Source: Bacteroidales bacterium (GTDB taxonomy: Bacteria; Bacteroidota; Bacteroidia; Bacteroidales; PXBB01). From it: a DNA stretch of 64,000 bases. Shown here one piece after another: positions 1-64,000 of this stretch. The translations under genes and the position numbers were made by a program. The stretch spans positions 1 through 64,000 of the forward strand of contig PXBB01000002.1 in the NCBI GenBank assembly GCA_003565735.1. The letters are read 5' to 3'. Position 1 is the stretch's first letter, and every line of letters starts with the position of its first letter. The notes beneath the pieces were generated by a model. The model did no database searches. It saw only the letters and a list, made by a program, of their open reading frames with translations, and was not told the origin of the DNA.

Positions 1-2
1 CG

Positions 3-3000
3 GCGCCTTACGAGTTCACATTAAACGGCTCAACAACTAATACCACAGGTATTTTCGACGACCTGGGTGCAGGCAACTACAACGTGCTTGTTACCGATGA
101 TAACAACTGTACTTACTATGTCAGCTTTACTATTGATGAACCTACATTGCTTACGCTTAACCTGGCGTCTCAAACAAATGTTTCATGCCTTGGTTATTCT
201 AACGGAAGTATAATGCTAAACGCTAATGGAGGAACAACAGCTTACACTTATGACATATTGTATGGTCCTGTTGGACACACAGCTGTAGTGACTGGCAATA
301 ATGTAACAAACATGATAGCAGGCAACTACCTTATTCAAGTTACTGATGCTAATAATTGTACCGATCAGATTCTTGTAAATATTACGCAACCTTCATATAG
401 TCTTGATATTACTTCTATACCGGCAGTTTTAAATGATCCAACTTGTTATGGTTCAACAGATGGAAGTATAAATATTACAGTAAGTGGAGGTACAACACCC
501 TATCTCTATGCATGGAGCAGCGGTGATAATATTCAGAACCCCAATACTCTTGCATGCGGAACATATTATGTCACAGTTACTGATGGCAATGGTTGCCAAA
601 TAGTTGGCGGACCTTATACACTGGCCTGTACAACAGAAACTACATTGACCATTATCAGTTTAACCCAGACACAATGTAATGCTTCTATTGGAGAAGTTGT
701 TATTGTTAGTAGCGATGGCAGCAATATTACACTAAACGGTATAACACAACCATCTCCAGCAACATTTACAAACTTGGGAGCCGGTTACTATACAGCCGTA
801 TCTAATGGAATTTGTCCTGCAAGTATTAGCTTCAATATTTATAATAGCAACAGCACATTAACAGCTACAGCAATTACAGATAACTCTTTATGTCTTGGTG
901 GACTTGGAAGTGCTATAGTTACAGCATCAGGCGGTACAGTGCCTTACGAGTTCACATTAAACGGCTCAACAACTAATAACACAGGTATTTTTGACGACTT
1001 AGGTGCTGGCAACTACAATGTACTTGTCACTGATGATAACGGATGTACATTCTATTTAAGCTTTACTATTAATGAACCTACATTACTTACCTCTGATTTT
1101 AATTGCCCAGCTTGTATAGGTCATGTTAGTTGTTTCGGTGGAAGTGATGGATGGGCAACTGTACATGTTACAGGTGGCACCACGCCTTATACTTATCAAT
1201 GGTCTGCAAGTGCAGGAGCGCAAACTACAGCAACTGCTACAAACCTTACAGCAGGTACGCATACCGTTACCGTTACTGATGCTAATGGCTGTTCTTCAGT
1301 ATCTCATGTTACTATTGATCAACCTGCTGCAGCCCTTGATATCACAACTGTTGCAGCTGTTCTCACTAATCCTTCATGCAATAGTTTTGCAGATGGTTCG
1401 GTTGACATTACCGTCAGTGGCGGCACAGGGCCTTATACTTATCTTTGGTCCAATGGTACAGGCTTACCTAATGCTACCAACCTTACTTCTGGGACGTACT
1501 TCGTTACTGTTACAGATGCTAATGGCTGTCAGATTACCGGTGGACCTTACACCATAACAGATCCAGCAGCTACTACAATTGCGGTAAGTGGTATTGTTAA
1601 TACCCAATGTAATGCCTCTTTGGGTTCTGTTGTACTTACCAGCAGTGATGGCAGCAACATTACGCTAAACGGTGTCACTTTGGCCTCTGGTTCTACATGG
1701 ACAGGACTGGCTGCAGGAAACTATACAGCTACCAGCAACGGAACTTGTCCGGCTTCAGCAAGCTTTAATATTGCCAACGACAACAGCACTCTTACTGCTA
1801 CGGTTACAGTATCTAACCCCTTGTGTCATGGTGGATTGGTTACTGCTACAGTTACAACTTCAGGTGGCACTGCTCCTTACACATTTACATTAAATGGTAC
1901 TAACACCAATACTACAGGTATTTTTGGTGATTTAGGTGCAGGAAGCTACAATGTACAGGTAACTGATGTTAATGGATGTACATATACATTGTTCTTTAAT
2001 ATTGAAGAACCCCCATTGCTCACACTTAACCTAGCCTCTCAAACAAATGTTTCATGCCATGGTTATTCTAATGGAAGTATAATGCTAAACGCTAATGGAG
2101 GAACAACAGCTTACACTTATGACATATTGTATGGTCCTGTTGGACACACAGCTGTAGTGACTGGTAATATTGTAACAAATATGATAGCAGGCAATTACCT
2201 TATTCAAGTTACTGATGCCAATAATTGTACCGAACAGATTCTTGTAAATATTACGCAACCTTCATCAAGTCTTGACATTACTTCTATTCCAGCAGTTTTA
2301 AATAAGCCAACTTGTTACGGTTCAACAGATGGAAGTATAGATATTACAATAAATGGAGGTATAACACCCTATCTATATGCATGGAGCAGCGGTGATAATG
2401 TTCAGAACCCCACTAATCTTGCATGCGGAACATATTATGTCACAGTTACTGATGCCAATGGGTGTCAAATAGTTGGTGGCCCATATACACTTGCTTGCAC
2501 AACTGCTACAAGCATAATTATTGCCAATATATCTCCAACACAATGTTACGGCTCTAACGGCGAAGTTATTCTTGTAAGCTCTGATGGCAGCAGTATAACA
2601 CTAAACGGAGACACACTACCCTCTCCAGCTACATTTACAGGGTTGGCTGCCGGTCAATATACTGCCACATCAATTGGTACTTGTCCTGCAAGCATAAGCT
2701 TCCATATTTATAATGTTGGCAGCTCACTTATGGCTAATGTTCTTGTTGACAATCCTTTATGTCATGGCAATTCAGTAAACGCCATAATTACAGCAAGTGG
2801 TGGAACTGCACCATATACTTTTGATTTACTTGGTGTTGCTGTTAACAACACCGGTATATTTAACAACCTTGGGGCTGGCCATTATAATGTTTTGGTAACT
2901 GACGCCAATGGATGTACTTTCTATTTGAGCTTTGATATAAATGAACCCACATTACTTACTTCCAACTTTAACTGTCCTGCTTGTATAGGTCATGTTAGTT

Positions 3001-6000
3001 GTTTCGGAGACAATGACGGATGGGCAACTGTAAACGCTACCGGTGGCACAACCCCATATACTTATCAATGGTCTATAAATGCCGGAGGACAAACTACGGC
3101 AACTGCAACAGGTCTTGCTGCAGGAATGTATAGCGTAACAGTTACAGATGCAAATGGCTGTACTTCTGTCTCACATATTACTATTGATCAACCTGCTGCA
3201 AACCTTGATATTACAACAGTTCCTGCGATTCTTACTGATCCTTCATGCAACGGTTTTGCAGATGGTTCCGTAGATGTTACTGTTAGTGGCGGCACAACGC
3301 CTTATACTTACCTTTGGTCTAATGGCACTGGATTACCAAATGCCATGAATCTTAGTTCCGGAACATACTACGTTACTGTTACAGATGCTAATGGTTGTCA
3401 AATTGTTGGTGGTCCTTACACCTTATCAGAACCTGCTGCAGTAACCATTACCGTAGGCACTATTGCTAACACTCAGTGCAATGCATCTGTAGGTTCCGTA
3501 GCTTTAACAAGCAGCGATAGTAGCGATATAACAGTAAACGGTGTTACCCAAGCTTCAGGTTCAACTTGGACAGGCTTGGCAGCAGGATTCTATACAGCTA
3601 CCAGTACGGGTACCTGTCCTGCTTCTGCGAGCTTTAATATCGCTAATGAGAACAGTAATATGGTAGCATTTTTGAATTTAGACCAGCCTTTATGTAGTAA
3701 CTCTTTGGGAACTGCTACTATAAGTGTAACAGGTGGCATACCGCCATACAATTACCAAATAAATAATAGCACACCACAAAGTAGTAATGTTTTTGAAAAC
3801 CTTTTACCGGGCTTTTACAATATTACCGCAACAGATTCAATCGGTTGCACATATATGATGAGCTTTAATGTAATTGCACCATCAATCATTTTTTCAGAGA
3901 TTATTTCCAGTTCAGACGAAAGCTGTGCAGGTACAGCAGATGGTTCAGCAACAGTTAATGCCACAGGTGGCACATCGCCATACACATATCAGTGGCCGGT
4001 TAGTGCAGCTAGTCAAACAACAGCAACAGCAACAGGATTAATTGCAGGCGCCTATACGGTAACCGTAACTGACCTGAATGGTTGCATAAGTACTGCCACT
4101 GTTACTATCGGTGTTGGTCCTACTCCTACAGCATATGCAGGCACAAACGACACTATCTGTTCTAATACAACTTACGCCTTAAGTAGTGCAAGCATAACCA
4201 ATGCTTCATCAGTTGTTTGGTCAACATCTGGAACAGGTACATTTAGTAATTTATTTGGAGTGAATCCTATTTACATACCTAGTTCGGCAGATATTGCAGC
4301 TGGCAATGTAGCACTTATAATGTCTGCACATGCTTCAAGTCCGTGTCCTGCAGCAACAGATACCATTATTCTGACGATTATCCCTCAGCCATATGTTAAT
4401 GCAGGCTCTGACACTTCTATTTGTGCTGGCAGCACATTTACTGCAACAGCAAGCGGAATGAATTATACAAGCTTGATGTGGTCAACCAGTGGTACAGGAA
4501 CATTTGATGACCCAACTGTTCTAAACCCTGTTTACACGCCAAGTGCAGTTGACTCTTTTGCTGGTAGCGTCACGCTTACCCTAACAGCATCAACACATGC
4601 ATCATGTGCCAATGCTGTTGATAACATTAATCTATCATTTGTTAACAGTGTGGTAGCTGATGCCGGTCCAGACCAAACAGTTTATTCACAGTCGTCAGTA
4701 ACCATGAGCGCCAATAATCCTGCACCGGGAACAGGTCAGTGGGTTATGATAAATGGGCCAAATACGCCTTATATCGTTGATCCAACAGATCCTAACACCG
4801 AAATAACGGGCTTAACTTCTGGTACTTATATATTCCAATGGCATATTAATAATGCTCCTTGCCCAAATACCTGGGATGAGATTGTTATAACTAATATTTC
4901 ATCAGCTGACCTAGCAATTGTTAAGACTGTTAGCGATACGAATCCTGTTGCAGGTACACAAATCAATTACACTATCAGTGTAACTAATAACGGACCTTCA
5001 GCAGCTCAGGATGTAGTAGTTACAGACTTAATCCCAACAGGCTTAACATTAGTCAATGTTACACCTAGTATGGGCTCATGGACGAACCCATTATGGTCAA
5101 TCGGAACTTTATACGATGGTCAAACTGCCACACTGCAAATGCTTGTTGATGTTAACAGTACGCTGGCTCAAGGCACTTTTATTAATAACGTAGCTTCTGT
5201 AAGCAGTACAACAAACGATCCTGATACTCTAAACAATGTTGACTCAGTAGGAATTACAGTTAATACTATAGCTGACCTTAGCATTACCAAAGTTGCCCAT
5301 AATGATTCTGTTGAAGCAGGTAACAATGTTATCTACAATATAAGCTTAACCAACAATGGGCCATCAATGGCAACTAATGTTGAGGTAACAGATGTAATCC
5401 CTGCCGGATTAACACTTATTAGTGCTACTCCAAATATTGGCTCATGGACTAGCCCAATCTGGAGTATAGGTAATGTCAATGCGGGTTCTACTTATACCAT
5501 GACTTTAGTCGCTCAAATTGACCCATCATTAAGCAGTGGAACATCTATTGACAATATTGTTACAGTGACATCATCAACAACGGATCCCGATTTAACAAAC
5601 AATGTTGACACTTCATCTATTACAGTTGTTACCTCAGCAGACCTGGCTATTTCCAAAGTTTCTTCTGCAAACCCTGTTTTAGCGGGAGACACACTTACCT
5701 ATACCATAACTGTTATCAACAAGGGTTATAGTAATGCTGACAATGTTGTAGTTACTGACACCTTACCGAGTAATCTCATTTTTATTAGTGCGACAACCAG
5801 TACCGGTACGTGGACTGCCCCCGATTGGAACATTGGAACCCTCAATAGTGGTGATACTGTAGAATTGACAATATTAACCTATGTTCACCCTAATACAGCC
5901 AATGGGGCTACAATAATCAATACGGCAACTGTTAGCAGCTCAACATTTGACCCAGATTTATCAAATAATACGGATACTGAGTTGACCTTTGTCAATGCAT

Positions 6001-7403
6001 TTGCAGATATAGCAATCACTAAAACTTCAAACATTGATACTGTGGCAGCAGGAGAAGATGTTGTTTTCAACATCACTGTTATAAATAATGGCATAAGTAA
6101 TGCTCATAATGTTGTAGTTACAGAAATGTTACCTGCAAATATGACACTTATAAGTGCAGTACCTTCTGCAGGCACTTGGTCAAACCCCTTATGGACCATA
6201 GGCACATTAGCTGTTGGAGTACAGGAAACACTTACTGTAACTGCTCAGGTAAATTCCAATGTTAATGACGGTGATACCATTACTAACACGGTCATTGTGA
6301 ATAGCACAACACACGATCCTGATACAACAAACAATACAGCTTATTGCGACATTTACATTATTACTGTAGCAGATGTTCGCCTTGATAAATCAAGTGATAT
6401 GCATATGTACTACCCGGGCGACACAGTAACATATACAATTAATGTTACTAACGACGGATACTCTGATGCTCAGAATGTTATTGTTACAGACGTCCTGCCT
6501 ACAGGATTATCCTATGTCAATGGAGTCGTTACAGTTGGTACATGGAGTTATCCAACCTGGCAAGTTGGTACAATGACTCCTGGTCAAACTGAAACATTAA
6601 CACTCAGGGCTGTTATTGACAGTAACTTATTAGGTGGCACCGAAATCATTAATATTGCATCTGCAATATCTGACACTTATGACCCGGATACTTTAAATAA
6701 TATTAATGAGGATGAGGATGCATTGATAACAATTGCATACGCAGACCTTGCCATAACCAAAACAAGTGATGCAGCCGAAGTAATGGCCGGCAGAAACCTT
6801 TCTTATACAATTACTGTTCAAAACTTAGGACCAGTAACATCGTACGATTTAATCATAACTGATTCCTTACCACAAGAACTCAACTTTATATCAGCCAGTC
6901 ATAATGGTGTTTATGATGAAGTCAGTCACATTGTTACATGGACATTAGATTCCTTAAGTGTTCAGGAGATAATATCATTTATATTACGTGTTAACCTGGA
7001 CAGAAGTACGGTGGGAGGTACAATTGTTGAAAATGTTGTTAATGTCAAAAGCTTCACATATGATATTGACTTATCTAACAACACTACCCAGGAATTTATA
7101 ACAGTTGAGTCTCTCTTACTACCATTCATACCTCAAGGGTTCTCTCCAAATGGCGACGGCATCAATGACTATTTTGTTATCAGAGGCCTAGAAAGGTTCC
7201 CTAATCATTCATTGTTAATATTCAATCGTTGGGGCAATAAAGTTTATGAAGCAGCTCCTTATAATAATGATTGGGATGGCACCAACATGTTTGGAGTTAC
7301 TGTGGGAGGTAATGAACTTCCTGTAGGAACTTATTTCTACATCTTCGATACAGGTGTTGAAGGACAAGATGTTATTAAAGGTTACATCTACCTTAACAGA
7401 TAA
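3..7403 (+). CDS. Giant cell-surface adhesin (5' partial): SprB-type repeats, six DUF11-like repeats and a C-terminal gliding-motility/T9SS type B (CHU_C) sorting domain
   Basis: Frame is open from base 3 upstream of the called M. Repeated 'VTDANGC' and 'GGTTPYTYxW' modules; six 'ADLAITKTS...AGxxxxYTIxVxNxGxS' repeats; C-terminus 'PQGFSPNGDGINDYFVIRGLERFPNHSLLIFNRWGNKVYE...GTYFYIFD...KGYIYLNR'. Confidence 0.93.
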   Translation, partial: APYEFTLNGSTTNTTGIFDDLGAGNYNVLVTDDNNCTYYVSFTIDEPTLLTLNLASQTNVSCLGYSNGSIMLNANGGTTAYTYDILYGPVGHTAVVTGNNVTNMIAGNYLIQVTDANNCTDQILVNITQPSYSLDITSIPAVLNDPTCYGSTDGSINITVSGGTTPYLYAWSSGDNIQNPNTLACGTYYVTVTDGNGCQIVGGPYTLACTTETTLTIISLTQTQCNASIGEVVIVSSDGSNITLNGITQPSPATFTNLGAGYYTAVSNGICPASISFNIYNSNSTLTATAITDNSLCLGGLGSAIVTASGGTVPYEFTLNGSTTNNTGIFDDLGAGNYNVLVTDDNGCTFYLSFTINEPTLLTSDFNCPACIGHVSCFGGSDGWATVHVTGGTTPYTYQWSASAGAQTTATATNLTAGTHTVTVTDANGCSSVSHVTIDQPAAALDITTVAAVLTNPSCNSFADGSVDITVSGGTGPYTYLWSNGTGLPNATNLTSGTYFVTVTDANGCQITGGPYTITDPAATTIAVSGIVNTQCNASLGSVVLTSSDGSNITLNGVTLASGSTWTGLAAGNYTATSNGTCPASASFNIANDNSTLTATVTVSNPLCHGGLVTATVTTSGGTAPYTFTLNGTNTNTTGIFGDLGAGSYNVQVTDVNGCTYTLFFNIEEPPLLTLNLASQTNVSCHGYSNGSIMLNANGGTTAYTYDILYGPVGHTAVVTGNIVTNMIAGNYLIQVTDANNCTEQILVNITQPSSSLDITSIPAVLNKPTCYGSTDGSIDITINGGITPYLYAWSSGDNVQNPTNLACGTYYVTVTDANGCQIVGGPYTLACTTATSIIIANISPTQCYGSNGEVILVSSDGSSITLNGDTLPSPATFTGLAAGQYTATSIGTCPASISFHIYNVGSSLMANVLVDNPLCHGNSVNAIITASGGTAPYTFDLLGVAVNNTGIFNNLGAGHYNVLVTDANGCTFYLSFDINEPTLLTSNFNCPACIGHVSCFGDNDGWATVNATGGTTPYTYQWSINAGGQTTATATGLAAGMYSVTVTDANGCTSVSHITIDQPAANLDITTVPAILTDPSCNGFADGSVDVTVSGGTTPYTYLWSNGTGLPNAMNLSSGTYYVTVTDANGCQIVGGPYTLSEPAAVTITVGTIANTQCNASVGSVALTSSDSSDITVNGVTQASGSTWTGLAAGFYTATSTGTCPASASFNIANENSNMVAFLNLDQPLCSNSLGTATISVTGGIPPYNYQINNSTPQSSNVFENLLPGFYNITATDSIGCTYMMSFNVIAPSIIFSEIISSSDESCAGTADGSATVNATGGTSPYTYQWPVSAASQTTATATGLIAGAYTVTVTDLNGCISTATVTIGVGPTPTAYAGTNDTICSNTTYALSSASITNASSVVWSTSGTGTFSNLFGVNPIYIPSSADIAAGNVALIMSAHASSPCPAATDTIILTIIPQPYVNAGSDTSICAGSTFTATASGMNYTSLMWSTSGTGTFDDPTVLNPVYTPSAVDSFAGSVTLTLTASTHASCANAVDNINLSFVNSVVADAGPDQTVYSQSSVTMSANNPAPGTGQWVMINGPNTPYIVDPTDPNTEITGLTSGTYIFQWHINNAPCPNTWDEIVITNISSADLAIVKTVSDTNPVAGTQINYTISVTNNGPSAAQDVVVTDLIPTGLTLVNVTPSMGSWTNPLWSIGTLYDGQTATLQMLVDVNSTLAQGTFINNVASVSSTTNDPDTLNNVDSVGITVNTIADLSITKVAHNDSVEAGNNVIYNISLTNNGPSMATNVEVTDVIPAGLTLISATPNIGSWTSPIWSIGNVNAGSTYTMTLVAQIDPSLSSGTSIDNIVTVTSSTTDPDLTNNVDTSSITVVTSADLAISKVSSANPVLAGDTLTYTITVINKGYSNADNVVVTDTLPSNLIFISATTSTGTWTAPDWNIGTLNSGDTVELTILTYVHPNTANGATIINTATVSSSTFDPDLSNNTDTELTFVNAFADIAITKTSNIDTVAAGEDVVFNITVINNGISNAHNVVVTEMLPANMTLISAVPSAGTWSNPLWTIGTLAVGVQETLTVTAQVNSNVNDGDTITNTVIVNSTTHDPDTTNNTAYCDIYIITVADVRLDKSSDMHMYYPGDTVTYTINVTNDGYSDAQNVIVTDVLPTGLSYVNGVVTVGTWSYPTWQVGTMTPGQTETLTLRAVIDSNLLGGTEIINIASAISDTYDPDTLNNINEDEDALITIAYADLAITKTSDAAEVMAGRNLSYTITVQNLGPVTSYDLIITDSLPQELNFISASHNGVYDEVSHIVTWTLDSLSVQEIISFILRVNLDRSTVGGTIVENVVNVKSFTYDIDLSNNTTQEFITVESLLLPFIPQGFSPNGDGINDYFVIRGLERFPNHSLLIFNRWGNKVYEAAPYNNDWDGTNMFGVTVGGNELPVGTYFYIFDTGVEGQDVIKGYIYLNR
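141..3880 (+). repeat. Four ~930 bp super-modules inside the adhesin gene in A-B-A-B order (starts near 141, 1079, 2010, 2944)
   Basis: A modules begin 'LLTLNLASQTNVSC(L/H)GYSNGSIMLNANGGTTAYTYDILYGPVGHTAVVTGN'; B modules begin 'LLTS(D/N)FNCPACIGHVSCFG..DGWATV'. A1 and A2 are near-identical over several hundred bp of DNA. Confidence 0.9.
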
Positions 7404-7410
7404 AATTAGA

Positions 7411-7450
7411 GTTGTTTGCTTGCGAAATTTTTTTCGCAGGCAAACAGCTT
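7411..7450 (+). terminator. Stem-loop with T-run between adhesin and porP/sprF genes (terminator or attenuator)
   Basis: GTTGTTTGCTTGCGAAA-TTTT-TTTCGCAGGCAAACAGC then TTTTT; 17 bp stem with two G-U pairs. Confidence 0.7.
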
Positions 7451-7467
7451 TTTAAAAACTAAATAAA

Positions 7468-8418
7468 ATGAAAACATTAAACCTTAAACATATGAAAAAG
7501 TTATTTTTTCTTTTAGGAATTATCATTAGTACATGTGCATACGCCCAGCAGGATGCTATGTTTACGCATTATATGTACAATACATTATCTGTTAATCCAG
7601 CTTATGCAGGAAGTAGAGATGCCTTGACAATAACAGGCTTATACAGAAATCAATGGGTGGGTTTTGACGGTGCACCAGTGACGCAAACCGTTACTGTTCA
7701 CTCACCTGTTGGAGCAAGCCAGGTGGGATTAGGTCTTTCCTTAATACAGGATAAAATTGGACCTACGAAAAACACATCAGTATATGCTGATTTTTCTTTT
7801 ACTGTAAAGCTCAGCCAAAAAAGTAATCTGACATTTGGGTTGAAAGGAGGATTCAGCTTCTTTAGTGCTGATTTGCCGTCACTACTCTTAGATGAACAAA
7901 ATGATCCCAGTTTCTCACAAGCTATTGATAATAGATTGATGCCAAACTTTGGAACTGGAATTTATTACAGCAGGGAGCGCTTTTATGCCGGAATTTCCAC
8001 TCCTAAACTGTTAGAAAATGAATATTATGATGGAACAACCATAGTTGGTATAACAAACGCTAAGGAACAAGGTCATTACTTCTTTATTATGGGATCGGCT
8101 ATAAGACTTACGCCCATTATAGATTTTAAACCACAAACATTGGTAAAAATGACTGTTGGTGCTCCGATTGAAGTTGACATTTCCGGTATATTTGATTTTA
8201 ACCGCAGATTATTAGCCGGCGGTATGTACCGAACCGGTGACGCGTTTGGTGTTCTTCTAGGTGTATACATTTCCAAACAAATGGTTTTAGGCTATTCATT
8301 CGATTTTTCAACAACAAACACAACCATGAGATACAATCAGGGAAGCCACGAATTAATGCTTAGATACGACTTTATATATGGCAACAGGCACAGAATTAAA
8401 TCACCAAGGTATTTCTAA
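7468..8418 (+). CDS. PorP/SprF family type IX secretion membrane protein
   Basis: 'AQQDAMFTHYMYNTLSVNPAYAGSRDALTITGLYRNQWVGFDGAPVTQTVTVHSPV' is characteristic of PorP/SprF; sits directly downstream of a T9SS type B cargo gene. Confidence 0.93.
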   Translation: MKTLNLKHMKKLFFLLGIIISTCAYAQQDAMFTHYMYNTLSVNPAYAGSRDALTITGLYRNQWVGFDGAPVTQTVTVHSPVGASQVGLGLSLIQDKIGPTKNTSVYADFSFTVKLSQKSNLTFGLKGGFSFFSADLPSLLLDEQNDPSFSQAIDNRLMPNFGTGIYYSRERFYAGISTPKLLENEYYDGTTIVGITNAKEQGHYFFIMGSAIRLTPIIDFKPQTLVKMTVGAPIEVDISGIFDFNRRLLAGGMYRTGDAFGVLLGVYISKQMVLGYSFDFSTTNTTMRYNQGSHELMLRYDFIYGNRHRIKSPRYF

Positions 8419-8453
8419 GAAAACAGCATATTATTTATCCAAAAATATACAAA

Positions 8454-10646
8454 ATGAAAACTATTAAAATCATAAGCCTTTTTGCATTAATGTTTATTGG
8501 TTTTTTTGCCTACCCACAACAAAGACTAATTGAAAAAGGCAATAAAGAGTATTTTCGGTTTAACTATAAAGAAGCTATAAGGCTTTTTGAAGCAGTAAGC
8601 GAAAAAGATATTAAGGTTCAACGTATTCTGGCTGACTGCTATATGAAAACTGAAGAATTTGAAAATGCCAAGGTGCTCTATTCAAGAATAATTAAAAACC
8701 CAAAAAGAACTTTTGAAGATGTTTGGCATTTATTTCAGGCACATTTAATTCTTGAAAATTATAGTGAAGCGATGCAACTGCTTGATTTGCTATACGAACT
8801 GAACCCCGAAGACTCAAGAGTTAATGCTTACAAGAGGGATACAACCTACTACAAGAGGTTGAAAAACGATGACCCTGCATTTGAAATCAGAAATCTTAAA
8901 ATGAATGATGAGCACCAGGATTTTGCACCTGTACTATTCAGAGGTAATCTTTTATTCACCTCTTCAAAAAACAGATATGGTTTAATTAGAAGAATTTGGT
9001 ATGGAAATCATTTACCATTTTTAAACGTATTGCGTGCTGAAATAGACTATGATAATGAGCTTATCAAAATAAGAAATTTTGATAAAAAATATAACAAAAA
9101 ATTTCATGACGGCCCTATTAGTTTTAATAGTGAGGGCACCTTGATGGTGTTAACCCGCAGCAATTATGATAAAAGAAGTGCTGACGGCACCAGGCATTTG
9201 CAAATTTTCACAAGTGAATTTGTAGATGGAAAATGGACGCCTCTGGTTTCGTTTCCTTATAATAATCCCGAATATTCAGTAGGTCAGGCATCACTTACAC
9301 CTGATGGGAAATATATGTATTTTGTTTCCGATATGCCAGGCGGGATAGGCGGCACAGATATTTATAAAATAGAAAGAAGAAAAGACGGCACATGGGGAGA
9401 TCTCATCAATCTCGAAGAAATTAATACCGAAGGAAATGAGATGTTTCCATACTATCACCCAAGCGGGCTTTTGTTTTTTTCTTCAGATGGTCATCCCGGA
9501 CTTGGCGGACTAGACTTATTCGTTACACCAGTTTTCAATAATGGACTTGTCAGCATTACCAACCTGGGTGCACCTATCAACTCATCAAGAGACGATTTTG
9601 CTTTTGCACTTGAAGATGACCTTGAAAAAGGATATTTCACATCTAATAGAGCAGATGGTAAAGGTAGTGATGATATTTATTTTGCCAATGCCCTAAGGCC
9701 ATTAAATCTTGTAAAAATTTTACGAGGAGTTACTAAAGACAAAAATGACAGTATTATTGCTAATGCTAATGTCAACCTTTATTTTGATGATGTTGTTGTT
9801 GACAGTATTTTATCAGATTCTTTGGGTCGTTATGAATTCCCTATTGACAAAACAGGTATCTATTATCTTACGGGAACAAAAGAAGGTTATTTTGATGGTG
9901 ATAATTCAGCGGATTCTGATGTCCCCGAGCATGTCATATATGCTGATTTAATCCTCGACAAAATCCCTGTCTTTGCTTTAGAAATAATAGTAACTGACAG
10001 GTATTCGGAAAGGCCACTTAATAATGTTAAAATATCTTTCACAGATAATAATACAAATCAAGAAGAAATACTTTATACGGATGCTAATGGCATTTTCCGT
10101 AGAAATCTTGATGAAATTTCCTTCGGAGATACTTTGAACTACAGTCTGAGATTTGAAAAAAACAGGTATTTTACCGCTTATTCTGATTATTTTAAAATTG
10201 TTGACAGAGAAGGTATTTTTAAAATTCCTGAAAAACTTGTTGCATATAGTGACCTTAAAGTTGGTGATGATTTGGCAAAAGTATTCAATATCAACCCCAT
10301 TTATTTCGATTTGGATAAATACAACATACGTCCGGACGCTGCTATTGAACTTGACAAAATAGTTGAAATCATGAATCAATACCCAAGCATGGTCATTGAG
10401 CTGGGCTCTCATACTGACTGTCGAGCCAGTTTTGAATACAACATGAGGTTATCTGAAAGACGTGCCAGATCTTCAGCTGCATACATAAAAGAACGCATAA
10501 CCAATCCTGACAGGATATATGGTAGAGGTTACGGAGAATCGCGACTTGTTAATGAATGTGCATGCGAAGGTAATTTTGTAGTGCCTTGTACCGAGGAACA
10601 ACATCAAATGAATAGAAGAACAGAATTTAGGATTATTAGATTTTAA
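8454..10646 (+). CDS. PorE-like protein: TPR, PD40 propeller, carboxypeptidase-regulatory-like domain and OmpA domain
   Basis: N-terminal TPR-like helices; PD40-like 'LTPDGKYMYFVSDMPGGIGGTDIYK'; C-terminal OmpA 'INPIYFDLDKYNIRPDAAIELDKIVEIMNQYPSMVIELGSHTDCRASFEYNMRLSERRARS'. Confidence 0.88.
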   Translation: MKTIKIISLFALMFIGFFAYPQQRLIEKGNKEYFRFNYKEAIRLFEAVSEKDIKVQRILADCYMKTEEFENAKVLYSRIIKNPKRTFEDVWHLFQAHLILENYSEAMQLLDLLYELNPEDSRVNAYKRDTTYYKRLKNDDPAFEIRNLKMNDEHQDFAPVLFRGNLLFTSSKNRYGLIRRIWYGNHLPFLNVLRAEIDYDNELIKIRNFDKKYNKKFHDGPISFNSEGTLMVLTRSNYDKRSADGTRHLQIFTSEFVDGKWTPLVSFPYNNPEYSVGQASLTPDGKYMYFVSDMPGGIGGTDIYKIERRKDGTWGDLINLEEINTEGNEMFPYYHPSGLLFFSSDGHPGLGGLDLFVTPVFNNGLVSITNLGAPINSSRDDFAFALEDDLEKGYFTSNRADGKGSDDIYFANALRPLNLVKILRGVTKDKNDSIIANANVNLYFDDVVVDSILSDSLGRYEFPIDKTGIYYLTGTKEGYFDGDNSADSDVPEHVIYADLILDKIPVFALEIIVTDRYSERPLNNVKISFTDNNTNQEEILYTDANGIFRRNLDEISFGDTLNYSLRFEKNRYFTAYSDYFKIVDREGIFKIPEKLVAYSDLKVGDDLAKVFNINPIYFDLDKYNIRPDAAIELDKIVEIMNQYPSMVIELGSHTDCRASFEYNMRLSERRARSSAAYIKERITNPDRIYGRGYGESRLVNECACEGNFVVPCTEEQHQMNRRTEFRIIRF

Positions 10647-10738
10647 CTGTATCGCTTTTCGTTAACTAACAACAGCCGATGTAAAGCTATAGATAATGTG
10701 ATAATGTTAGTTAAGCTATGGTCTTCGCTGTGCCTTTT

Positions 10739-12061
10739 TTACTCATACCTTAAAGAACTTACAGGGTCTTTTTGGGCAGCCTTTTTGGCAGGAGTAAACC
10801 CGAATATGATGCCAATACTGACTGAAACACCAAAAGCAATCAAAATTGAAATGGGCGCCACTATGGTAAGAATGCCTGTAAAACTTGTGATAAGCTTAGA
10901 AAGAACAACACCCGCTATGATACCTATCACCCCGCCACTTACACTAATAAAAGTAGCTTCCGATAGAAATTGAAATATGATATCCTTTTTGGTAGCACCT
11001 ATGGCAAGTCTTATTCCGATTTCTTTAGTACGTTCCATCACAGAAGCCAGCATAATATTCATAATTCCTATACCGCCAACTATTAATGATATGCTGGCAA
11101 TGGCCCCCAGCACAATATTGAAAATATCTTTGGTGCGTTGTTCTTGTTTTAGCAACAATTGAGGAATAACAATATGAAAATCTTCTGTTTGATGATGCCT
11201 TCGGTAAAGCATACGCTGAATTATCTCAGAGGTTTCCGGCAGTTGTTCCGAAGATGCAACCTGCACCACAATTTTATCTAACTGATTCATGTTTCTGGGT
11301 CTGCTTTCATCATTATTGCCCTGCTGTTGTCTGTTCAGATTAGCAGAAGTGACCAATGAGCGATCTCTGAAACGTCTTAGCAATGTTTGTACAGGAGCGT
11401 AAACAGTATTGTTAAAAACGTTGATATGGAAATCTTCAGAGACCATTTCCGACACTGTTCTGTCTTCAATAACACCAATAACTTTGAGCCATACCTGACC
11501 ACATTTAATATACTGGCCAATGGGATTGGTGTCTCCAAAAAAAGCCGTTCTGATACTTTGACCAATAATGCAAACGGGTTCACCATGATTAATCTGATGT
11601 TCATTAAACATAAAACCTTCGCGCAACGATAAGTTGTAAACATCAAAATAGGCGGGAATAACCCCGACAAGATCGGCACGTCTTCTGATACCTTCTCTGA
11701 TAAGATGCGTGTTAAACACTATTTCAGGGCTAACAGCCTGTACGTTTGGAATAAGGTCTTCTATACTTTGTGCATCAGCAAGAGTAAGCCCTGGCGAATG
11801 CGTTTGCGAAAGACCCGGGATAGCTTCTTCGTGAAACTCTTCATCTTTTTGAATAACAGGCGTGATAACAATATTATTGACCCCTACCTGTTTCATCTGC
11901 TCAAGTATTTCCTGTCGTGCACCATTTCCAATAGCGAGCATTGAAATCACGGCTGCGACCCCAAATATGATACCCAATGCCGTAAGTATTGACCGGAATT
12001 TATTAACAATAACGGCTTCTATGGCAATACCAAAATTATGAATATAGCGCCTATGTATCAT
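10739..12061 (-). CDS. MacB-like ABC transporter permease
   Basis: MacB periplasmic core plus FtsX domain: '[36 protein letters not shown]' (ORF reads '[36 protein letters not shown]'), '[20 protein letters not shown]'. Confidence 0.92.
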   Translation of the reverse strand: [440 protein letters not shown]

Positions 12062-12081
12062 ATTTTAAAAATTTTCAGAAA

Positions 12082-13335
12082 TTAGTCAACCATTACAAGT
12101 CTTAATTTTTCACTATCTTCCGGAGGATTAAGTAAAACTATGTCACCTTCCTGAAGGCCTTTTTCTACAATGATATGGTTTTCATTTCTCTGGGCTGTTC
12201 TAATTTCTTGTTTGATGATACCAACGCCCGTCGATTTGTAAGCAAAAACAATAGTGTCTTCAGAAAAAACAGTTTCGATAGGCACGTATAAAACATCTTC
12301 AATTACTGAAGTAAGAATGGCATTTTTAGTAGTCATAGCAGGGCGTAAAATCGAATCAAACTCATTGATTCTTATTTTTACCTCGAAGACCTTTGAATCA
12401 GAATTAGGTCGCTGTTCACCAACATTGGCAACTTCAATTACGCGCCCCGTAAAAACCTTATCAGGGAAGGCATCAATACCAACTACAGCAGTTTGGTCCA
12501 CACTAATTTTACTTATGTCAATTTCATTGACATAGGTTTTAGATATCATAATAGAGAAGTCAGGTAGTGTTGCAATGACATTATTCCAGGTACTGATTTG
12601 TGACCCCACGGTTATTTTACGTCCATCCCAGTCGCGGCGATAAATGACCATCCCTGCCTGAGGGGCGGTAATAGTAAACTCATCGAGGACCTTAAGCATC
12701 GCATCGAGACGCCGCCTTTGCTGTTCCAATGTAGCCGACACTTCTTGCATATTTGCTTTAGCTTGCTCAAGCCTTAATTCATAATTGTTAACAGCCTGCT
12801 TATAGGCTCTATGTGCTCTTTCCAAATCGAGTTCAGCCTGTCTGATAGTAGCAGGTGGCTCAAACTGAGATTGTTCTAACACAATTTTTCTTTCTTCAAG
12901 AGCAAACTCAAGATTGCGAAGTTCATCACGGGCATTTCTCAACTCTAAGGTAGTGTCGAGGCGGGTTCTGATAAATTGAGTTTCCAGTTTTTCAAGTTCT
13001 GTTTGCAGGTCTTTAAGCCTGTTGCTTATTTCAGTACGATCGAGTGCACCAACATAATCACCCGAATCAACAATGGAACCTTCAGGAACTAAGTCACTGA
13101 TCTGTACGTTCCAAATACCCACGGTACGCAATCCTGAAGGACCTTGTATATATTCTGAGTTCTTGGCTTCAAGTTCACCGGTAGTGACCACTTCAATATA
13201 AAAATCACCCCTCTCAACGGCCACACTGATATTTTCTCCTATGCTCTTACGCGTACGCATAAAAACAACGGTGATTATTAATATAATGACTATGATAAGG
13301 GTAATAATTCTTTTTCTTTTATCTTTTGGTTTCAT
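12082..13335 (-). CDS. HlyD/RND-type efflux periplasmic adaptor
   Basis: Single N-terminal TM, long coiled-coil, 'ITAPQAGMVIYRRDWDGRKITVGSQISTWNNVIATLPD' lipoyl-like segment; 20 bp upstream of the MacB-like gene, same strand. Confidence 0.88.
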   Translation of the reverse strand: MKPKDKRKRIITLIIVIILIITVVFMRTRKSIGENISVAVERGDFYIEVVTTGELEAKNSEYIQGPSGLRTVGIWNVQISDLVPEGSIVDSGDYVGALDRTEISNRLKDLQTELEKLETQFIRTRLDTTLELRNARDELRNLEFALEERKIVLEQSQFEPPATIRQAELDLERAHRAYKQAVNNYELRLEQAKANMQEVSATLEQQRRRLDAMLKVLDEFTITAPQAGMVIYRRDWDGRKITVGSQISTWNNVIATLPDFSIMISKTYVNEIDISKISVDQTAVVGIDAFPDKVFTGRVIEVANVGEQRPNSDSKVFEVKIRINEFDSILRPAMTTKNAILTSVIEDVLYVPIETVFSEDTIVFAYKSTGVGIIKQEIRTAQRNENHIIVEKGLQEGDIVLLNPPEDSEKLRLVMVD

Positions 13336-13345
13336 TGGTTACTGA

Positions 13346-15139
13346 TTATTTGAAAATATTGGTTTTTGAAATAAAGAGACGTAAACCCACAAAAGCAAAT
13401 ACGGCGACAGAAAACCACATAGCTGCTTGTCCCCATTCTGCAAAAATAGCCTTACCCGAAAAAAACAACGTGGCGTACACCATAATTATTGCTGATAACC
13501 ACGATAAAATAAGGTAACGCATCTGTGGTTTTTTATATGCTTTTTCTTTAGTAACAAATGGCTTCCATGCGCCTTCGGGCCGGACACGCTCATAAAAATG
13601 CTGTAATGTTTTTTGAGATTCCGGCTTGGTCAGAAAAGTAACTGACAACCATACTATTGTTGTTGTTCCCACAGTAAAGTAATATGAGAACCTGTTTTCT
13701 ATGAAAGCTTCCGGCAAAACATGCTCCAGATACAACTTGGCAAAAGCATAAGCTATAAAAGGGAATAAGGTCGCCGTTATTTCACTCCAGGCATTAATAC
13801 GCCACCAATACCATCTGAGGATAAGTACCAAACCGAGGCCGGCACCACATTCAATAAGAAAAGCCCACACATCGGATATGCGTGTTATACGGGTCGTAAC
13901 ATACAAGGCTAGAAGCATTATCAAGAGCGTAGCAATTCTGCTGGCAGCAACATAATTTTTTTGAGCAGCAGCAGCAGATTTAAATTTATTTTCAGGTTTT
14001 AAAAACCTTTTGTAAAAATCGTTTACCAAAAAGCTGGCACCCCAGTTGAGCTGCGTACTGATGGTGCTCATATATGCAGCAAAAAAAGCCATAAGCATCA
14101 ACCCGGTAAGACCGGCAGGTAAAAAATCTTTCATCGCCATAACATAGCCCAGTTTTTTGTCGTCGTCAGAAAGTTCGGGGTATAATACTATAGCAGCTAA
14201 CCCTACAACAATCCACGGCCAGGGACGCAAACAATAGTGAGCTATTTGAAAGAAAAGTGTCGCAAAAACAGCATTTTTTTCATCTTTACAGCTCATCATA
14301 CGTTGGGCGATATAGCCTCCGCCACCCGGCTCTGCTCCAGGGTACCAACTAGCCCACCATTGTATGCCGACAAAAGCCAAAAACGCTCCCATTGAAATAC
14401 TCAAAGTTTGAGCAAGCTCTCCCCCACTCGTTTGTAATGAAATAGAAGGAAAAAAGTTCAATGACCAGGGAGGCAGTTGCGATTTTAAACCACTTATACC
14501 ACCAATTTCTGACGAGTTAACGACCAAAAAAGCCAGTATAATACAACCGGTCATGGCTATAACAAACTGTATAACATCAGTAACAGCAACCCCCCATAAA
14601 CCCGACAAAGCCGAATAAGTAACTGTTAAAAGCATAGCGCCGGCAACCACCCATATAAGATAACTGTCGGGCACGCCAAAAAAAACTTTTACCAATGACA
14701 TCAATGCAATATTGACCCAGCCAATAATCAAAGCGTTAATAAAAGCACCCATATAAACAGATTTGATGCCTCGCAAAAGAGCCGCAGCTTTACCACTGTA
14801 GCGCAACTCAATAAGTTCCAATTCTGTTATGATATTTGCACGCCGCCAAAATTTTGCAAAAAAGAAAGTCGTCAGCATGCCCCCTATAAGCATGTTCCAC
14901 CACAGCCAATTGGCAGAGATACCATTTTGCGCTACCAGTTCCGTTACCGCCAATGGTGTATCTGCCGCAAAAGTGGTAGCTACCATGGAGATACCGGCTA
15001 TGTACCAGGGAAGATTACGACCGGTAAGAAAAAAATCAGTAATGCTGCGCCCTGCACGCTTTCTGTAGTAAAAACCAATTGCCAAAAATACAATCAGAAA
15101 AAAAATAATGATAAGCCAGTCAATAATTGCAAGGTGCAT
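13346..15139 (-). CDS. Sodium:solute symporter family protein
   Basis: Multi-TM protein with 'RSITDFFLTGRNLPWYIAGISMVATTFAADTPLAVTELV' typical of SSS transporters. Confidence 0.9.
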   Translation of the reverse strand: MHLAIIDWLIIIFFLIVFLAIGFYYRKRAGRSITDFFLTGRNLPWYIAGISMVATTFAADTPLAVTELVAQNGISANWLWWNMLIGGMLTTFFFAKFWRRANIITELELIELRYSGKAAALLRGIKSVYMGAFINALIIGWVNIALMSLVKVFFGVPDSYLIWVVAGAMLLTVTYSALSGLWGVAVTDVIQFVIAMTGCIILAFLVVNSSEIGGISGLKSQLPPWSLNFFPSISLQTSGGELAQTLSISMGAFLAFVGIQWWASWYPGAEPGGGGYIAQRMMSCKDEKNAVFATLFFQIAHYCLRPWPWIVVGLAAIVLYPELSDDDKKLGYVMAMKDFLPAGLTGLMLMAFFAAYMSTISTQLNWGASFLVNDFYKRFLKPENKFKSAAAAQKNYVAASRIATLLIMLLALYVTTRITRISDVWAFLIECGAGLGLVLILRWYWWRINAWSEITATLFPFIAYAFAKLYLEHVLPEAFIENRFSYYFTVGTTTIVWLSVTFLTKPESQKTLQHFYERVRPEGAWKPFVTKEKAYKKPQMRYLILSWLSAIIMVYATLFFSGKAIFAEWGQAAMWFSVAVFAFVGLRLFISKTNIFK

Positions 15140-15456
15140 CAGAATTTCCGTTTTTTTTATTAACGCAAAATTATGTAAAAATATAAATTCTTATAGTAAA
15201 ACTTTTACAAACTGTTAATTCTGTCCACCCAAATATTTGAAGCACTTAACAAACAGAAACCTTACCCCTTTACTCCTATCCTTTTGTAACGACTAAACAA
15301 TGTACAAGTGAAGAAATAACTGTTAAAAAAAAATTGGAATTAAAAATTTGACAAAACTTACGCTGGTTGTGAAAAGTTTTCAAGTAATACACAAGAGCAC
15401 CTTCATAACTTTCGACTGGTTCTAATATTATAATTTGCTGAATACTGACGTAGCTT

Positions 15457-17277
15457 CTAACTTATCAACTTTTGATACGCTTCGACATTCAAATCTTTAC
15501 AGGTATTATTGATACAAATAGTAGGTTTCGACGATCGTTTTTGTAAACTTCCCGGCCTTATTAAGCCTGCATTAATAACTGTTGGTGTACCGTAAACAGC
15601 ATACTGATTGCGGCTCCACTTTACGGCCATATTATAGAAATCGCATGACAGAGGTGATTTAAAGGACAGAGGTTCAACCACGCTGTTAGTCAACAGTTTG
15701 TACCTTACGATAGCTGCTTCTGCCATAGATACAGCTGATGGGTAGGGATGGTCGTGGGTGGAAGCAGGCACCGGCCCTATCAGGCTGTCTGTTGATGCAT
15801 ACCAATTCCCATTTCTTTTAAAACTTAACACGCCCTTTAATAATGTTTCCAGAGTAGCTTTTTCTACGGCATCTTCTTCAAAGAGGTAAGTACCGAGCAA
15901 TAACATGGCAGCCATATCCTCAAGGTATGTTTTGTCCTGTACAGCACCGCCTAAAGAAGCATGTGCTATCATCCCATGGGGACGTTTATGCTTAAGTAAA
16001 AGCTTTTCGAACACCATCTTAGCTTTACCGAAAGTATCAAATCCGGCATACCTGTGCGCATATATGAATGCTATAGCTGCCAAGGCATTCCAGGAAGTAA
16101 TGCACTTGTCATCGCGAAATGGTTGCGGTCTTTCTGCACGCTGCTTTAAAAGTTTAGCTTCTATTTCATCCAGTGGAGCATCCTTCTTCTTTATCAAATG
16201 ACAGCGCCCTTCAAAGCTGTGACACAGATACCTTTGATGAAAAATTTTAGCTTCATCAGGAGTCAGCAACTGTTTTATTTCATCTTCGGTCCATAAGTAC
16301 GTCAAGCCCTCCTGATGATTAGTGTCGGCATCATGAGCTGCTGCAAGCAAGTCTCCAGCTTCAAAAGTTTCCTCTAAGCACTTAATTATTGCTGCAACCA
16401 CATCCTTAAATTCCAAAAGCTTGAATCTGTGAGTCGCTAAAGCATAATTCATAAGCATCATGGCCTGGTCGTAAAGCATTTTTTCGAAATGAGGCACGCG
16501 CCATCTTCTATCAGTACAGTAGCGATAAAAGCCACCCTGCAAATGATCGTGCAAGCCCGAACGACTCATGGTCTGTAAGGTATAACGCAAAAATGTATCG
16601 GTATATTCATTGAAGTTTTGCAAATGAAGCAGGTAAAATAAAGTGGCATGAGGTGGAAACTTTTGCATGCCATAAAGCCCCCCCTCTTCCGTATCGAAAT
16701 ATTGATACATGGCAGAGCATATTTGGCTTTCATCTTTAAATCCAAAGTCATCTGTTTTGGCTTCTCCTGAAATTGGAACAGATATGTTGAATGATGAAAA
16801 GGAAGCTTTTTTTTGATTGTAAGCTATTAAAACTTCTTTCAGTATGTTTAAAAATGAAGGGCGGCCATACCCACCTTCTTTGGCAGGCGCAAACATCAAG
16901 GCATAAAAGGGTTTTAAATCCGGTGTGGCAAACACATTCAAAGGCCATCCACCTTGCCCCGTTTCCTTTTGCAAATATGCCATCATCCAGTCATCAATAT
17001 CAGGATGCGTTTCCCTGTCAATTTTTACACACACAAAATGCTTGTTCAAAAATGCCGCCGTCGAGGCATCAGAAAATGCATCTGACGCCATGACATGGCA
17101 CCAGTGACATGTCGAGTAACCACTCGACAATAACAATGGCTTAGATTTTTCGGCGGCATACTTTAAAGTGTCTTCATTAAACTCCTGCCACCAAACCGGA
17201 TTTTTTGCATGTTGTCTTAAATACGGCGAAAAAGATTTCTCCAGATTGTTTTTATGATATGTTTCAGTGGGCTCCAT
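15457..17277 (-). CDS. Thioredoxin domain-containing protein (DUF255/YyaL/SPATA20 family)
   Basis: 'NNLEKSFSPYLRQHAKNPVWWQEF...LLLSSGYSTCHWCHVMASDAFSD...VKIDRETHPDID...GQGGWPLNVFATPDLKPF'. Confidence 0.92.
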   Translation of the reverse strand: MEPTETYHKNNLEKSFSPYLRQHAKNPVWWQEFNEDTLKYAAEKSKPLLLSSGYSTCHWCHVMASDAFSDASTAAFLNKHFVCVKIDRETHPDIDDWMMAYLQKETGQGGWPLNVFATPDLKPFYALMFAPAKEGGYGRPSFLNILKEVLIAYNQKKASFSSFNISVPISGEAKTDDFGFKDESQICSAMYQYFDTEEGGLYGMQKFPPHATLFYLLHLQNFNEYTDTFLRYTLQTMSRSGLHDHLQGGFYRYCTDRRWRVPHFEKMLYDQAMMLMNYALATHRFKLLEFKDVVAAIIKCLEETFEAGDLLAAAHDADTNHQEGLTYLWTEDEIKQLLTPDEAKIFHQRYLCHSFEGRCHLIKKKDAPLDEIEAKLLKQRAERPQPFRDDKCITSWNALAAIAFIYAHRYAGFDTFGKAKMVFEKLLLKHKRPHGMIAHASLGGAVQDKTYLEDMAAMLLLGTYLFEEDAVEKATLETLLKGVLSFKRNGNWYASTDSLIGPVPASTHDHPYPSAVSMAEAAIVRYKLLTNSVVEPLSFKSPLSCDFYNMAVKWSRNQYAVYGTPTVINAGLIRPGSLQKRSSKPTICINNTCKDLNVEAYQKLIS

Positions 17278-17393
17278 AATATCTGTCTTATTTTATTTAA
17301 AATGCAAATTTACATATTTATTTTTAATAAATCTAATTTTAAATAATTAAAAGTGTCTTACTTTAGAATTTGGCAAAGGAGCTAAAAAAAGAT

Positions 17394-18566
17394 TTAAAAG
17401 GCATAATTTAAACTTAGTACACAATAATATCCGGCATCCTGAAAGATAGACTTATCACCACCAGCAAAAATTTGCGTGATAAATTCAACATCAAGATTTG
17501 TTGCGGCAGAGAAATTAATATTGGGCATAATAAAGGCTGCTTCGATATCAGGGAGCGTCATTAAAGCGAGTCCTCCCTGAAAAAGGCTGGAAAAATGATG
17601 TAGTGCATTAATGGTCACAGCAAATTCCGAAAACATAATATTATCTGGTCTGAGTGGTTGAGTAATCATAAAATGTTCATGTTCGGAGCGTTTGTGACCG
17701 CCATTATAAAGTAATTCAAGCACAACAAAAGTACCCGTATTAAACATATAGTCAATACCGGCGGCAGCCACAAAATTGCCACGCTGCTTGTGCGGTTTTT
17801 CTTCCACATCGTAAAACCATGTTCCTTCGCCTTTAAAGCCGGTACTTCTTATATTTCCTGCCCAACCGGTACCAATGGCTAAACGATTTTTATAATAGCC
17901 GGCCAGGAACTGCAAATCATATGCTTTATAGTTTTTCGAAACCAGCATGGCACCGGCACTTTCTTTAATATCATCGGCAGGGCTGTAAGCCATTTCTATT
18001 CTTGATGCAAAACCTGTGTGATATTGAACTCGTAAGGCATCTGAACCGGGGCGCTCTTGGTAATCAAAGTCAAAAAAAGAATATGTATTAAAAAGATCGT
18101 TAGGGTTGGAAATTACATTCATACCCCAGTTGATGCGCTGACGTCCGGCCCTGATATGCCATTTGTTATAATTGAAGTCAAGGTAAAGCCTGTCAAATGA
18201 GCTGTGAGCAATCCAATCGCCACTATCCAACCACATGCAACTTAAATCGAAAAAACCATCGTCGCTTTCGAACATAGTTTTTAAAATAGGGTAAGAACTC
18301 AATACCGGATTATACAATACCCTGTTGCGCATAGCGGCATGCACATTAAAATTATCAGAAAAACGCCATGTAAAGTTCAATCTGTTGTGGAGCAGGTTAT
18401 CATATACAGCATCCGAGAAATCGTGTTCCACACGCAAGCCACTCAAGTTTTTAACATAACCTGTGAACGCATACTTTTTGGCGTTTTCCGCACTATTTTC
18501 CGCCAATACAACATTAAAAAATGCAAGTAAAAGCTGAACAAGAATTATCTTTTTATACGTTTTCAT
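17394..18566 (-). CDS. Putative outer-membrane beta-barrel protein
   Basis: Signal peptide, amphipathic beta-rich sequence ('RINWGMNVISNPNDLFNTYSFFDFDYQERPGSDALRVQYH'), terminal aromatic 'LSLNYAF'; last gene of the LolA/FtsX/LolD-like run. Confidence 0.65.
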   Translation of the reverse strand: MKTYKKIILVQLLLAFFNVVLAENSAENAKKYAFTGYVKNLSGLRVEHDFSDAVYDNLLHNRLNFTWRFSDNFNVHAAMRNRVLYNPVLSSYPILKTMFESDDGFFDLSCMWLDSGDWIAHSSFDRLYLDFNYNKWHIRAGRQRINWGMNVISNPNDLFNTYSFFDFDYQERPGSDALRVQYHTGFASRIEMAYSPADDIKESAGAMLVSKNYKAYDLQFLAGYYKNRLAIGTGWAGNIRSTGFKGEGTWFYDVEEKPHKQRGNFVAAAGIDYMFNTGTFVVLELLYNGGHKRSEHEHFMITQPLRPDNIMFSEFAVTINALHHFSSLFQGGLALMTLPDIEAAFIMPNINFSAATNLDVEFITQIFAGGDKSIFQDAGYYCVLSLNYAF

Positions 18567-18661
18567 TTCTTATTATTATGATAATCGAATCCTACATTTT
18601 TATACTATCTCGTTAAGTTCATCGGTTTCATTATGCAGGATTCGAAAGGTTTATTTTATCA

Positions 18662-19348
18662 TTATTTGTTAACATCTTCGCTTACAGCACCATCAATAAG
18701 GGTTACAACACGTCTGGCTCTGTCAATTACTCTTTGGTCATGTGTTGAAAAAAGCAATGTGATATTTTCTTCTTTGTTGAGCCTGGCCATAATATCCAAA
18801 AGATTGAGTGCCGACTGTGTATCAAGGTTAGCTGTAGGCTCATCGGCCAGGATAAATTTTGGTTTTGAAGCCAAAGCTCTTGCTACGGCCACTCTTTGCT
18901 GCTGACCACCTGAAAGCTTGCTGGGTCTGACGTCCATCTTATCTCCAAGACCAACAGCTTGCAAAAGTTCCTCTGCCCTTTTGTTCATTTCATTGCTTTT
19001 CATTTTTTGTAACAACATAATAAATGAAACATTTTCTTTTGCAGTAAGTACGGGAATAAGATTATAGGATTGAAATACAAAACCAATATTTTTTAAGCGA
19101 AAGTCAAAAAGTTTACGCTCTTTAAGTTTTGATATATCTACATTTTCGATAAATATTTCACCATCGGTAGGCTTATCCAGACCGCCAATAAGGTTCAAAA
19201 AGGTTGTTTTACCACTGCCCGAAGGGCCTACAATGGCCGTAAATTCGCCTTCGTTGAATTTAATATTTACATTGTTTACTGCTTTAACGGGTGCTACGCC
19301 ACCATTATATACTTTTACCAGATTTTTTGTTTCTATAACTGTTTTCAT
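18662..19348 (-). CDS. LolD-type ABC transporter ATP-binding protein
   Basis: Walker A 'GPSGSGKTT', signature 'LSGGQQQRVAVARAL', Walker B 'FILADEPTANLD'. Start set at MKTVIETKNLVKVYNGG. Confidence 0.92.
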   Translation of the reverse strand: MKTVIETKNLVKVYNGGVAPVKAVNNVNIKFNEGEFTAIVGPSGSGKTTFLNLIGGLDKPTDGEIFIENVDISKLKERKLFDFRLKNIGFVFQSYNLIPVLTAKENVSFIMLLQKMKSNEMNKRAEELLQAVGLGDKMDVRPSKLSGGQQQRVAVARALASKPKFILADEPTANLDTQSALNLLDIMARLNKEENITLLFSTHDQRVIDRARRVVTLIDGAVSEDVNK

Positions 19349-19389
19349 AATATTTAATATTTTAATATTTAACATTTTTTTTTAATTAA

Positions 19390-20616
19390 CTATTCGCTTC
19401 TTACCGCTTCAACAGGCGAAAGCCTGATAGCTTTAACAGCTGGATAAACAGCTGCCAAAACTGCAAAAACCATGACCATAATGCCTATTTGAAAATACAT
19501 TTGGGGGTCGAGGTCTAAATAAAGCACAGTGGCATATCCGAAATCTTCAAGCCCCTCGGCTCCCACGCCTTCAAGGTTTATGCCTTTGACTTTGAAATGT
19601 CTGATCATCCCGTAAGAAAGTATTAATCCTGAGACACCTGCTATAAATGAAAGCATTATGGTTTCAAAAATTATCATCAAAAAGACTTTGGTTCTCTTCA
19701 TGCCAATGGCCATAAGAATGCCAAATTCTTTAACTCTTTCGAGGACAGACATAAGAATTGTGTTGAACAAACCAAAAGATACACCGAGAATTATGATACC
19801 AACCATCCATATAAGATTTTGATTGAGGAACTCTAAAGAATAGTATAAAGAGGGCTCCATATCTGCCCAGTGCTTTACATCCAATTCTGGGAAAGCCTTT
19901 CTAATCTTTTCTGCCATAAGCCTGTAGTTATCAACATCATCAATGACAACAGCTATTTCCGTTACATGCTTTTCTTTGCCAATCAAATCATATATATTTT
20001 TTGATTGTATAAACACCGTGGATTCTTCAAAGCGGCGTGAACTTAGTTTGTATAGTCCTTCTACCACAAAAGATGCACTGATCATCTCTCCTTTTATATC
20101 CTGAAATGTCAACACAATTCTTGAACCAACCGACACATTAATAGTATTGGCCAGGGCCTCTCCTATTATAATTGAAGGCAAGCGACCCTCATTTTCAAAA
20201 TAAGTGCCCTCGGTGATCAGGCTGTTTAGGTTTGTTGTAAGGGCTTCGGCTAATGCATCTACACCCTTAATCCTGACACCAGCATTTAGATTTGCCGATG
20301 CTACCATACCTTCAACAACACTGCGTTCAGAGACACTATGAACACCATCTATCGCTTCAATTTCTTTGGCTATGTGAATGCCGTTTTTTATATAGAACCG
20401 TGCTTCCGGATTGGCAACAAACTTTGGGTGATGTACCTGAATATGCGATGTACGGTTATCTACGGCTTCCTCAAACTGCTGTTTTTCAGCAGCCAACCTA
20501 ATTGCCCCTGAAAAAATACCACCCATTATGCCTATGATAATGGCTATGATAATGATACTGCTGCGGATCTTGTTCCGCCAAATATTTCTCCATGATATTT
20601 TTAATATTTTTTTCAT
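19390..20616 (-). CDS. FtsX/LolE-type ABC transporter permease
   Basis: 'ISWRNIWRNKIRSSIIIIAIIIGIMGGIF' N-terminus and 'TILMSVLERVKEFGILMAIGMKRTKVF' FtsX motif. Confidence 0.9.
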   Translation of the reverse strand: MKKILKISWRNIWRNKIRSSIIIIAIIIGIMGGIFSGAIRLAAEKQQFEEAVDNRTSHIQVHHPKFVANPEARFYIKNGIHIAKEIEAIDGVHSVSERSVVEGMVASANLNAGVRIKGVDALAEALTTNLNSLITEGTYFENEGRLPSIIIGEALANTINVSVGSRIVLTFQDIKGEMISASFVVEGLYKLSSRRFEESTVFIQSKNIYDLIGKEKHVTEIAVVIDDVDNYRLMAEKIRKAFPELDVKHWADMEPSLYYSLEFLNQNLIWMVGIIILGVSFGLFNTILMSVLERVKEFGILMAIGMKRTKVFLMIIFETIMLSFIAGVSGLILSYGMIRHFKVKGINLEGVGAEGLEDFGYATVLYLDLDPQMYFQIGIMVMVFAVLAAVYPAVKAIRLSPVEAVRSE

Positions 20617-20641
20617 TTTTTCCTGATTAAAAAGTTAATAC

Positions 20642-21868
20642 TTATTTTCTTGAAGCTTTTACCATGTCTAAGCGTAATACTTTAACAACAGGGTATAATC
20701 CGATAGCAACAGCAATAAAGAAAACTGTCAGACCTTGCTGCAAAAATATTTCCGGTGCAACAGAGAAAGCAAATACAGGCTCAATACCCATGTCAATCAT
20801 GACGTCAGCCAAATCATCTTTCAAAGGGATTGGATTTTTATACAAACTGTACATCAGGGGATAACCTATAGCGATACCTGCCAAAACTCCCAGAAAACTC
20901 ATTAACAAGGTTTCCAACATGCATATGGCAGCCAATTTAATGCGCTTAAGACCTATTGACAACAATATTCCAAACTCTTTCATGCGTTCAAAAACCATTG
21001 TTATAATAGTACCAAGTATTCCAAAACCGACAACAGCATAAAGAATCCATGCCATCATTTTAACCTGGGCATTACGGACTTCAAAAGCTGCAATAGCATC
21101 TGGCAAAAGTTCTTCCCATGTATAAACAGTAAACCATTCATCATCTAAAGAGCTTTGAAGATCAGCCGACAGCATGTCAATATCAACGTGTTCCTCTGCC
21201 ATAATGATAAGGTTGGTGACCCTATCAGGAGCAGCAAAAAGCCACTGCGCTTCGGCTAAAGGTAAATAGACCATGCTGTTGTTCTGTTCCGGCATAGGAA
21301 ATCTAACGATACCACCCACTTTGTATTTACTGGCAGCAATCATTCCCTGAAAACCATTGCCAAGAAGCACTATAGTGTCGCCTAATTCCAGTTCTAATTG
21401 ATTGGCAACACCTTCGGCTACAACAGCATAATTATCATTATCGTTAAACATGCGCCCTTGCGTGATACGCGATGATACATTGTTCATCTTGTTTTCTTTT
21501 TCCGGCTTTATGCCTGTAACCAGCACCCCACGTGTACCAATATCTTTAGAAGCCAAACAAAAATTCTGAATTCTGGGAACCGTATATGCTATACAGTTTT
21601 CATGCTGTTCAAGAAGTTGCATAACTTCAGGGCTAAGTTCCAATGCATAATCTATTGATGGTTCATCATCATACAATACATCCTGAATTTGAATGTGTCC
21701 TGTCGTATTGCTTACAATAGATTCAATCATTTGTTGCTTCATACCCGAAACTATTGACATCAGTGCGATGGTGAGTATGGCTGCAAACATTACTGAACTG
21801 ACAGTGATGAGCGTGCGTTTTTTCTTACGCCATAAATTACGCCATGCTAAAACTAATAGTGTTTTCAT
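20642..21868 (-). CDS. FtsX/LolC-type ABC transporter permease
   Basis: 'LAWRNLWRKKKRTLITVSSVMFAAILTIALMS' and 'ITMVFERMKEFGILLSIGLKRIKLA'. Confidence 0.9.
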   Translation of the reverse strand: MKTLLVLAWRNLWRKKKRTLITVSSVMFAAILTIALMSIVSGMKQQMIESIVSNTTGHIQIQDVLYDDEPSIDYALELSPEVMQLLEQHENCIAYTVPRIQNFCLASKDIGTRGVLVTGIKPEKENKMNNVSSRITQGRMFNDNDNYAVVAEGVANQLELELGDTIVLLGNGFQGMIAASKYKVGGIVRFPMPEQNNSMVYLPLAEAQWLFAAPDRVTNLIIMAEEHVDIDMLSADLQSSLDDEWFTVYTWEELLPDAIAAFEVRNAQVKMMAWILYAVVGFGILGTIITMVFERMKEFGILLSIGLKRIKLAAICMLETLLMSFLGVLAGIAIGYPLMYSLYKNPIPLKDDLADVMIDMGIEPVFAFSVAPEIFLQQGLTVFFIAVAIGLYPVVKVLRLDMVKASRK

Positions 21869-21898
21869 ATTTATTTGTTTTTTATTTTATGCTTAATA

Positions 21899-22660
21899 CT
21901 ATCTAACATTTTTTAAATTCTGAATAGAGAAGAAGTCCTCGTCAATGGAAATATTAAAACGGGCATTTTCATACCTGATAATGGTTTTTTGATTTCTTCT
22001 GTCTGCCGGTATCATTTCCAAAACAGTAGGTATAGTGCGCCCACCCATATTTTTAATTTCCTTGAAAAGAATTGTTGACACCAGCACATCTGACTCATCA
22101 TAATTTTCAATTTTCAGCTGCACATACGAATCTTTGCATATCCACATCAACACTTTGCCATAAACAATGGATGACTCAGGCTTAGGTATCAGCTCCAAAA
22201 CCCATGCACGACGCCCCTGAATGGTTTCCTTGCGTAACACACGGTGGCTATAGTCGTCAATTGTGGAACTTTCTCTTACAAGATCATCATTTGAAAAATC
22301 ACTCCCCATCCACGATTGAGACATCATTGAGGGAGGCATTTTTATCAACCTGTCAATATTTGGCACATAATTCCAAATTTCGTTACCTCTTTTCAGATAT
22401 GCCGTACCTTTATCGCGTGCAGGTGCTGTTACTAATATCAAAGAATAATCATCTCCCTTTGACCAACTTTTCATAGAAATCTCACGAGTATATCGCGGAC
22501 GTACAGTAGTCATTGTTAATTCACTATATGAAGAGTGCCCTCTCATGCGCTCTTCCATTTTTCTGATAATTTGGGCAGCATTTTCCTGTCCATTAATTGC
22601 CTTTGTACTTAAAAAAAGCATCAATAAGGCCAGCAGTTGTAGTGTTTTGTTTTTTTTCAT
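21899..22660 (-). CDS. Outer membrane lipoprotein-sorting protein (LolA-like, PF17131 type)
   Basis: 'AAQIIRKMEERMRGHSSYSELTMTTVRPRYTREISMKSWSKGDDYSLILVTAPARDKGTAYLKRGNEIWNYVPNIDRLIKMPPSMMSQSWMGSDFSNDDLVR'. Confidence 0.9.
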   Translation of the reverse strand: MKKNKTLQLLALLMLFLSTKAINGQENAAQIIRKMEERMRGHSSYSELTMTTVRPRYTREISMKSWSKGDDYSLILVTAPARDKGTAYLKRGNEIWNYVPNIDRLIKMPPSMMSQSWMGSDFSNDDLVRESSTIDDYSHRVLRKETIQGRRAWVLELIPKPESSIVYGKVLMWICKDSYVQLKIENYDESDVLVSTILFKEIKNMGGRTIPTVLEMIPADRRNQKTIIRYENARFNISIDEDFFSIQNLKNVR

Positions 22661-22932
22661 TCTTTTAAATTTTTGAAGTTAATACTGATTTAATTTTTTG
22701 GTTGAACGTTCGGTCATTTTTTGAGCGCTTTATTATTTTGAAGCAAAAGTAAAACAGGCTACGCCTCCACAAAAGCAATTACTTATGAATGACGTTTTTG
22801 AATGTTTCAGTGCCTAAATTAAAACCATGAATGCCTGAGAAAGGGTTTCATTTTCACCCCCTATCCGATTATCTTCGAACAAAAAATCTCTGTAACACGT
22901 TTTATATAAGGTGTCTTAGGTTAAAAAAAATA

Positions 22933-25749
22933 TTATAAAGCATTGAAATCAATCTTAAACAAAGGTTCGGCAAATAAAGACTGACGGTTATGATTGTATG
23001 TAAATCTTAAGCCAAGCGTTATGGGTGCAACAAATCTAAACAAGTGCGTATGGGCATTAAGTTCCAGACCATAAGAACGTAAATAGTGTACCTCATTAAG
23101 AGTTTCTGTATAGTCGTAAAAAATATTTGCCTTAAATCTTTTAATATAAGCAATGGGACCTATGGCCCAGTCGGGATAAAATAAAGGCAATGCATAATTA
23201 AACTGTAGTGTAAAAGCAGTTTTGAAAAAATCATCCCGCGTATTATGCCCTCTTGCGATAGGGAATAAAAAATTTAACAAAATATCTTTACGTGCGCGCT
23301 CCTGATAATTGAGTTGCATATATAAGCTATGATGTTTCAGCAATCCCGGGAAAAAAAGGTTCAGTCTAGCACCCCACACATCTCCGGCCTTTTGTTTACT
23401 GCCCAATGGACTGTGTGCATACCTGAACATCAAACTTTGAGAAAAAGCAGGGTGAATATCACGCATAGCCATTAAGCGTCTGTTTGATATGATAAATCCA
23501 TAGTCCATTGTGTTTATCTGTATATCAGCCAATGTATCTTTACCTTGCTCAGGCTTTAGTTGCAGCAGATTGTTATGAGCAAATATGTTTAAATGGCGCA
23601 TATAATGTGCACGCTGCCACCTAAAAGGCACGTTTACACCGCCACTTACGGTAAGTTCCTGATACAACAGGTCTGTGTCGGCATCATAACGCATAGTTGT
23701 TTTCCCATATTTAAAATTACTTGATATAATGGGATACCAGCCTTCATAATCGATACCGGCCACAAAAGCACCCTGCTCCGTATGGATATCGTATTCGTAA
23801 CCAAAGTGAGAAGTAGCTGTGCTTAGCAAGTTTTGAGAAAACAAGACAGCTCCGGGGTTTACAGTATTTTTGTCAACATTTACATACAAGGGTGCCCAGC
23901 TGTGAAAGTTGAAAAAATGTCTTAATTTACTGTAAGCAACGACCTCGTATAAAGTGTCCGGTTCCGCATTAAACTGAATGGCCCCTCCTTCTTGCACTGT
24001 AAGACTGTCAAGCATTCTGTCTTGAAAAACAGTAATGGCTTCTTCAGGTATCCATAGAAGACTATCCAGCGGTGTTTGCACTAAAGTATTGCCTAATGCT
24101 GACAAGTTCAAATAGATAAGACGGCCTCCTTTAGCATCAACTACTGCGTTGCTGTTGCCAAAATTTGATGATGTAAGCAAGTACTTTTGCCTTTCAGATA
24201 TATCCCATGCATAAATATTATTGATGCCACTAAAAGAAGAGGTAAATATGATAAAGTCGTAGTAAACTGTGGGCGTACCAATTTCAGTATAATCAAAATC
24301 TTTAACAATATGCACTTCCTGGCTTTCAGTATCTATTAATGCGATAGCCTTTCCCTCCTGTGATGCAGCAATAAAAACGATGGTCTTATTGTCAACCCAC
24401 GCAGGGTCAATAATTTCAATACTGTGAAAACCATTCATTATATCCTTTTTTAAGCCATTATCCGAACATAACAAATGTAAACTATGTCTTCCATGTAAAT
24501 CAGCATGCACACAAGCAAGCAGTCGTCCATCAGGCGACACAACCGCAGTTTGATATCTGCCCTTTTGTGTAAGACGCACTCTTTTACCGTTTCTGACATC
24601 TTGCTTAACGACATTATTGGACGAACGGTGTTGCCATCTCTTATCAGGTGTGTGTTCTATATAATATATATGGTTTCCGTGGGCAGAAAGTGTTGAAGGG
24701 TATATACGTCCCGCCGGCCTTAAAAGCGTTTGGCCGCCATTCTGAATATCAATCAACACAGCTTTATCGAGGTCTGAAAAGCTTCTTTTTACAGATACAA
24801 GCGTTGAATCATTCAAAAGAGCAGGTCGTGCATAGTCAGCATAATCGTTTTTGGGCGGTAAAAGTTTGGCCGCATAAGTTTGCGGCAAGCTCGCAATATG
24901 CTTTTTCCAATCAGTATATAAGCTATCCATAGCGGCTTCATAGTATGCACTTTTGTTAAGCGAAGTGTGTTTCCTGATAGCTTGTGCAAATGGGTATAAT
25001 GCCCATGGGCGACGGGCTACCTTATCTAAGGCCTCAGGCCAGATATCACGACTGTAGTATGTCCGTCCGTGCGCTGTCAGGAAGTAGCCCAACTCATAAT
25101 GATTGGGTACAAAATCTTTATAGGAGCCGAATTTTGCTTTTTCATAACTGTATTTTCCTTTTTCAATAAGCTGCGCTCTCAATTTATTTGTAAAAGCCGG
25201 ATTTCGGCCTCTGCCCGACGCTGTAAGAGCAGTTTCGGCACATACAGCATCGCCCTCCAAAAACCATAATGGCAGATAAAGTCCGGCCAATGCTCCTGTG
25301 ATTTGCTGGCCGAAAACATAGCCTAAGCTGGCAGTTGCATACCTGTTCAGACTGCTCATTTGTGCCACATGTCGCAGTTCGTGAAGACTCAAATGTTGCT
25401 TATAATCAACGGAAAGGCGCTGCTGAGATGATAAAGGAAAAAGTTCCACACGCTTTGGAGCCCAACTGACGAAGCCATTCGACCTCATACCCTGATTGTG
25501 AATGACAACGGGTATGCGAATTAACGGACTGTTAATATGGTTGGCAACCCGGGGGTAAGCCGTCTCAAGGTAGTAAGCAAAAAGCTGTGCCGTACTATCG
25601 TAACCGGCAGGAAAAACAATTTCGAAAAAAGGCGTTTCTATTTTTTGCCAACGCAATTTACCAGGAGACTGTCCCGCATTATAAAACTGAGAAGATGCTT
25701 CGGGTTGTAATAGCACAAAAAGTATTAAAACCAAAAAAAAAGCCTTCAT
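22933..25749 (-). CDS. Large secreted protein: HELRH metallopeptidase-like domain, PD40/TolB-like propeller, probable C-terminal OM barrel
   Basis: 'HLSLHELRHVAQMSS' (HExxH) and downstream 'LPLWFLEGDAVCAET'; propeller repeats such as 'VSPDGRLLACVHADLHGRHSLHLL'; beta-rich C-terminal ~300 aa. Confidence 0.75.
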   Translation of the reverse strand: MKAFFLVLILFVLLQPEASSQFYNAGQSPGKLRWQKIETPFFEIVFPAGYDSTAQLFAYYLETAYPRVANHINSPLIRIPVVIHNQGMRSNGFVSWAPKRVELFPLSSQQRLSVDYKQHLSLHELRHVAQMSSLNRYATASLGYVFGQQITGALAGLYLPLWFLEGDAVCAETALTASGRGRNPAFTNKLRAQLIEKGKYSYEKAKFGSYKDFVPNHYELGYFLTAHGRTYYSRDIWPEALDKVARRPWALYPFAQAIRKHTSLNKSAYYEAAMDSLYTDWKKHIASLPQTYAAKLLPPKNDYADYARPALLNDSTLVSVKRSFSDLDKAVLIDIQNGGQTLLRPAGRIYPSTLSAHGNHIYYIEHTPDKRWQHRSSNNVVKQDVRNGKRVRLTQKGRYQTAVVSPDGRLLACVHADLHGRHSLHLLCSDNGLKKDIMNGFHSIEIIDPAWVDNKTIVFIAASQEGKAIALIDTESQEVHIVKDFDYTEIGTPTVYYDFIIFTSSFSGINNIYAWDISERQKYLLTSSNFGNSNAVVDAKGGRLIYLNLSALGNTLVQTPLDSLLWIPEEAITVFQDRMLDSLTVQEGGAIQFNAEPDTLYEVVAYSKLRHFFNFHSWAPLYVNVDKNTVNPGAVLFSQNLLSTATSHFGYEYDIHTEQGAFVAGIDYEGWYPIISSNFKYGKTTMRYDADTDLLYQELTVSGGVNVPFRWQRAHYMRHLNIFAHNNLLQLKPEQGKDTLADIQINTMDYGFIISNRRLMAMRDIHPAFSQSLMFRYAHSPLGSKQKAGDVWGARLNLFFPGLLKHHSLYMQLNYQERARKDILLNFLFPIARGHNTRDDFFKTAFTLQFNYALPLFYPDWAIGPIAYIKRFKANIFYDYTETLNEVHYLRSYGLELNAHTHLFRFVAPITLGLRFTYNHNRQSLFAEPLFKIDFNAL

Positions 25750-26138
25750 TCTTTCTTTTTTAATGTTTTGAGCATCAGAATATGAATGCTGACACCAACA
25801 GCAATTACATATAGTAATATGCGAATATAAACATTATCAATGAAAACAAAGGCAGATATACTTATAAAAAACCAAAGCAAAATAAGGTTTATTATTTTTA
25901 CATTTTTGGGGATGCCTTTTTTTTCGAGATAGCTTTTAATATAAAAGCCTAATATTTTATGGTGGATCAGGTAATTATAAAAACGCAAGGAGCTGCGCAA
26001 GTATAAGTAAGATGCCAATAAAAGAAAAGGTGTTGTGGGTATTAATGGTAAAACTATGCCCAGCACGCCCAAAACAACAAATAATGTCCCCAGTACTAAA
26101 AACAATGTCCTTTTGAAACGACTTTTAACTGGAACCAA
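25746..26138 (-). CDS. DUF454 (YbaN family) small membrane protein
   Basis: 'LFLVLGTLFVVLGVLGIVLPLIPTTPFLLLASYLYLRSSLRFYNYLIHHKILGFYIKSYLEKKGIP' is typical. Start appears to be TTG. Confidence 0.87.
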   Translation of the reverse strand: MVPVKSRFKRTLFLVLGTLFVVLGVLGIVLPLIPTTPFLLLASYLYLRSSLRFYNYLIHHKILGFYIKSYLEKKGIPKNVKIINLILLWFFISISAFVFIDNVYIRILLYVIAVGVSIHILMLKTLKKKE

Positions 26139-26162
26139 AACCGGAAATTTTCAATATTTCAA

Positions 26163-26411
26163 CTATAAACTTGCGGCCTCTACTGCTTTTATCTCCGGAA
26201 TAGCTTTTTTAACAGCACTTTCTACACCGGACTTCAAAGTCATCATACTCATCGGGCAACCTTTGCAGGCACCCAACAACTCAACATAAACGATATTGTC
26301 ATCCGACAATTCTACAAAACGAATATTGCCTCCATCAGCCTCTAAGTATGGTCTTATTTGATCTATTACGCTCTCTACTTTTTTTATCAAATCTGCTTTC
26401 TCTGTTGACAT
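26163..26411 (-). CDS. NifU-like Fe-S scaffold protein
   Basis: 'VIDQIRPYLEADGGNIRFVELSDDNIVYVELLGACKGCPMSMMTLKSGVESAVKKAIPEI' with CxxC. Confidence 0.95.
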   Translation of the reverse strand: MSTEKADLIKKVESVIDQIRPYLEADGGNIRFVELSDDNIVYVELLGACKGCPMSMMTLKSGVESAVKKAIPEIKAVEAASL

Positions 26412-26547
26412 AATAAAAAATTTAAAATGTTTTATATTTTTTTAGATTTATTTAAAATTAGTACAAAAGTAGTATTTTTATTTTAAATATTTTCAAAATT
26501 CAAAAAAATGGTAACTTTACTTTACAAAACAAAAAAAATAAAAAACC

Positions 26548-27444
26548 ATGATGAAAAAGTACATATTATCAGCAAGCTTCACCTTTATATTTTTTTTATC
26601 CTTTAGTCAAACAAATATTTATCATCCTTTCCCCGAAAAAAATGCTGTATGGAACTACAATTACACACGTTGGGGTTTTGATGGATTAATAAGTGAATTC
26701 TATTCAATAATTATTGCAGGGGACACATTGATAGACCACGTCACATACAAGAAGCTGCATATCCCATTTGTCCTATCAATTACAAATGATTCCAGCACAA
26801 ATGTTAGCCCTGGTTACAAGGGTGCATTCAGACAAGACACAGTCAATAAAAAAGTCTATTTTGTAGATCCTTCAAGCAACACGGAACGTGTGTTATACGA
26901 TTTTAATTTAGAAATTGGTGATACCATTCATAGCCCACACGGGTACGACATCGTCCTCGACATTGATTCTATATTAATGGGAGATACTTACCGAAAAAGG
27001 TGGATAGTTAATCAGGCATATCATATATCAATAATAGAAGGACTTGGCTCAACCTACGGGCTTATTGTCAATTATCCCGGAGATTATGTCGGTTTTCCTG
27101 ATTATTCACTCATTTGTTTTTCAAAAAATAATACAACACTGTATCCGAGCGGAAGCCATGATTGTGAAATCATTACCCTATGTGAAACCTATAAAAAAGA
27201 TGCTCATTGGCTGAGTATCTACCCAAACCCTACCGAAGGTGTTGTATATGTGTCAGCCAATGCAAAAGGCATTGATGCCACACAAATTAACATCCGCTCA
27301 TTATCAGGGCATTTACTATATTCTGAAAGTGTTAATACAAAAAAAACCGCAATTGACATATCTCATTTAAATGACAGCATCTATTTATTTGAAATAATCT
27401 CTAATGAAAAGACTATAATTGAGAAAATCATCTTAAAAAAATGA
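26548..27444 (+). CDS. Secreted protein with T9SS type A C-terminal sorting domain
   Basis: Signal peptide; C-terminus 'LSIYPNPTEGVVYVSANAKGIDATQINIRSLSGHLLYSESVNTKKTAIDISHLNDSIYLFEIISNEKTIIEKIILKK'. Confidence 0.88.
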   Translation: MMKKYILSASFTFIFFLSFSQTNIYHPFPEKNAVWNYNYTRWGFDGLISEFYSIIIAGDTLIDHVTYKKLHIPFVLSITNDSSTNVSPGYKGAFRQDTVNKKVYFVDPSSNTERVLYDFNLEIGDTIHSPHGYDIVLDIDSILMGDTYRKRWIVNQAYHISIIEGLGSTYGLIVNYPGDYVGFPDYSLICFSKNNTTLYPSGSHDCEIITLCETYKKDAHWLSIYPNPTEGVVYVSANAKGIDATQINIRSLSGHLLYSESVNTKKTAIDISHLNDSIYLFEIISNEKTIIEKIILKK

Positions 27445-27658
27445 TAAAACTGACCATAGTATCATAAATAATCAGTCTGTTGGAATTTATTTTTGTGGAC
27501 AATTTATGAAATAATAAACCCGACCTTGGTTGCCTGTTTTTTTTCATCCTTTCTAAGATCAATTGATTAAAAATTTTTACAAAAAAAATGTTAAATTACT
27601 TGCTATTAGTATTTTAAAGTATTATATTTGATTTTATGTATAATTAAAAGAATAAATT

Positions 27659-28213
27659 ATGAACTGTCCTGTTTGCCACGAACCTGATTTAGATAAGAGC
27701 ACTAAATCATGTCCTAAATGTAGTTCGGATTTAGAATTACTTACCCAAATAAAAATCACCAGAAAGCTTTTAATACGTAAAAATAACACCATAGCCTTAT
27801 TGTCCATACTTCTGGTAATTGCAATACTGTCTGCTTTCTACCTTTCAATAAAAGCAAAAAGCACATTATCCGGTGAAAAAGAAAAAGTCAGCCGTTCACT
27901 GACAAAAGAAGAAAAAGTGTCTAAAAATCAACAGTACACTTTAGATATGGAAAACCAACAAAAGGCAGCGGTATCTGACACTATAAAATCTTTTGTAGAT
28001 GCTACAAAAAAATCAGAGAGCCACGATAATAATGAAAAAAATCAAAATGCTATTGAACATATCGTTAAAAAAAATGACAATCTCTGGCGTCTTGCGATAA
28101 CCTATTATCAGGATGGGTACAAGTATCAAAAAATTGCTCATGACAACAATATTGAGAACCCCGAATTACTTAAAATAGGTCAAACAATCATAATTTATGA
28201 AGAACACCCCTAA
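27659..28213 (+). CDS. Zinc ribbon - transmembrane - LysM protein
   Basis: 'MNCPVCHEPDLDKSTKSCPKCSSDLELL' double CxxC; hydrophobic 'NTIALLSILLVIAILSAFYLSI'; C-terminal LysM 'IEHIVKKNDNLWRLAITYYQDGYKYQKIAHDNNIENPELLKIGQTIII'. Confidence 0.82.
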   Translation: MNCPVCHEPDLDKSTKSCPKCSSDLELLTQIKITRKLLIRKNNTIALLSILLVIAILSAFYLSIKAKSTLSGEKEKVSRSLTKEEKVSKNQQYTLDMENQQKAAVSDTIKSFVDATKKSESHDNNEKNQNAIEHIVKKNDNLWRLAITYYQDGYKYQKIAHDNNIENPELLKIGQTIIIYEEHP

Positions 28214-28223
28214 ATTTCAACAT

Positions 28224-28730
28224 ATGAATATCAAAACCCATTTCCAAAATGTGACTCAAAAAGTTGAAAGCATACTTAATGATGCTTTTGAACTTAAGAA
28301 AAAGGTAAAAGCACTTGAAGATTCGTTGGCTAAAGCGCTTGAGAACACAAGTAACTTAAACAATGAAATAAAAATTTTAAATGGCAAAAACACCCTTCTA
28401 AAAAAAGAAAAAGAAGAAAAGGATGAAGAAATAAAAAAACTTAAAATGTCACATACCAAACTTGAAGAGGTGTGCAAAGAACAAGAAAGCCATCACAGTG
28501 CGCTGATGAAGTTGCATCTAAAAACAGAAAAGGCTCTGAAAGAAAAAATACAAAAGTGCTTTGCTGTTGAAAAAGAGTTTAAACGTCAGGTAAAACAAAT
28601 CAAAGAATTGAATTCAAACAATAAAGACCTCGAAAAAAAGCTTATAACTGCATTAGAAAGGATAGAAAAACTGGAGGAAGAAAACGACATTCTGATGGCT
28701 ATTGAAACCAATAAAGCTACTACAGTATAA
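28224..28730 (+). CDS. Coiled-coil protein
   Basis: Heptad-rich Lys/Glu/Leu sequence throughout; likely start MNIKTHFQN, 11 bp after the preceding stop codon. Confidence 0.7.
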   Translation: MNIKTHFQNVTQKVESILNDAFELKKKVKALEDSLAKALENTSNLNNEIKILNGKNTLLKKEKEEKDEEIKKLKMSHTKLEEVCKEQESHHSALMKLHLKTEKALKEKIQKCFAVEKEFKRQVKQIKELNSNNKDLEKKLITALERIEKLEEENDILMAIETNKATTV

Positions 28731-28940
28731 TTTTTAGACACCCCCTCCCACTGAAAAATTCCGCAAACATTTTTGACATGAAAACCGCGGATGCTGTACA
28801 ATTTTTTTTGAATCAGCTTACCCATACCCATCTAAATGAGACTGTCAAAACTGCCGTTTGCTGAAAACATTTTGAAGGCAGTGAGACATCTTCTTATAAC
28901 AAACAGTTAACCAGTAATACGCTGTTAAAAATATTAGCGG

Positions 28941-28975
28941 TTTGTATAATCTCAAAATAAAAAATCGTATTTTTG
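28941..28975 (+). promoter_or_regulatory. Bacteroidetes-type primary sigma promoter for the TPR gene/secG
   Basis: TTTG (28941-28944) - 23 nt - TATTTTTG (28968-28975), 16 nt before ATG 28992. Confidence 0.6.
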
Positions 28976-28991
28976 CAAAAAAAAAAGCAGC

Positions 28992-29756
28992 ATGTCACAA
29001 TTCCTGTTTAAAAACCATTTAAATATTCTTGACAACACATCAGAGGTGACTTTAGAAGCATTAAAAAAATACCTTAACGATTACCCATATTGCCAGTCGG
29101 CCCATAAGCAGTTATTATTGTCCCTGGTTCAAAAAAACCAAAAGACTGAAACAAAGCAACTGGCATCAGCTGCTGCATACAGTCCCTGCAGAGCAACATT
29201 ATACCGGCAGGTTCAGGAACTTATAAAACAACACAGTGCTTCGCAACAAGAAAAAAACGATGACAAATTTTCTAAAGATACCACCGGCACTGAACAGACA
29301 ACAGCTGAAAATATTATAAATAATGAAGCGTTAAATATATCGGAGGCAGAAGATAGTAGCATAAAGTCAGACCATAGGACAGAAGCATCAGAAAAAGACG
29401 CCGCATTAAGGGCTATCGTAGAAAAACGCTTAAAAGAAATTAACAAAGAGCAAGAAGCTGAAAATAAGCCGGCAACTGACGGCAAATTGGATAAGAAAAA
29501 AATTGTTGAAAATTTTTTAGAGAATGAGCCACGCATAACGCCCAAGAAAGACATGGTAAATGATGCTGATTTATCTCATCAAAGTGTTATTGATAAACTT
29601 GATTATGTTTCAGAAACACTTGCTCAAATATACGAACAGCAGGGCAATTTTGATAAAGCTGTTAAGACTTATGAAAAATTATCTTTGAAATATCCCGAAA
29701 AAAGTGCTTACTTTGCACGCGAAATTGAAAAAATTAAAAAACAAACAAAAAAATAA
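28992..29756 (+). CDS. TPR-like hypothetical protein upstream of secG
   Basis: 'SVIDKLDYVSETLAQIYEQQGNFDKAVKTYEKLSLKYPEKSAYFAREIEKIK' TPR-like C-terminus; low-complexity charged middle. Confidence 0.75.
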   Translation: MSQFLFKNHLNILDNTSEVTLEALKKYLNDYPYCQSAHKQLLLSLVQKNQKTETKQLASAAAYSPCRATLYRQVQELIKQHSASQQEKNDDKFSKDTTGTEQTTAENIINNEALNISEAEDSSIKSDHRTEASEKDAALRAIVEKRLKEINKEQEAENKPATDGKLDKKKIVENFLENEPRITPKKDMVNDADLSHQSVIDKLDYVSETLAQIYEQQGNFDKAVKTYEKLSLKYPEKSAYFAREIEKIKKQTKK

Positions 29757-29762
29757 ATTAAA

Positions 29763-30149
29763 ATGGGTGCTTATATTTTTATTTCAGTATTGATTTTTAT
29801 TGCATGCATACTCCTCATAATAGTTGTATTAGTGCAAGATTCTAAAGGTGGTGGGTTAGCTTCCAATTTTTCAGCCTCCAATCAGGTAATGGGTGTTCGT
29901 AAAACAGCCGACTTTCTCGAAAAAACAACATGGACACTTGCCATAGCTCTGGTTGGTTTAAGCTTGTTGTCTATATTTGTTATACCCCGAACTCAAACCG
30001 TAACGACTTACGATAGTCAGCTGATGGAATATATAGAGCGAACACCAGCTGTCGATTTTCAACAACCCCCGGGGGCTGGTACACAAACTCCTGCCGAGCA
30101 ACAACAACAGCAACAGCAGCCTGTAGGGCAACAACCCATAGAAGATTAA
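29763..30149 (+). CDS. secG: Preprotein translocase subunit SecG
   Basis: 'LIFIACILLIIVVLVQDSKGGGLASNFSASNQVMGVRKTADFLEKTTW'; Gln-rich tail. Confidence 0.93.
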   Translation: MGAYIFISVLIFIACILLIIVVLVQDSKGGGLASNFSASNQVMGVRKTADFLEKTTWTLAIALVGLSLLSIFVIPRTQTVTTYDSQLMEYIERTPAVDFQQPPGAGTQTPAEQQQQQQQPVGQQPIED

Positions 30150-30222
30150 ACACAGATGTTGTCATTCATTGCACATCTGACTGTAAAATATTAGAATTCT
30201 TTCAAAGACATCTTATTTCGTA

Positions 30223-30259
30223 AAAGCCAACAATGACCTGTATTGTTGGCTTTTTTTTT
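30223..30259 (+). terminator. Rho-independent terminator after secG
   Basis: AAGCCAACAAT-GACCTGT-ATTGTTGGCTT followed by a T-run. Confidence 0.85.
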
Positions 30260-30260
30260 G

Positions 30261-30302
30261 TATGACATACGCCCAAAACTTTAATAATGTCATAATGTCA
30301 TA
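30261..30302 (+). promoter_or_regulatory. ATGTCATA motif cluster (one inverted, two tandem direct copies) upstream of groES
   Basis: TATGACAT at 30261-30268; ATGTCATA at 30287-30294 and 30295-30302. Confidence 0.35.
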
Positions 30303-30448
30303 ACATACTGCCATTTTTATTTTTTATAAGCTTATAACTGACAAAAATGACCTAAAACGAGCTAAAAATTGAAATGGCATAAGATTCGCTAATGAGGTGC
30401 TCGATTATGAACATAAAATGTTGAACCCATTAAAATAAATTAAAAACT

Positions 30449-30727
30449 ATGACAAAATTAAGCATTAAACCGTTAGCAGACAGAGTATTAGTAGAACCTG
30501 CTACTGCCGAAGAAAAAACAGCAGGCGGTATCATTATCCCCGATACAGCCAAGGAAAAACCACAAAAAGGTACAGTGGTCGCCGTGGGCAGCGGCAAAAA
30601 AGATGAGCCCTTAACCGTTAAAGAAGGCGATGCTGTTCTTTATGGAAAATATGCCGGTACGGAAATAACACTCGACGGTAAAGAATATTTAATGATGCGT
30701 GAATCGGATATTTACGCTATTGTTTAA
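30449..30727 (+). CDS. groES: Co-chaperonin GroES
   Basis: '[45 protein letters not shown]'. Confidence 0.98.
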
Positions 30728-30741
30728 AAAAAAATAATTAA

Positions 30742-32508
<1,767 letters not shown>

Positions 32509-32530
32509 AATACATCAAACAACCCTAAAC

Positions 32531-32569
32531 AAAAAGCCGGCTATATAAAAATATAGCCGGCTTTTTTTA
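32531..32569. terminator. Bidirectional rho-independent terminator after groEL
   Basis: AAAAAGCCGGCTATAT-AAAA-ATATAGCCGGCTTTTTTT. Confidence 0.9.
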
Positions 32570-32662
32570 TTATATTAGTCGTATTACACAGATATAATTT
32601 CTTAAAATTCACACCACAAATTATTTCATTCAGTAACACTCAAGAAGTGTTGTCATAGGCTA

Positions 32663-32698
32663 TAAAAAAAAGCTGCTTGAAGTATCAAGCAGCTTTTT
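32663..32698 (-). terminator. Terminator for the minus-strand ferredoxin gene
   Basis: AGCTGCTTGA...TCAAGCAGCT stem flanked on the minus-strand 3' side by a T-run. Confidence 0.8.
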
Positions 32699-32728
32699 AA
32701 GTTCGTTAATTAGATACTACTTCTGTGT

Positions 32729-32896
32729 TTACTCTGGATGAATAGCTTCAACCGGACAAACATCAGCACAAGCACCACAGTCTGTACATACCTCAGGGTC
32801 AATTACATAAATATCACCTTCAGCTATTGCTTCAACTGGACATTCGTCTAAACAGCTGCCGCATGCAGTACAATCGTCATTAATTACATAAGCCAT
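32729..32896 (-). CDS. 2[4Fe-4S] ferredoxin (55 aa, absent from the supplied ORF track)
   Basis: Manual translation: MAYVINDDCTACGSCLDECPVEAIAEGDIYVIDPEVCTDCGACADVCPVEAIHPE*; two CxxCxxCxxxCP clusters. Confidence 0.95.
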   Translation of the reverse strand: MAYVINDDCTACGSCLDECPVEAIAEGDIYVIDPEVCTDCGACADVCPVEAIHPE

Positions 32897-32931
32897 AATA
32901 CAAAATTTTAAATTAGTGTTTTTATTCGCTG

Positions 32932-32939
32932 CAAATATA
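32932..32939 (-). promoter_or_regulatory. Bacteroidetes -7 box (TATATTTG) upstream of ferredoxin
   Basis: CAAATATA on + strand, ~36 nt upstream of the minus-strand ATG; no clear -33 element. Confidence 0.5.
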
Positions 32940-33120
32940 TTTAAAGAATTATATATAGAGAAAAAAAAACAAGTTCATGAATAAATTTAAAAATAATCTA
33001 AATTAACCCTATAAAACAAGATTTCAACAATTCGCATACATTTAAGGGATGTGTAGTGCTGCTGAAATACTTATTTCGAAAAACCATACAAGGCACTTTT
33101 CTTGGCTTATTGGCGCGTAT

Positions 33121-34203
33121 TTACAGGGCTGTATCAAAATGTTCATTTTCATCTCCTGTAAAATATGAAAGCGTTTTCAGAATTCTGTCAAAGACATAGT
33201 ACTGTATAAGAACAAAATCATTACCGTTGTTAATATGGGCATACATTCTATCTCTGTCGTAAATGATAGGTTCTCCCCAAAGGTCTTCTTCGCCCTCAAT
33301 AGCCCATTTTTTGTATGTGTCTATCCTGTTGGCAGTACCTTCGAAAAGGTCAACCGTAATGGTATGTAGGGGTTTGGAATCGAGGATGGAGTCTTTGATA
33401 CTTATGTGATTTACAAGGGCTTCAAAGCTGATATTGTCAAAAGAAGAAATAAAACTAAGAACTTTTAGAGTATCGAAAGTATTAACAGCCTGCATGTCAT
33501 TATGCACATCGTAAAGAGAGAAAGTGCGGTCGTTGTTGTTAACAACTTTAATAGACTCATGAGGTTCTTCATGAAAGTCAATTCTCACAGACTCTATTTC
33601 CGACAGACGGTAGCGAAAAATTTTGGGGTCACGCCAATCCCTTTTATGGGCGGAGAAGCGTGTTGACAAAAAGCCTCTGAAGCCGGGCATATAAGTAACA
33701 AAAGGGGTTGAAGCATTTTCCATAAGCATGTAAGTACCCATCTGGTCTCCGGTGGACTCACCAACAAAAAATGTTTTAGTACGTTTAATATGCGGAAAAA
33801 GCTTGATACGATCAAACAAGTTTATACGGTACACCCTTTGGTATATCTCAACTTTTGTTGATGTTGCCGCCATCAATCTTAAAACATCATCAAGATGCCT
33901 GTGTGGCACGGGCTCTCTTACTTCTATCCATATCAAAGTTCTGAATAAAGTAGCCATATTTTCCGCCCTGACCTCATATGTGTCATTCAGTAGCCATTTC
34001 CCTGATTCAGTTCTCTCAAGTTTGACAATGTTTTCATTCATATCGGCCATAAAGACTTTTTTAATTGAAGCCGTATCCCTGATTGAAAAATCGGCAATAT
34101 CTCTGCGAATCGTAGTCGGGGCATTAGTTAATAATAAATGAGTGGCAATGGCACCTAGAAGAATTGTTAAAACAGTAATCAGTAAGACTTTTTTTCTCTT
34201 CAT
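33121..34203 (-). CDS. DUF4340 domain-containing protein
   Basis: N-terminal TM then 'ADFSIRDTASIKKVFMADMNENIVKLERTESGKWLLNDTYEVRAENMATLFRTL'; follows GldG. Confidence 0.85.
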   Translation of the reverse strand: MKRKKVLLITVLTILLGAIATHLLLTNAPTTIRRDIADFSIRDTASIKKVFMADMNENIVKLERTESGKWLLNDTYEVRAENMATLFRTLIWIEVREPVPHRHLDDVLRLMAATSTKVEIYQRVYRINLFDRIKLFPHIKRTKTFFVGESTGDQMGTYMLMENASTPFVTYMPGFRGFLSTRFSAHKRDWRDPKIFRYRLSEIESVRIDFHEEPHESIKVVNNNDRTFSLYDVHNDMQAVNTFDTLKVLSFISSFDNISFEALVNHISIKDSILDSKPLHTITVDLFEGTANRIDTYKKWAIEGEEDLWGEPIIYDRDRMYAHINNGNDFVLIQYYVFDRILKTLSYFTGDENEHFDTAL

Positions 34204-34273
34204 GTATTTTTATTTTTTGTCATTATTTTTAATGACATTCTATTAGCAATGAATTTTTGATGGGTTATAATTT

Positions 34274-36136
34274 TTATTTCACATGCTTTTTTGCATATTT
34301 TCTTTTCCTTACATAAAACAAGATAAAGCCTAAAATAATAACCAGTAAAACGGGCACAGCAAAGTTGACAACTTGCACCATTGACTTATAGTTTCTTACT
34401 TTAGTTTTATCCAGAAGCCTTAATCTAAACTCTTTGGCTCTTGCCTGAATCAATTCAGAATCGTCACACAGATAGTTGATGCAGTTAAGTATAAAATCCT
34501 TATTGCCAAAAGTTTGTCTTGTCCACCTATCGTACCCTAGGGGCAGTGGTATAAGCTCGCCAGTATCGCTTCTGCGAATTTGATTCCGAATAATGTTACC
34601 ATCAGAAACCACAATCATTCTATTTTCAACACTGTTTTCTTTAATATCTATATGCTTTGCTGCATCAAAAAAAGCATCGGGTAACAACCTGTTTTTATAT
34701 AAAGACTCAAACTCTCCTTCGAGCAAAACTGCTATAGGTTGGAAAGGTCTGTTGAAAAGCCGCTCATCCGGAGGACGACGCATAATATTTAAGTCGATGG
34801 GAACCGGAGCGTTTAAAGTTCTACTATATCTGGAACTTGTCAGCAGAATGGTTTTATCAACATGAGGCACGGCAATAGTATCGATACTGCTGACAAATTC
34901 ACATTTAATAGCATTCAGATTACTTACAACAGGGTGATTGCTCTCAGGCATAATAATTGGGAAAAATACCCACGGAAAAAAATTGTATTGCGGCTGGTTG
35001 CCAATGCGTCCGGTTTCTAAAGGCACTTGAGCACATTTCAGATCCTGTATCAAATTGTTGTTTATTCTTACACCATATTTAAAAAGCTGATCTTCTATGT
35101 TAAGGCGTTTTGTAAAACCCATCGTCGATGCATTCATTACAAGGCTATCCATGGAAGCATGAACAGCATCGATGAGCCAAAGCACTTTACCGCCATTCAT
35201 AATATATTGGTCAATAAGGAATTTATCCCTTTCACCTATAGGGCTGGTAGGCTGTGCTATAATAAGTGCATCGAAAGTATTGACCCAGTCAAATTGCAAC
35301 CTCACATACTCACTTATCATATCCTCCTCAAATTCAACATATTGCTCCAGTGTATCTGTGGTTACAAATCTGGAGTCTATTTTTTCGGAAATATATTTCA
35401 TAAAATGAGGATCATCATAAGCAAAGCTAATACGGCTGACAGCATAATAATGCGAAAGTTCCTGTTCAATATCAGCCGTTTCAAGAGGGCTCAACTGACC
35501 ATGCCCTTCGAGAAAAGCCACGCGTGGTCGGCGCGTATCAGTAAGTGTTTTGATAGCATGGGCAAAATTATACTCTATAGCCTGTATGGAGTTATTAATA
35601 ACCGTTTGAGAAGAAGTTCCGAGTTGCGTATTTAGTAATTGTACGGGTATTTCCTGACCTCTGAAAGAAACGATGGCTCCCGGAAATATGACCTGGGTTC
35701 TTGAACCTGAACTTTCACTAAGATACACTTGCGTGGGTTCAAGGCCTTTTTCCATTAGTAATTTATAAATGTTTTGAGTTTCTCTGGGGTCTTCAGTTCT
35801 GGTGGGATTAACAAATTCGTATTGTATATGTCTGGAATAAGCCCTGAACTCGTCAAGCATTTCTTTAGAGGCATTGCGTAAGCGCCTAAATCCTGCAGGC
35901 AGGTCGCCTTCTAAATAAACCCTAAAAAAAACAATGTCGTCGAGTTCTGTTAGCATATCCTTTGTGGCATCAGATAATGAGTAGCGTTTTTCGGAGGTCA
36001 AATCGAGCCTGAAAAATACAAAAGAACTGATAACATTGATAAATAATACGATACCAAGACTCATAAAAAAAGTAAGGACACTGTACTTTTTAAGTTTTTT
36101 CTTTTTTACAAGACTGCTATTTTTTTGTTTTTTCAT
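34274..36136 (-). CDS. gldG: Gliding motility-associated ABC transporter substrate-binding protein GldG
   Basis: 'RLDLTSEKRYSLSDATKDMLTELDDIVFFRVYLEGDLPAGFRRLRNASKEMLDEFRAYS...RPRVAFLEGHGQLSPLETADIEQELSHYY'. Confidence 0.93.
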   Translation of the reverse strand: MKKQKNSSLVKKKKLKKYSVLTFFMSLGIVLFINVISSFVFFRLDLTSEKRYSLSDATKDMLTELDDIVFFRVYLEGDLPAGFRRLRNASKEMLDEFRAYSRHIQYEFVNPTRTEDPRETQNIYKLLMEKGLEPTQVYLSESSGSRTQVIFPGAIVSFRGQEIPVQLLNTQLGTSSQTVINNSIQAIEYNFAHAIKTLTDTRRPRVAFLEGHGQLSPLETADIEQELSHYYAVSRISFAYDDPHFMKYISEKIDSRFVTTDTLEQYVEFEEDMISEYVRLQFDWVNTFDALIIAQPTSPIGERDKFLIDQYIMNGGKVLWLIDAVHASMDSLVMNASTMGFTKRLNIEDQLFKYGVRINNNLIQDLKCAQVPLETGRIGNQPQYNFFPWVFFPIIMPESNHPVVSNLNAIKCEFVSSIDTIAVPHVDKTILLTSSRYSRTLNAPVPIDLNIMRRPPDERLFNRPFQPIAVLLEGEFESLYKNRLLPDAFFDAAKHIDIKENSVENRMIVVSDGNIIRNQIRRSDTGELIPLPLGYDRWTRQTFGNKDFILNCINYLCDDSELIQARAKEFRLRLLDKTKVRNYKSMVQVVNFAVPVLLVIILGFILFYVRKRKYAKKHVK

Positions 36137-36155
36137 TTTAAAACTTTTTCTAAAA

Positions 36156-36887
36156 TTACCATTTGCGGCTTTCAAGAGATATTTTGGTTAGCAAAAAGAA
36201 GACAGCTATGAGACTCAGGAAATAAACAACATCTCTGGAGTCAATAACGCCTCTGCTCATTGAGACATAATGAGTTTGAATACCCAAAGACTGAATAAAA
36301 AGGTCAAAGCGCCCAAAAAGATCAAGGTTATAAATAAACTCAAAACCTATATAAATAAAACCACTTAGAAAAACCGACACTATAAAAGCTACAATTTGAT
36401 TATCTGTAATGGACGACACGAAAACACCTATGGCAACAAAAGCTGATGCCAGAAACAATAAGCCAATATACGAGCCCCAGGTGCCACCCATGTCGATATT
36501 CCCTACAGGATATCCCAAAAAATAAACTGTAATTACATATATCAAAGTTGGCAATAAAGCCAAAACAACCAGCGAAATACTGGCAAGCATTTTTGAGGCA
36601 ATAATCTGCACATCCGTCAAGGGTTTGGTAAGCAGTAGCTCAATTGTACCACTGCGCTTTTCCTCCGAAAAAGTACGCATGGTTACTGCCGGTATTAAAA
36701 ACAAAAACACAAAAGGAGCTTGTATAAACAAGCCATCAACAGTTGCATAACCATGGTTAAGAATATTACTTCCCACAGGAAAAACCCACAAAAACAAGCT
36801 GTTAATTATCAAAAAAACAACTATCACGATATGTCCGATAAGCGAACTTAAAAATAATGATATTTCTTTCTTATATAAAGTAAACAT
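36156..36887 (-). CDS. gldF: Gliding motility-associated ABC transporter permease GldF
   Basis: 'MFTLYKKEISLFLSSLIGHIVI...FLFLIPAVTMRTFSEEKRSGTIELLLTKPLTDVQIIASKMLA'. Start trimmed from the ORF call to M at 36887. Confidence 0.93.
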   Translation of the reverse strand: MFTLYKKEISLFLSSLIGHIVIVVFLIINSLFLWVFPVGSNILNHGYATVDGLFIQAPFVFLFLIPAVTMRTFSEEKRSGTIELLLTKPLTDVQIIASKMLASISLVVLALLPTLIYVITVYFLGYPVGNIDMGGTWGSYIGLLFLASAFVAIGVFVSSITDNQIVAFIVSVFLSGFIYIGFEFIYNLDLFGRFDLFIQSLGIQTHYVSMSRGVIDSRDVVYFLSLIAVFFLLTKISLESRKW

Positions 36888-36914
36888 AAAAAAAAGTTTG
36901 TTATATAATGACTG

Positions 36915-36922
36915 CAAATTTA
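36915..36922 (-). promoter_or_regulatory. -7 box (TAAATTTG) upstream of gldF
   Basis: CAAATTTA on + strand; lies inside the longer ORF call (36947), supporting the downstream start. Confidence 0.45.
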
Positions 36923-37061
36923 ACATTTTATTGCATAGCAGCCACATTAAAATATGCTATACCAAAAGAGTATGCTTAAGTGTTTAAAAACAACAGGAAG
37001 CAGGCTGCCTTTTTTCAACTTAGAATAATAATTATTCATTTTTTTTGAAAATCCGGCATGG

Positions 37062-37092
37062 TTGCACATATGCAATTTTTGGTTTATTTTTG
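37062..37092 (+). promoter_or_regulatory. Bacteroidetes-type promoter of topoisomerase B-subunit gene
   Basis: TTG (37062-37064) - 20 nt - TATTTTTG (37085-37092), 13 nt before ATG 37106. Confidence 0.6.
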
Positions 37093-37105
37093 CAAAAAAA
37101 ACGCA

Positions 37106-38938
37106 ATGGCAGAACAATACACCGAAGACTCGATACGATCGCTTAATTGGCAGGAACACATAAGGATGCGCCCCGGCATGTATATAGGAAAGCTTGGCGA
37201 CGGCGTTTCACAGGATGACGGCATTTATGTACTTATCAAAGAGATTATTGACAATGCTGTTGATGAGTTTATCATGGGCTATGGCAAGACTATTGAAGTT
37301 ACCATAAAAGAGCCCAAGGTTATTATCAGAGATTACGGACGAGGCATACCTTTAGGCAAGCTTATCGACTGTGTGTCAAAAATTAACACCGGCGCTAAAT
37401 ACGACTCTAAAGTTTTTAAAAAAACTGTCGGGCTGAATGGCGTAGGTACAAAAGCAGTGAATGCATTATCTTCATATTTCAAAATACAATCCATACGCGA
37501 TGGCAAAACCAAAACAGCAGAATTTGAACAAGGACTTTTGGTTTTGGAAAATGATGACTCAACAGCACTAAGCAACGGCACTGTTGTAAGCTTTATTCCT
37601 GATAAAAGCATTTTTCAGAATTATAATTTTTTGAGTGAGCATGTTGAAAAAATGCTCTGGAACTACGCCTATCTCAACAAAGGTTTAAGCATTAAATTCA
37701 ATGGCAAAAAAATAAAGTCGGAAAATGGCTTAAGCGACTTACTCGAACGTCATATTGACACCGCCATACACTATCCTTTAATACACATACAAGAAGGCGA
37801 TTTGGAGTTTGCTTTTACCCATAGTGTAAATCAGTATGGTGAAAATTATTTTTCTTTTGTTAACGGCCAGCACACAACACAAGGGGGAACACACCAGGCA
37901 GCTTTCAGAGAAGCTATTGTAAAAACAGTTCGTGAATTTTACCGTAAGGATTTTGACGCTTCCGACATCAGATCTTCTATTATAGCTGCCATTAGCCTTA
38001 AAGTGCAGGAGCCTGTTTTTGAATCACAAACCAAAACCAAGCTTGGTTCTCAACACATTGAACCGGGTGGCACTACGATTAGAAATTATGTAGGCGAAAT
38101 TGTAAAAAAACATCTGGACAACTACCTTCATATCAACCAAGAGGTTGCAAATACTTTGCTGGCTAAAATTTTACAATCTGAAAAAGAACGCAAAGAGATT
38201 TCCAATATTAAAAAAATTGCACGTGAAAGTATCAAAAAAGTCAGTCTGCATAACAAAAAACTCAGAGATTGTAAAGTACACTATAATTCCAATCATGAAA
38301 AAAAATTAGATTCTACATTATTTATCACAGAGGGAGATTCGGCCAGTGGCTCTATAACTAAATCCAGAGATGTGCAAACCCAGGCCGTTTTTAGCCTTAA
38401 AGGAAAGCCTCTTAACAGCTACGGCATGACCAAAAAGGTGGTGTATGAAAATGAAGAATTCAATCTTCTACAGGCTGCTCTCAATATTGAAGATGGTATT
38501 GAAAATCTTAGATACAACAACATTGTGATAGCTACCGACGCCGATGTTGACGGCATGCACATACGGCTTCTGCTTATCACTTTTTTTCTGCAGTTTTTTC
38601 CGGATATCATAAAAAATGGGCACCTTTACATTTTACAAACGCCTTTGTTCAGGGTACGTAATAAGTCGAAAGTTTTCTATTGCTATACTGATGAGGAGCG
38701 CGTAAATGCTTTGCGTTCTTTGGGTGCTTCGCCCGAAATAACCAGATTTAAAGGGCTGGGAGAAATCTCTCCCGACGAGTTTAAGCATTTTATTGGTAAG
38801 TCCATGCGACTCGACCCCGTCATGTACAACAGAAATATTTCCACAAAAGAAATTCTTGCTTTTTATATGGGGAAAAATACACCGGAACGTCAAAACTTTA
38901 TCATTGAAAACCTGAAATATGAACTTATAAACGAATAA
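37106..38938 (+). CDS. parE: Type IIA topoisomerase ATPase subunit (topoisomerase IV subunit B)
   Basis: '[16 protein letters not shown]...[15 protein letters not shown]...[12 protein letters not shown]...TEGDSASGS...[19 protein letters not shown]...[13 protein letters not shown]'. Confidence 0.9.
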
Positions 38939-39010
38939 TATTCTTAAACCCCCTATTAAAAGTAAACTTCAAGCAGTTATACACACAAAATCAACTTAAT
39001 AATTTTTACA

Positions 39011-39499
39011 ATGAAAACACTTATACTATATGCTTCAAGTCATGGCACCACAGAAAAAATTGCCCGACATATAGCTGCAAAACTTGAGCCTACAGTTAAC
39101 TGTGAACTATCAGATATCAAAAAACAAAAAAAAATATCCCTCGACACCTATAACTGCATCGTTATTGGCGCTTCTATACATGCCGGCAATGTCCAAAGGA
39201 GTATCAGAAATTTTTGCATCAAGCACGAAAGCATTCTTTTGTCCAAGCCGCTGGCTCTATTTCTTTCAGGAATGCATAAAGAAAAATACGAGGAGCAATT
39301 TGACAAAGCCTTTCCGAAAAATCTAAGAGACCATGCTTTCAGCAAAAGAAATGTTGGCGGTGAATTTATTTTTGAAAAAATGAATTTCTTCGAAAAAGCC
39401 ATTATTAAAAAAATAACCGGACTAAACAGCTCAGTTTCTGCAATAATCTATAAAGAAGCTGATGCTCTTGCCGAAGATATTTTAGCTTTAGCACAATAA
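39011..39499 (+). CDS. Flavodoxin domain protein (HemG-like)
   Basis: 'MKTLILYASSHGTTEKIARHIAAKL...NCIVIGASIHAGNVQRSIRNFCIKHESIL...KPLALFLSGMH'. Confidence 0.85.
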   Translation: MKTLILYASSHGTTEKIARHIAAKLEPTVNCELSDIKKQKKISLDTYNCIVIGASIHAGNVQRSIRNFCIKHESILLSKPLALFLSGMHKEKYEEQFDKAFPKNLRDHAFSKRNVGGEFIFEKMNFFEKAIIKKITGLNSSVSAIIYKEADALAEDILALAQ

Positions 39500-39639
39500 T
39501 GAGCCTAAAAGTCATTTCAGAGACTGCTTAGCGGTTATATTGACTGAGATTTTTTTCTTGAAACATTTATATAACCTTTTTTTCATATTTTCTTAATGTA
39601 AAGAGTAAGACTTTTTAAGAAATTTGAAAAAAAAACGAA

Positions 39640-39876
39640 ATGGAAAAAAGTCTTAAAGAATCCATACAAAAACGACTTATTGGGGGCTTCAATATTTGCA
39701 CATATAGCAATCAAATAACAATAGAAGTCTTTCGAACAGATTTTTTGAATGCTCCCGAATCAATTAAGCACCAAAACCAGGAACTCTTACTATCTAAAAA
39801 ATATATGTGTGCAAGTGATTTTTTTATCCAATATAAAATGGTAAGAAATGTTACCCAAAACCACACAGAGCATTAA
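39640..39876 (+). CDS. Small hypothetical protein (78 aa)
   Basis: ORF MEKSLKESIQKRLIGGFNICTY... in an otherwise empty intergenic stretch; no recognised family. Confidence 0.35.
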   Translation: MEKSLKESIQKRLIGGFNICTYSNQITIEVFRTDFLNAPESIKHQNQELLLSKKYMCASDFFIQYKMVRNVTQNHTEH

Positions 39877-39924
39877 GCAAGTCGGGAATCAATTGCACAA
39901 CAGGCTAATGCGGATATGAAAAAA

Positions 39925-40902
39925 TTAAGCGTTGATAAAAACTTCCAGCAACGTTGTTTTTACATGAGGGATGACATTAAAATCGTAAATACAAGCAGGG
40001 ATAAGCACCACCTCCCCAGCATCCATTGCCGTATGATTTCCCTGATAAACCACATCAGCTTTACCTTCCGCACAAACAAAAGCAGTAAATGAATCCCGTT
40101 TACTAAGGTTAAAAGCCATGGGTGAGTTTAAAGGTAAATAATTAACGGAAAAATAAGACGTATCAAGTACAGCATTAGAAGTATTCTGCATACGATTGTA
40201 ATTGGTATAGTAGTTTTCATGATATTTAAAATCAATAGCATCCTGCGCTTCTTTTGTATGAAGCTGTCTGCTCATACCAGATGCATCTTTTCTATTCCAA
40301 TCGTAAATACGATAGGTAATATCAGAGGTTTGCTGAATTTCAGCCAGCAAAATACCTTTTCCAATAGCATGCACACGACCTGCAGGAATATTAAAAACAT
40401 CTCCTTTGTCAACTTTTACACGGTTTAAAATAGATTCAATTTGCCCTTCGTTTAACTTTTGCTCATATAAAGCTCTGTCAACACCTTCTTGAAAACCAAT
40501 TACAAGTTCCGAGTCTGCATCTGCGTCAATAATATACCACATTTCATTTTTACCCGGACATTGATGACGTTCTCCGGCAAGAGTATCATTTGGGTGAACC
40601 TGAACGGATAGATTGTCAGCGGCATTTAAAAATTTAATAAGAACAGGAAAGTGGGTTCCGAATTTTTCAAACAGCGACTCCCCTATCAACTCATCCAGGT
40701 AAACCTCAAGCACTTCACTTAATTTGTTACCTTTCAAAAAACCGTTCTCAACGACAGACTCATCATTTTCTACAGCAGACAAAGCCCACAGCTCCCCGCA
40801 ATTGTTCAATGGGCTAAAGTCCTTACCCAGGTATTTTTTTATTTTATCACCGCCCCATACCTTTTCTTTAAATATGGGTTTGAATTTTAAAGGATATAAC
40901 AT
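39925..40902 (-). CDS. manA: Mannose-6-phosphate isomerase, class I
   Basis: 'LYPLKFKPIFKEKVWGGDKIKKYLGK...GELWALSAVENDESVV...NLSVQVHPND...GKNEMWYIIDAD...IPAGRVHAIGKGILLAEIQQTSDITYRIYDWNR'. Confidence 0.92.
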   Translation of the reverse strand: MLYPLKFKPIFKEKVWGGDKIKKYLGKDFSPLNNCGELWALSAVENDESVVENGFLKGNKLSEVLEVYLDELIGESLFEKFGTHFPVLIKFLNAADNLSVQVHPNDTLAGERHQCPGKNEMWYIIDADADSELVIGFQEGVDRALYEQKLNEGQIESILNRVKVDKGDVFNIPAGRVHAIGKGILLAEIQQTSDITYRIYDWNRKDASGMSRQLHTKEAQDAIDFKYHENYYTNYNRMQNTSNAVLDTSYFSVNYLPLNSPMAFNLSKRDSFTAFVCAEGKADVVYQGNHTAMDAGEVVLIPACIYDFNVIPHVKTTLLEVFINA

Positions 40903-40932
40903 ATTGTCGGTATTAAATATTTTACTTTTATG

Positions 40933-40940
40933 CAAAGGTA
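40933..40940 (-). promoter_or_regulatory. -7 box (TACCTTTG) upstream of manA
   Basis: CAAAGGTA on + strand; supports ATG at 40902 rather than 40935. Confidence 0.45.
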
Positions 40941-40984
40941 GTTAAATATCTAAGAGCATGGCAAAAGATGTACCGGTGTAAAAA

Positions 40985-41009
40985 TGAGAGAGCAGGATTT
41001 CAACCTGCC
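40985..41009 (-). other. tRNA 3'-end-like (T-arm plus acceptor) fragment
   Basis: Minus strand GGCAGGTTGAAATCCTGCTCTCTCA: 5 bp stem GCAGG/CCTGC around a 7-nt TTGAAAT loop; no D arm or anticodon arm upstream. Confidence 0.35.
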
Positions 41010-41104
41010 TTATGCACTATTTTGTTTACTTTTTGTAAATAATACAGGCTACCGGTCAAAAAACCAAAATAGAATATATCCAAAGCTTGTGTTAATATCA
41101 AATA

Positions 41105-41923
41105 CTATAGATTGGCATGAGCAAGTTCATTGGTAAAATCAAGTTCGGAGCCCAATAAGCTATGAGGAATCATATACGTAATAATAAGAACTACAGCTGC
41201 CGCCAGCACCCACCAACGAGCACGAGCAGTATTTCGGAAAGTTTTATACAGTGCTATGCCCCAGAAAATAACAGCAACAGCCGTTTTATTATCTGTAAGG
41301 TCATGGCCGAGAGGAAAGCCTGTCCATAAATCGCCAAAAGCAAAAAGCTGCACTATAGGGCCGAATACCAAGCCCCCTAATACCAAAGTAACAAAAGTGA
41401 TCAACGATAAACGAAAAAGCTTGGCTTTACTGTAGAATACTTCAAGCAGCGCTCTGTTAGAATAAAGCATTGCTAAAAACATAAAAATTATATGAGGCAC
41501 CAGATAAATGGCAGGAACATGACCTTTATAACGTATTATTACCGGCTCTTCAACAAGAGGGTAATCCATCTCTCCGTCAGTTAAAACAATTTGATACATC
41601 ACCTTTCCGGCAGGTGGTTGAGTAGGAATAGTAGCCACCAGATAGCCATTTTCGGTTTGCATGCTTTTTTTGGTCCAGTCGTCATAGCTCAGATAGCGCC
41701 TAAATCTGTAATAACCATCTATAGGAGCCCCCTCCATATCAATTCGTATCTGTGCATCAGTCCCGGTTGTCTCAGTTCTAATAAGCCTGTAACTAATATC
41801 TGTGTTTTCTATGTTTACCGTACCTCTTACAGGTTTAGTGGGTCCCGTACGCCTTTGAAAATAAGCCAATAAAATTGTAAATACAATAGTAATCACCCAT
41901 AAATAAACAGCTGTTTTTTTCAT
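41105..41923 (-). CDS. Multi-TM hypothetical protein
   Basis: N-terminal TM, soluble periplasmic-like segment, then 'VPAIYLVPHIIFMFLAMLYSNRALLEVFYSKAKLFRLSLITFVTLVLGGLVFGPIVQLFAFGDLWTGFPLGHDLTDNKTA'. Confidence 0.7.
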   Translation of the reverse strand: MKKTAVYLWVITIVFTILLAYFQRRTGPTKPVRGTVNIENTDISYRLIRTETTGTDAQIRIDMEGAPIDGYYRFRRYLSYDDWTKKSMQTENGYLVATIPTQPPAGKVMYQIVLTDGEMDYPLVEEPVIIRYKGHVPAIYLVPHIIFMFLAMLYSNRALLEVFYSKAKLFRLSLITFVTLVLGGLVFGPIVQLFAFGDLWTGFPLGHDLTDNKTAVAVIFWGIALYKTFRNTARARWWVLAAAVVLIITYMIPHSLLGSELDFTNELAHANL

Positions 41924-41947
41924 TTTAATATTTTTTAATATGACATA

Positions 41948-41955
41948 CAAAATTA
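41948..41955 (-). promoter_or_regulatory. -7 box (TAATTTTG) upstream of the 41105-41923 gene
   Basis: CAAAATTA on + strand, ~25 nt upstream of ATG at 41923. Confidence 0.45.
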
Positions 41956-42009
41956 TAAAAACATATTTACTTTTTTATTTAAACCGAAATATTTGATGCG
42001 AATTTTGAT

Positions 42010-42017
42010 TATATTTG
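42010..42017 (+). promoter_or_regulatory. -7 box (TATATTTG) of rnpB
   Basis: TATATTTG ends 4 nt before the predicted RNase P RNA 5' end. Confidence 0.6.
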
Positions 42018-42020
42018 CAC

Positions 42021-42372
42021 TATCCGGTTTGTTCTATCGCTACTTATTTACACATAAATAGAGGAAAGTCCGGGCAACACAGAGCACCATACTTCCTAAC
42101 GGGAAGTTTCTGCCATTGGCAGAAAGAGACAGTGCCACAGAAAATAACCGCCCAACTTAATGTTGTGGTAAGGGTGAAAACGTGAGGTAAGAGCTCACGC
42201 GCCGTTAAGGCGACTTAGCGGTGGGGTAAACCTTATGGGTTGAAAGGCCAAATAAACCGGGGCTTGAGGGTGGCTCGCCCAATCCCGGAGGGTAGGCTGA
42301 TAGATTTTACCTGTGAAGGTAAAACGAGATAAATGATAGAACACGACAGAACCCGGCTTATAGAACCGGATA
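42021..42372 (+). ncRNA. rnpB: RNase P RNA (bacterial class A)
   Basis: Conserved GAGGAAAGTCCGGGC near the 5' end and ACAGAACCCGGCTTAT near the 3' end; 5' TATCCGGTT pairs with 3' AACCGGATA. Confidence 0.96.
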
Positions 42373-42411
42373 CACTAAAGCCCTTGCAATGCAAGGGCTT
42401 TAGTGTTTTTT
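42373..42411 (+). terminator. Rho-independent terminator of rnpB
   Basis: CACTAAAGCCCTTGCA-A-TGCAAGGGCTTTAGTG followed by TTTTTT. Confidence 0.93.
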
Positions 42412-42475
42412 GGTATGATGACTTTATACACCGACATCTGGGAAAAAGTCACCCCACAGAAAAGTGAAGGTTTGT

Positions 42476-44695
42476 TTAATTACTAACTACAAGTCTTTCA
42501 ACGAAAAAGGCTGTATCCGTTTGAATTCTTACCAGATAAAATCCTGAAGACAAGCTGCTGACATCAAGTTGATATGTTTTTGTATCCAAAGCACCCGAAA
42601 CAGTTTTCACAATTTTCCCTTCCATATCATAAATGGCAATTTCTTTTACAGTACTATTATAGTCAGACATTTTAATATTCAAACTGCTTGAAGCAGGATT
42701 TGGATAAAGAGAAAATAAGTTCTCATCCAGCTTAATATTTTTCACATTACTAAGCGTTTCTGCTGCTAATACAGCAGCAAGCGCATTGGCTTTGCCCCAG
42801 CCCCACTGCAAATGACCTTCGGGGCCAATCTGTCCTGTGTTTTGATCCAGGCGGGCTGTCATTTTAAGAATGTCCTTGGCTTGTGTTGCACTCATTGTAG
42901 GATACGCTTCTAACATAAGTGCCACAATACCGGTAACCATAGGAGCCGACATAGAAGTGCCGGAATATGCAACAAAATCATAATCGCGTCCATTAAAATG
43001 TACGGTTTGATTAACATCACCGGGGTTAACACTCCAGTCGAAAGAGTTCACTGAAGACACAACACTCTGGCCTGTTGATGCAATATCGGGCTTGGTACGA
43101 CCATCAACAGTTGGGCCGTAACTGCTAAAGCTGGAAATATTACCAAAATAAACAATATCGTTTGTATGAACAAACTCAGCTCTGTATGAAGCTGTAGTAA
43201 TCACATTGCGGCCTACGCCCGCAGGTTCACCAAGACCATAATGATGATTGCCGCCCGTGGCTCCCGGATAATTTGCTGATAAAGACACGCCCCAATTGGT
43301 ATATCTGTTATTCATTCTTACATTGTTCCAAATATGAAGAAGACAATTTTCGCTAGTGGCTAAAAGCACCAGTTTATTAGAACCTGTTTTTTTTACTTCT
43401 AAGCGAATATTGGGTTTGTCGTTGAGAAAGTGCCGCGCTGTTGACTGTATTCTTACAATAAGGCTGTCATTTCCTACAAGAATTGTATCATTAATGAATG
43501 GTTCATTTAAAGAATGATAAAATGGGGTTTGATAAAGTGTGCTGTCTGAGTTATCAACAAGGCGCAAGGCCACAGAAAAATCAGAATTTTCCGACCCCCA
43601 CATAGACAAAGTTTGCCCAAAAATATCATTTATATTAACGAAATTGACCACTGTTTTAAGGGTGTCGCCCGGGGTGTCATTAAAATCTTTGTCCAAGTGA
43701 AACGTGGACAAGCCACCGGTAATTACGGTGCCATTATTGCCGGCCGACCCAACAAAAATTTTTCCGGGACCGTGTAAAATGTCAATGCCTAAATTTTTCA
43801 GACTGGTACCATCATGGGGCCCCAAGTGGCTGCCAAAGCTCATGTTAACAACAAATGGTTTGTTTACGGAAGCTGCATAATTTGCTATGTATGAAAAGGC
43901 ATCAATAAGAGAAGGGGCATCACGTCTTAAGGATATAAATATCAATTCTGATTCATGAGCAGCACCTCTATGCAGTGTCCCAGCACCCGACCCACCGGCA
44001 ATACCGGCTACATGGGTTCCATGAGAGGAAGGTCCAAAAACATAAAGTGTATCCGAGCCTGCTGCCAATAAATTGTCTTTCCCTACAAATTCTGTCCCAA
44101 AACTATAACCGGCGGGAGGTGGCCCTGACAGCTTATTTTGGTCCCAGGCTCTACTGATGCGCAAATCGGTAAGCGTCGTGTCATAAAAATTGGGATGCGT
44201 ATAATCAAAGCCCCAATCGATTATGCCGATAATAACACCTTTGCCTCTATAGCCCTGCATCAGACCACCTAAACCGGCATTAACACTATCCACTCTTGCA
44301 GACGGCACAGCCAGTCTCAAATCGGGAGAAACAGGCTCCCCAACTTCAATATATTTGATACCGCTTATCTGTGCTAATTTTGAAAAGTGATGAATCGGTA
44401 CACGCATAGACCACAATTGTTCCAAGCGTGTGTCATTCAAAATATTTAATGACCTTAATTGTTCCTTATCTACATGATTGTCGTTCACTATGGCTAATAC
44501 TCCAATATGATAGGCACCATTAATATGAAAGAGGTCATAATCCTCAACAAGTTGTTTAAACAATTTTTCATTATTCATGGCCAAGGCCAGTTCGCGCTGA
44601 AACAATCTGGCTGTTGAATTCATTTGAACTTGTGCGTAAGTTAATGTTTGAAAGCAAAAGACGATTAAAACTAAAAGACAGATTTTGTTCTTCAT
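42476..44695 (-). CDS. S8 subtilisin-like serine protease with T9SS type A sorting domain
   Basis: Catalytic triad motifs 'IGIIDWGFDYTHPNF', 'SSHGTHVAGIAGG', 'YSGTSMSAPMVTG'; C-terminus 'LFSLYPNPASSSLNIKM...GFYLVRIQTDTAFFVERLVVSN'. Confidence 0.95.
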   Translation of the reverse strand: MKNKICLLVLIVFCFQTLTYAQVQMNSTARLFQRELALAMNNEKLFKQLVEDYDLFHINGAYHIGVLAIVNDNHVDKEQLRSLNILNDTRLEQLWSMRVPIHHFSKLAQISGIKYIEVGEPVSPDLRLAVPSARVDSVNAGLGGLMQGYRGKGVIIGIIDWGFDYTHPNFYDTTLTDLRISRAWDQNKLSGPPPAGYSFGTEFVGKDNLLAAGSDTLYVFGPSSHGTHVAGIAGGSGAGTLHRGAAHESELIFISLRRDAPSLIDAFSYIANYAASVNKPFVVNMSFGSHLGPHDGTSLKNLGIDILHGPGKIFVGSAGNNGTVITGGLSTFHLDKDFNDTPGDTLKTVVNFVNINDIFGQTLSMWGSENSDFSVALRLVDNSDSTLYQTPFYHSLNEPFINDTILVGNDSLIVRIQSTARHFLNDKPNIRLEVKKTGSNKLVLLATSENCLLHIWNNVRMNNRYTNWGVSLSANYPGATGGNHHYGLGEPAGVGRNVITTASYRAEFVHTNDIVYFGNISSFSSYGPTVDGRTKPDIASTGQSVVSSVNSFDWSVNPGDVNQTVHFNGRDYDFVAYSGTSMSAPMVTGIVALMLEAYPTMSATQAKDILKMTARLDQNTGQIGPEGHLQWGWGKANALAAVLAAETLSNVKNIKLDENLFSLYPNPASSSLNIKMSDYNSTVKEIAIYDMEGKIVKTVSGALDTKTYQLDVSSLSSGFYLVRIQTDTAFFVERLVVSN

Positions 44696-44765
44696 AAATT
44701 ATTAGATTTTGTTAAAAAAAAACAAATTTAAATAAAAATGCTTTAAGCTACTCAAATAAAAAACA

Positions 44766-44804
44766 AAAAAAGAGGCTGCACGCAAATGCGGCAACCTCTT
44801 CATG
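44766..44804 (-). terminator. Terminator after gdhA
   Basis: Minus strand AGAGGTTGCCGCATTTGCGTGCAGCCTCTTTTTTTG. Confidence 0.7.
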
Positions 44805-44829
44805 CAAAACTTAAAGAGAAAGAAAAAGA

Positions 44830-46185
<1,356 letters not shown>

Positions 46186-46499
46186 TTAATTTTTTAATTA
46201 TTTTATTAGTACAAATCGAACTTAATATTTAAATGCAATAATAAACGTTTTTTTTAATTTTAAATAACTTTTGTATTATATTTTTTACACTTAATCTTAT
46301 TTTACAGTTTTTACGTATAAACATATAAATATTTTTCTTATTTTAAATAGGTATTTTTCTTATTCTTAATTACGCTAATCACTTATCATAAGCTATTAAA
46401 AAAAATATTTACATTTACATTTTGTTAAACACATAGTGTAGCAACATGAAACAAAAGCTTATTAGAATTTAAATTTAAAAAATATAACCTACTATACAA

Positions 46500-49400
46500 A
46501 TGAGTGACGAAAATAACATAGAAGGGGTTTTACATAGCCTGGATGCAGATAATATTCAAAATCTTGATGATTTAATCAAGTCGCCGGATAAACTCAAAAA
46601 GATTCTTGCCGAGAAAAAAGAAAGGCTCAAGGAGCTAGAAACAATAAATCAAACAACCCGCATATTAAAAGAATCTAAAGACATTGATGTCATGTTGCGC
46701 CAAATATGCGAAATTCTGCCACGCGGCTGGCAGTATCCACGGCATACTGTAGCACGCATCAAATATGGTCGTAACATATTTACCAGCATAGGCTTTGAAG
46801 AAACAGAATGGCGGCTGATGAAAACCTTTGAAACGGTTGACAACAAGCAGGGTCTTATTGAAATTTTTTACACCAAGGACTTTGCTTTAGCTGATGAAGG
46901 GCCTTTTCTTAAAGAAGAAAGGGAACTCATTAACAATTTGGCAAATATTATTTCCGGCTACCTCAACACTCTGATAGGTAAAAATTATTTAAAAACCCTC
47001 GGCGTAGGCAGTAAGGATAAAAAAGAAAAAACATCTGAAGCACATATGAGCATGCAGCTGCTTCAGAAATTTCTTAAGAAACATAATTCCGACAGGGATA
47101 TTTACCACGACTTGATGCCTTTTAAGGTTCGGGAGATTCTGCTTGTAGCTAACCTTTATGATGCATATAGTATAGAGAAAGAAGGACGCTTTTTCGAACA
47201 GGTAACCGGGGAATACTACCAGCTCAACTTATCGTCTGCACCACGCATTACCGGTGTATCGACTCCTGAAGAAGCACTCGAAAAAATGCAGTTTAAGCAT
47301 TATGATTTGATAATAGTTATGATGGGCGTTGATAAAAACACACCCATTGAACTCAGCCAAATTATTAAACAAATATATCCGACTACACCAATTTTTTTGC
47401 TACTCAACAACAACAGTGACATATCCTTATTTGAAGACGGACACAAAAAAATATCCTATATTGACAAAGTGTTTGTCTGGAACGGCGACTCAAAGGTTTT
47501 TTTAGCTATGGTAAAATACCTTGAGGATATGCAAAATGTTGAAAATGATGTTGAAATCGGTCTTGTTAGAGTCATTTTGCTTGTTGAAGACTCAGCGCGC
47601 TATTACTCACGTTATTTACCCATCTTGTACGCTATAGTTATAGAACAAACACAAAGGCTTATTGAAGAGGTTAATATAAGGGATGAATTGTATAAACTTT
47701 TACGCATGCGTGTACGTCCTAAAATATTATTAACATCCACCTACGAGGAAACTGTTTACCTGTTTAATAAATTTAAAGACAACATGCTTTGTGTCATTTC
47801 TGACGTTAAGTTTGAAAGAGGTGGCAAACTTAACGACAGGGCTGGTTTATGTTTGATAAATTATGTCAAAAAACAATTAAATGACTTACCAACCCTTTTG
47901 CAATCATCCGATCCTGAAAATTCGATGGAAGCCTATAAGCTTAAATCTACTTTTGTAAATAAAAACTCAGACACTCTCAAGGAAGACCTAAAAAGCTTTA
48001 TAAGCTATTATTTAGGTTTTGGAAATTTTGTGTACAAGGACGAAGATGGTCGCAGAGAAATAGGCACCGCAACCAATATGCTGGAATTTGAAAAGCTTTT
48101 AAAAATAATACCTGATGAGTCTTTGGCGTATCATGCACGCCGCAATCATTTTTCGAACTGGATTATGGCCAGAGGCGAAATTTTTCTGGCAAAAAAAATA
48201 AAACCTATGAAAGTGTCTGATTTTGATAGCATCAAAGATGTCAGAAAGTATCTTCTGGACGCTATCGAATCATACCGCAATGAAAAAAATAAAGGGAAAG
48301 TGGTCAATTTTGAGGAAACGGCCTTGATGGACGAAACAACCATAGTGAGCTTAGCTTCCGGCGCACTAGGCGGCAAAGGACGCGGCTTGTCTTTTATCAG
48401 CACTTTGATTCATAACTTTAATTTTTCTGAAATTCTGCCGAATATTAAAATCCGGACACCACGCACTTCAATTATCGGCACTGATGAATTTGAAGCCTTT
48501 ATGGAAAGCAATAACCTGAGAGAAAAGGTGTATTACGAAAAAGATTATCAAGTTATCAAAGAGCTTTTTGCAGAAGGAAAGCTTACAATATCACTCGAAC
48601 GTAAGCTGCGAAGGTATGTTAAAATTATTAAGAAACCTCTAGCTGTGAGGTCGTCAAGTTTATTTGAAGACTCATTAATGCAACCTTTTGCGGGCATTTT
48701 TGACACTTATCTGTTGCCTAACAATGACGATGATATCAACACACGTTTTAATCAGCTTTCAACAGCTGTAAAACTCGTTTTTGCATCCATTTTTTCACCT
48801 ACTGCCCGCGGCTATTTTCAAGCTGTAAATTATAAAATTGAAGAAGAAAAAATGGCTGTTATAATACAAGAGGTTGTGGGCAATCAGCATAATGATAGCT
48901 TTTACCCTCACATCAGTGGTGTTGCTCAGTCGTACAATTTTTATCCGTTTTCTCATATGAAACCCGAAGAGGGTTACGCTGTTCTGGCAGTGGGCTTAGG
49001 TAAGTATGTCGTAGAGGGCGAAAAAACATACCGTTTTTCACCTAAATACCCCGATCTCGAAATAAATGCGCCTAAAGATCAGCTAAAAAACTCACAAGTG
49101 CACTTTTATGCTGTTGACATGAGCCGTAAAAAGATTAATTTGCTTGACGGTGAAGATGCCGGCTTGATTACACACGACATTTATAATGCAGAACAACATG
49201 GCACCATAAAACATTGCGTTTCTACATACGACGCCGATAACGAAAGAATAGTTCCGGGTCTTTCGCAGCCTGGACCCCGTATCATCAACTTTGCAAATAT
49301 TCTGAAATACGAATACATACCGTTGGCCAAAACGCTTCAAATCATTCTGAATGTCGTTAAAGAGGCTATGGGATCGCCTGTAGAAATAGAATTTGCAGTG

Positions 49401-50015
49401 GACCTCAATTTCGACAAAGACTACAGAGCTTCATTCTATCTGCTTCAAATCAAGCCCCTTATTGGCAAAGCTAAAGATTTTGAAATAAAACCTGAAAAGC
49501 TGGATAAAGAAAAAATATTGTTGTACACCGAAAAAGGCATGGGCAATGGAGCTATTAAAAACGTGTCTGACATCATATATGTCGAGCCTGATGCTTTTGA
49601 CAAAACAAAAACAACTGAAATGGCAGCCGAAATAGAAAAAATCAATAAGCACATGATTGAAGAAGGGAAAAAATATGTTTTAATAGGTCCCGGACGCTGG
49701 GGTACACGCGATCGCTTTATTGGTATTCCGGTTAACTGGACACACATATCTAATGCTAAAGTAATTGTTGAAACCAGCATGGAGGATTATCCATTAGATG
49801 CTTCGCTAGGCTCTCATTTTTTCCATAATGTCACCTCTATGAATGTAGGCTACCTCTCAGTAATACACACTTCTAAAAACGATTACATCGAATGGGAAAA
49901 AATAAAAAAGTTAAATGGAAAAAAAGTGGGAAAATATTTTAAACATATTACTTTTGATGAACCTTTAGAAATACTTATGGATGGCAAAAAAAGAATTGCT
50001 GTTATTATGTTATAA
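46500..50015 (+). CDS. Multidomain protein: GAF-like sensor, degenerate receiver, receiver with long insertion, PPDK_N/PEP-synthase-type ATP-grasp, novel C-terminal domain
   Basis: 'DEGPFLKEERELINNLANIISGYL' sensor signature; 'VILLVEDS...CVISDVKF...LLQSSD...FVNKNS' receiver residues; 'GGKGRGLSFI' and 'AVRSSSLFEDSLMQPFAGIFDTYLLPN' ATP-grasp; C-terminal 'LIGPGRWGTRDRFIGIPVNW...LGSHFFHN'. Confidence 0.85.
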   Translation: MSDENNIEGVLHSLDADNIQNLDDLIKSPDKLKKILAEKKERLKELETINQTTRILKESKDIDVMLRQICEILPRGWQYPRHTVARIKYGRNIFTSIGFEETEWRLMKTFETVDNKQGLIEIFYTKDFALADEGPFLKEERELINNLANIISGYLNTLIGKNYLKTLGVGSKDKKEKTSEAHMSMQLLQKFLKKHNSDRDIYHDLMPFKVREILLVANLYDAYSIEKEGRFFEQVTGEYYQLNLSSAPRITGVSTPEEALEKMQFKHYDLIIVMMGVDKNTPIELSQIIKQIYPTTPIFLLLNNNSDISLFEDGHKKISYIDKVFVWNGDSKVFLAMVKYLEDMQNVENDVEIGLVRVILLVEDSARYYSRYLPILYAIVIEQTQRLIEEVNIRDELYKLLRMRVRPKILLTSTYEETVYLFNKFKDNMLCVISDVKFERGGKLNDRAGLCLINYVKKQLNDLPTLLQSSDPENSMEAYKLKSTFVNKNSDTLKEDLKSFISYYLGFGNFVYKDEDGRREIGTATNMLEFEKLLKIIPDESLAYHARRNHFSNWIMARGEIFLAKKIKPMKVSDFDSIKDVRKYLLDAIESYRNEKNKGKVVNFEETALMDETTIVSLASGALGGKGRGLSFISTLIHNFNFSEILPNIKIRTPRTSIIGTDEFEAFMESNNLREKVYYEKDYQVIKELFAEGKLTISLERKLRRYVKIIKKPLAVRSSSLFEDSLMQPFAGIFDTYLLPNNDDDINTRFNQLSTAVKLVFASIFSPTARGYFQAVNYKIEEEKMAVIIQEVVGNQHNDSFYPHISGVAQSYNFYPFSHMKPEEGYAVLAVGLGKYVVEGEKTYRFSPKYPDLEINAPKDQLKNSQVHFYAVDMSRKKINLLDGEDAGLITHDIYNAEQHGTIKHCVSTYDADNERIVPGLSQPGPRIINFANILKYEYIPLAKTLQIILNVVKEAMGSPVEIEFAVDLNFDKDYRASFYLLQIKPLIGKAKDFEIKPEKLDKEKILLYTEKGMGNGAIKNVSDIIYVEPDAFDKTKTTEMAAEIEKINKHMIEEGKKYVLIGPGRWGTRDRFIGIPVNWTHISNAKVIVETSMEDYPLDASLGSHFFHNVTSMNVGYLSVIHTSKNDYIEWEKIKKLNGKKVGKYFKHITFDEPLEILMDGKKRIAVIML

Positions 50016-50085
50016 TCCGGGCATATTAGTAAAAATGATTTCAGGTAAACAGCTTTTAAATATAATTATACTTTAATAAATATCA

Positions 50086-53076
50086 ATGAAATACATAGAA
50101 AACATCAACGAATTTCAATTTACTGAAACGGCATTTAAGAAATTAATGCAAAAGCGTATAAGAAATATTCTTATTATTTGCAGTAAGTACGATTATTTTA
50201 TGCTTGAGGAAGACGGGCGTATTGATGAGCAGATTTTTAACGAATACGTTTCACTCAATTTACGTTATCCACCTACATTTATACAAGCCTCAAACTGGGA
50301 AGAAGCCTCAAAGCTGCTCGAAAATTCGCAGATAGACCTTATAATCAACATGCTAAGCACGGGCAACATTGATCCTTTTGATTTGTCACGAAAAATTAAA
50401 AACTACTATCCCAACAAACCTATTGTGGTTCTCACTCCATTTTCAAGAGAAGTTCTTATGCGCCTTCACCGCGAGGATTTAAGCGCCATTGATTATGTGT
50501 TCTCCTGGCTGGGCAATGCGGATATTTTGTTGGCTATCATAAAACTTATTGAGGATAAAATGAACGCCCCCAATGATATTGAAGAAATTGGTGTTCAGAG
50601 CATTATACTGGTTGAAGACAATATCAGGTTTTACTCAAGCTACTTGCCAATCATATACAAAATTCTTTTCCGTCAGTCTAAAGCGCTTATGACAGAAGGT
50701 CTCAACGAGCACCAAAAAATGCTGCGCATGCGTGGCAGGCCCAAAATATTGCTGGCTACCAATTATGAAATGGCTACTGCTTTTTACGAAAAATACAAAC
50801 ACAATTTACTGGGTGTCATTTCTGATATTAGTTACAAGCGCGAAGGCTCCCTTGATTCGAAAGCAGGCATCAGTTTGTGCGAAAAAATTAAAAATGAAGA
50901 CGACCGTATTACCTTCCTCCTCCAATCCTCTGACAGTTCTTTTGAGGAAGTTGCACTCAAAATGAAAGTAGGGTTTATTCATAAACACTCTAAAACGCTG
51001 TTGCAGGATTTAAAGCAATTTATAATAGAATACTTTTCTTTTGGGGATTTTGTTTTTCGTACCCCCGACACACTTCAAGAAATTACCAGGGCAGCCGACT
51101 TACATTCACTACAAAATAAAATTTTCACTATCCCTGATGAATCTTTAGACTATCACATTAAGCGTAATGATTTTTCGAAATGGCTTACAGCTCGTGCTTT
51201 ATTCCCATTAGCAGAGCTCTTCAAGCCGGTCTCTCACGAAGCATTTCAAAACTTACAGGAAGTACGTGAATATTTGTTCGATGCCATAGAACACTTTAGA
51301 ATTACCAAAGGCCGTGGTGTTATTGGCAAATTTGAAAAATCAAAATTTAATAAATACATCCTTTTTTCTCGTATAGGCGAAGGCTCTATTGGAGGCAAAG
51401 CAAGAGGACTTGCTTTCATGAACAGCCTCATTAAAGATAATAAACTGTACAATAAATACGAAAACACGATTATTACCATCCCTAAAACTGTTGTGCTGAG
51501 TACGGATGTGTTTGATGAGTTTATGGAAGCCAACAATCTGTATAGCATAGCCCTATCTGACTTAAGCGATGAAGAAATATTACAGCACTTTATTAATGCG
51601 CGTTTACCATTTCGCATTCATGAAGATTTGTTATCCTATTTGTCCGTTGTCAAAAACCCTATAGCTGTACGCTCCTCAAGCCTCCTTGAAGACTCACACT
51701 ATCAACCATTTGCCGGTGTCTATTCAACCTATATGATACCAAAGCTAAACGACGACATCATACGTATGGTCGAAATGCTATCACAAGCAATTAAAGCCGT
51801 ATATGCTTCGGTATTTTACAAGTCGAGCAAATCTTATATGGCTGCAACACATAACTTAATAGATGAGGAAAAAATGTCTATTGTGTTACAAGAAGTTTGT
51901 GGTAATCAATATGGCAACATATTTTATCCAACAATTTCTGGTGTTGCACGTTCAGTAAACTTTTATCCTATTGGGCCCGAGTCGCCCGAAGATGGCATAG
52001 CCAATATTGCCTATGGTTTAGGAAAAGTTATTGTAGAAGGTGGTGTGTGTATGCGCTTTAGCCCTAAATATCCCCGAAATGTTTTGCAACTGTCATCCCC
52101 CGAATATGCCCTGCGCGATACACAAAAAAAATTTTTGGCGCTCAACCTTGACCCTGATAATTTTAAACCATCGAAAGAGGAAGATATCAACTTGATTGAA
52201 TCGCGTATCAAAGAAGCTGAAAAACATGCTTCCTTCAAGTATGTGGCATCAACCTACGACTATCATTCAAACATGGTGCGCGACGGCATAGCAGAAGGGG
52301 GCAAAAAAATTGTAACATTCTCTAACATTTTAAACCACAACCTGATGCCCATGGCAGAAATTATTGACAACTTTCTGCAAATCAGCAAAAAAGAAATGAA
52401 TAATCATGTTGAAATAGAGTTTGCTGTTAACTTAGACACACCAAAAGGTAAACCATACATTTTTAACTTTTTGCAAATCAGGCCTATAGTTCAAAACTTT
52501 GAAATTGCTAACATTAACATTGATAAAATCAATCAAAATGAAACAATAGTATTTTCAGAAGCGGCATTAGGCAATGGTGTTATTGAGGGCTTAAGGGATA
52601 TTGTCTATATAAAACCGGAAACATTTAACCCTTCTAATACAATTGAGATGGCAGATGCTGTTAACAGTATTAATGAATCTTTTCTTGATAAAAACAGCAA
52701 CTACATCCTTATTGGGCCAGGGCGTTGGGGTTCGAGCGACCCTTGGTTAGGAATACCTGTTAAATGGGCACAAATTTCTGCCGCCAGAGTTATTATTGAA
52801 GCCGGTCTCGAAAATTACCGTATTGACCCCAGCCAAGGCACGCATTTTTTTCAAAACCTAACCTCTTTCCGTGTGGGTTATTTTACTATTAACCCATTCA
52901 ACAACGACGGCTTTTATGACCTTGATTATCTTAAGGGCTTAGAAACTGTCAGCGAAAATAAATATCTTCGACATGTACGCACACCGAAAGCGGTTTCTGT
53001 CAGAATTGACGGTAAAAATAATATTGGTGTTATTTACAAACCGGAATACTCAAAAAAAAGCAAATGCAAGAATTAA
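50086..53076 (+). CDS. Tandem paralogue of 46500-50015 lacking the N-terminal sensor: receiver-like domains plus PPDK_N ATP-grasp
   Basis: 'IILVEDNIRFYSSYLPIIYKI...GVISDISYKREG...LLQSSDSS...FIHKHSKTL'; 'GGKARGLAFM', 'AVRSSSLLEDSHYQPFAGVYSTYMIPK'; 'LIGPGRWGSSDPWLGIPVKW...QGTHFFQN'. Confidence 0.85.
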   Translation: MKYIENINEFQFTETAFKKLMQKRIRNILIICSKYDYFMLEEDGRIDEQIFNEYVSLNLRYPPTFIQASNWEEASKLLENSQIDLIINMLSTGNIDPFDLSRKIKNYYPNKPIVVLTPFSREVLMRLHREDLSAIDYVFSWLGNADILLAIIKLIEDKMNAPNDIEEIGVQSIILVEDNIRFYSSYLPIIYKILFRQSKALMTEGLNEHQKMLRMRGRPKILLATNYEMATAFYEKYKHNLLGVISDISYKREGSLDSKAGISLCEKIKNEDDRITFLLQSSDSSFEEVALKMKVGFIHKHSKTLLQDLKQFIIEYFSFGDFVFRTPDTLQEITRAADLHSLQNKIFTIPDESLDYHIKRNDFSKWLTARALFPLAELFKPVSHEAFQNLQEVREYLFDAIEHFRITKGRGVIGKFEKSKFNKYILFSRIGEGSIGGKARGLAFMNSLIKDNKLYNKYENTIITIPKTVVLSTDVFDEFMEANNLYSIALSDLSDEEILQHFINARLPFRIHEDLLSYLSVVKNPIAVRSSSLLEDSHYQPFAGVYSTYMIPKLNDDIIRMVEMLSQAIKAVYASVFYKSSKSYMAATHNLIDEEKMSIVLQEVCGNQYGNIFYPTISGVARSVNFYPIGPESPEDGIANIAYGLGKVIVEGGVCMRFSPKYPRNVLQLSSPEYALRDTQKKFLALNLDPDNFKPSKEEDINLIESRIKEAEKHASFKYVASTYDYHSNMVRDGIAEGGKKIVTFSNILNHNLMPMAEIIDNFLQISKKEMNNHVEIEFAVNLDTPKGKPYIFNFLQIRPIVQNFEIANINIDKINQNETIVFSEAALGNGVIEGLRDIVYIKPETFNPSNTIEMADAVNSINESFLDKNSNYILIGPGRWGSSDPWLGIPVKWAQISAARVIIEAGLENYRIDPSQGTHFFQNLTSFRVGYFTINPFNNDGFYDLDYLKGLETVSENKYLRHVRTPKAVSVRIDGKNNIGVIYKPEYSKKSKCKN

Positions 53077-54224
53077 TGCTTAATTGCTGAAAGAAGTGTT
53101 TGAGCTAATGCAGCTATTTCAACTCTGGTATTAAATGCATGCAAACAAATTCTGATACGTTCTTTTCCCTGCGATACAGTAGGGCTGAGAATGGGTTTTA
53201 CGTATAAATTTTCTGCCTCTAACAAAGCCGCTGTTTTTTTAACGGCATCATTACCCGGAACTATAAAACATTGTATAGGACTGTTACTTTCTATATAGTT
53301 TTTGGGCAGCAAACAATGATTTTCAGGACTGATTTTTTGCTTGAAATAAGCAATATTTTCATGTAGTCTGTTCGTATAATCACTCTTTTCATTAAGCAGA
53401 TCGTATGCAGCTTTAACAAACATGTGAGCATGAACAGGCAAAGCTGTGGTATAAATAAATGAACGGGCAAAGTTGATAAGAAAAGTTCGTAAGGCTTTAC
53501 TCCCTAACACTATTGCTCCATGACATCCCAGAGCTTTACCAAAAGTATGAATTCGTGCAAATATATCATTTTCAAGTTCATAGTGGGCAACCAAGCCCCT
53601 ACCCTTAAGGCCAAATACTCCCGTTGCATGAGCTTCATCAACAACTAACAGGGCATTTTGTCTTTTGCACAACTTAATCAGCTCGGTTAGTGGGGCCGTA
53701 TCGCCATCCATTGAATATACAGACTCAACAACTACGTAAACCTGTCCTTTAGCCACCGGCCACCTGTTCATAAGGTGTTCCAGGCTGTTGTGTTCAAAAG
53801 CATAGCTTTGCGCAAATCCAATTCTGATCCCATCACGAATTGATGCATGCACATGTGCATCATAGAAAACAGTATCGCCTCTTTGAGGCACAGAAGAGAA
53901 GAATCCAATATTCGCATCATAGCCGGAATTAAAAATCAGACCTGCTTCCGATCCATGAAAATCAGCAATATAATTTTCAAGCGACTCTGTAAAAGCACTA
54001 TTTCCGGTTATAAGTCTCGAACCGGTTGATCCTGCATACCTGCCCTCTTGATATTGCGAGCAATAGTACTGGTATTTTTCATACAACTCAGACGATTGTG
54101 CAAAGCCTAAATAATCATTAGAACAAAAATCTATGGCATCGGGTTTTATTGAAAGTTTTCTGAGTGCATTTGCAGCTTTACGCATTTCTATTTTGCGTGC
54201 GAGATTTTCTGAAAAGAAAGACAT
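53073..54224 (-). CDS. bioF: 8-amino-7-oxononanoate synthase (or closely related alpha-oxoamine synthase)
   Basis: 'DFCSNDYLGFAQSSEL...GSTGSRLITGNS...LVVDEAHATGVFGLKGRGLVAHY...IHTFGKALGCHGAIVLGSK'; next to bioB. Confidence 0.85.
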   Translation of the reverse strand: MSFFSENLARKIEMRKAANALRKLSIKPDAIDFCSNDYLGFAQSSELYEKYQYYCSQYQEGRYAGSTGSRLITGNSAFTESLENYIADFHGSEAGLIFNSGYDANIGFFSSVPQRGDTVFYDAHVHASIRDGIRIGFAQSYAFEHNSLEHLMNRWPVAKGQVYVVVESVYSMDGDTAPLTELIKLCKRQNALLVVDEAHATGVFGLKGRGLVAHYELENDIFARIHTFGKALGCHGAIVLGSKALRTFLINFARSFIYTTALPVHAHMFVKAAYDLLNEKSDYTNRLHENIAYFKQKISPENHCLLPKNYIESNSPIQCFIVPGNDAVKKTAALLEAENLYVKPILSPTVSQGKERIRICLHAFNTRVEIAALAQTLLSAIKH

Positions 54225-54233
54225 ATATTGTTG

Positions 54234-55184
54234 TTAAATAAGCTTGACTCCTAATTTTTCCAACATCTTCAGGTCTTCATCTGGGCTTGTGTTAGAGGTG
54301 GTCAGTAGTTTTTCACCAATAAAAATGGCATTGACGCCTGCAAGAAAACACAAAGCCTGTTCAGCTTCACCCATCTCCCGACGGCCTGCTGCAAGGCTGA
54401 TATTTGTTTTAGGCATTATTATGCGCGTGGTTGCTACCATACGTACCATCTCCATAGCGTCTATAGGTTTTAAGTCGGCGAAAGGCGTACCTTCAACAGG
54501 AACCAGAATATTAAGTGGCACAGTGAATGGTTGTTTTTTCAAAGTAGCCAGTGCATACAACATAGACACTCTGTCTTCAGCACTTTCGCCCATGCCTATT
54601 ATACCTCCTGAACAAATATTAACACCGCTATTAGACAGCTTGTTAAGTGTTTCTATGCGCTCTTTAAAAGTTCTGGATGTTATTACTTTTGGGTAAAAAG
54701 ATTCTGATGTATCAATATTGTGATTGTAAGCTTTGATACCACTTTTATACAAAGCATCGGCTTGTTTTTCATTAACTTTACCCATTGTCAAACACACATC
54801 CATTCCCAAGTCTTTAACGGTCTTAATCATTTCCAGGACGCTTTCAAAAGCTTTCCCTGAGGGCAACTCTTTGTAGGATGCACTTAAACAAACCCTGCTC
54901 AACCCGCTATTCTTGGCTTTTAAAGCTAACTGACGTACCTCTTCCTTTTTTAGCATTTTTGGGGAATCCAAGCCGGTATTGTAAAGTGACGATTGCGCAC
55001 AGTAGGCACAGTTTTCTACGCAGTTACCGGTCTTTACAGATATAAGCCTGCTGGCTTTAACCTCATATGAGTTGTGGTTTTGCCGATGCACTTGAGAAGC
55101 CCTAAACACCAACTCCAGTAAAGGCGTATGGTATATCTCCCTAACTTTTTTTAAGCTTAAAGGTAATGTGGCATTAAATACCAT
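54234..55184 (-). CDS. bioB: Biotin synthase
   Basis: Radical SAM motif 'KTGNCVENCAYCAQSS'; 'GICSGGIIGMGES'-like segment ('NICSGGIIGMGESAEDR'). Start set at MVFNATLPLSLKK (55184). Confidence 0.96.
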   Translation of the reverse strand: MVFNATLPLSLKKVREIYHTPLLELVFRASQVHRQNHNSYEVKASRLISVKTGNCVENCAYCAQSSLYNTGLDSPKMLKKEEVRQLALKAKNSGLSRVCLSASYKELPSGKAFESVLEMIKTVKDLGMDVCLTMGKVNEKQADALYKSGIKAYNHNIDTSESFYPKVITSRTFKERIETLNKLSNSGVNICSGGIIGMGESAEDRVSMLYALATLKKQPFTVPLNILVPVEGTPFADLKPIDAMEMVRMVATTRIIMPKTNISLAAGRREMGEAEQALCFLAGVNAIFIGEKLLTTSNTSPDEDLKMLEKLGVKLI

Positions 55185-55201
55185 GTTTTTTATTTTTTTT
55201 G

Positions 55202-55209
55202 CAAAATTA
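55202..55209 (-). promoter_or_regulatory. -7 box (TAATTTTG) of bioB
   Basis: CAAAATTA on + strand, inside the first codons of the longer ORF call (55214). Confidence 0.5.
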
Positions 55210-55472
55210 CTCATTTTTTTTCAGTAGTACCCGACTAATTTTGTAATACGCTTCGTTTGATACAGGGGCTACCTATATTATGCCCCTATGTACCGGAGGC
55301 AGGCCTTGGGGGAACGCTGTCATTGCTGTTTTATTGAGTTTTTTTTAAAAAGTCCCACCCCTCAAGAATGGCAGGCGTTTGTGGGTAGCAATTTACCGGA
55401 CAGGTAGGTAATGTTCTGCAGAATTCAGGTTTAACAATTGTCTGCCTCAAAGAAGTTGATACTGCCACTTAT

Positions 55473-55505
55473 AAAAAAAAGCCGCCCTTTCAGAGGCGGC
55501 TTTTA
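55473..55505 (-). terminator. Terminator after the 55528-57918 gene
   Basis: Minus strand AAAAGCCGCCTCTGAAAGGGCGGCTTTTTTTT. Confidence 0.85.
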
Positions 55506-55527
55506 TAATTAAGAAATTTTACGCTCC

Positions 55528-57918
55528 TTAGCGAGCCATAATAAACCTTTTGTTTATTTGCCCCTCAGAAGTTTGTAGTTGAATGATATATATACCATAG
55601 CCCATACCTTTAACATCAACGCTGTGTTGCTTACTGTTAATTCTTTCATAAGCTACCATTTGCCCTAAAGCATTGTATATCTTATATGATTCAACAGGTA
55701 GCGTGGCGTTAATATTTAATACATCAGTGGCAGGATTTGGATAGATGCTGATATTATCGCTTAAATTATTTTCATTTATTGAAAGATTTAAACCTATTTC
55801 AACATTATCGAGTCTTAGATAAAACTGATCTGTGCAGTCCCAATGCCTGAAGGCAATATAAATGGTTTGCCCATCGAAAGATGCCAAAGACAGTACAATA
55901 TTTTTATATTCATCATCAGTTAAAGTCTCTGTATGTAATTCATGGGTAAAATCACCTATACTATTACCAGTAGTGGAAACTAATACGGAGTACTTTTCAT
56001 AGGGATAGTCAGCGTCTAGAGCTGAGACCCAGAAAGAAAGATTAAGATTCTCGTCGTTAATATCAAAAGCAGGCGTAATCAGATAGTTATCAGGAGTTAA
56101 AGCGCCGGCACCAAAAACCCAAGAGGCTGACACAGCCAAACCTGTGCCGTAGTATGGTCCCCATGATGGGTCTGATCTATGTTCCCATCCAAAACCATCA
56201 CCATCGGCATCAACAGCAGTCCAGCATAATGGAGGGAAAAGCGATCCTTCGAAATATTCTTGCCATGGATAAGTATCTATCACATCACAAGCGGTATAAA
56301 ATGTGTACGCTTGACTCCAGTTGCTATGCGTAGTATCACATACGGCACGCACATAAAAATCATAAGCCGTGGAAGGGTCTAAACCGGTTAGTTCGTAAGG
56401 CTTATCGGAAGTTGCCGTAATCATCGTTCCGGTACCTTGTGTTAAAGGCGATAGTCCCCATTCAATATCCCATTCGGTAGCACCTGCATTATCTACCCAG
56501 TCTAGCTCGGCAGTGGTAAGCGTAATAGCAGAAGCTGATAAATCCGTTGGAGGGAAGCATGTGCTGGCACAATCAGCTGTAAAAGTGTAAAAAACAACAC
56601 CATCATTAGGAGCCTGATTAAAGCCAAAGCTGTAAATAGTTGCGCCGTAAGGGTCAATAATATCAAGAGCACATTCTTCATCATAATTTCCTGAAATCCA
56701 CGTCAATGAAACTTGCGTACTGTCACACAATAATACAGGTAAACTAAGAAAAGCGCCTGACTCCATCGTAACAGTTTGTACCAATAAGCCATTTTCACGT
56801 ATTTCTATAGCAGCGTCATTCCAGCCATCACCCCAATCATCAGTCATAACAAATTCATATTCGCACAAGGAAGTTGATGGGCAGTTAAGCGTTAGGAATG
56901 ATTTCTTTAAACTGTAAATGCTGGTATCTCCCACTGCACAAAAAGCTCTGACATACACATCATAATGTGTTCCGGGTGTAAGTCCTGTTAAATTAAGAGG
57001 ATTGGAAGTATTAACCACAGGCGTAACCGTTCCGGGAGTAAATCCAGTTGGACCTGCTTCTATGAGCCATTCTGTTGCAGTTCCATTTTCAGTCCACTCC
57101 AAACTTACCGATACATCTTCAATATCATAGACATTAATGTCACTTACAGGTGGGCAGGAAGATGTTGTAGGATCTCCAAAAATATCAAGGGGAAAAAGGT
57201 GGTTTGTAAGGTTATATGCCCCATTTGATTTTTGCAGATTTGCTCCCTGAGCTATTGGAGGCACCCAGGGTCCTGAAGCTTCAGTTCCATCAATAGCGTA
57301 CTCAAGCCAGTAATTGAACCCTTGATTTAAAGTTAGTCCGGGTGTGTTGCAAACAGCAACCATTATGGGTCTTTGAGTATTTGTTGAGTCTGTTCCTCTG
57401 TAACAATTGGTAAATCTGGTACTGGTCATCATGTTGGTTGTTGTATCACCCCAGATAACATTTGCTCCTGGTGAGCCCGGTACGCCGTCCCAAATTTGAA
57501 TACTTACAAAATTTAAAGTGGATGTGGTTGTAGAACCAGTTTGATAAGCATACACTCTTATGGAGTCAATATCCCATGAAGCATCTAAAATAGAAAAGTC
57601 AACAGCAACGCTGAATTCATGAGGAAAAACGGCAATCCCCCAGGTAGAGTTGTCCCATGCCCAGCTAAAATCAGAGCCACCAGGCCCTGAGCCAGGATGT
57701 GTTACAATAGGTGCATTTTCAAAAAGGAGTGTGCCTTTGGTACACGAACTTGGTACTCCTTTTGAAATAGGTGCAGCAGATGATACAAAAGTGGCTCGTT
57801 CCACTGCAGGATCATCTTTTGATGGTTTTGGCTGCATTTGACTTTGTGTGCGCTGCATCTGAGCAACCGCAGCACTAACAAAGAACATTGATAAACAAAT
57901 GAATAATAATTTTCTCAT
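55528..57918 (-). CDS. Secreted protein with fibronectin type III domains, a choice-of-anchor/cleaved-adhesin-like domain and T9SS type A sorting signal
   Basis: Fn3-like 'WTENGTATEWLIEAGPTGFTPGT...LTGLTPGTHYDVYVRAFC'; 'FEGSLFPPLCWTAVDADGDGFGWEHRSDP...DNYLITPAFDI'; C-terminal 'ISIYPNPATDVLNINATL...QINKRFIMAR'. Confidence 0.92.
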   Translation of the reverse strand: MRKLLFICLSMFFVSAAVAQMQRTQSQMQPKPSKDDPAVERATFVSSAAPISKGVPSSCTKGTLLFENAPIVTHPGSGPGGSDFSWAWDNSTWGIAVFPHEFSVAVDFSILDASWDIDSIRVYAYQTGSTTTSTLNFVSIQIWDGVPGSPGANVIWGDTTTNMMTSTRFTNCYRGTDSTNTQRPIMVAVCNTPGLTLNQGFNYWLEYAIDGTEASGPWVPPIAQGANLQKSNGAYNLTNHLFPLDIFGDPTTSSCPPVSDINVYDIEDVSVSLEWTENGTATEWLIEAGPTGFTPGTVTPVVNTSNPLNLTGLTPGTHYDVYVRAFCAVGDTSIYSLKKSFLTLNCPSTSLCEYEFVMTDDWGDGWNDAAIEIRENGLLVQTVTMESGAFLSLPVLLCDSTQVSLTWISGNYDEECALDIIDPYGATIYSFGFNQAPNDGVVFYTFTADCASTCFPPTDLSASAITLTTAELDWVDNAGATEWDIEWGLSPLTQGTGTMITATSDKPYELTGLDPSTAYDFYVRAVCDTTHSNWSQAYTFYTACDVIDTYPWQEYFEGSLFPPLCWTAVDADGDGFGWEHRSDPSWGPYYGTGLAVSASWVFGAGALTPDNYLITPAFDINDENLNLSFWVSALDADYPYEKYSVLVSTTGNSIGDFTHELHTETLTDDEYKNIVLSLASFDGQTIYIAFRHWDCTDQFYLRLDNVEIGLNLSINENNLSDNISIYPNPATDVLNINATLPVESYKIYNALGQMVAYERINSKQHSVDVKGMGYGIYIIQLQTSEGQINKRFIMAR

Positions 57919-58171
57919 AACATTTAGTTTTAGTTAATAAAATAAATTGGTATTGTAAATGCAAAAATAGTCTTTATTTGTAACTAAAAAATTTTTTTTT
58001 AAACATTCTTATTTTCTAACTTTCAAAAGAGTTGTAAAACATAAAACTAAATTAATAAAACAAAACCATACAGAATACATATTTTTGTTAATTTTAGCAA
58101 GTGTTTAATTTTAGTCCTGTGTTTTTTTCTAAAACTGTGAAACATTAGAAGCGGCTTATAACATCTACATT

Positions 58172-58660
58172 ATGGATTTGATTCTGATTATCACTGCTTT
58201 TTTACTTTTTATTGTGGGTATCATTGGGTCAATTGTACCAATTATTCCCGGCCCCCCTTTGAGTTACTTAGGCATGATTGCTTTACATTTTACCCAAAGG
58301 CTTAGTTTCAGCACCGAAATGTTGCTAATATATGCTGTTATAACTATTGTTGTTACCATTCTTGATTACATCATTCCTGTTTATGGGACAAAGAAAATGG
58401 GAGGCAGCAGTTATGGCGTATGGGGTACTTCAATAGGGCTTGTTATCGGCTTGTTATTTTTTCCACCTTTGGGCATCATCGTTGGACCATTTATGGGCGC
58501 TTTAATAGGCGAACTTATTTATGGAAAAACAGCATCCATTGCACTTGTAGCAGCCATAGGTTCATTTCTTGGTTTTCTGTTTGGAACCTTACTGAAACTT
58601 ATCACCAGTCTTATGATAAGCTACCATAGTCTTAAACAGCTTTTTTTTCCGGCATTGTGA
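58172..58660 (+). CDS. DUF456 family membrane protein
   Basis: 'GIIGSIVPIIPGPPLSYLGMIALHFTQ...DYIIPVYGTKKMGGSSYGVWGTSIGLVIGLLFFPPLGIIVGPFMGALIGEL'. Confidence 0.92.
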   Translation: MDLILIITAFLLFIVGIIGSIVPIIPGPPLSYLGMIALHFTQRLSFSTEMLLIYAVITIVVTILDYIIPVYGTKKMGGSSYGVWGTSIGLVIGLLFFPPLGIIVGPFMGALIGELIYGKTASIALVAAIGSFLGFLFGTLLKLITSLMISYHSLKQLFFPAL

Positions 58661-58796
58661 AAGAATATTTTTTTAATTTTTGCCGAAGGTATATATTCAA
58701 CAGAAAAAAATGTTTTACTTTTTAAAGCGCAGATGTGGTTTACAGATAACATATACCCTGAAAAATAAGCAAACAAAAGAAAAATTTTTGACAATA

Positions 58797-58829
58797 CACT
58801 TGCGCTATAATTATAAACTATTAATTTTG
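58797..58829 (+). promoter_or_regulatory. Bacteroidetes-type promoter upstream of the cPGS-like gene
   Basis: TTTG (58797-58800) - 21 nt - TAATTTTG (58822-58829), ~58 nt before ATG 58888. Confidence 0.6.
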
Positions 58830-58887
58830 CAGAAAAATTTAAAAAAAAACCATAAAACAATATTATATTAACTAAAAAAAAAGAGAG

Positions 58888-60240
58888 ATGAAGAAGATAA
58901 ATGTAATTATCATCGGCGCAGCAGGTAGAGATTTTCACAATTTCAACACCTATTACAGAAACAATGAATCGTTCAATGTTGTTGCATTTACAGCAGCCCA
59001 AATTCCTGATATAGATGGCAGAAAATATCCTGCAGAGCTGGCAGGAGAACTTTACCCTGATGGTATTCCTATTTATGCACAAGACGATCTTGAAAAGCTC
59101 ATCAAAGAATTGGATGTTGACACATGCGTATTTTCGTATAGTGATGTATCATATAACGAAGTTATGACACTCAGTGCAATAGTCAATAATGCGGGTGCCA
59201 ATTTCGAGCTTTTAGGGCCTAAGAAAACTCAGGTTGAAAGCTCCAAGCCTGTAATAGCTGTAGGTGCTGTACGCACAGGTTGTGGCAAAAGTCAAACCTC
59301 AAGAAGAGTGATTGAAGTCTTAATGGAAATGGGACTTAAAGTGGTTGCTGTACGTCACCCAATGCCTTATGGCGACTTAGCTGCCCAGAAAGTACAACGC
59401 TTTGCCACTGTGGAAGACCTTAAATTACACAAGTGTACAATTGAAGAAATGGAAGAATATGAACCTCATGTGGTAAGAGGTAATGTCATTTATTCGGGCG
59501 TTGACTATGAAGCTATCTTACGTGAAGCCGAAAAAGAAGCTGACGTAATACTATGGGATGGTGGCAACAATGACTTCTCATTTTACAAGCCTGATCTCAT
59601 GATTACCGTTGTTGACCCTCACAGACCCGGCCATGAGTTGGAATATTATCCTGGCGAAGCCACTTTAAGAATGGCAGATGTGGTAGTTATCAACAAAATT
59701 GATTCTGCCGGCCCCGACAATATTCAACAAGTGAGAAACAATATTGCAAAAGTGAACCCCAACGCTTTAGTGGTTGACGCTGCTTCTCCACTTACAGTAT
59801 CTGACCCTGATTTGATTAAAGGCAAACGCGTATTGGTTGTTGAAGACGGCCCAACCCTCACACACGGACACATGAAATTAGGTGCAGGAACAGTTGCTGC
59901 AACCAAATTTGGTGCCGCCGAACTCGTTGACCCCAGACCTTACGTGGTTGGTAAACTCAAAGAAACCTTCGAAATTTACCCGGGCATTGGAAGCTTACTC
60001 CCTGCTATGGGCTATGGTGACGCACAAATTGCCGACCTCGAAAAATCTATCAATAACACCGACTGCGATAGCGTTGTAATTGCAACTCCTATAGACCTTA
60101 CCAGAGTGGTTAATATCAACAAACCTTATACTAAAGTGGATTACGAACTACAAGAAATAGGCAAGCCTGATCTCGCTGATATCATTTGCGACTTCGTAAA
60201 AAAAATTAAGCTCAAAGACAACTGCTCTTGTTGTTCATAG
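58888..60240 (+). CDS. Cyclic 2,3-diphosphoglycerate synthetase-like P-loop GTPase
   Basis: N-terminal Rossmann-like 'NVIIIGAAGRDFHNFNTYYRNN'; P-loop 'AVGAVRTGCGKSQTSRRVIEVL'; 'VVAVRHPMPYGDLAAQKVQRF'; 'VVINKIDSA'. Confidence 0.87.
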   Translation: MKKINVIIIGAAGRDFHNFNTYYRNNESFNVVAFTAAQIPDIDGRKYPAELAGELYPDGIPIYAQDDLEKLIKELDVDTCVFSYSDVSYNEVMTLSAIVNNAGANFELLGPKKTQVESSKPVIAVGAVRTGCGKSQTSRRVIEVLMEMGLKVVAVRHPMPYGDLAAQKVQRFATVEDLKLHKCTIEEMEEYEPHVVRGNVIYSGVDYEAILREAEKEADVILWDGGNNDFSFYKPDLMITVVDPHRPGHELEYYPGEATLRMADVVVINKIDSAGPDNIQQVRNNIAKVNPNALVVDAASPLTVSDPDLIKGKRVLVVEDGPTLTHGHMKLGAGTVAATKFGAAELVDPRPYVVGKLKETFEIYPGIGSLLPAMGYGDAQIADLEKSINNTDCDSVVIATPIDLTRVVNINKPYTKVDYELQEIGKPDLADIICDFVKKIKLKDNCSCCS

Positions 60241-60248
60241 TTATTTGA

Positions 60249-60280
60249 AAAGCGACTTTTTATAAAAGTCGCTTTTTTTT
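60249..60280 (+). terminator. Terminator between the cPGS-like gene and pyrB
   Basis: AAAAGCGACTTTTTATAAAAGTCGCTTTTTTTT. Confidence 0.85.
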
Positions 60281-60369
60281 GTTTAATCAATATGTTTTGA
60301 ATAATTTTACAACCATAAAATGGCTACGCCATAATAGAATAATAAAAACAAGTAATATAAACACAACAG

Positions 60370-61278
60370 ATGAAAGGAAAAAGCTTAATATCAATTAACG
60401 ATTACTCTAAAGAAGAACAAATAGCCATACTGGATTTAGCTGTTCATTTTGAGTCGAACCCTGTGCAAAATATTCTGGGTTCACATGTCATCTCGACACT
60501 TTTTTTCGAACCTTCAACACGTACACGTTTAAGTTTTGAAAGTGCTGTAAACAGACTGGGTGGGAATGTTATCGGTTTCTCAGACACCTCATCAACAAGC
60601 GTCAAAAAAGGAGAATCTCTTAAAGATACCATTCTTACCGTAAGCAATTACTCTGATCTTATTATCATGCGCAATCCTGTGGAAGGAAGCGCACGCTTTG
60701 CCAGTGAAGTTGCCACAGTACCTATTATCAATGCAGGAGATGGCGCCAATCAACATCCTACCCAAACCCTGCTCGACCTTTACACAATCAGACAAACACA
60801 AAAGACGCTCGACAATTTAGATGTAGCCTTTGTGGGCGACCTTAAATATGGCCGTACAGTACATTCGCTGGTTATTGCGCTATGCAACTACAACACTACT
60901 TTTCACTTAGTGTCTCCGGTCGAACTAAAGCTCCCGAGTGCCGTTAAAATGCATATCAAAAACAAAAACCTCAAATACCACCAATATACAGACATGAACG
61001 ATGTGCTTAAAAAAACAGACATACTGTATATGACACGTATTCAAAAAGAACGCTTTTCGGACCAACTGGAATATGAAAGGGTAAAAAATCTTTACATTCT
61101 TAAAAAGAAAATGCTTCACGAAGTCAAAGACAATATGAAGATTTTACATCCTCTTCCAAGGGTCAACGAAATAGATATAGATGTTGATGATGCGCCTCAG
61201 GCACATTATTTTCAGCAAGCACTTAATGGTGTTTACGTACGTCAGGCATTAATAACTTCAATTTTAGGTATAAAATGA
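60370..61278 (+). CDS. pyrB: Aspartate carbamoyltransferase catalytic subunit
   Basis: 'STLFFEPSTRTRLSFESAVNRLGGNVIGFSD...NAGDGANQHPTQTLLDLYTI...HPLPRVNEID'. Confidence 0.98.
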   Translation: MKGKSLISINDYSKEEQIAILDLAVHFESNPVQNILGSHVISTLFFEPSTRTRLSFESAVNRLGGNVIGFSDTSSTSVKKGESLKDTILTVSNYSDLIIMRNPVEGSARFASEVATVPIINAGDGANQHPTQTLLDLYTIRQTQKTLDNLDVAFVGDLKYGRTVHSLVIALCNYNTTFHLVSPVELKLPSAVKMHIKNKNLKYHQYTDMNDVLKKTDILYMTRIQKERFSDQLEYERVKNLYILKKKMLHEVKDNMKILHPLPRVNEIDIDVDDAPQAHYFQQALNGVYVRQALITSILGIK

Positions 61279-61733
61279 TGGTAAAAGAATTAAAAGTATC
61301 AGCTATAGAAAATGGAACGGTGATAGATCACATTCCTTCAAGAAATGTTTTTCAAGTTATCAAAATATTAAACCTGGAACATTTTGACAATCAGTTACTC
61401 TTTGGTACTAACCTTGAAAGTAAAAAGTATGGCACCAAAGGTATTATAAAAGTTAAAAACCGCTACTTTGAAAAAGATGAAATTAACAAAATAGCTCTGG
61501 CTGCACCTCAAGCCAGCCTTATCGTGATTAAAGACTTTAAAGTAGTGGAAAAGTATATCGTAGAAATTCCCGATGATATTACTGGTATTGTCAAATGTTT
61601 TAACCCTAACTGTGTTACTAATATTGAGCATGGCGTTGTAACCCGTTTTAAGGTTATCTCCAAAGATGAAGTGAAATTACACTGCCACTACTGTGAAAAA
61701 AATACCGTAAAAAGTAATATCGTATTTTTATAG
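61275..61733 (+). CDS. pyrI: Aspartate carbamoyltransferase regulatory subunit
   Basis: 'LKVSAIENGTVIDHIPSRNVFQVIKIL...CFNPNCVTNIEHGVVTRFKVISKDEVKLHCHYCEK' zinc site; overlaps the pyrB stop. Confidence 0.98.
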   Translation: MMVKELKVSAIENGTVIDHIPSRNVFQVIKILNLEHFDNQLLFGTNLESKKYGTKGIIKVKNRYFEKDEINKIALAAPQASLIVIKDFKVVEKYIVEIPDDITGIVKCFNPNCVTNIEHGVVTRFKVISKDEVKLHCHYCEKNTVKSNIVFL

Positions 61734-61800
61734 ACTTTTCACCAGCCTGCACCAAGCCCTGATTACATATTACATAAAAGCGGGTTGAAGTACTTGGTTG

Positions 61801-62358
61801 TCAGTAGCTTTTTGGATACCTGTCGTCAAAATATATCCAAAACAAATGTCTGTACCCTCTCAGCTCTCCGGCTGTGTCGAAGTCTGTCAGCATTAAAGCC
61901 ATACCCAAAACATTTTTCTTAATGCTAAGCGTAGCCGGGTTTATATGCCATTCCTCCAGAAACCTGATGCGTTCTATATCATTAACTCTAAGTCTTTCAT
62001 TAATAACGACTACCGAGTCCTCGTAAGGGGGCAACATGCTGGGCATTATCAGCGTATCGTTACGAACGCCAATAGCCTGAACCTCTTCGGGGGTCATGGG
62101 CTGGTCGAAATAGTTGTATGCCTGCACCTTGCCTTCATAAGCTTTATTCAAAATCATAGCTATCAACTGTTCGCGCCTTTGGCCTTCAATATTCTGCACC
62201 CACCAATCCATATCAGGGTCAGGTGTCTTTATGGTCACATCATATTGAATACGTTCGGTAACAACATCAAGGTCTTCTTTTTTATAAGTGTCGCTGCTGC
62301 ATGATGCCAAGAAAAAAGTAAAGCCTAAAAATAAAATAATAGCTGATTGTTTTAACAT
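61801..62358 (-). CDS. Lipoprotein with GldN/PorN-like sequence features
   Basis: Lipobox 'LASCSSD'; 'VVINERLRVNDIERIRFLEEWHINPATLSIKKNVLGMALM...RGYRHLFWIYFDDRYPKSY'. Confidence 0.6.
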   Translation of the reverse strand: MLKQSAIILFLGFTFFLASCSSDTYKKEDLDVVTERIQYDVTIKTPDPDMDWWVQNIEGQRREQLIAMILNKAYEGKVQAYNYFDQPMTPEEVQAIGVRNDTLIMPSMLPPYEDSVVVINERLRVNDIERIRFLEEWHINPATLSIKKNVLGMALMLTDFDTAGELRGYRHLFWIYFDDRYPKSY

Positions 62359-62370
62359 GGGTCAAATATT

Positions 62371-64000
62371 TTAATTAACAAGTATTTCAGTTTTATCATC
62401 AGACTTTAAAACCTCAAGTGCCTTTAAAAAAACATCATCCACTTTATGCATTACAGGATAAAAACTTTCGCTACTGTACAAATTACGACCTATGTGCGCC
62501 TTTAACTGTACATTAATTATGTGCGATGAATCCATTTCATCATCTTTATCCTTTTTTACGCCCTTATGCCCTGCAAAGTTTCTAAACTCTTTTAAAAGTT
62601 CCGGGCTTACGCTGAAGTTTTGGTTAAAATCCTGAGCTGTATTATACACCTCCATTAAACTGTCTCTATGGAAGTCGGCATATTGAAAGGCATATTTAAA
62701 AATAACCCCTCTGTTTGATAAACGCGTGTAATAAACCGAATACTTATCCTCATTGTATTCGACAATAATATCGGGCGTAATACCGCCACCACCATATACG
62801 ACTCTACCACCCGGCGTCACAAATTCAATGGTGTCTGGTCTGAGTTCTTCTTGTTCATCATCGAAAAACCTGCGGTAAAAATTCAAATAATAAGCACTGA
62901 CATCATCACTGTAAGGACTTTGTATCGAACGCCCCAAAGGGGTGTAGTATCTGGCAACAGTCAATCTAATGGCTGACCCATCCATCAGCTGTATTTGTTC
63001 CTGAACCAAGCCTTTGCCAAATGAACGCCTGCCCACGATAAGCCCTTTATCATTATCTTGCATAGCTCCTGCAAAAACTTCACTGGCAGATGCCGACCAC
63101 TCATCGAGAAGAATAACAAAAGGCGTGGTTTTAAGATTTCCCTGATGCGTGGCATAAGCATAAGAACGTGGTCTGTTAAGACCCTCCGTATAGACTATCA
63201 GGCGGTTGTTCTCAAGAAATTCGTCGGCCATTTTAATAGCTGCGTTAAGATAGCCGCCACCATTCCCCCGCAAATCTATCATTAAACGCGACATACCCTG
63301 ACTTTTCAAAAGGCTTACAGCTTGTAAAAACTCACTATATGTTGTGGCAGAAAACCTGTTAATTTTCAAATAACCTATGCTGTCATTTACCATATAAGCA
63401 ATATCTATGCTGTAAGTAGGAATAACATCCCTGACTATTTCAAAATCTAAAAGGTCTTCAGCACTGCGACGTTTGACAGAAACTTTAACCTTAGTGCCTT
63501 TAGGACCTTTGAGCTTATCTACCACCTTTTGATTGCTGATACCAACACCTGCAATAACAGAGTCGTTAACTTTTACGATGCGGTCGCCTGCTCTCAAACC
63601 AAGCTTTTCCGATGGCCCGCCCGATATCGTGTTAAGTATGACAACAGTGTCATGCTCTATTCTAAACTCAACACCAATACCTTCAAAATTTCCCATCAAA
63701 GGCTCATTCATTCTACGGAAATCGGCAGCTGAAATATAGGACGAATGCGGATCTAACTTTTTCAACAAACCGTTAATAGCATCATCTATCAGACTTTCTC
63801 GTTCAACACTATCAACATAACTGTCTGAAATATAATTTAAAACATCGTAAAACTTATCGTAATAATTGAAATTTACCGAAAAAAGAGACCTTTTCAAATT
63901 TTGATATGAAGAAAACTTAATGCTCATCATTGCACCACCAAAATACATACCTCCTACCAATACAATGGCTAATATTATGGGATAGTATGGCTTGAACCTA
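62371..64000 (-). CDS. S41 family C-terminal processing protease (5' end beyond window)
   Basis: PDZ 'IGVEFRIEHDTVVILNTISGGPSEKLGLRAGDRIVKVND' and catalytic 'LLDEWSASASEVFAGAMQDNDKGLIVGRRSFGKGLVQ'; frame stays open to base 64000. Confidence 0.95.
   Translation of the reverse strand, partial: RFKPYYPIILAIVLVGGMYFGGAMMSIKFSSYQNLKRSLFSVNFNYYDKFYDVLNYISDSYVDSVERESLIDDAINGLLKKLDPHSSYISAADFRRMNEPLMGNFEGIGVEFRIEHDTVVILNTISGGPSEKLGLRAGDRIVKVNDSVIAGVGISNQKVVDKLKGPKGTKVKVSVKRRSAEDLLDFEIVRDVIPTYSIDIAYMVNDSIGYLKINRFSATTYSEFLQAVSLLKSQGMSRLMIDLRGNGGGYLNAAIKMADEFLENNRLIVYTEGLNRPRSYAYATHQGNLKTTPFVILLDEWSASASEVFAGAMQDNDKGLIVGRRSFGKGLVQEQIQLMDGSAIRLTVARYYTPLGRSIQSPYSDDVSAYYLNFYRRFFDDEQEELRPDTIEFVTPGGRVVYGGGGITPDIIVEYNEDKYSVYYTRLSNRGVIFKYAFQYADFHRDSLMEVYNTAQDFNQNFSVSPELLKEFRNFAGHKGVKKDKDDEMDSSHIINVQLKAHIGRNLYSSESFYPVMHKVDDVFLKALEVLKSDDKTEILVN

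Follow-up and report, generated by a model that had tools for sequence, protein, structure and literature searches.

Paired receiver and ATP-grasp proteins encoded beside glutamate dehydrogenase genes in Bacteroidota as candidate regulators of the enzyme

The 64,000-nucleotide window analysed here (contig PXBB01000002.1 of a Bacteroidales bacterium, positions 1 to 64,000) contains two adjacent forward-strand genes, P1 and P2, which lie 70 bp apart; the first-pass annotation had their coordinates, strand and gap right. Its description of the two as paralogous over most of their length was borne out by alignment (39% identity across 970 aa). It had overlooked the DUF5752-like stretch (PF19027) between receiver and ATP-grasp domain in both proteins, the N-terminal sensor-like domain of P1, the C-terminal domain with its invariant histidine, and the adjoining gdhA gene, which is divergent from P1. 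The features of the locus are as follows.

44830..46182, - strand: gdhA, NADP-specific glutamate dehydrogenase (GDH), 450 aa (PF00208 1.2e-89; PF02812 6.9e-51; NCBIfam NF006929 above cut-off)
46500..50015, + strand: P1 (1171 aa), sensor-like domain, rec1, rec2, DUF5752-like, PPDK_N and C-terminal domain
46602..47039, + strand: P1 N-terminal sensor-like domain, aa 35-180 (BLAST 36% identity, 7e-20; alignment)
47112..47549, + strand: P1 rec1, degenerate receiver, approximate boundaries (sub-threshold Response_reg; alignment with P2)
47562..48014, + strand: P1 rec2, receiver with the E/D, D, S, K set, approximate boundaries (P1/P2 and family alignments)
48135..48305, + strand: P1 DUF5752-like linker (PF19027)
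48363..49499, + strand: P1 PPDK_N ATP-grasp domain (PF01326 1.5e-41)
49500..50012, + strand: P1 C-terminal domain with invariant H1106, codon 49815-49817 (alignments)
50086..53076, + strand: P2 (996 aa), rec1, rec2, DUF5752-like, PPDK_N and C-terminal domain
50158..50580, + strand: P2 rec1, degenerate receiver (Response_reg 3.7e-5, sub-threshold; strand/helix order in the AlphaFold model)
50593..51039, + strand: P2 rec2, with long helix 1 and E177, D178, D247, S281, K300 (alignment, AlphaFold model)
51073..51300, + strand: P2 DUF5752-like linker (PF19027)
51385..52527, + strand: P2 PPDK_N ATP-grasp domain with K438, R529, T548, E778, Q797, R799 (PF01326 1.6e-40; Foldseek RPH 1.5e-11)
52528..53055, + strand: P2 C-terminal domain, GPGRWGS..D..LG...E...S.GTHFF, with H920, codon 52843-52845 (alignments; AlphaFold)

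A search for a terminator-like site between P1 and P2 found none. The 22 gaps between directly adjacent copies in other Bacteroidales range from -29 to +112 bp; because such copies are close together or overlapping, P1 and P2 probably form a single operon. Behind P2, on the opposite strand, lie biotin-synthesis-like genes (53073-55214, -; a KAPA synthase-type aminotransferase and a biotin synthase-like protein, identified by eye), for which no connection to the pair was seen. The AlphaFold model of P2 (pLDDT 85.8, pTM 0.79) contains two receiver-like domains of alternating strands and helices, and its Foldseek matches are response regulators and the ATP-grasp domains of PPDK and RPH.

In Pfam, Response_reg scores for both proteins remained below threshold (19-24 bits against a cut-off of 30.2). 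The expected Asp acceptor and Lys are both absent from rec1 in the alignment, in keeping with its original reading as a degenerate receiver. The second receiver, in which acidic, Asp, Ser and Lys positions had been noted, has the complete residue set (E177/D178, D247, S281 and K300 in P2), and this set is kept in nearly all of the 154 full-length relatives: E177, D247 and K300 occur in 154/154, S281 in 153/154 and D178 in 146/154, the others having N. Ahead of the receivers, the sensor-like domain of P1 (~145 aa) matched nothing in Pfam or the PDB, and its assignment as a known GAF domain was dropped for want of support from either. Domains of the P1 type, with about 20-50% identity, also head other proteins in the family's neighbourhoods, namely nucleotidyltransferase proteins, the distant relatives that have the ATP-grasp domain, and regulators of the CRP type that bear a cyclic-nucleotide-binding domain; two such regulators (cNMP_binding plus HTH_Crp) are encoded at L047:7918-9039(-) and L073:10361-11482(-). 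Three P1 homologues (L088:3685-7923(+), L098:3713-7909(+) and L053:4041-7928(+)) have extra N-terminal input domains: the sensor-like domain is present two or three times, or a PAS domain has been added. Moreover, pairs of a PAS-histidine kinase and a response regulator lie between family copies at several relatives' loci.

Both proteins carry a complete PPDK_N domain, as had been proposed, with Pfam matches covering positions 3-322 of the 328 in the profile. Within it, K438, R529, E778 and Q797 (P2 numbering) are conserved across full-length relatives, core-only ones (~580 aa, lacking receivers) and distant ones (~28% identity), and T548 is near-invariant among full-length members. K438, in the GGK motif, was equated with RPH Lys22 by motif position, and R529 and T548 with RPH Arg117 and Thr136 by alignment, using a 12-residue numbering offset between RPH entries. 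In RPH, the Lys22Ala mutant loses all activity, and Arg117Ala and Thr136Val block the second half-reaction. RPH and HpeHI share with the family the ATP-grasp fold, as the best Foldseek matches, and the ATP-site Lys, Arg and Thr; they differ in possessing a swivel and a small-molecule domain, whereas P1 and P2 have the ATP-grasp domain alone of these, together with receivers. The second ATP-site arginine, R799, is replaced by Lys in 25 of the 154 full-length members, apparently the P1 clade, and in P1 itself; because of this substitution, the chemistry of P1 may differ from that of P2.

The region beyond PPDK_N, about 175 aa in length, forms a C-terminal domain with the signature L-GPGRWGS-D--LG---E---S-GTHFF and 22 invariant columns in the family alignment, and AlphaFold modelled that of P2 with a pLDDT of 90.2 and a pTM of 0.89. 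Foldseek returned no PDB structure at E<=1e-3 and no viral model matching this domain, and searches against PDB sequence profiles gave no match. The first-pass annotation had reported that the phosphohistidine swivel (PF00391, GG-T-[SC]-H-A) and the PEP/pyruvate TIM barrel (PF02896) were missing, and neither was found in P1 or P2 by Pfam, profile-profile or Foldseek searches. A similar order of secondary structure, with a histidine at the start of a helix, had prompted a view of the C-terminal domain as a cryptic swivel; this was abandoned when hhalign detected no relationship to an initial 7 or a later set of 34 swivels (probability 0.2%, E=0.33) while the positive control worked. A single histidine, H920 in P2 and H1106 in P1, is invariant among 178 relatives, and it is the only one common to the full-length, core-only and distant groups. 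Because the well-studied PPDK_N enzymes operate via phosphohistidine, H920 is the best candidate phosphoacceptor; that it is indeed phosphorylated seems to us plausible, though we advance this only tentatively.

These results bear on whether the pair could be diverged PEP synthase or PPDK paralogues that still produce PEP. The two enzymes have PPDK_N in common with P1 and P2, and weak matches to PEP-synthase models were obtained, but these NCBIfam models reach ~52 bits at most, with cut-offs set at about 600-1060, PF00391 and PF02896 are absent, and a true PPDK with PF00391 is encoded elsewhere in the same genome (C138). We therefore dropped this assignment as extremely improbable. Separate from the C138 PPDK, a 1371-aa open frame (G000:C48, about 26000-32000; L136) combines PPDK_N with a PF00391 swivel near its C-terminus.

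Among known regulators, VadK (Rv1127c) of Mycobacterium tuberculosis is a truncated PPDK that autophosphorylates on a histidine and regulates central-metabolism enzymes, acting on the methylcitrate cycle; its catalytic histidine was located in a phosphotransfer domain by overlay on PPDK structures (PMC13400623). VadK and P1/P2 alike have a PPDK-type ATP-grasp domain and no PEP/pyruvate barrel, whereas VadK has a phosphotransfer domain and no receivers, and P1/P2 have receivers, an unrelated-looking C-terminal domain and a link to GDH. Since P1 and P2, when compared with such truncated PPDKs, have the ATP-grasp domain and lack the barrel but contain no detectable swivel, we do not class them as members of the PEPS, PPDK, RPH or VadK groups. 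PPDK-derived regulatory kinases are thus already known, but receivers, a C-terminal domain of this kind and a GDH link were found in none of them. Response regulators with enzymatic output likewise place receivers ahead of an enzyme-like domain, and none with a PPDK_N-type output is described in the literature or profile libraries searched.

The architecture of P1 and P2 is not a product of chance, because relatives of P2, mostly full length, occur in 132 of the 149 genomes sampled from the window's order, and the family is present in 119 of its 133 sampled genera. A survey of 297 Bacteroidota genomes placed the family in 34 genera of the phylum. Human gut and mouth bacteria (Parabacteroides, Phocaeicola, Prevotella) also carry it, and the one annotated copy among them is labelled merely 'PEP/pyruvate-binding domain-containing protein'; the literature searched contained no study of the family. 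In the core-region tree, P1 falls into a clade of its own (100/99), next to P2-type, other-class, core-only and distant clades; as judged from this separation, P1 and P2 are ancient paralogues rather than products of a recent duplication. An anti-phage defence role was also considered and dropped, as neither protein matched a PADLOC family.

The gene neighbourhoods suggest the target that was missing from the initial description, namely GDH and the 2-oxoglutarate node. Of 48 full-length relatives in other Bacteroidota genomes, 39 have gdh as a direct neighbour, in 37 cases on the same strand. The gdh gene also lies within two genes of 9/10 core-only and 11/16 distant members, and members of all five deep clades adjoin it. 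As an internal control, gdh was present in 46/58 loci, against 11/58 for the next commonest neighbour family. A typical arrangement in other Bacteroidota classes is gdh-FAM-(histidine kinase-response regulator)-gdh-FAM-gdh, where FAM denotes a family member. Among the 18 P1-clade loci with upstream sequence, 10 have a divergent gdh immediately before P1 and 7 have korB there; korAB encode 2-oxoacid:ferredoxin oxidoreductase, whose substrate may be 2-oxoglutarate. Among 40 Bacteroidales loci flanked by 3 kb or more on both sides, 23 have none of the linked genes within a distance of two genes. Given two clear gdh genes among the few thousand genes of the window's genome, we estimate the likelihood of adjacency by chance at a fraction of a percent. 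Neighbourhood is not proof of interaction, and we consider a functional link between the family and GDH very likely.

Several further partners recur at these loci. Some Bacteroidales have a NuoE-NuoF-formate-dehydrogenase-like operon between P1 and P2 (L066, L075, L090, L101, L106), and the window's own genome has an operon of this type next to its second gdh (L195, C145). Its identification as an [FeFe]-hydrogenase was dropped, since profiles show a molybdopterin, formate-dehydrogenase/NuoG-like protein, which is fused to a glutamate-synthase-small-subunit-like part. Wider gdh clusters comprise gdh, a 580-aa core and a 1060-aa core that ends in an NTP_transf_2 nucleotidyltransferase domain, often followed by a calcineurin-like phosphoesterase. 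Distant relatives with the same ATP-grasp and C-terminal domains (L126:6374-9562(+), L127-L129, L132, L135, L184-L189) lie mostly in gdh clusters and, where scanned or aligned, have an added C-terminal NTP_transf_2/Pol-beta nucleotidyltransferase domain. At L045:6210-7929(+) and L047:3319-4918(+), the P1 and P2 homologues are separated by genes for a small nucleotidyltransferase with a sensor domain and for a calcineurin-like metallophosphoesterase, and the same metallophosphoesterase adjoins eight distant-relative genes. No copy of these accessory partners was found in the window's genome, which is 84% complete.

Membership of gdh operons would also be consistent with a pathway role, in which P1 and P2 are metabolic enzymes, ATP-grasp ligases or kinases whose substrate is a small metabolite close to the GDH reaction, be it glutamate, 2-oxoglutarate or a compound derived from either, and whose receivers provide ordinary control of activity. 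Small molecules are the substrates of most PPDK_N enzymes (PEPS, PPDK, RPH, HpeHI), and the dense conservation of the C-terminal domain resembles that of an active site. We nevertheless regard a metabolic enzyme as unlikely: receivers or sensor-like domains are always attached, the core-only clade excepted, and the protein stays constant while the neighbouring enzymes change (gdh, korAB, NuoEF/formate-dehydrogenase-like), which better suits a regulator.

We lean, with modest confidence, towards P1 and P2 being signal-controlled, ATP-dependent regulators of GDH and the 2-oxoglutarate node, built as ATP-grasp phosphotransferases under receiver control. The inputs would be the sensor-like domain, in P1 only, and a phosphorylatable rec2, probably served by histidine kinases; rec1 would contribute to structure or dimerisation. 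The PPDK-type ATP-grasp domain, coupled to the new C-terminal domain, would form the output module: the state of the receivers would open or close the ATP-grasp domain, and ATP would be spent on phosphorylating the invariant C-terminal histidine, as in PPDK, RPH and VadK, a transfer proposed by analogy because no swivel can be recognised in the C-terminal domain. The phosphorylated C-terminal domain would then modify or bind GDH and alter its activity, and the 2-oxoacid:ferredoxin oxidoreductase would probably be a second target; we infer both this direction of control and GDH as the physical partner. Since its genes adjoin that of glutamate dehydrogenase across Bacteroidota, the family probably controls nitrogen uptake in this phylum. 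The original proposal of a receiver-controlled ATP-grasp enzyme with a target other than pyruvate fits all the data, but its 'dikinase' label goes too far, as there is no recognisable swivel and the evidence for phosphoryl transfer consists of the intact ATP-grasp site and one invariant histidine.

Alternatively, the ATP-grasp domain might bind ATP or ADP without phosphotransfer, so that P1 and P2 would sense energy state and control GDH or an operon by protein-protein binding. The lack of a recognised phosphocarrier domain, the Lys of P1 at the R799 position and the proposal that VadK acts via binding and ATP sensing are all compatible with such a sensor; however, the Lys and Arg required for RPH turnover are invariant in the family and a histidine invariant in every clade suggests chemistry, and we judge it quite unlikely. 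Regarding the form that regulation by phosphotransfer might take, glutamine synthetase is controlled by adenylylation, and because the nucleotidyltransferase and phosphoesterase found beside GDH recall this control, the family could form the core of a counterpart system of reversible covalent modification, in which the receiver-controlled ATP-grasp/His domain would modify GDH and, in other lineages, the phosphoesterase and a nucleotidyltransferase fused to the same type of ATP-grasp core would add reverse and forward steps. This extension seems to us somewhat unlikely.

New here are GDH as a target, both the sensor-like and the C-terminal domain, and the wide distribution of the family. GDH is a main ammonia-assimilation route in these bacteria, and our findings supply a concrete candidate for its regulator together with a candidate catalytic residue. 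If true, the proposed function would introduce receiver control among PPDK-derived kinases and extend the PPDK_N superfamily by a new C-terminal domain. The title of Baggio and Morrison (1996), as cited in PMC4539542, speaks of 'trans-acting gene(s) downstream of gdhA' in B. thetaiotaomicron and, as worded there, points to an unidentified gene beside gdhA that alters GDH activity. In the literature searched, we found no later explanation of this activity switching. PMC4539542 also reports GDH in three two-dimensional-gel spots, and takes spots that share a mass but differ in isoelectric point to suggest isoforms. Going by that title, the P1/P2 family is a candidate for the 1996 'trans-acting gene(s)', which we treat as a strong lead rather than as fact. 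At two Bacteroidaceae-like loci (L150, L152), the gene immediately downstream of the first gdh, and convergent with it, belongs to the family.
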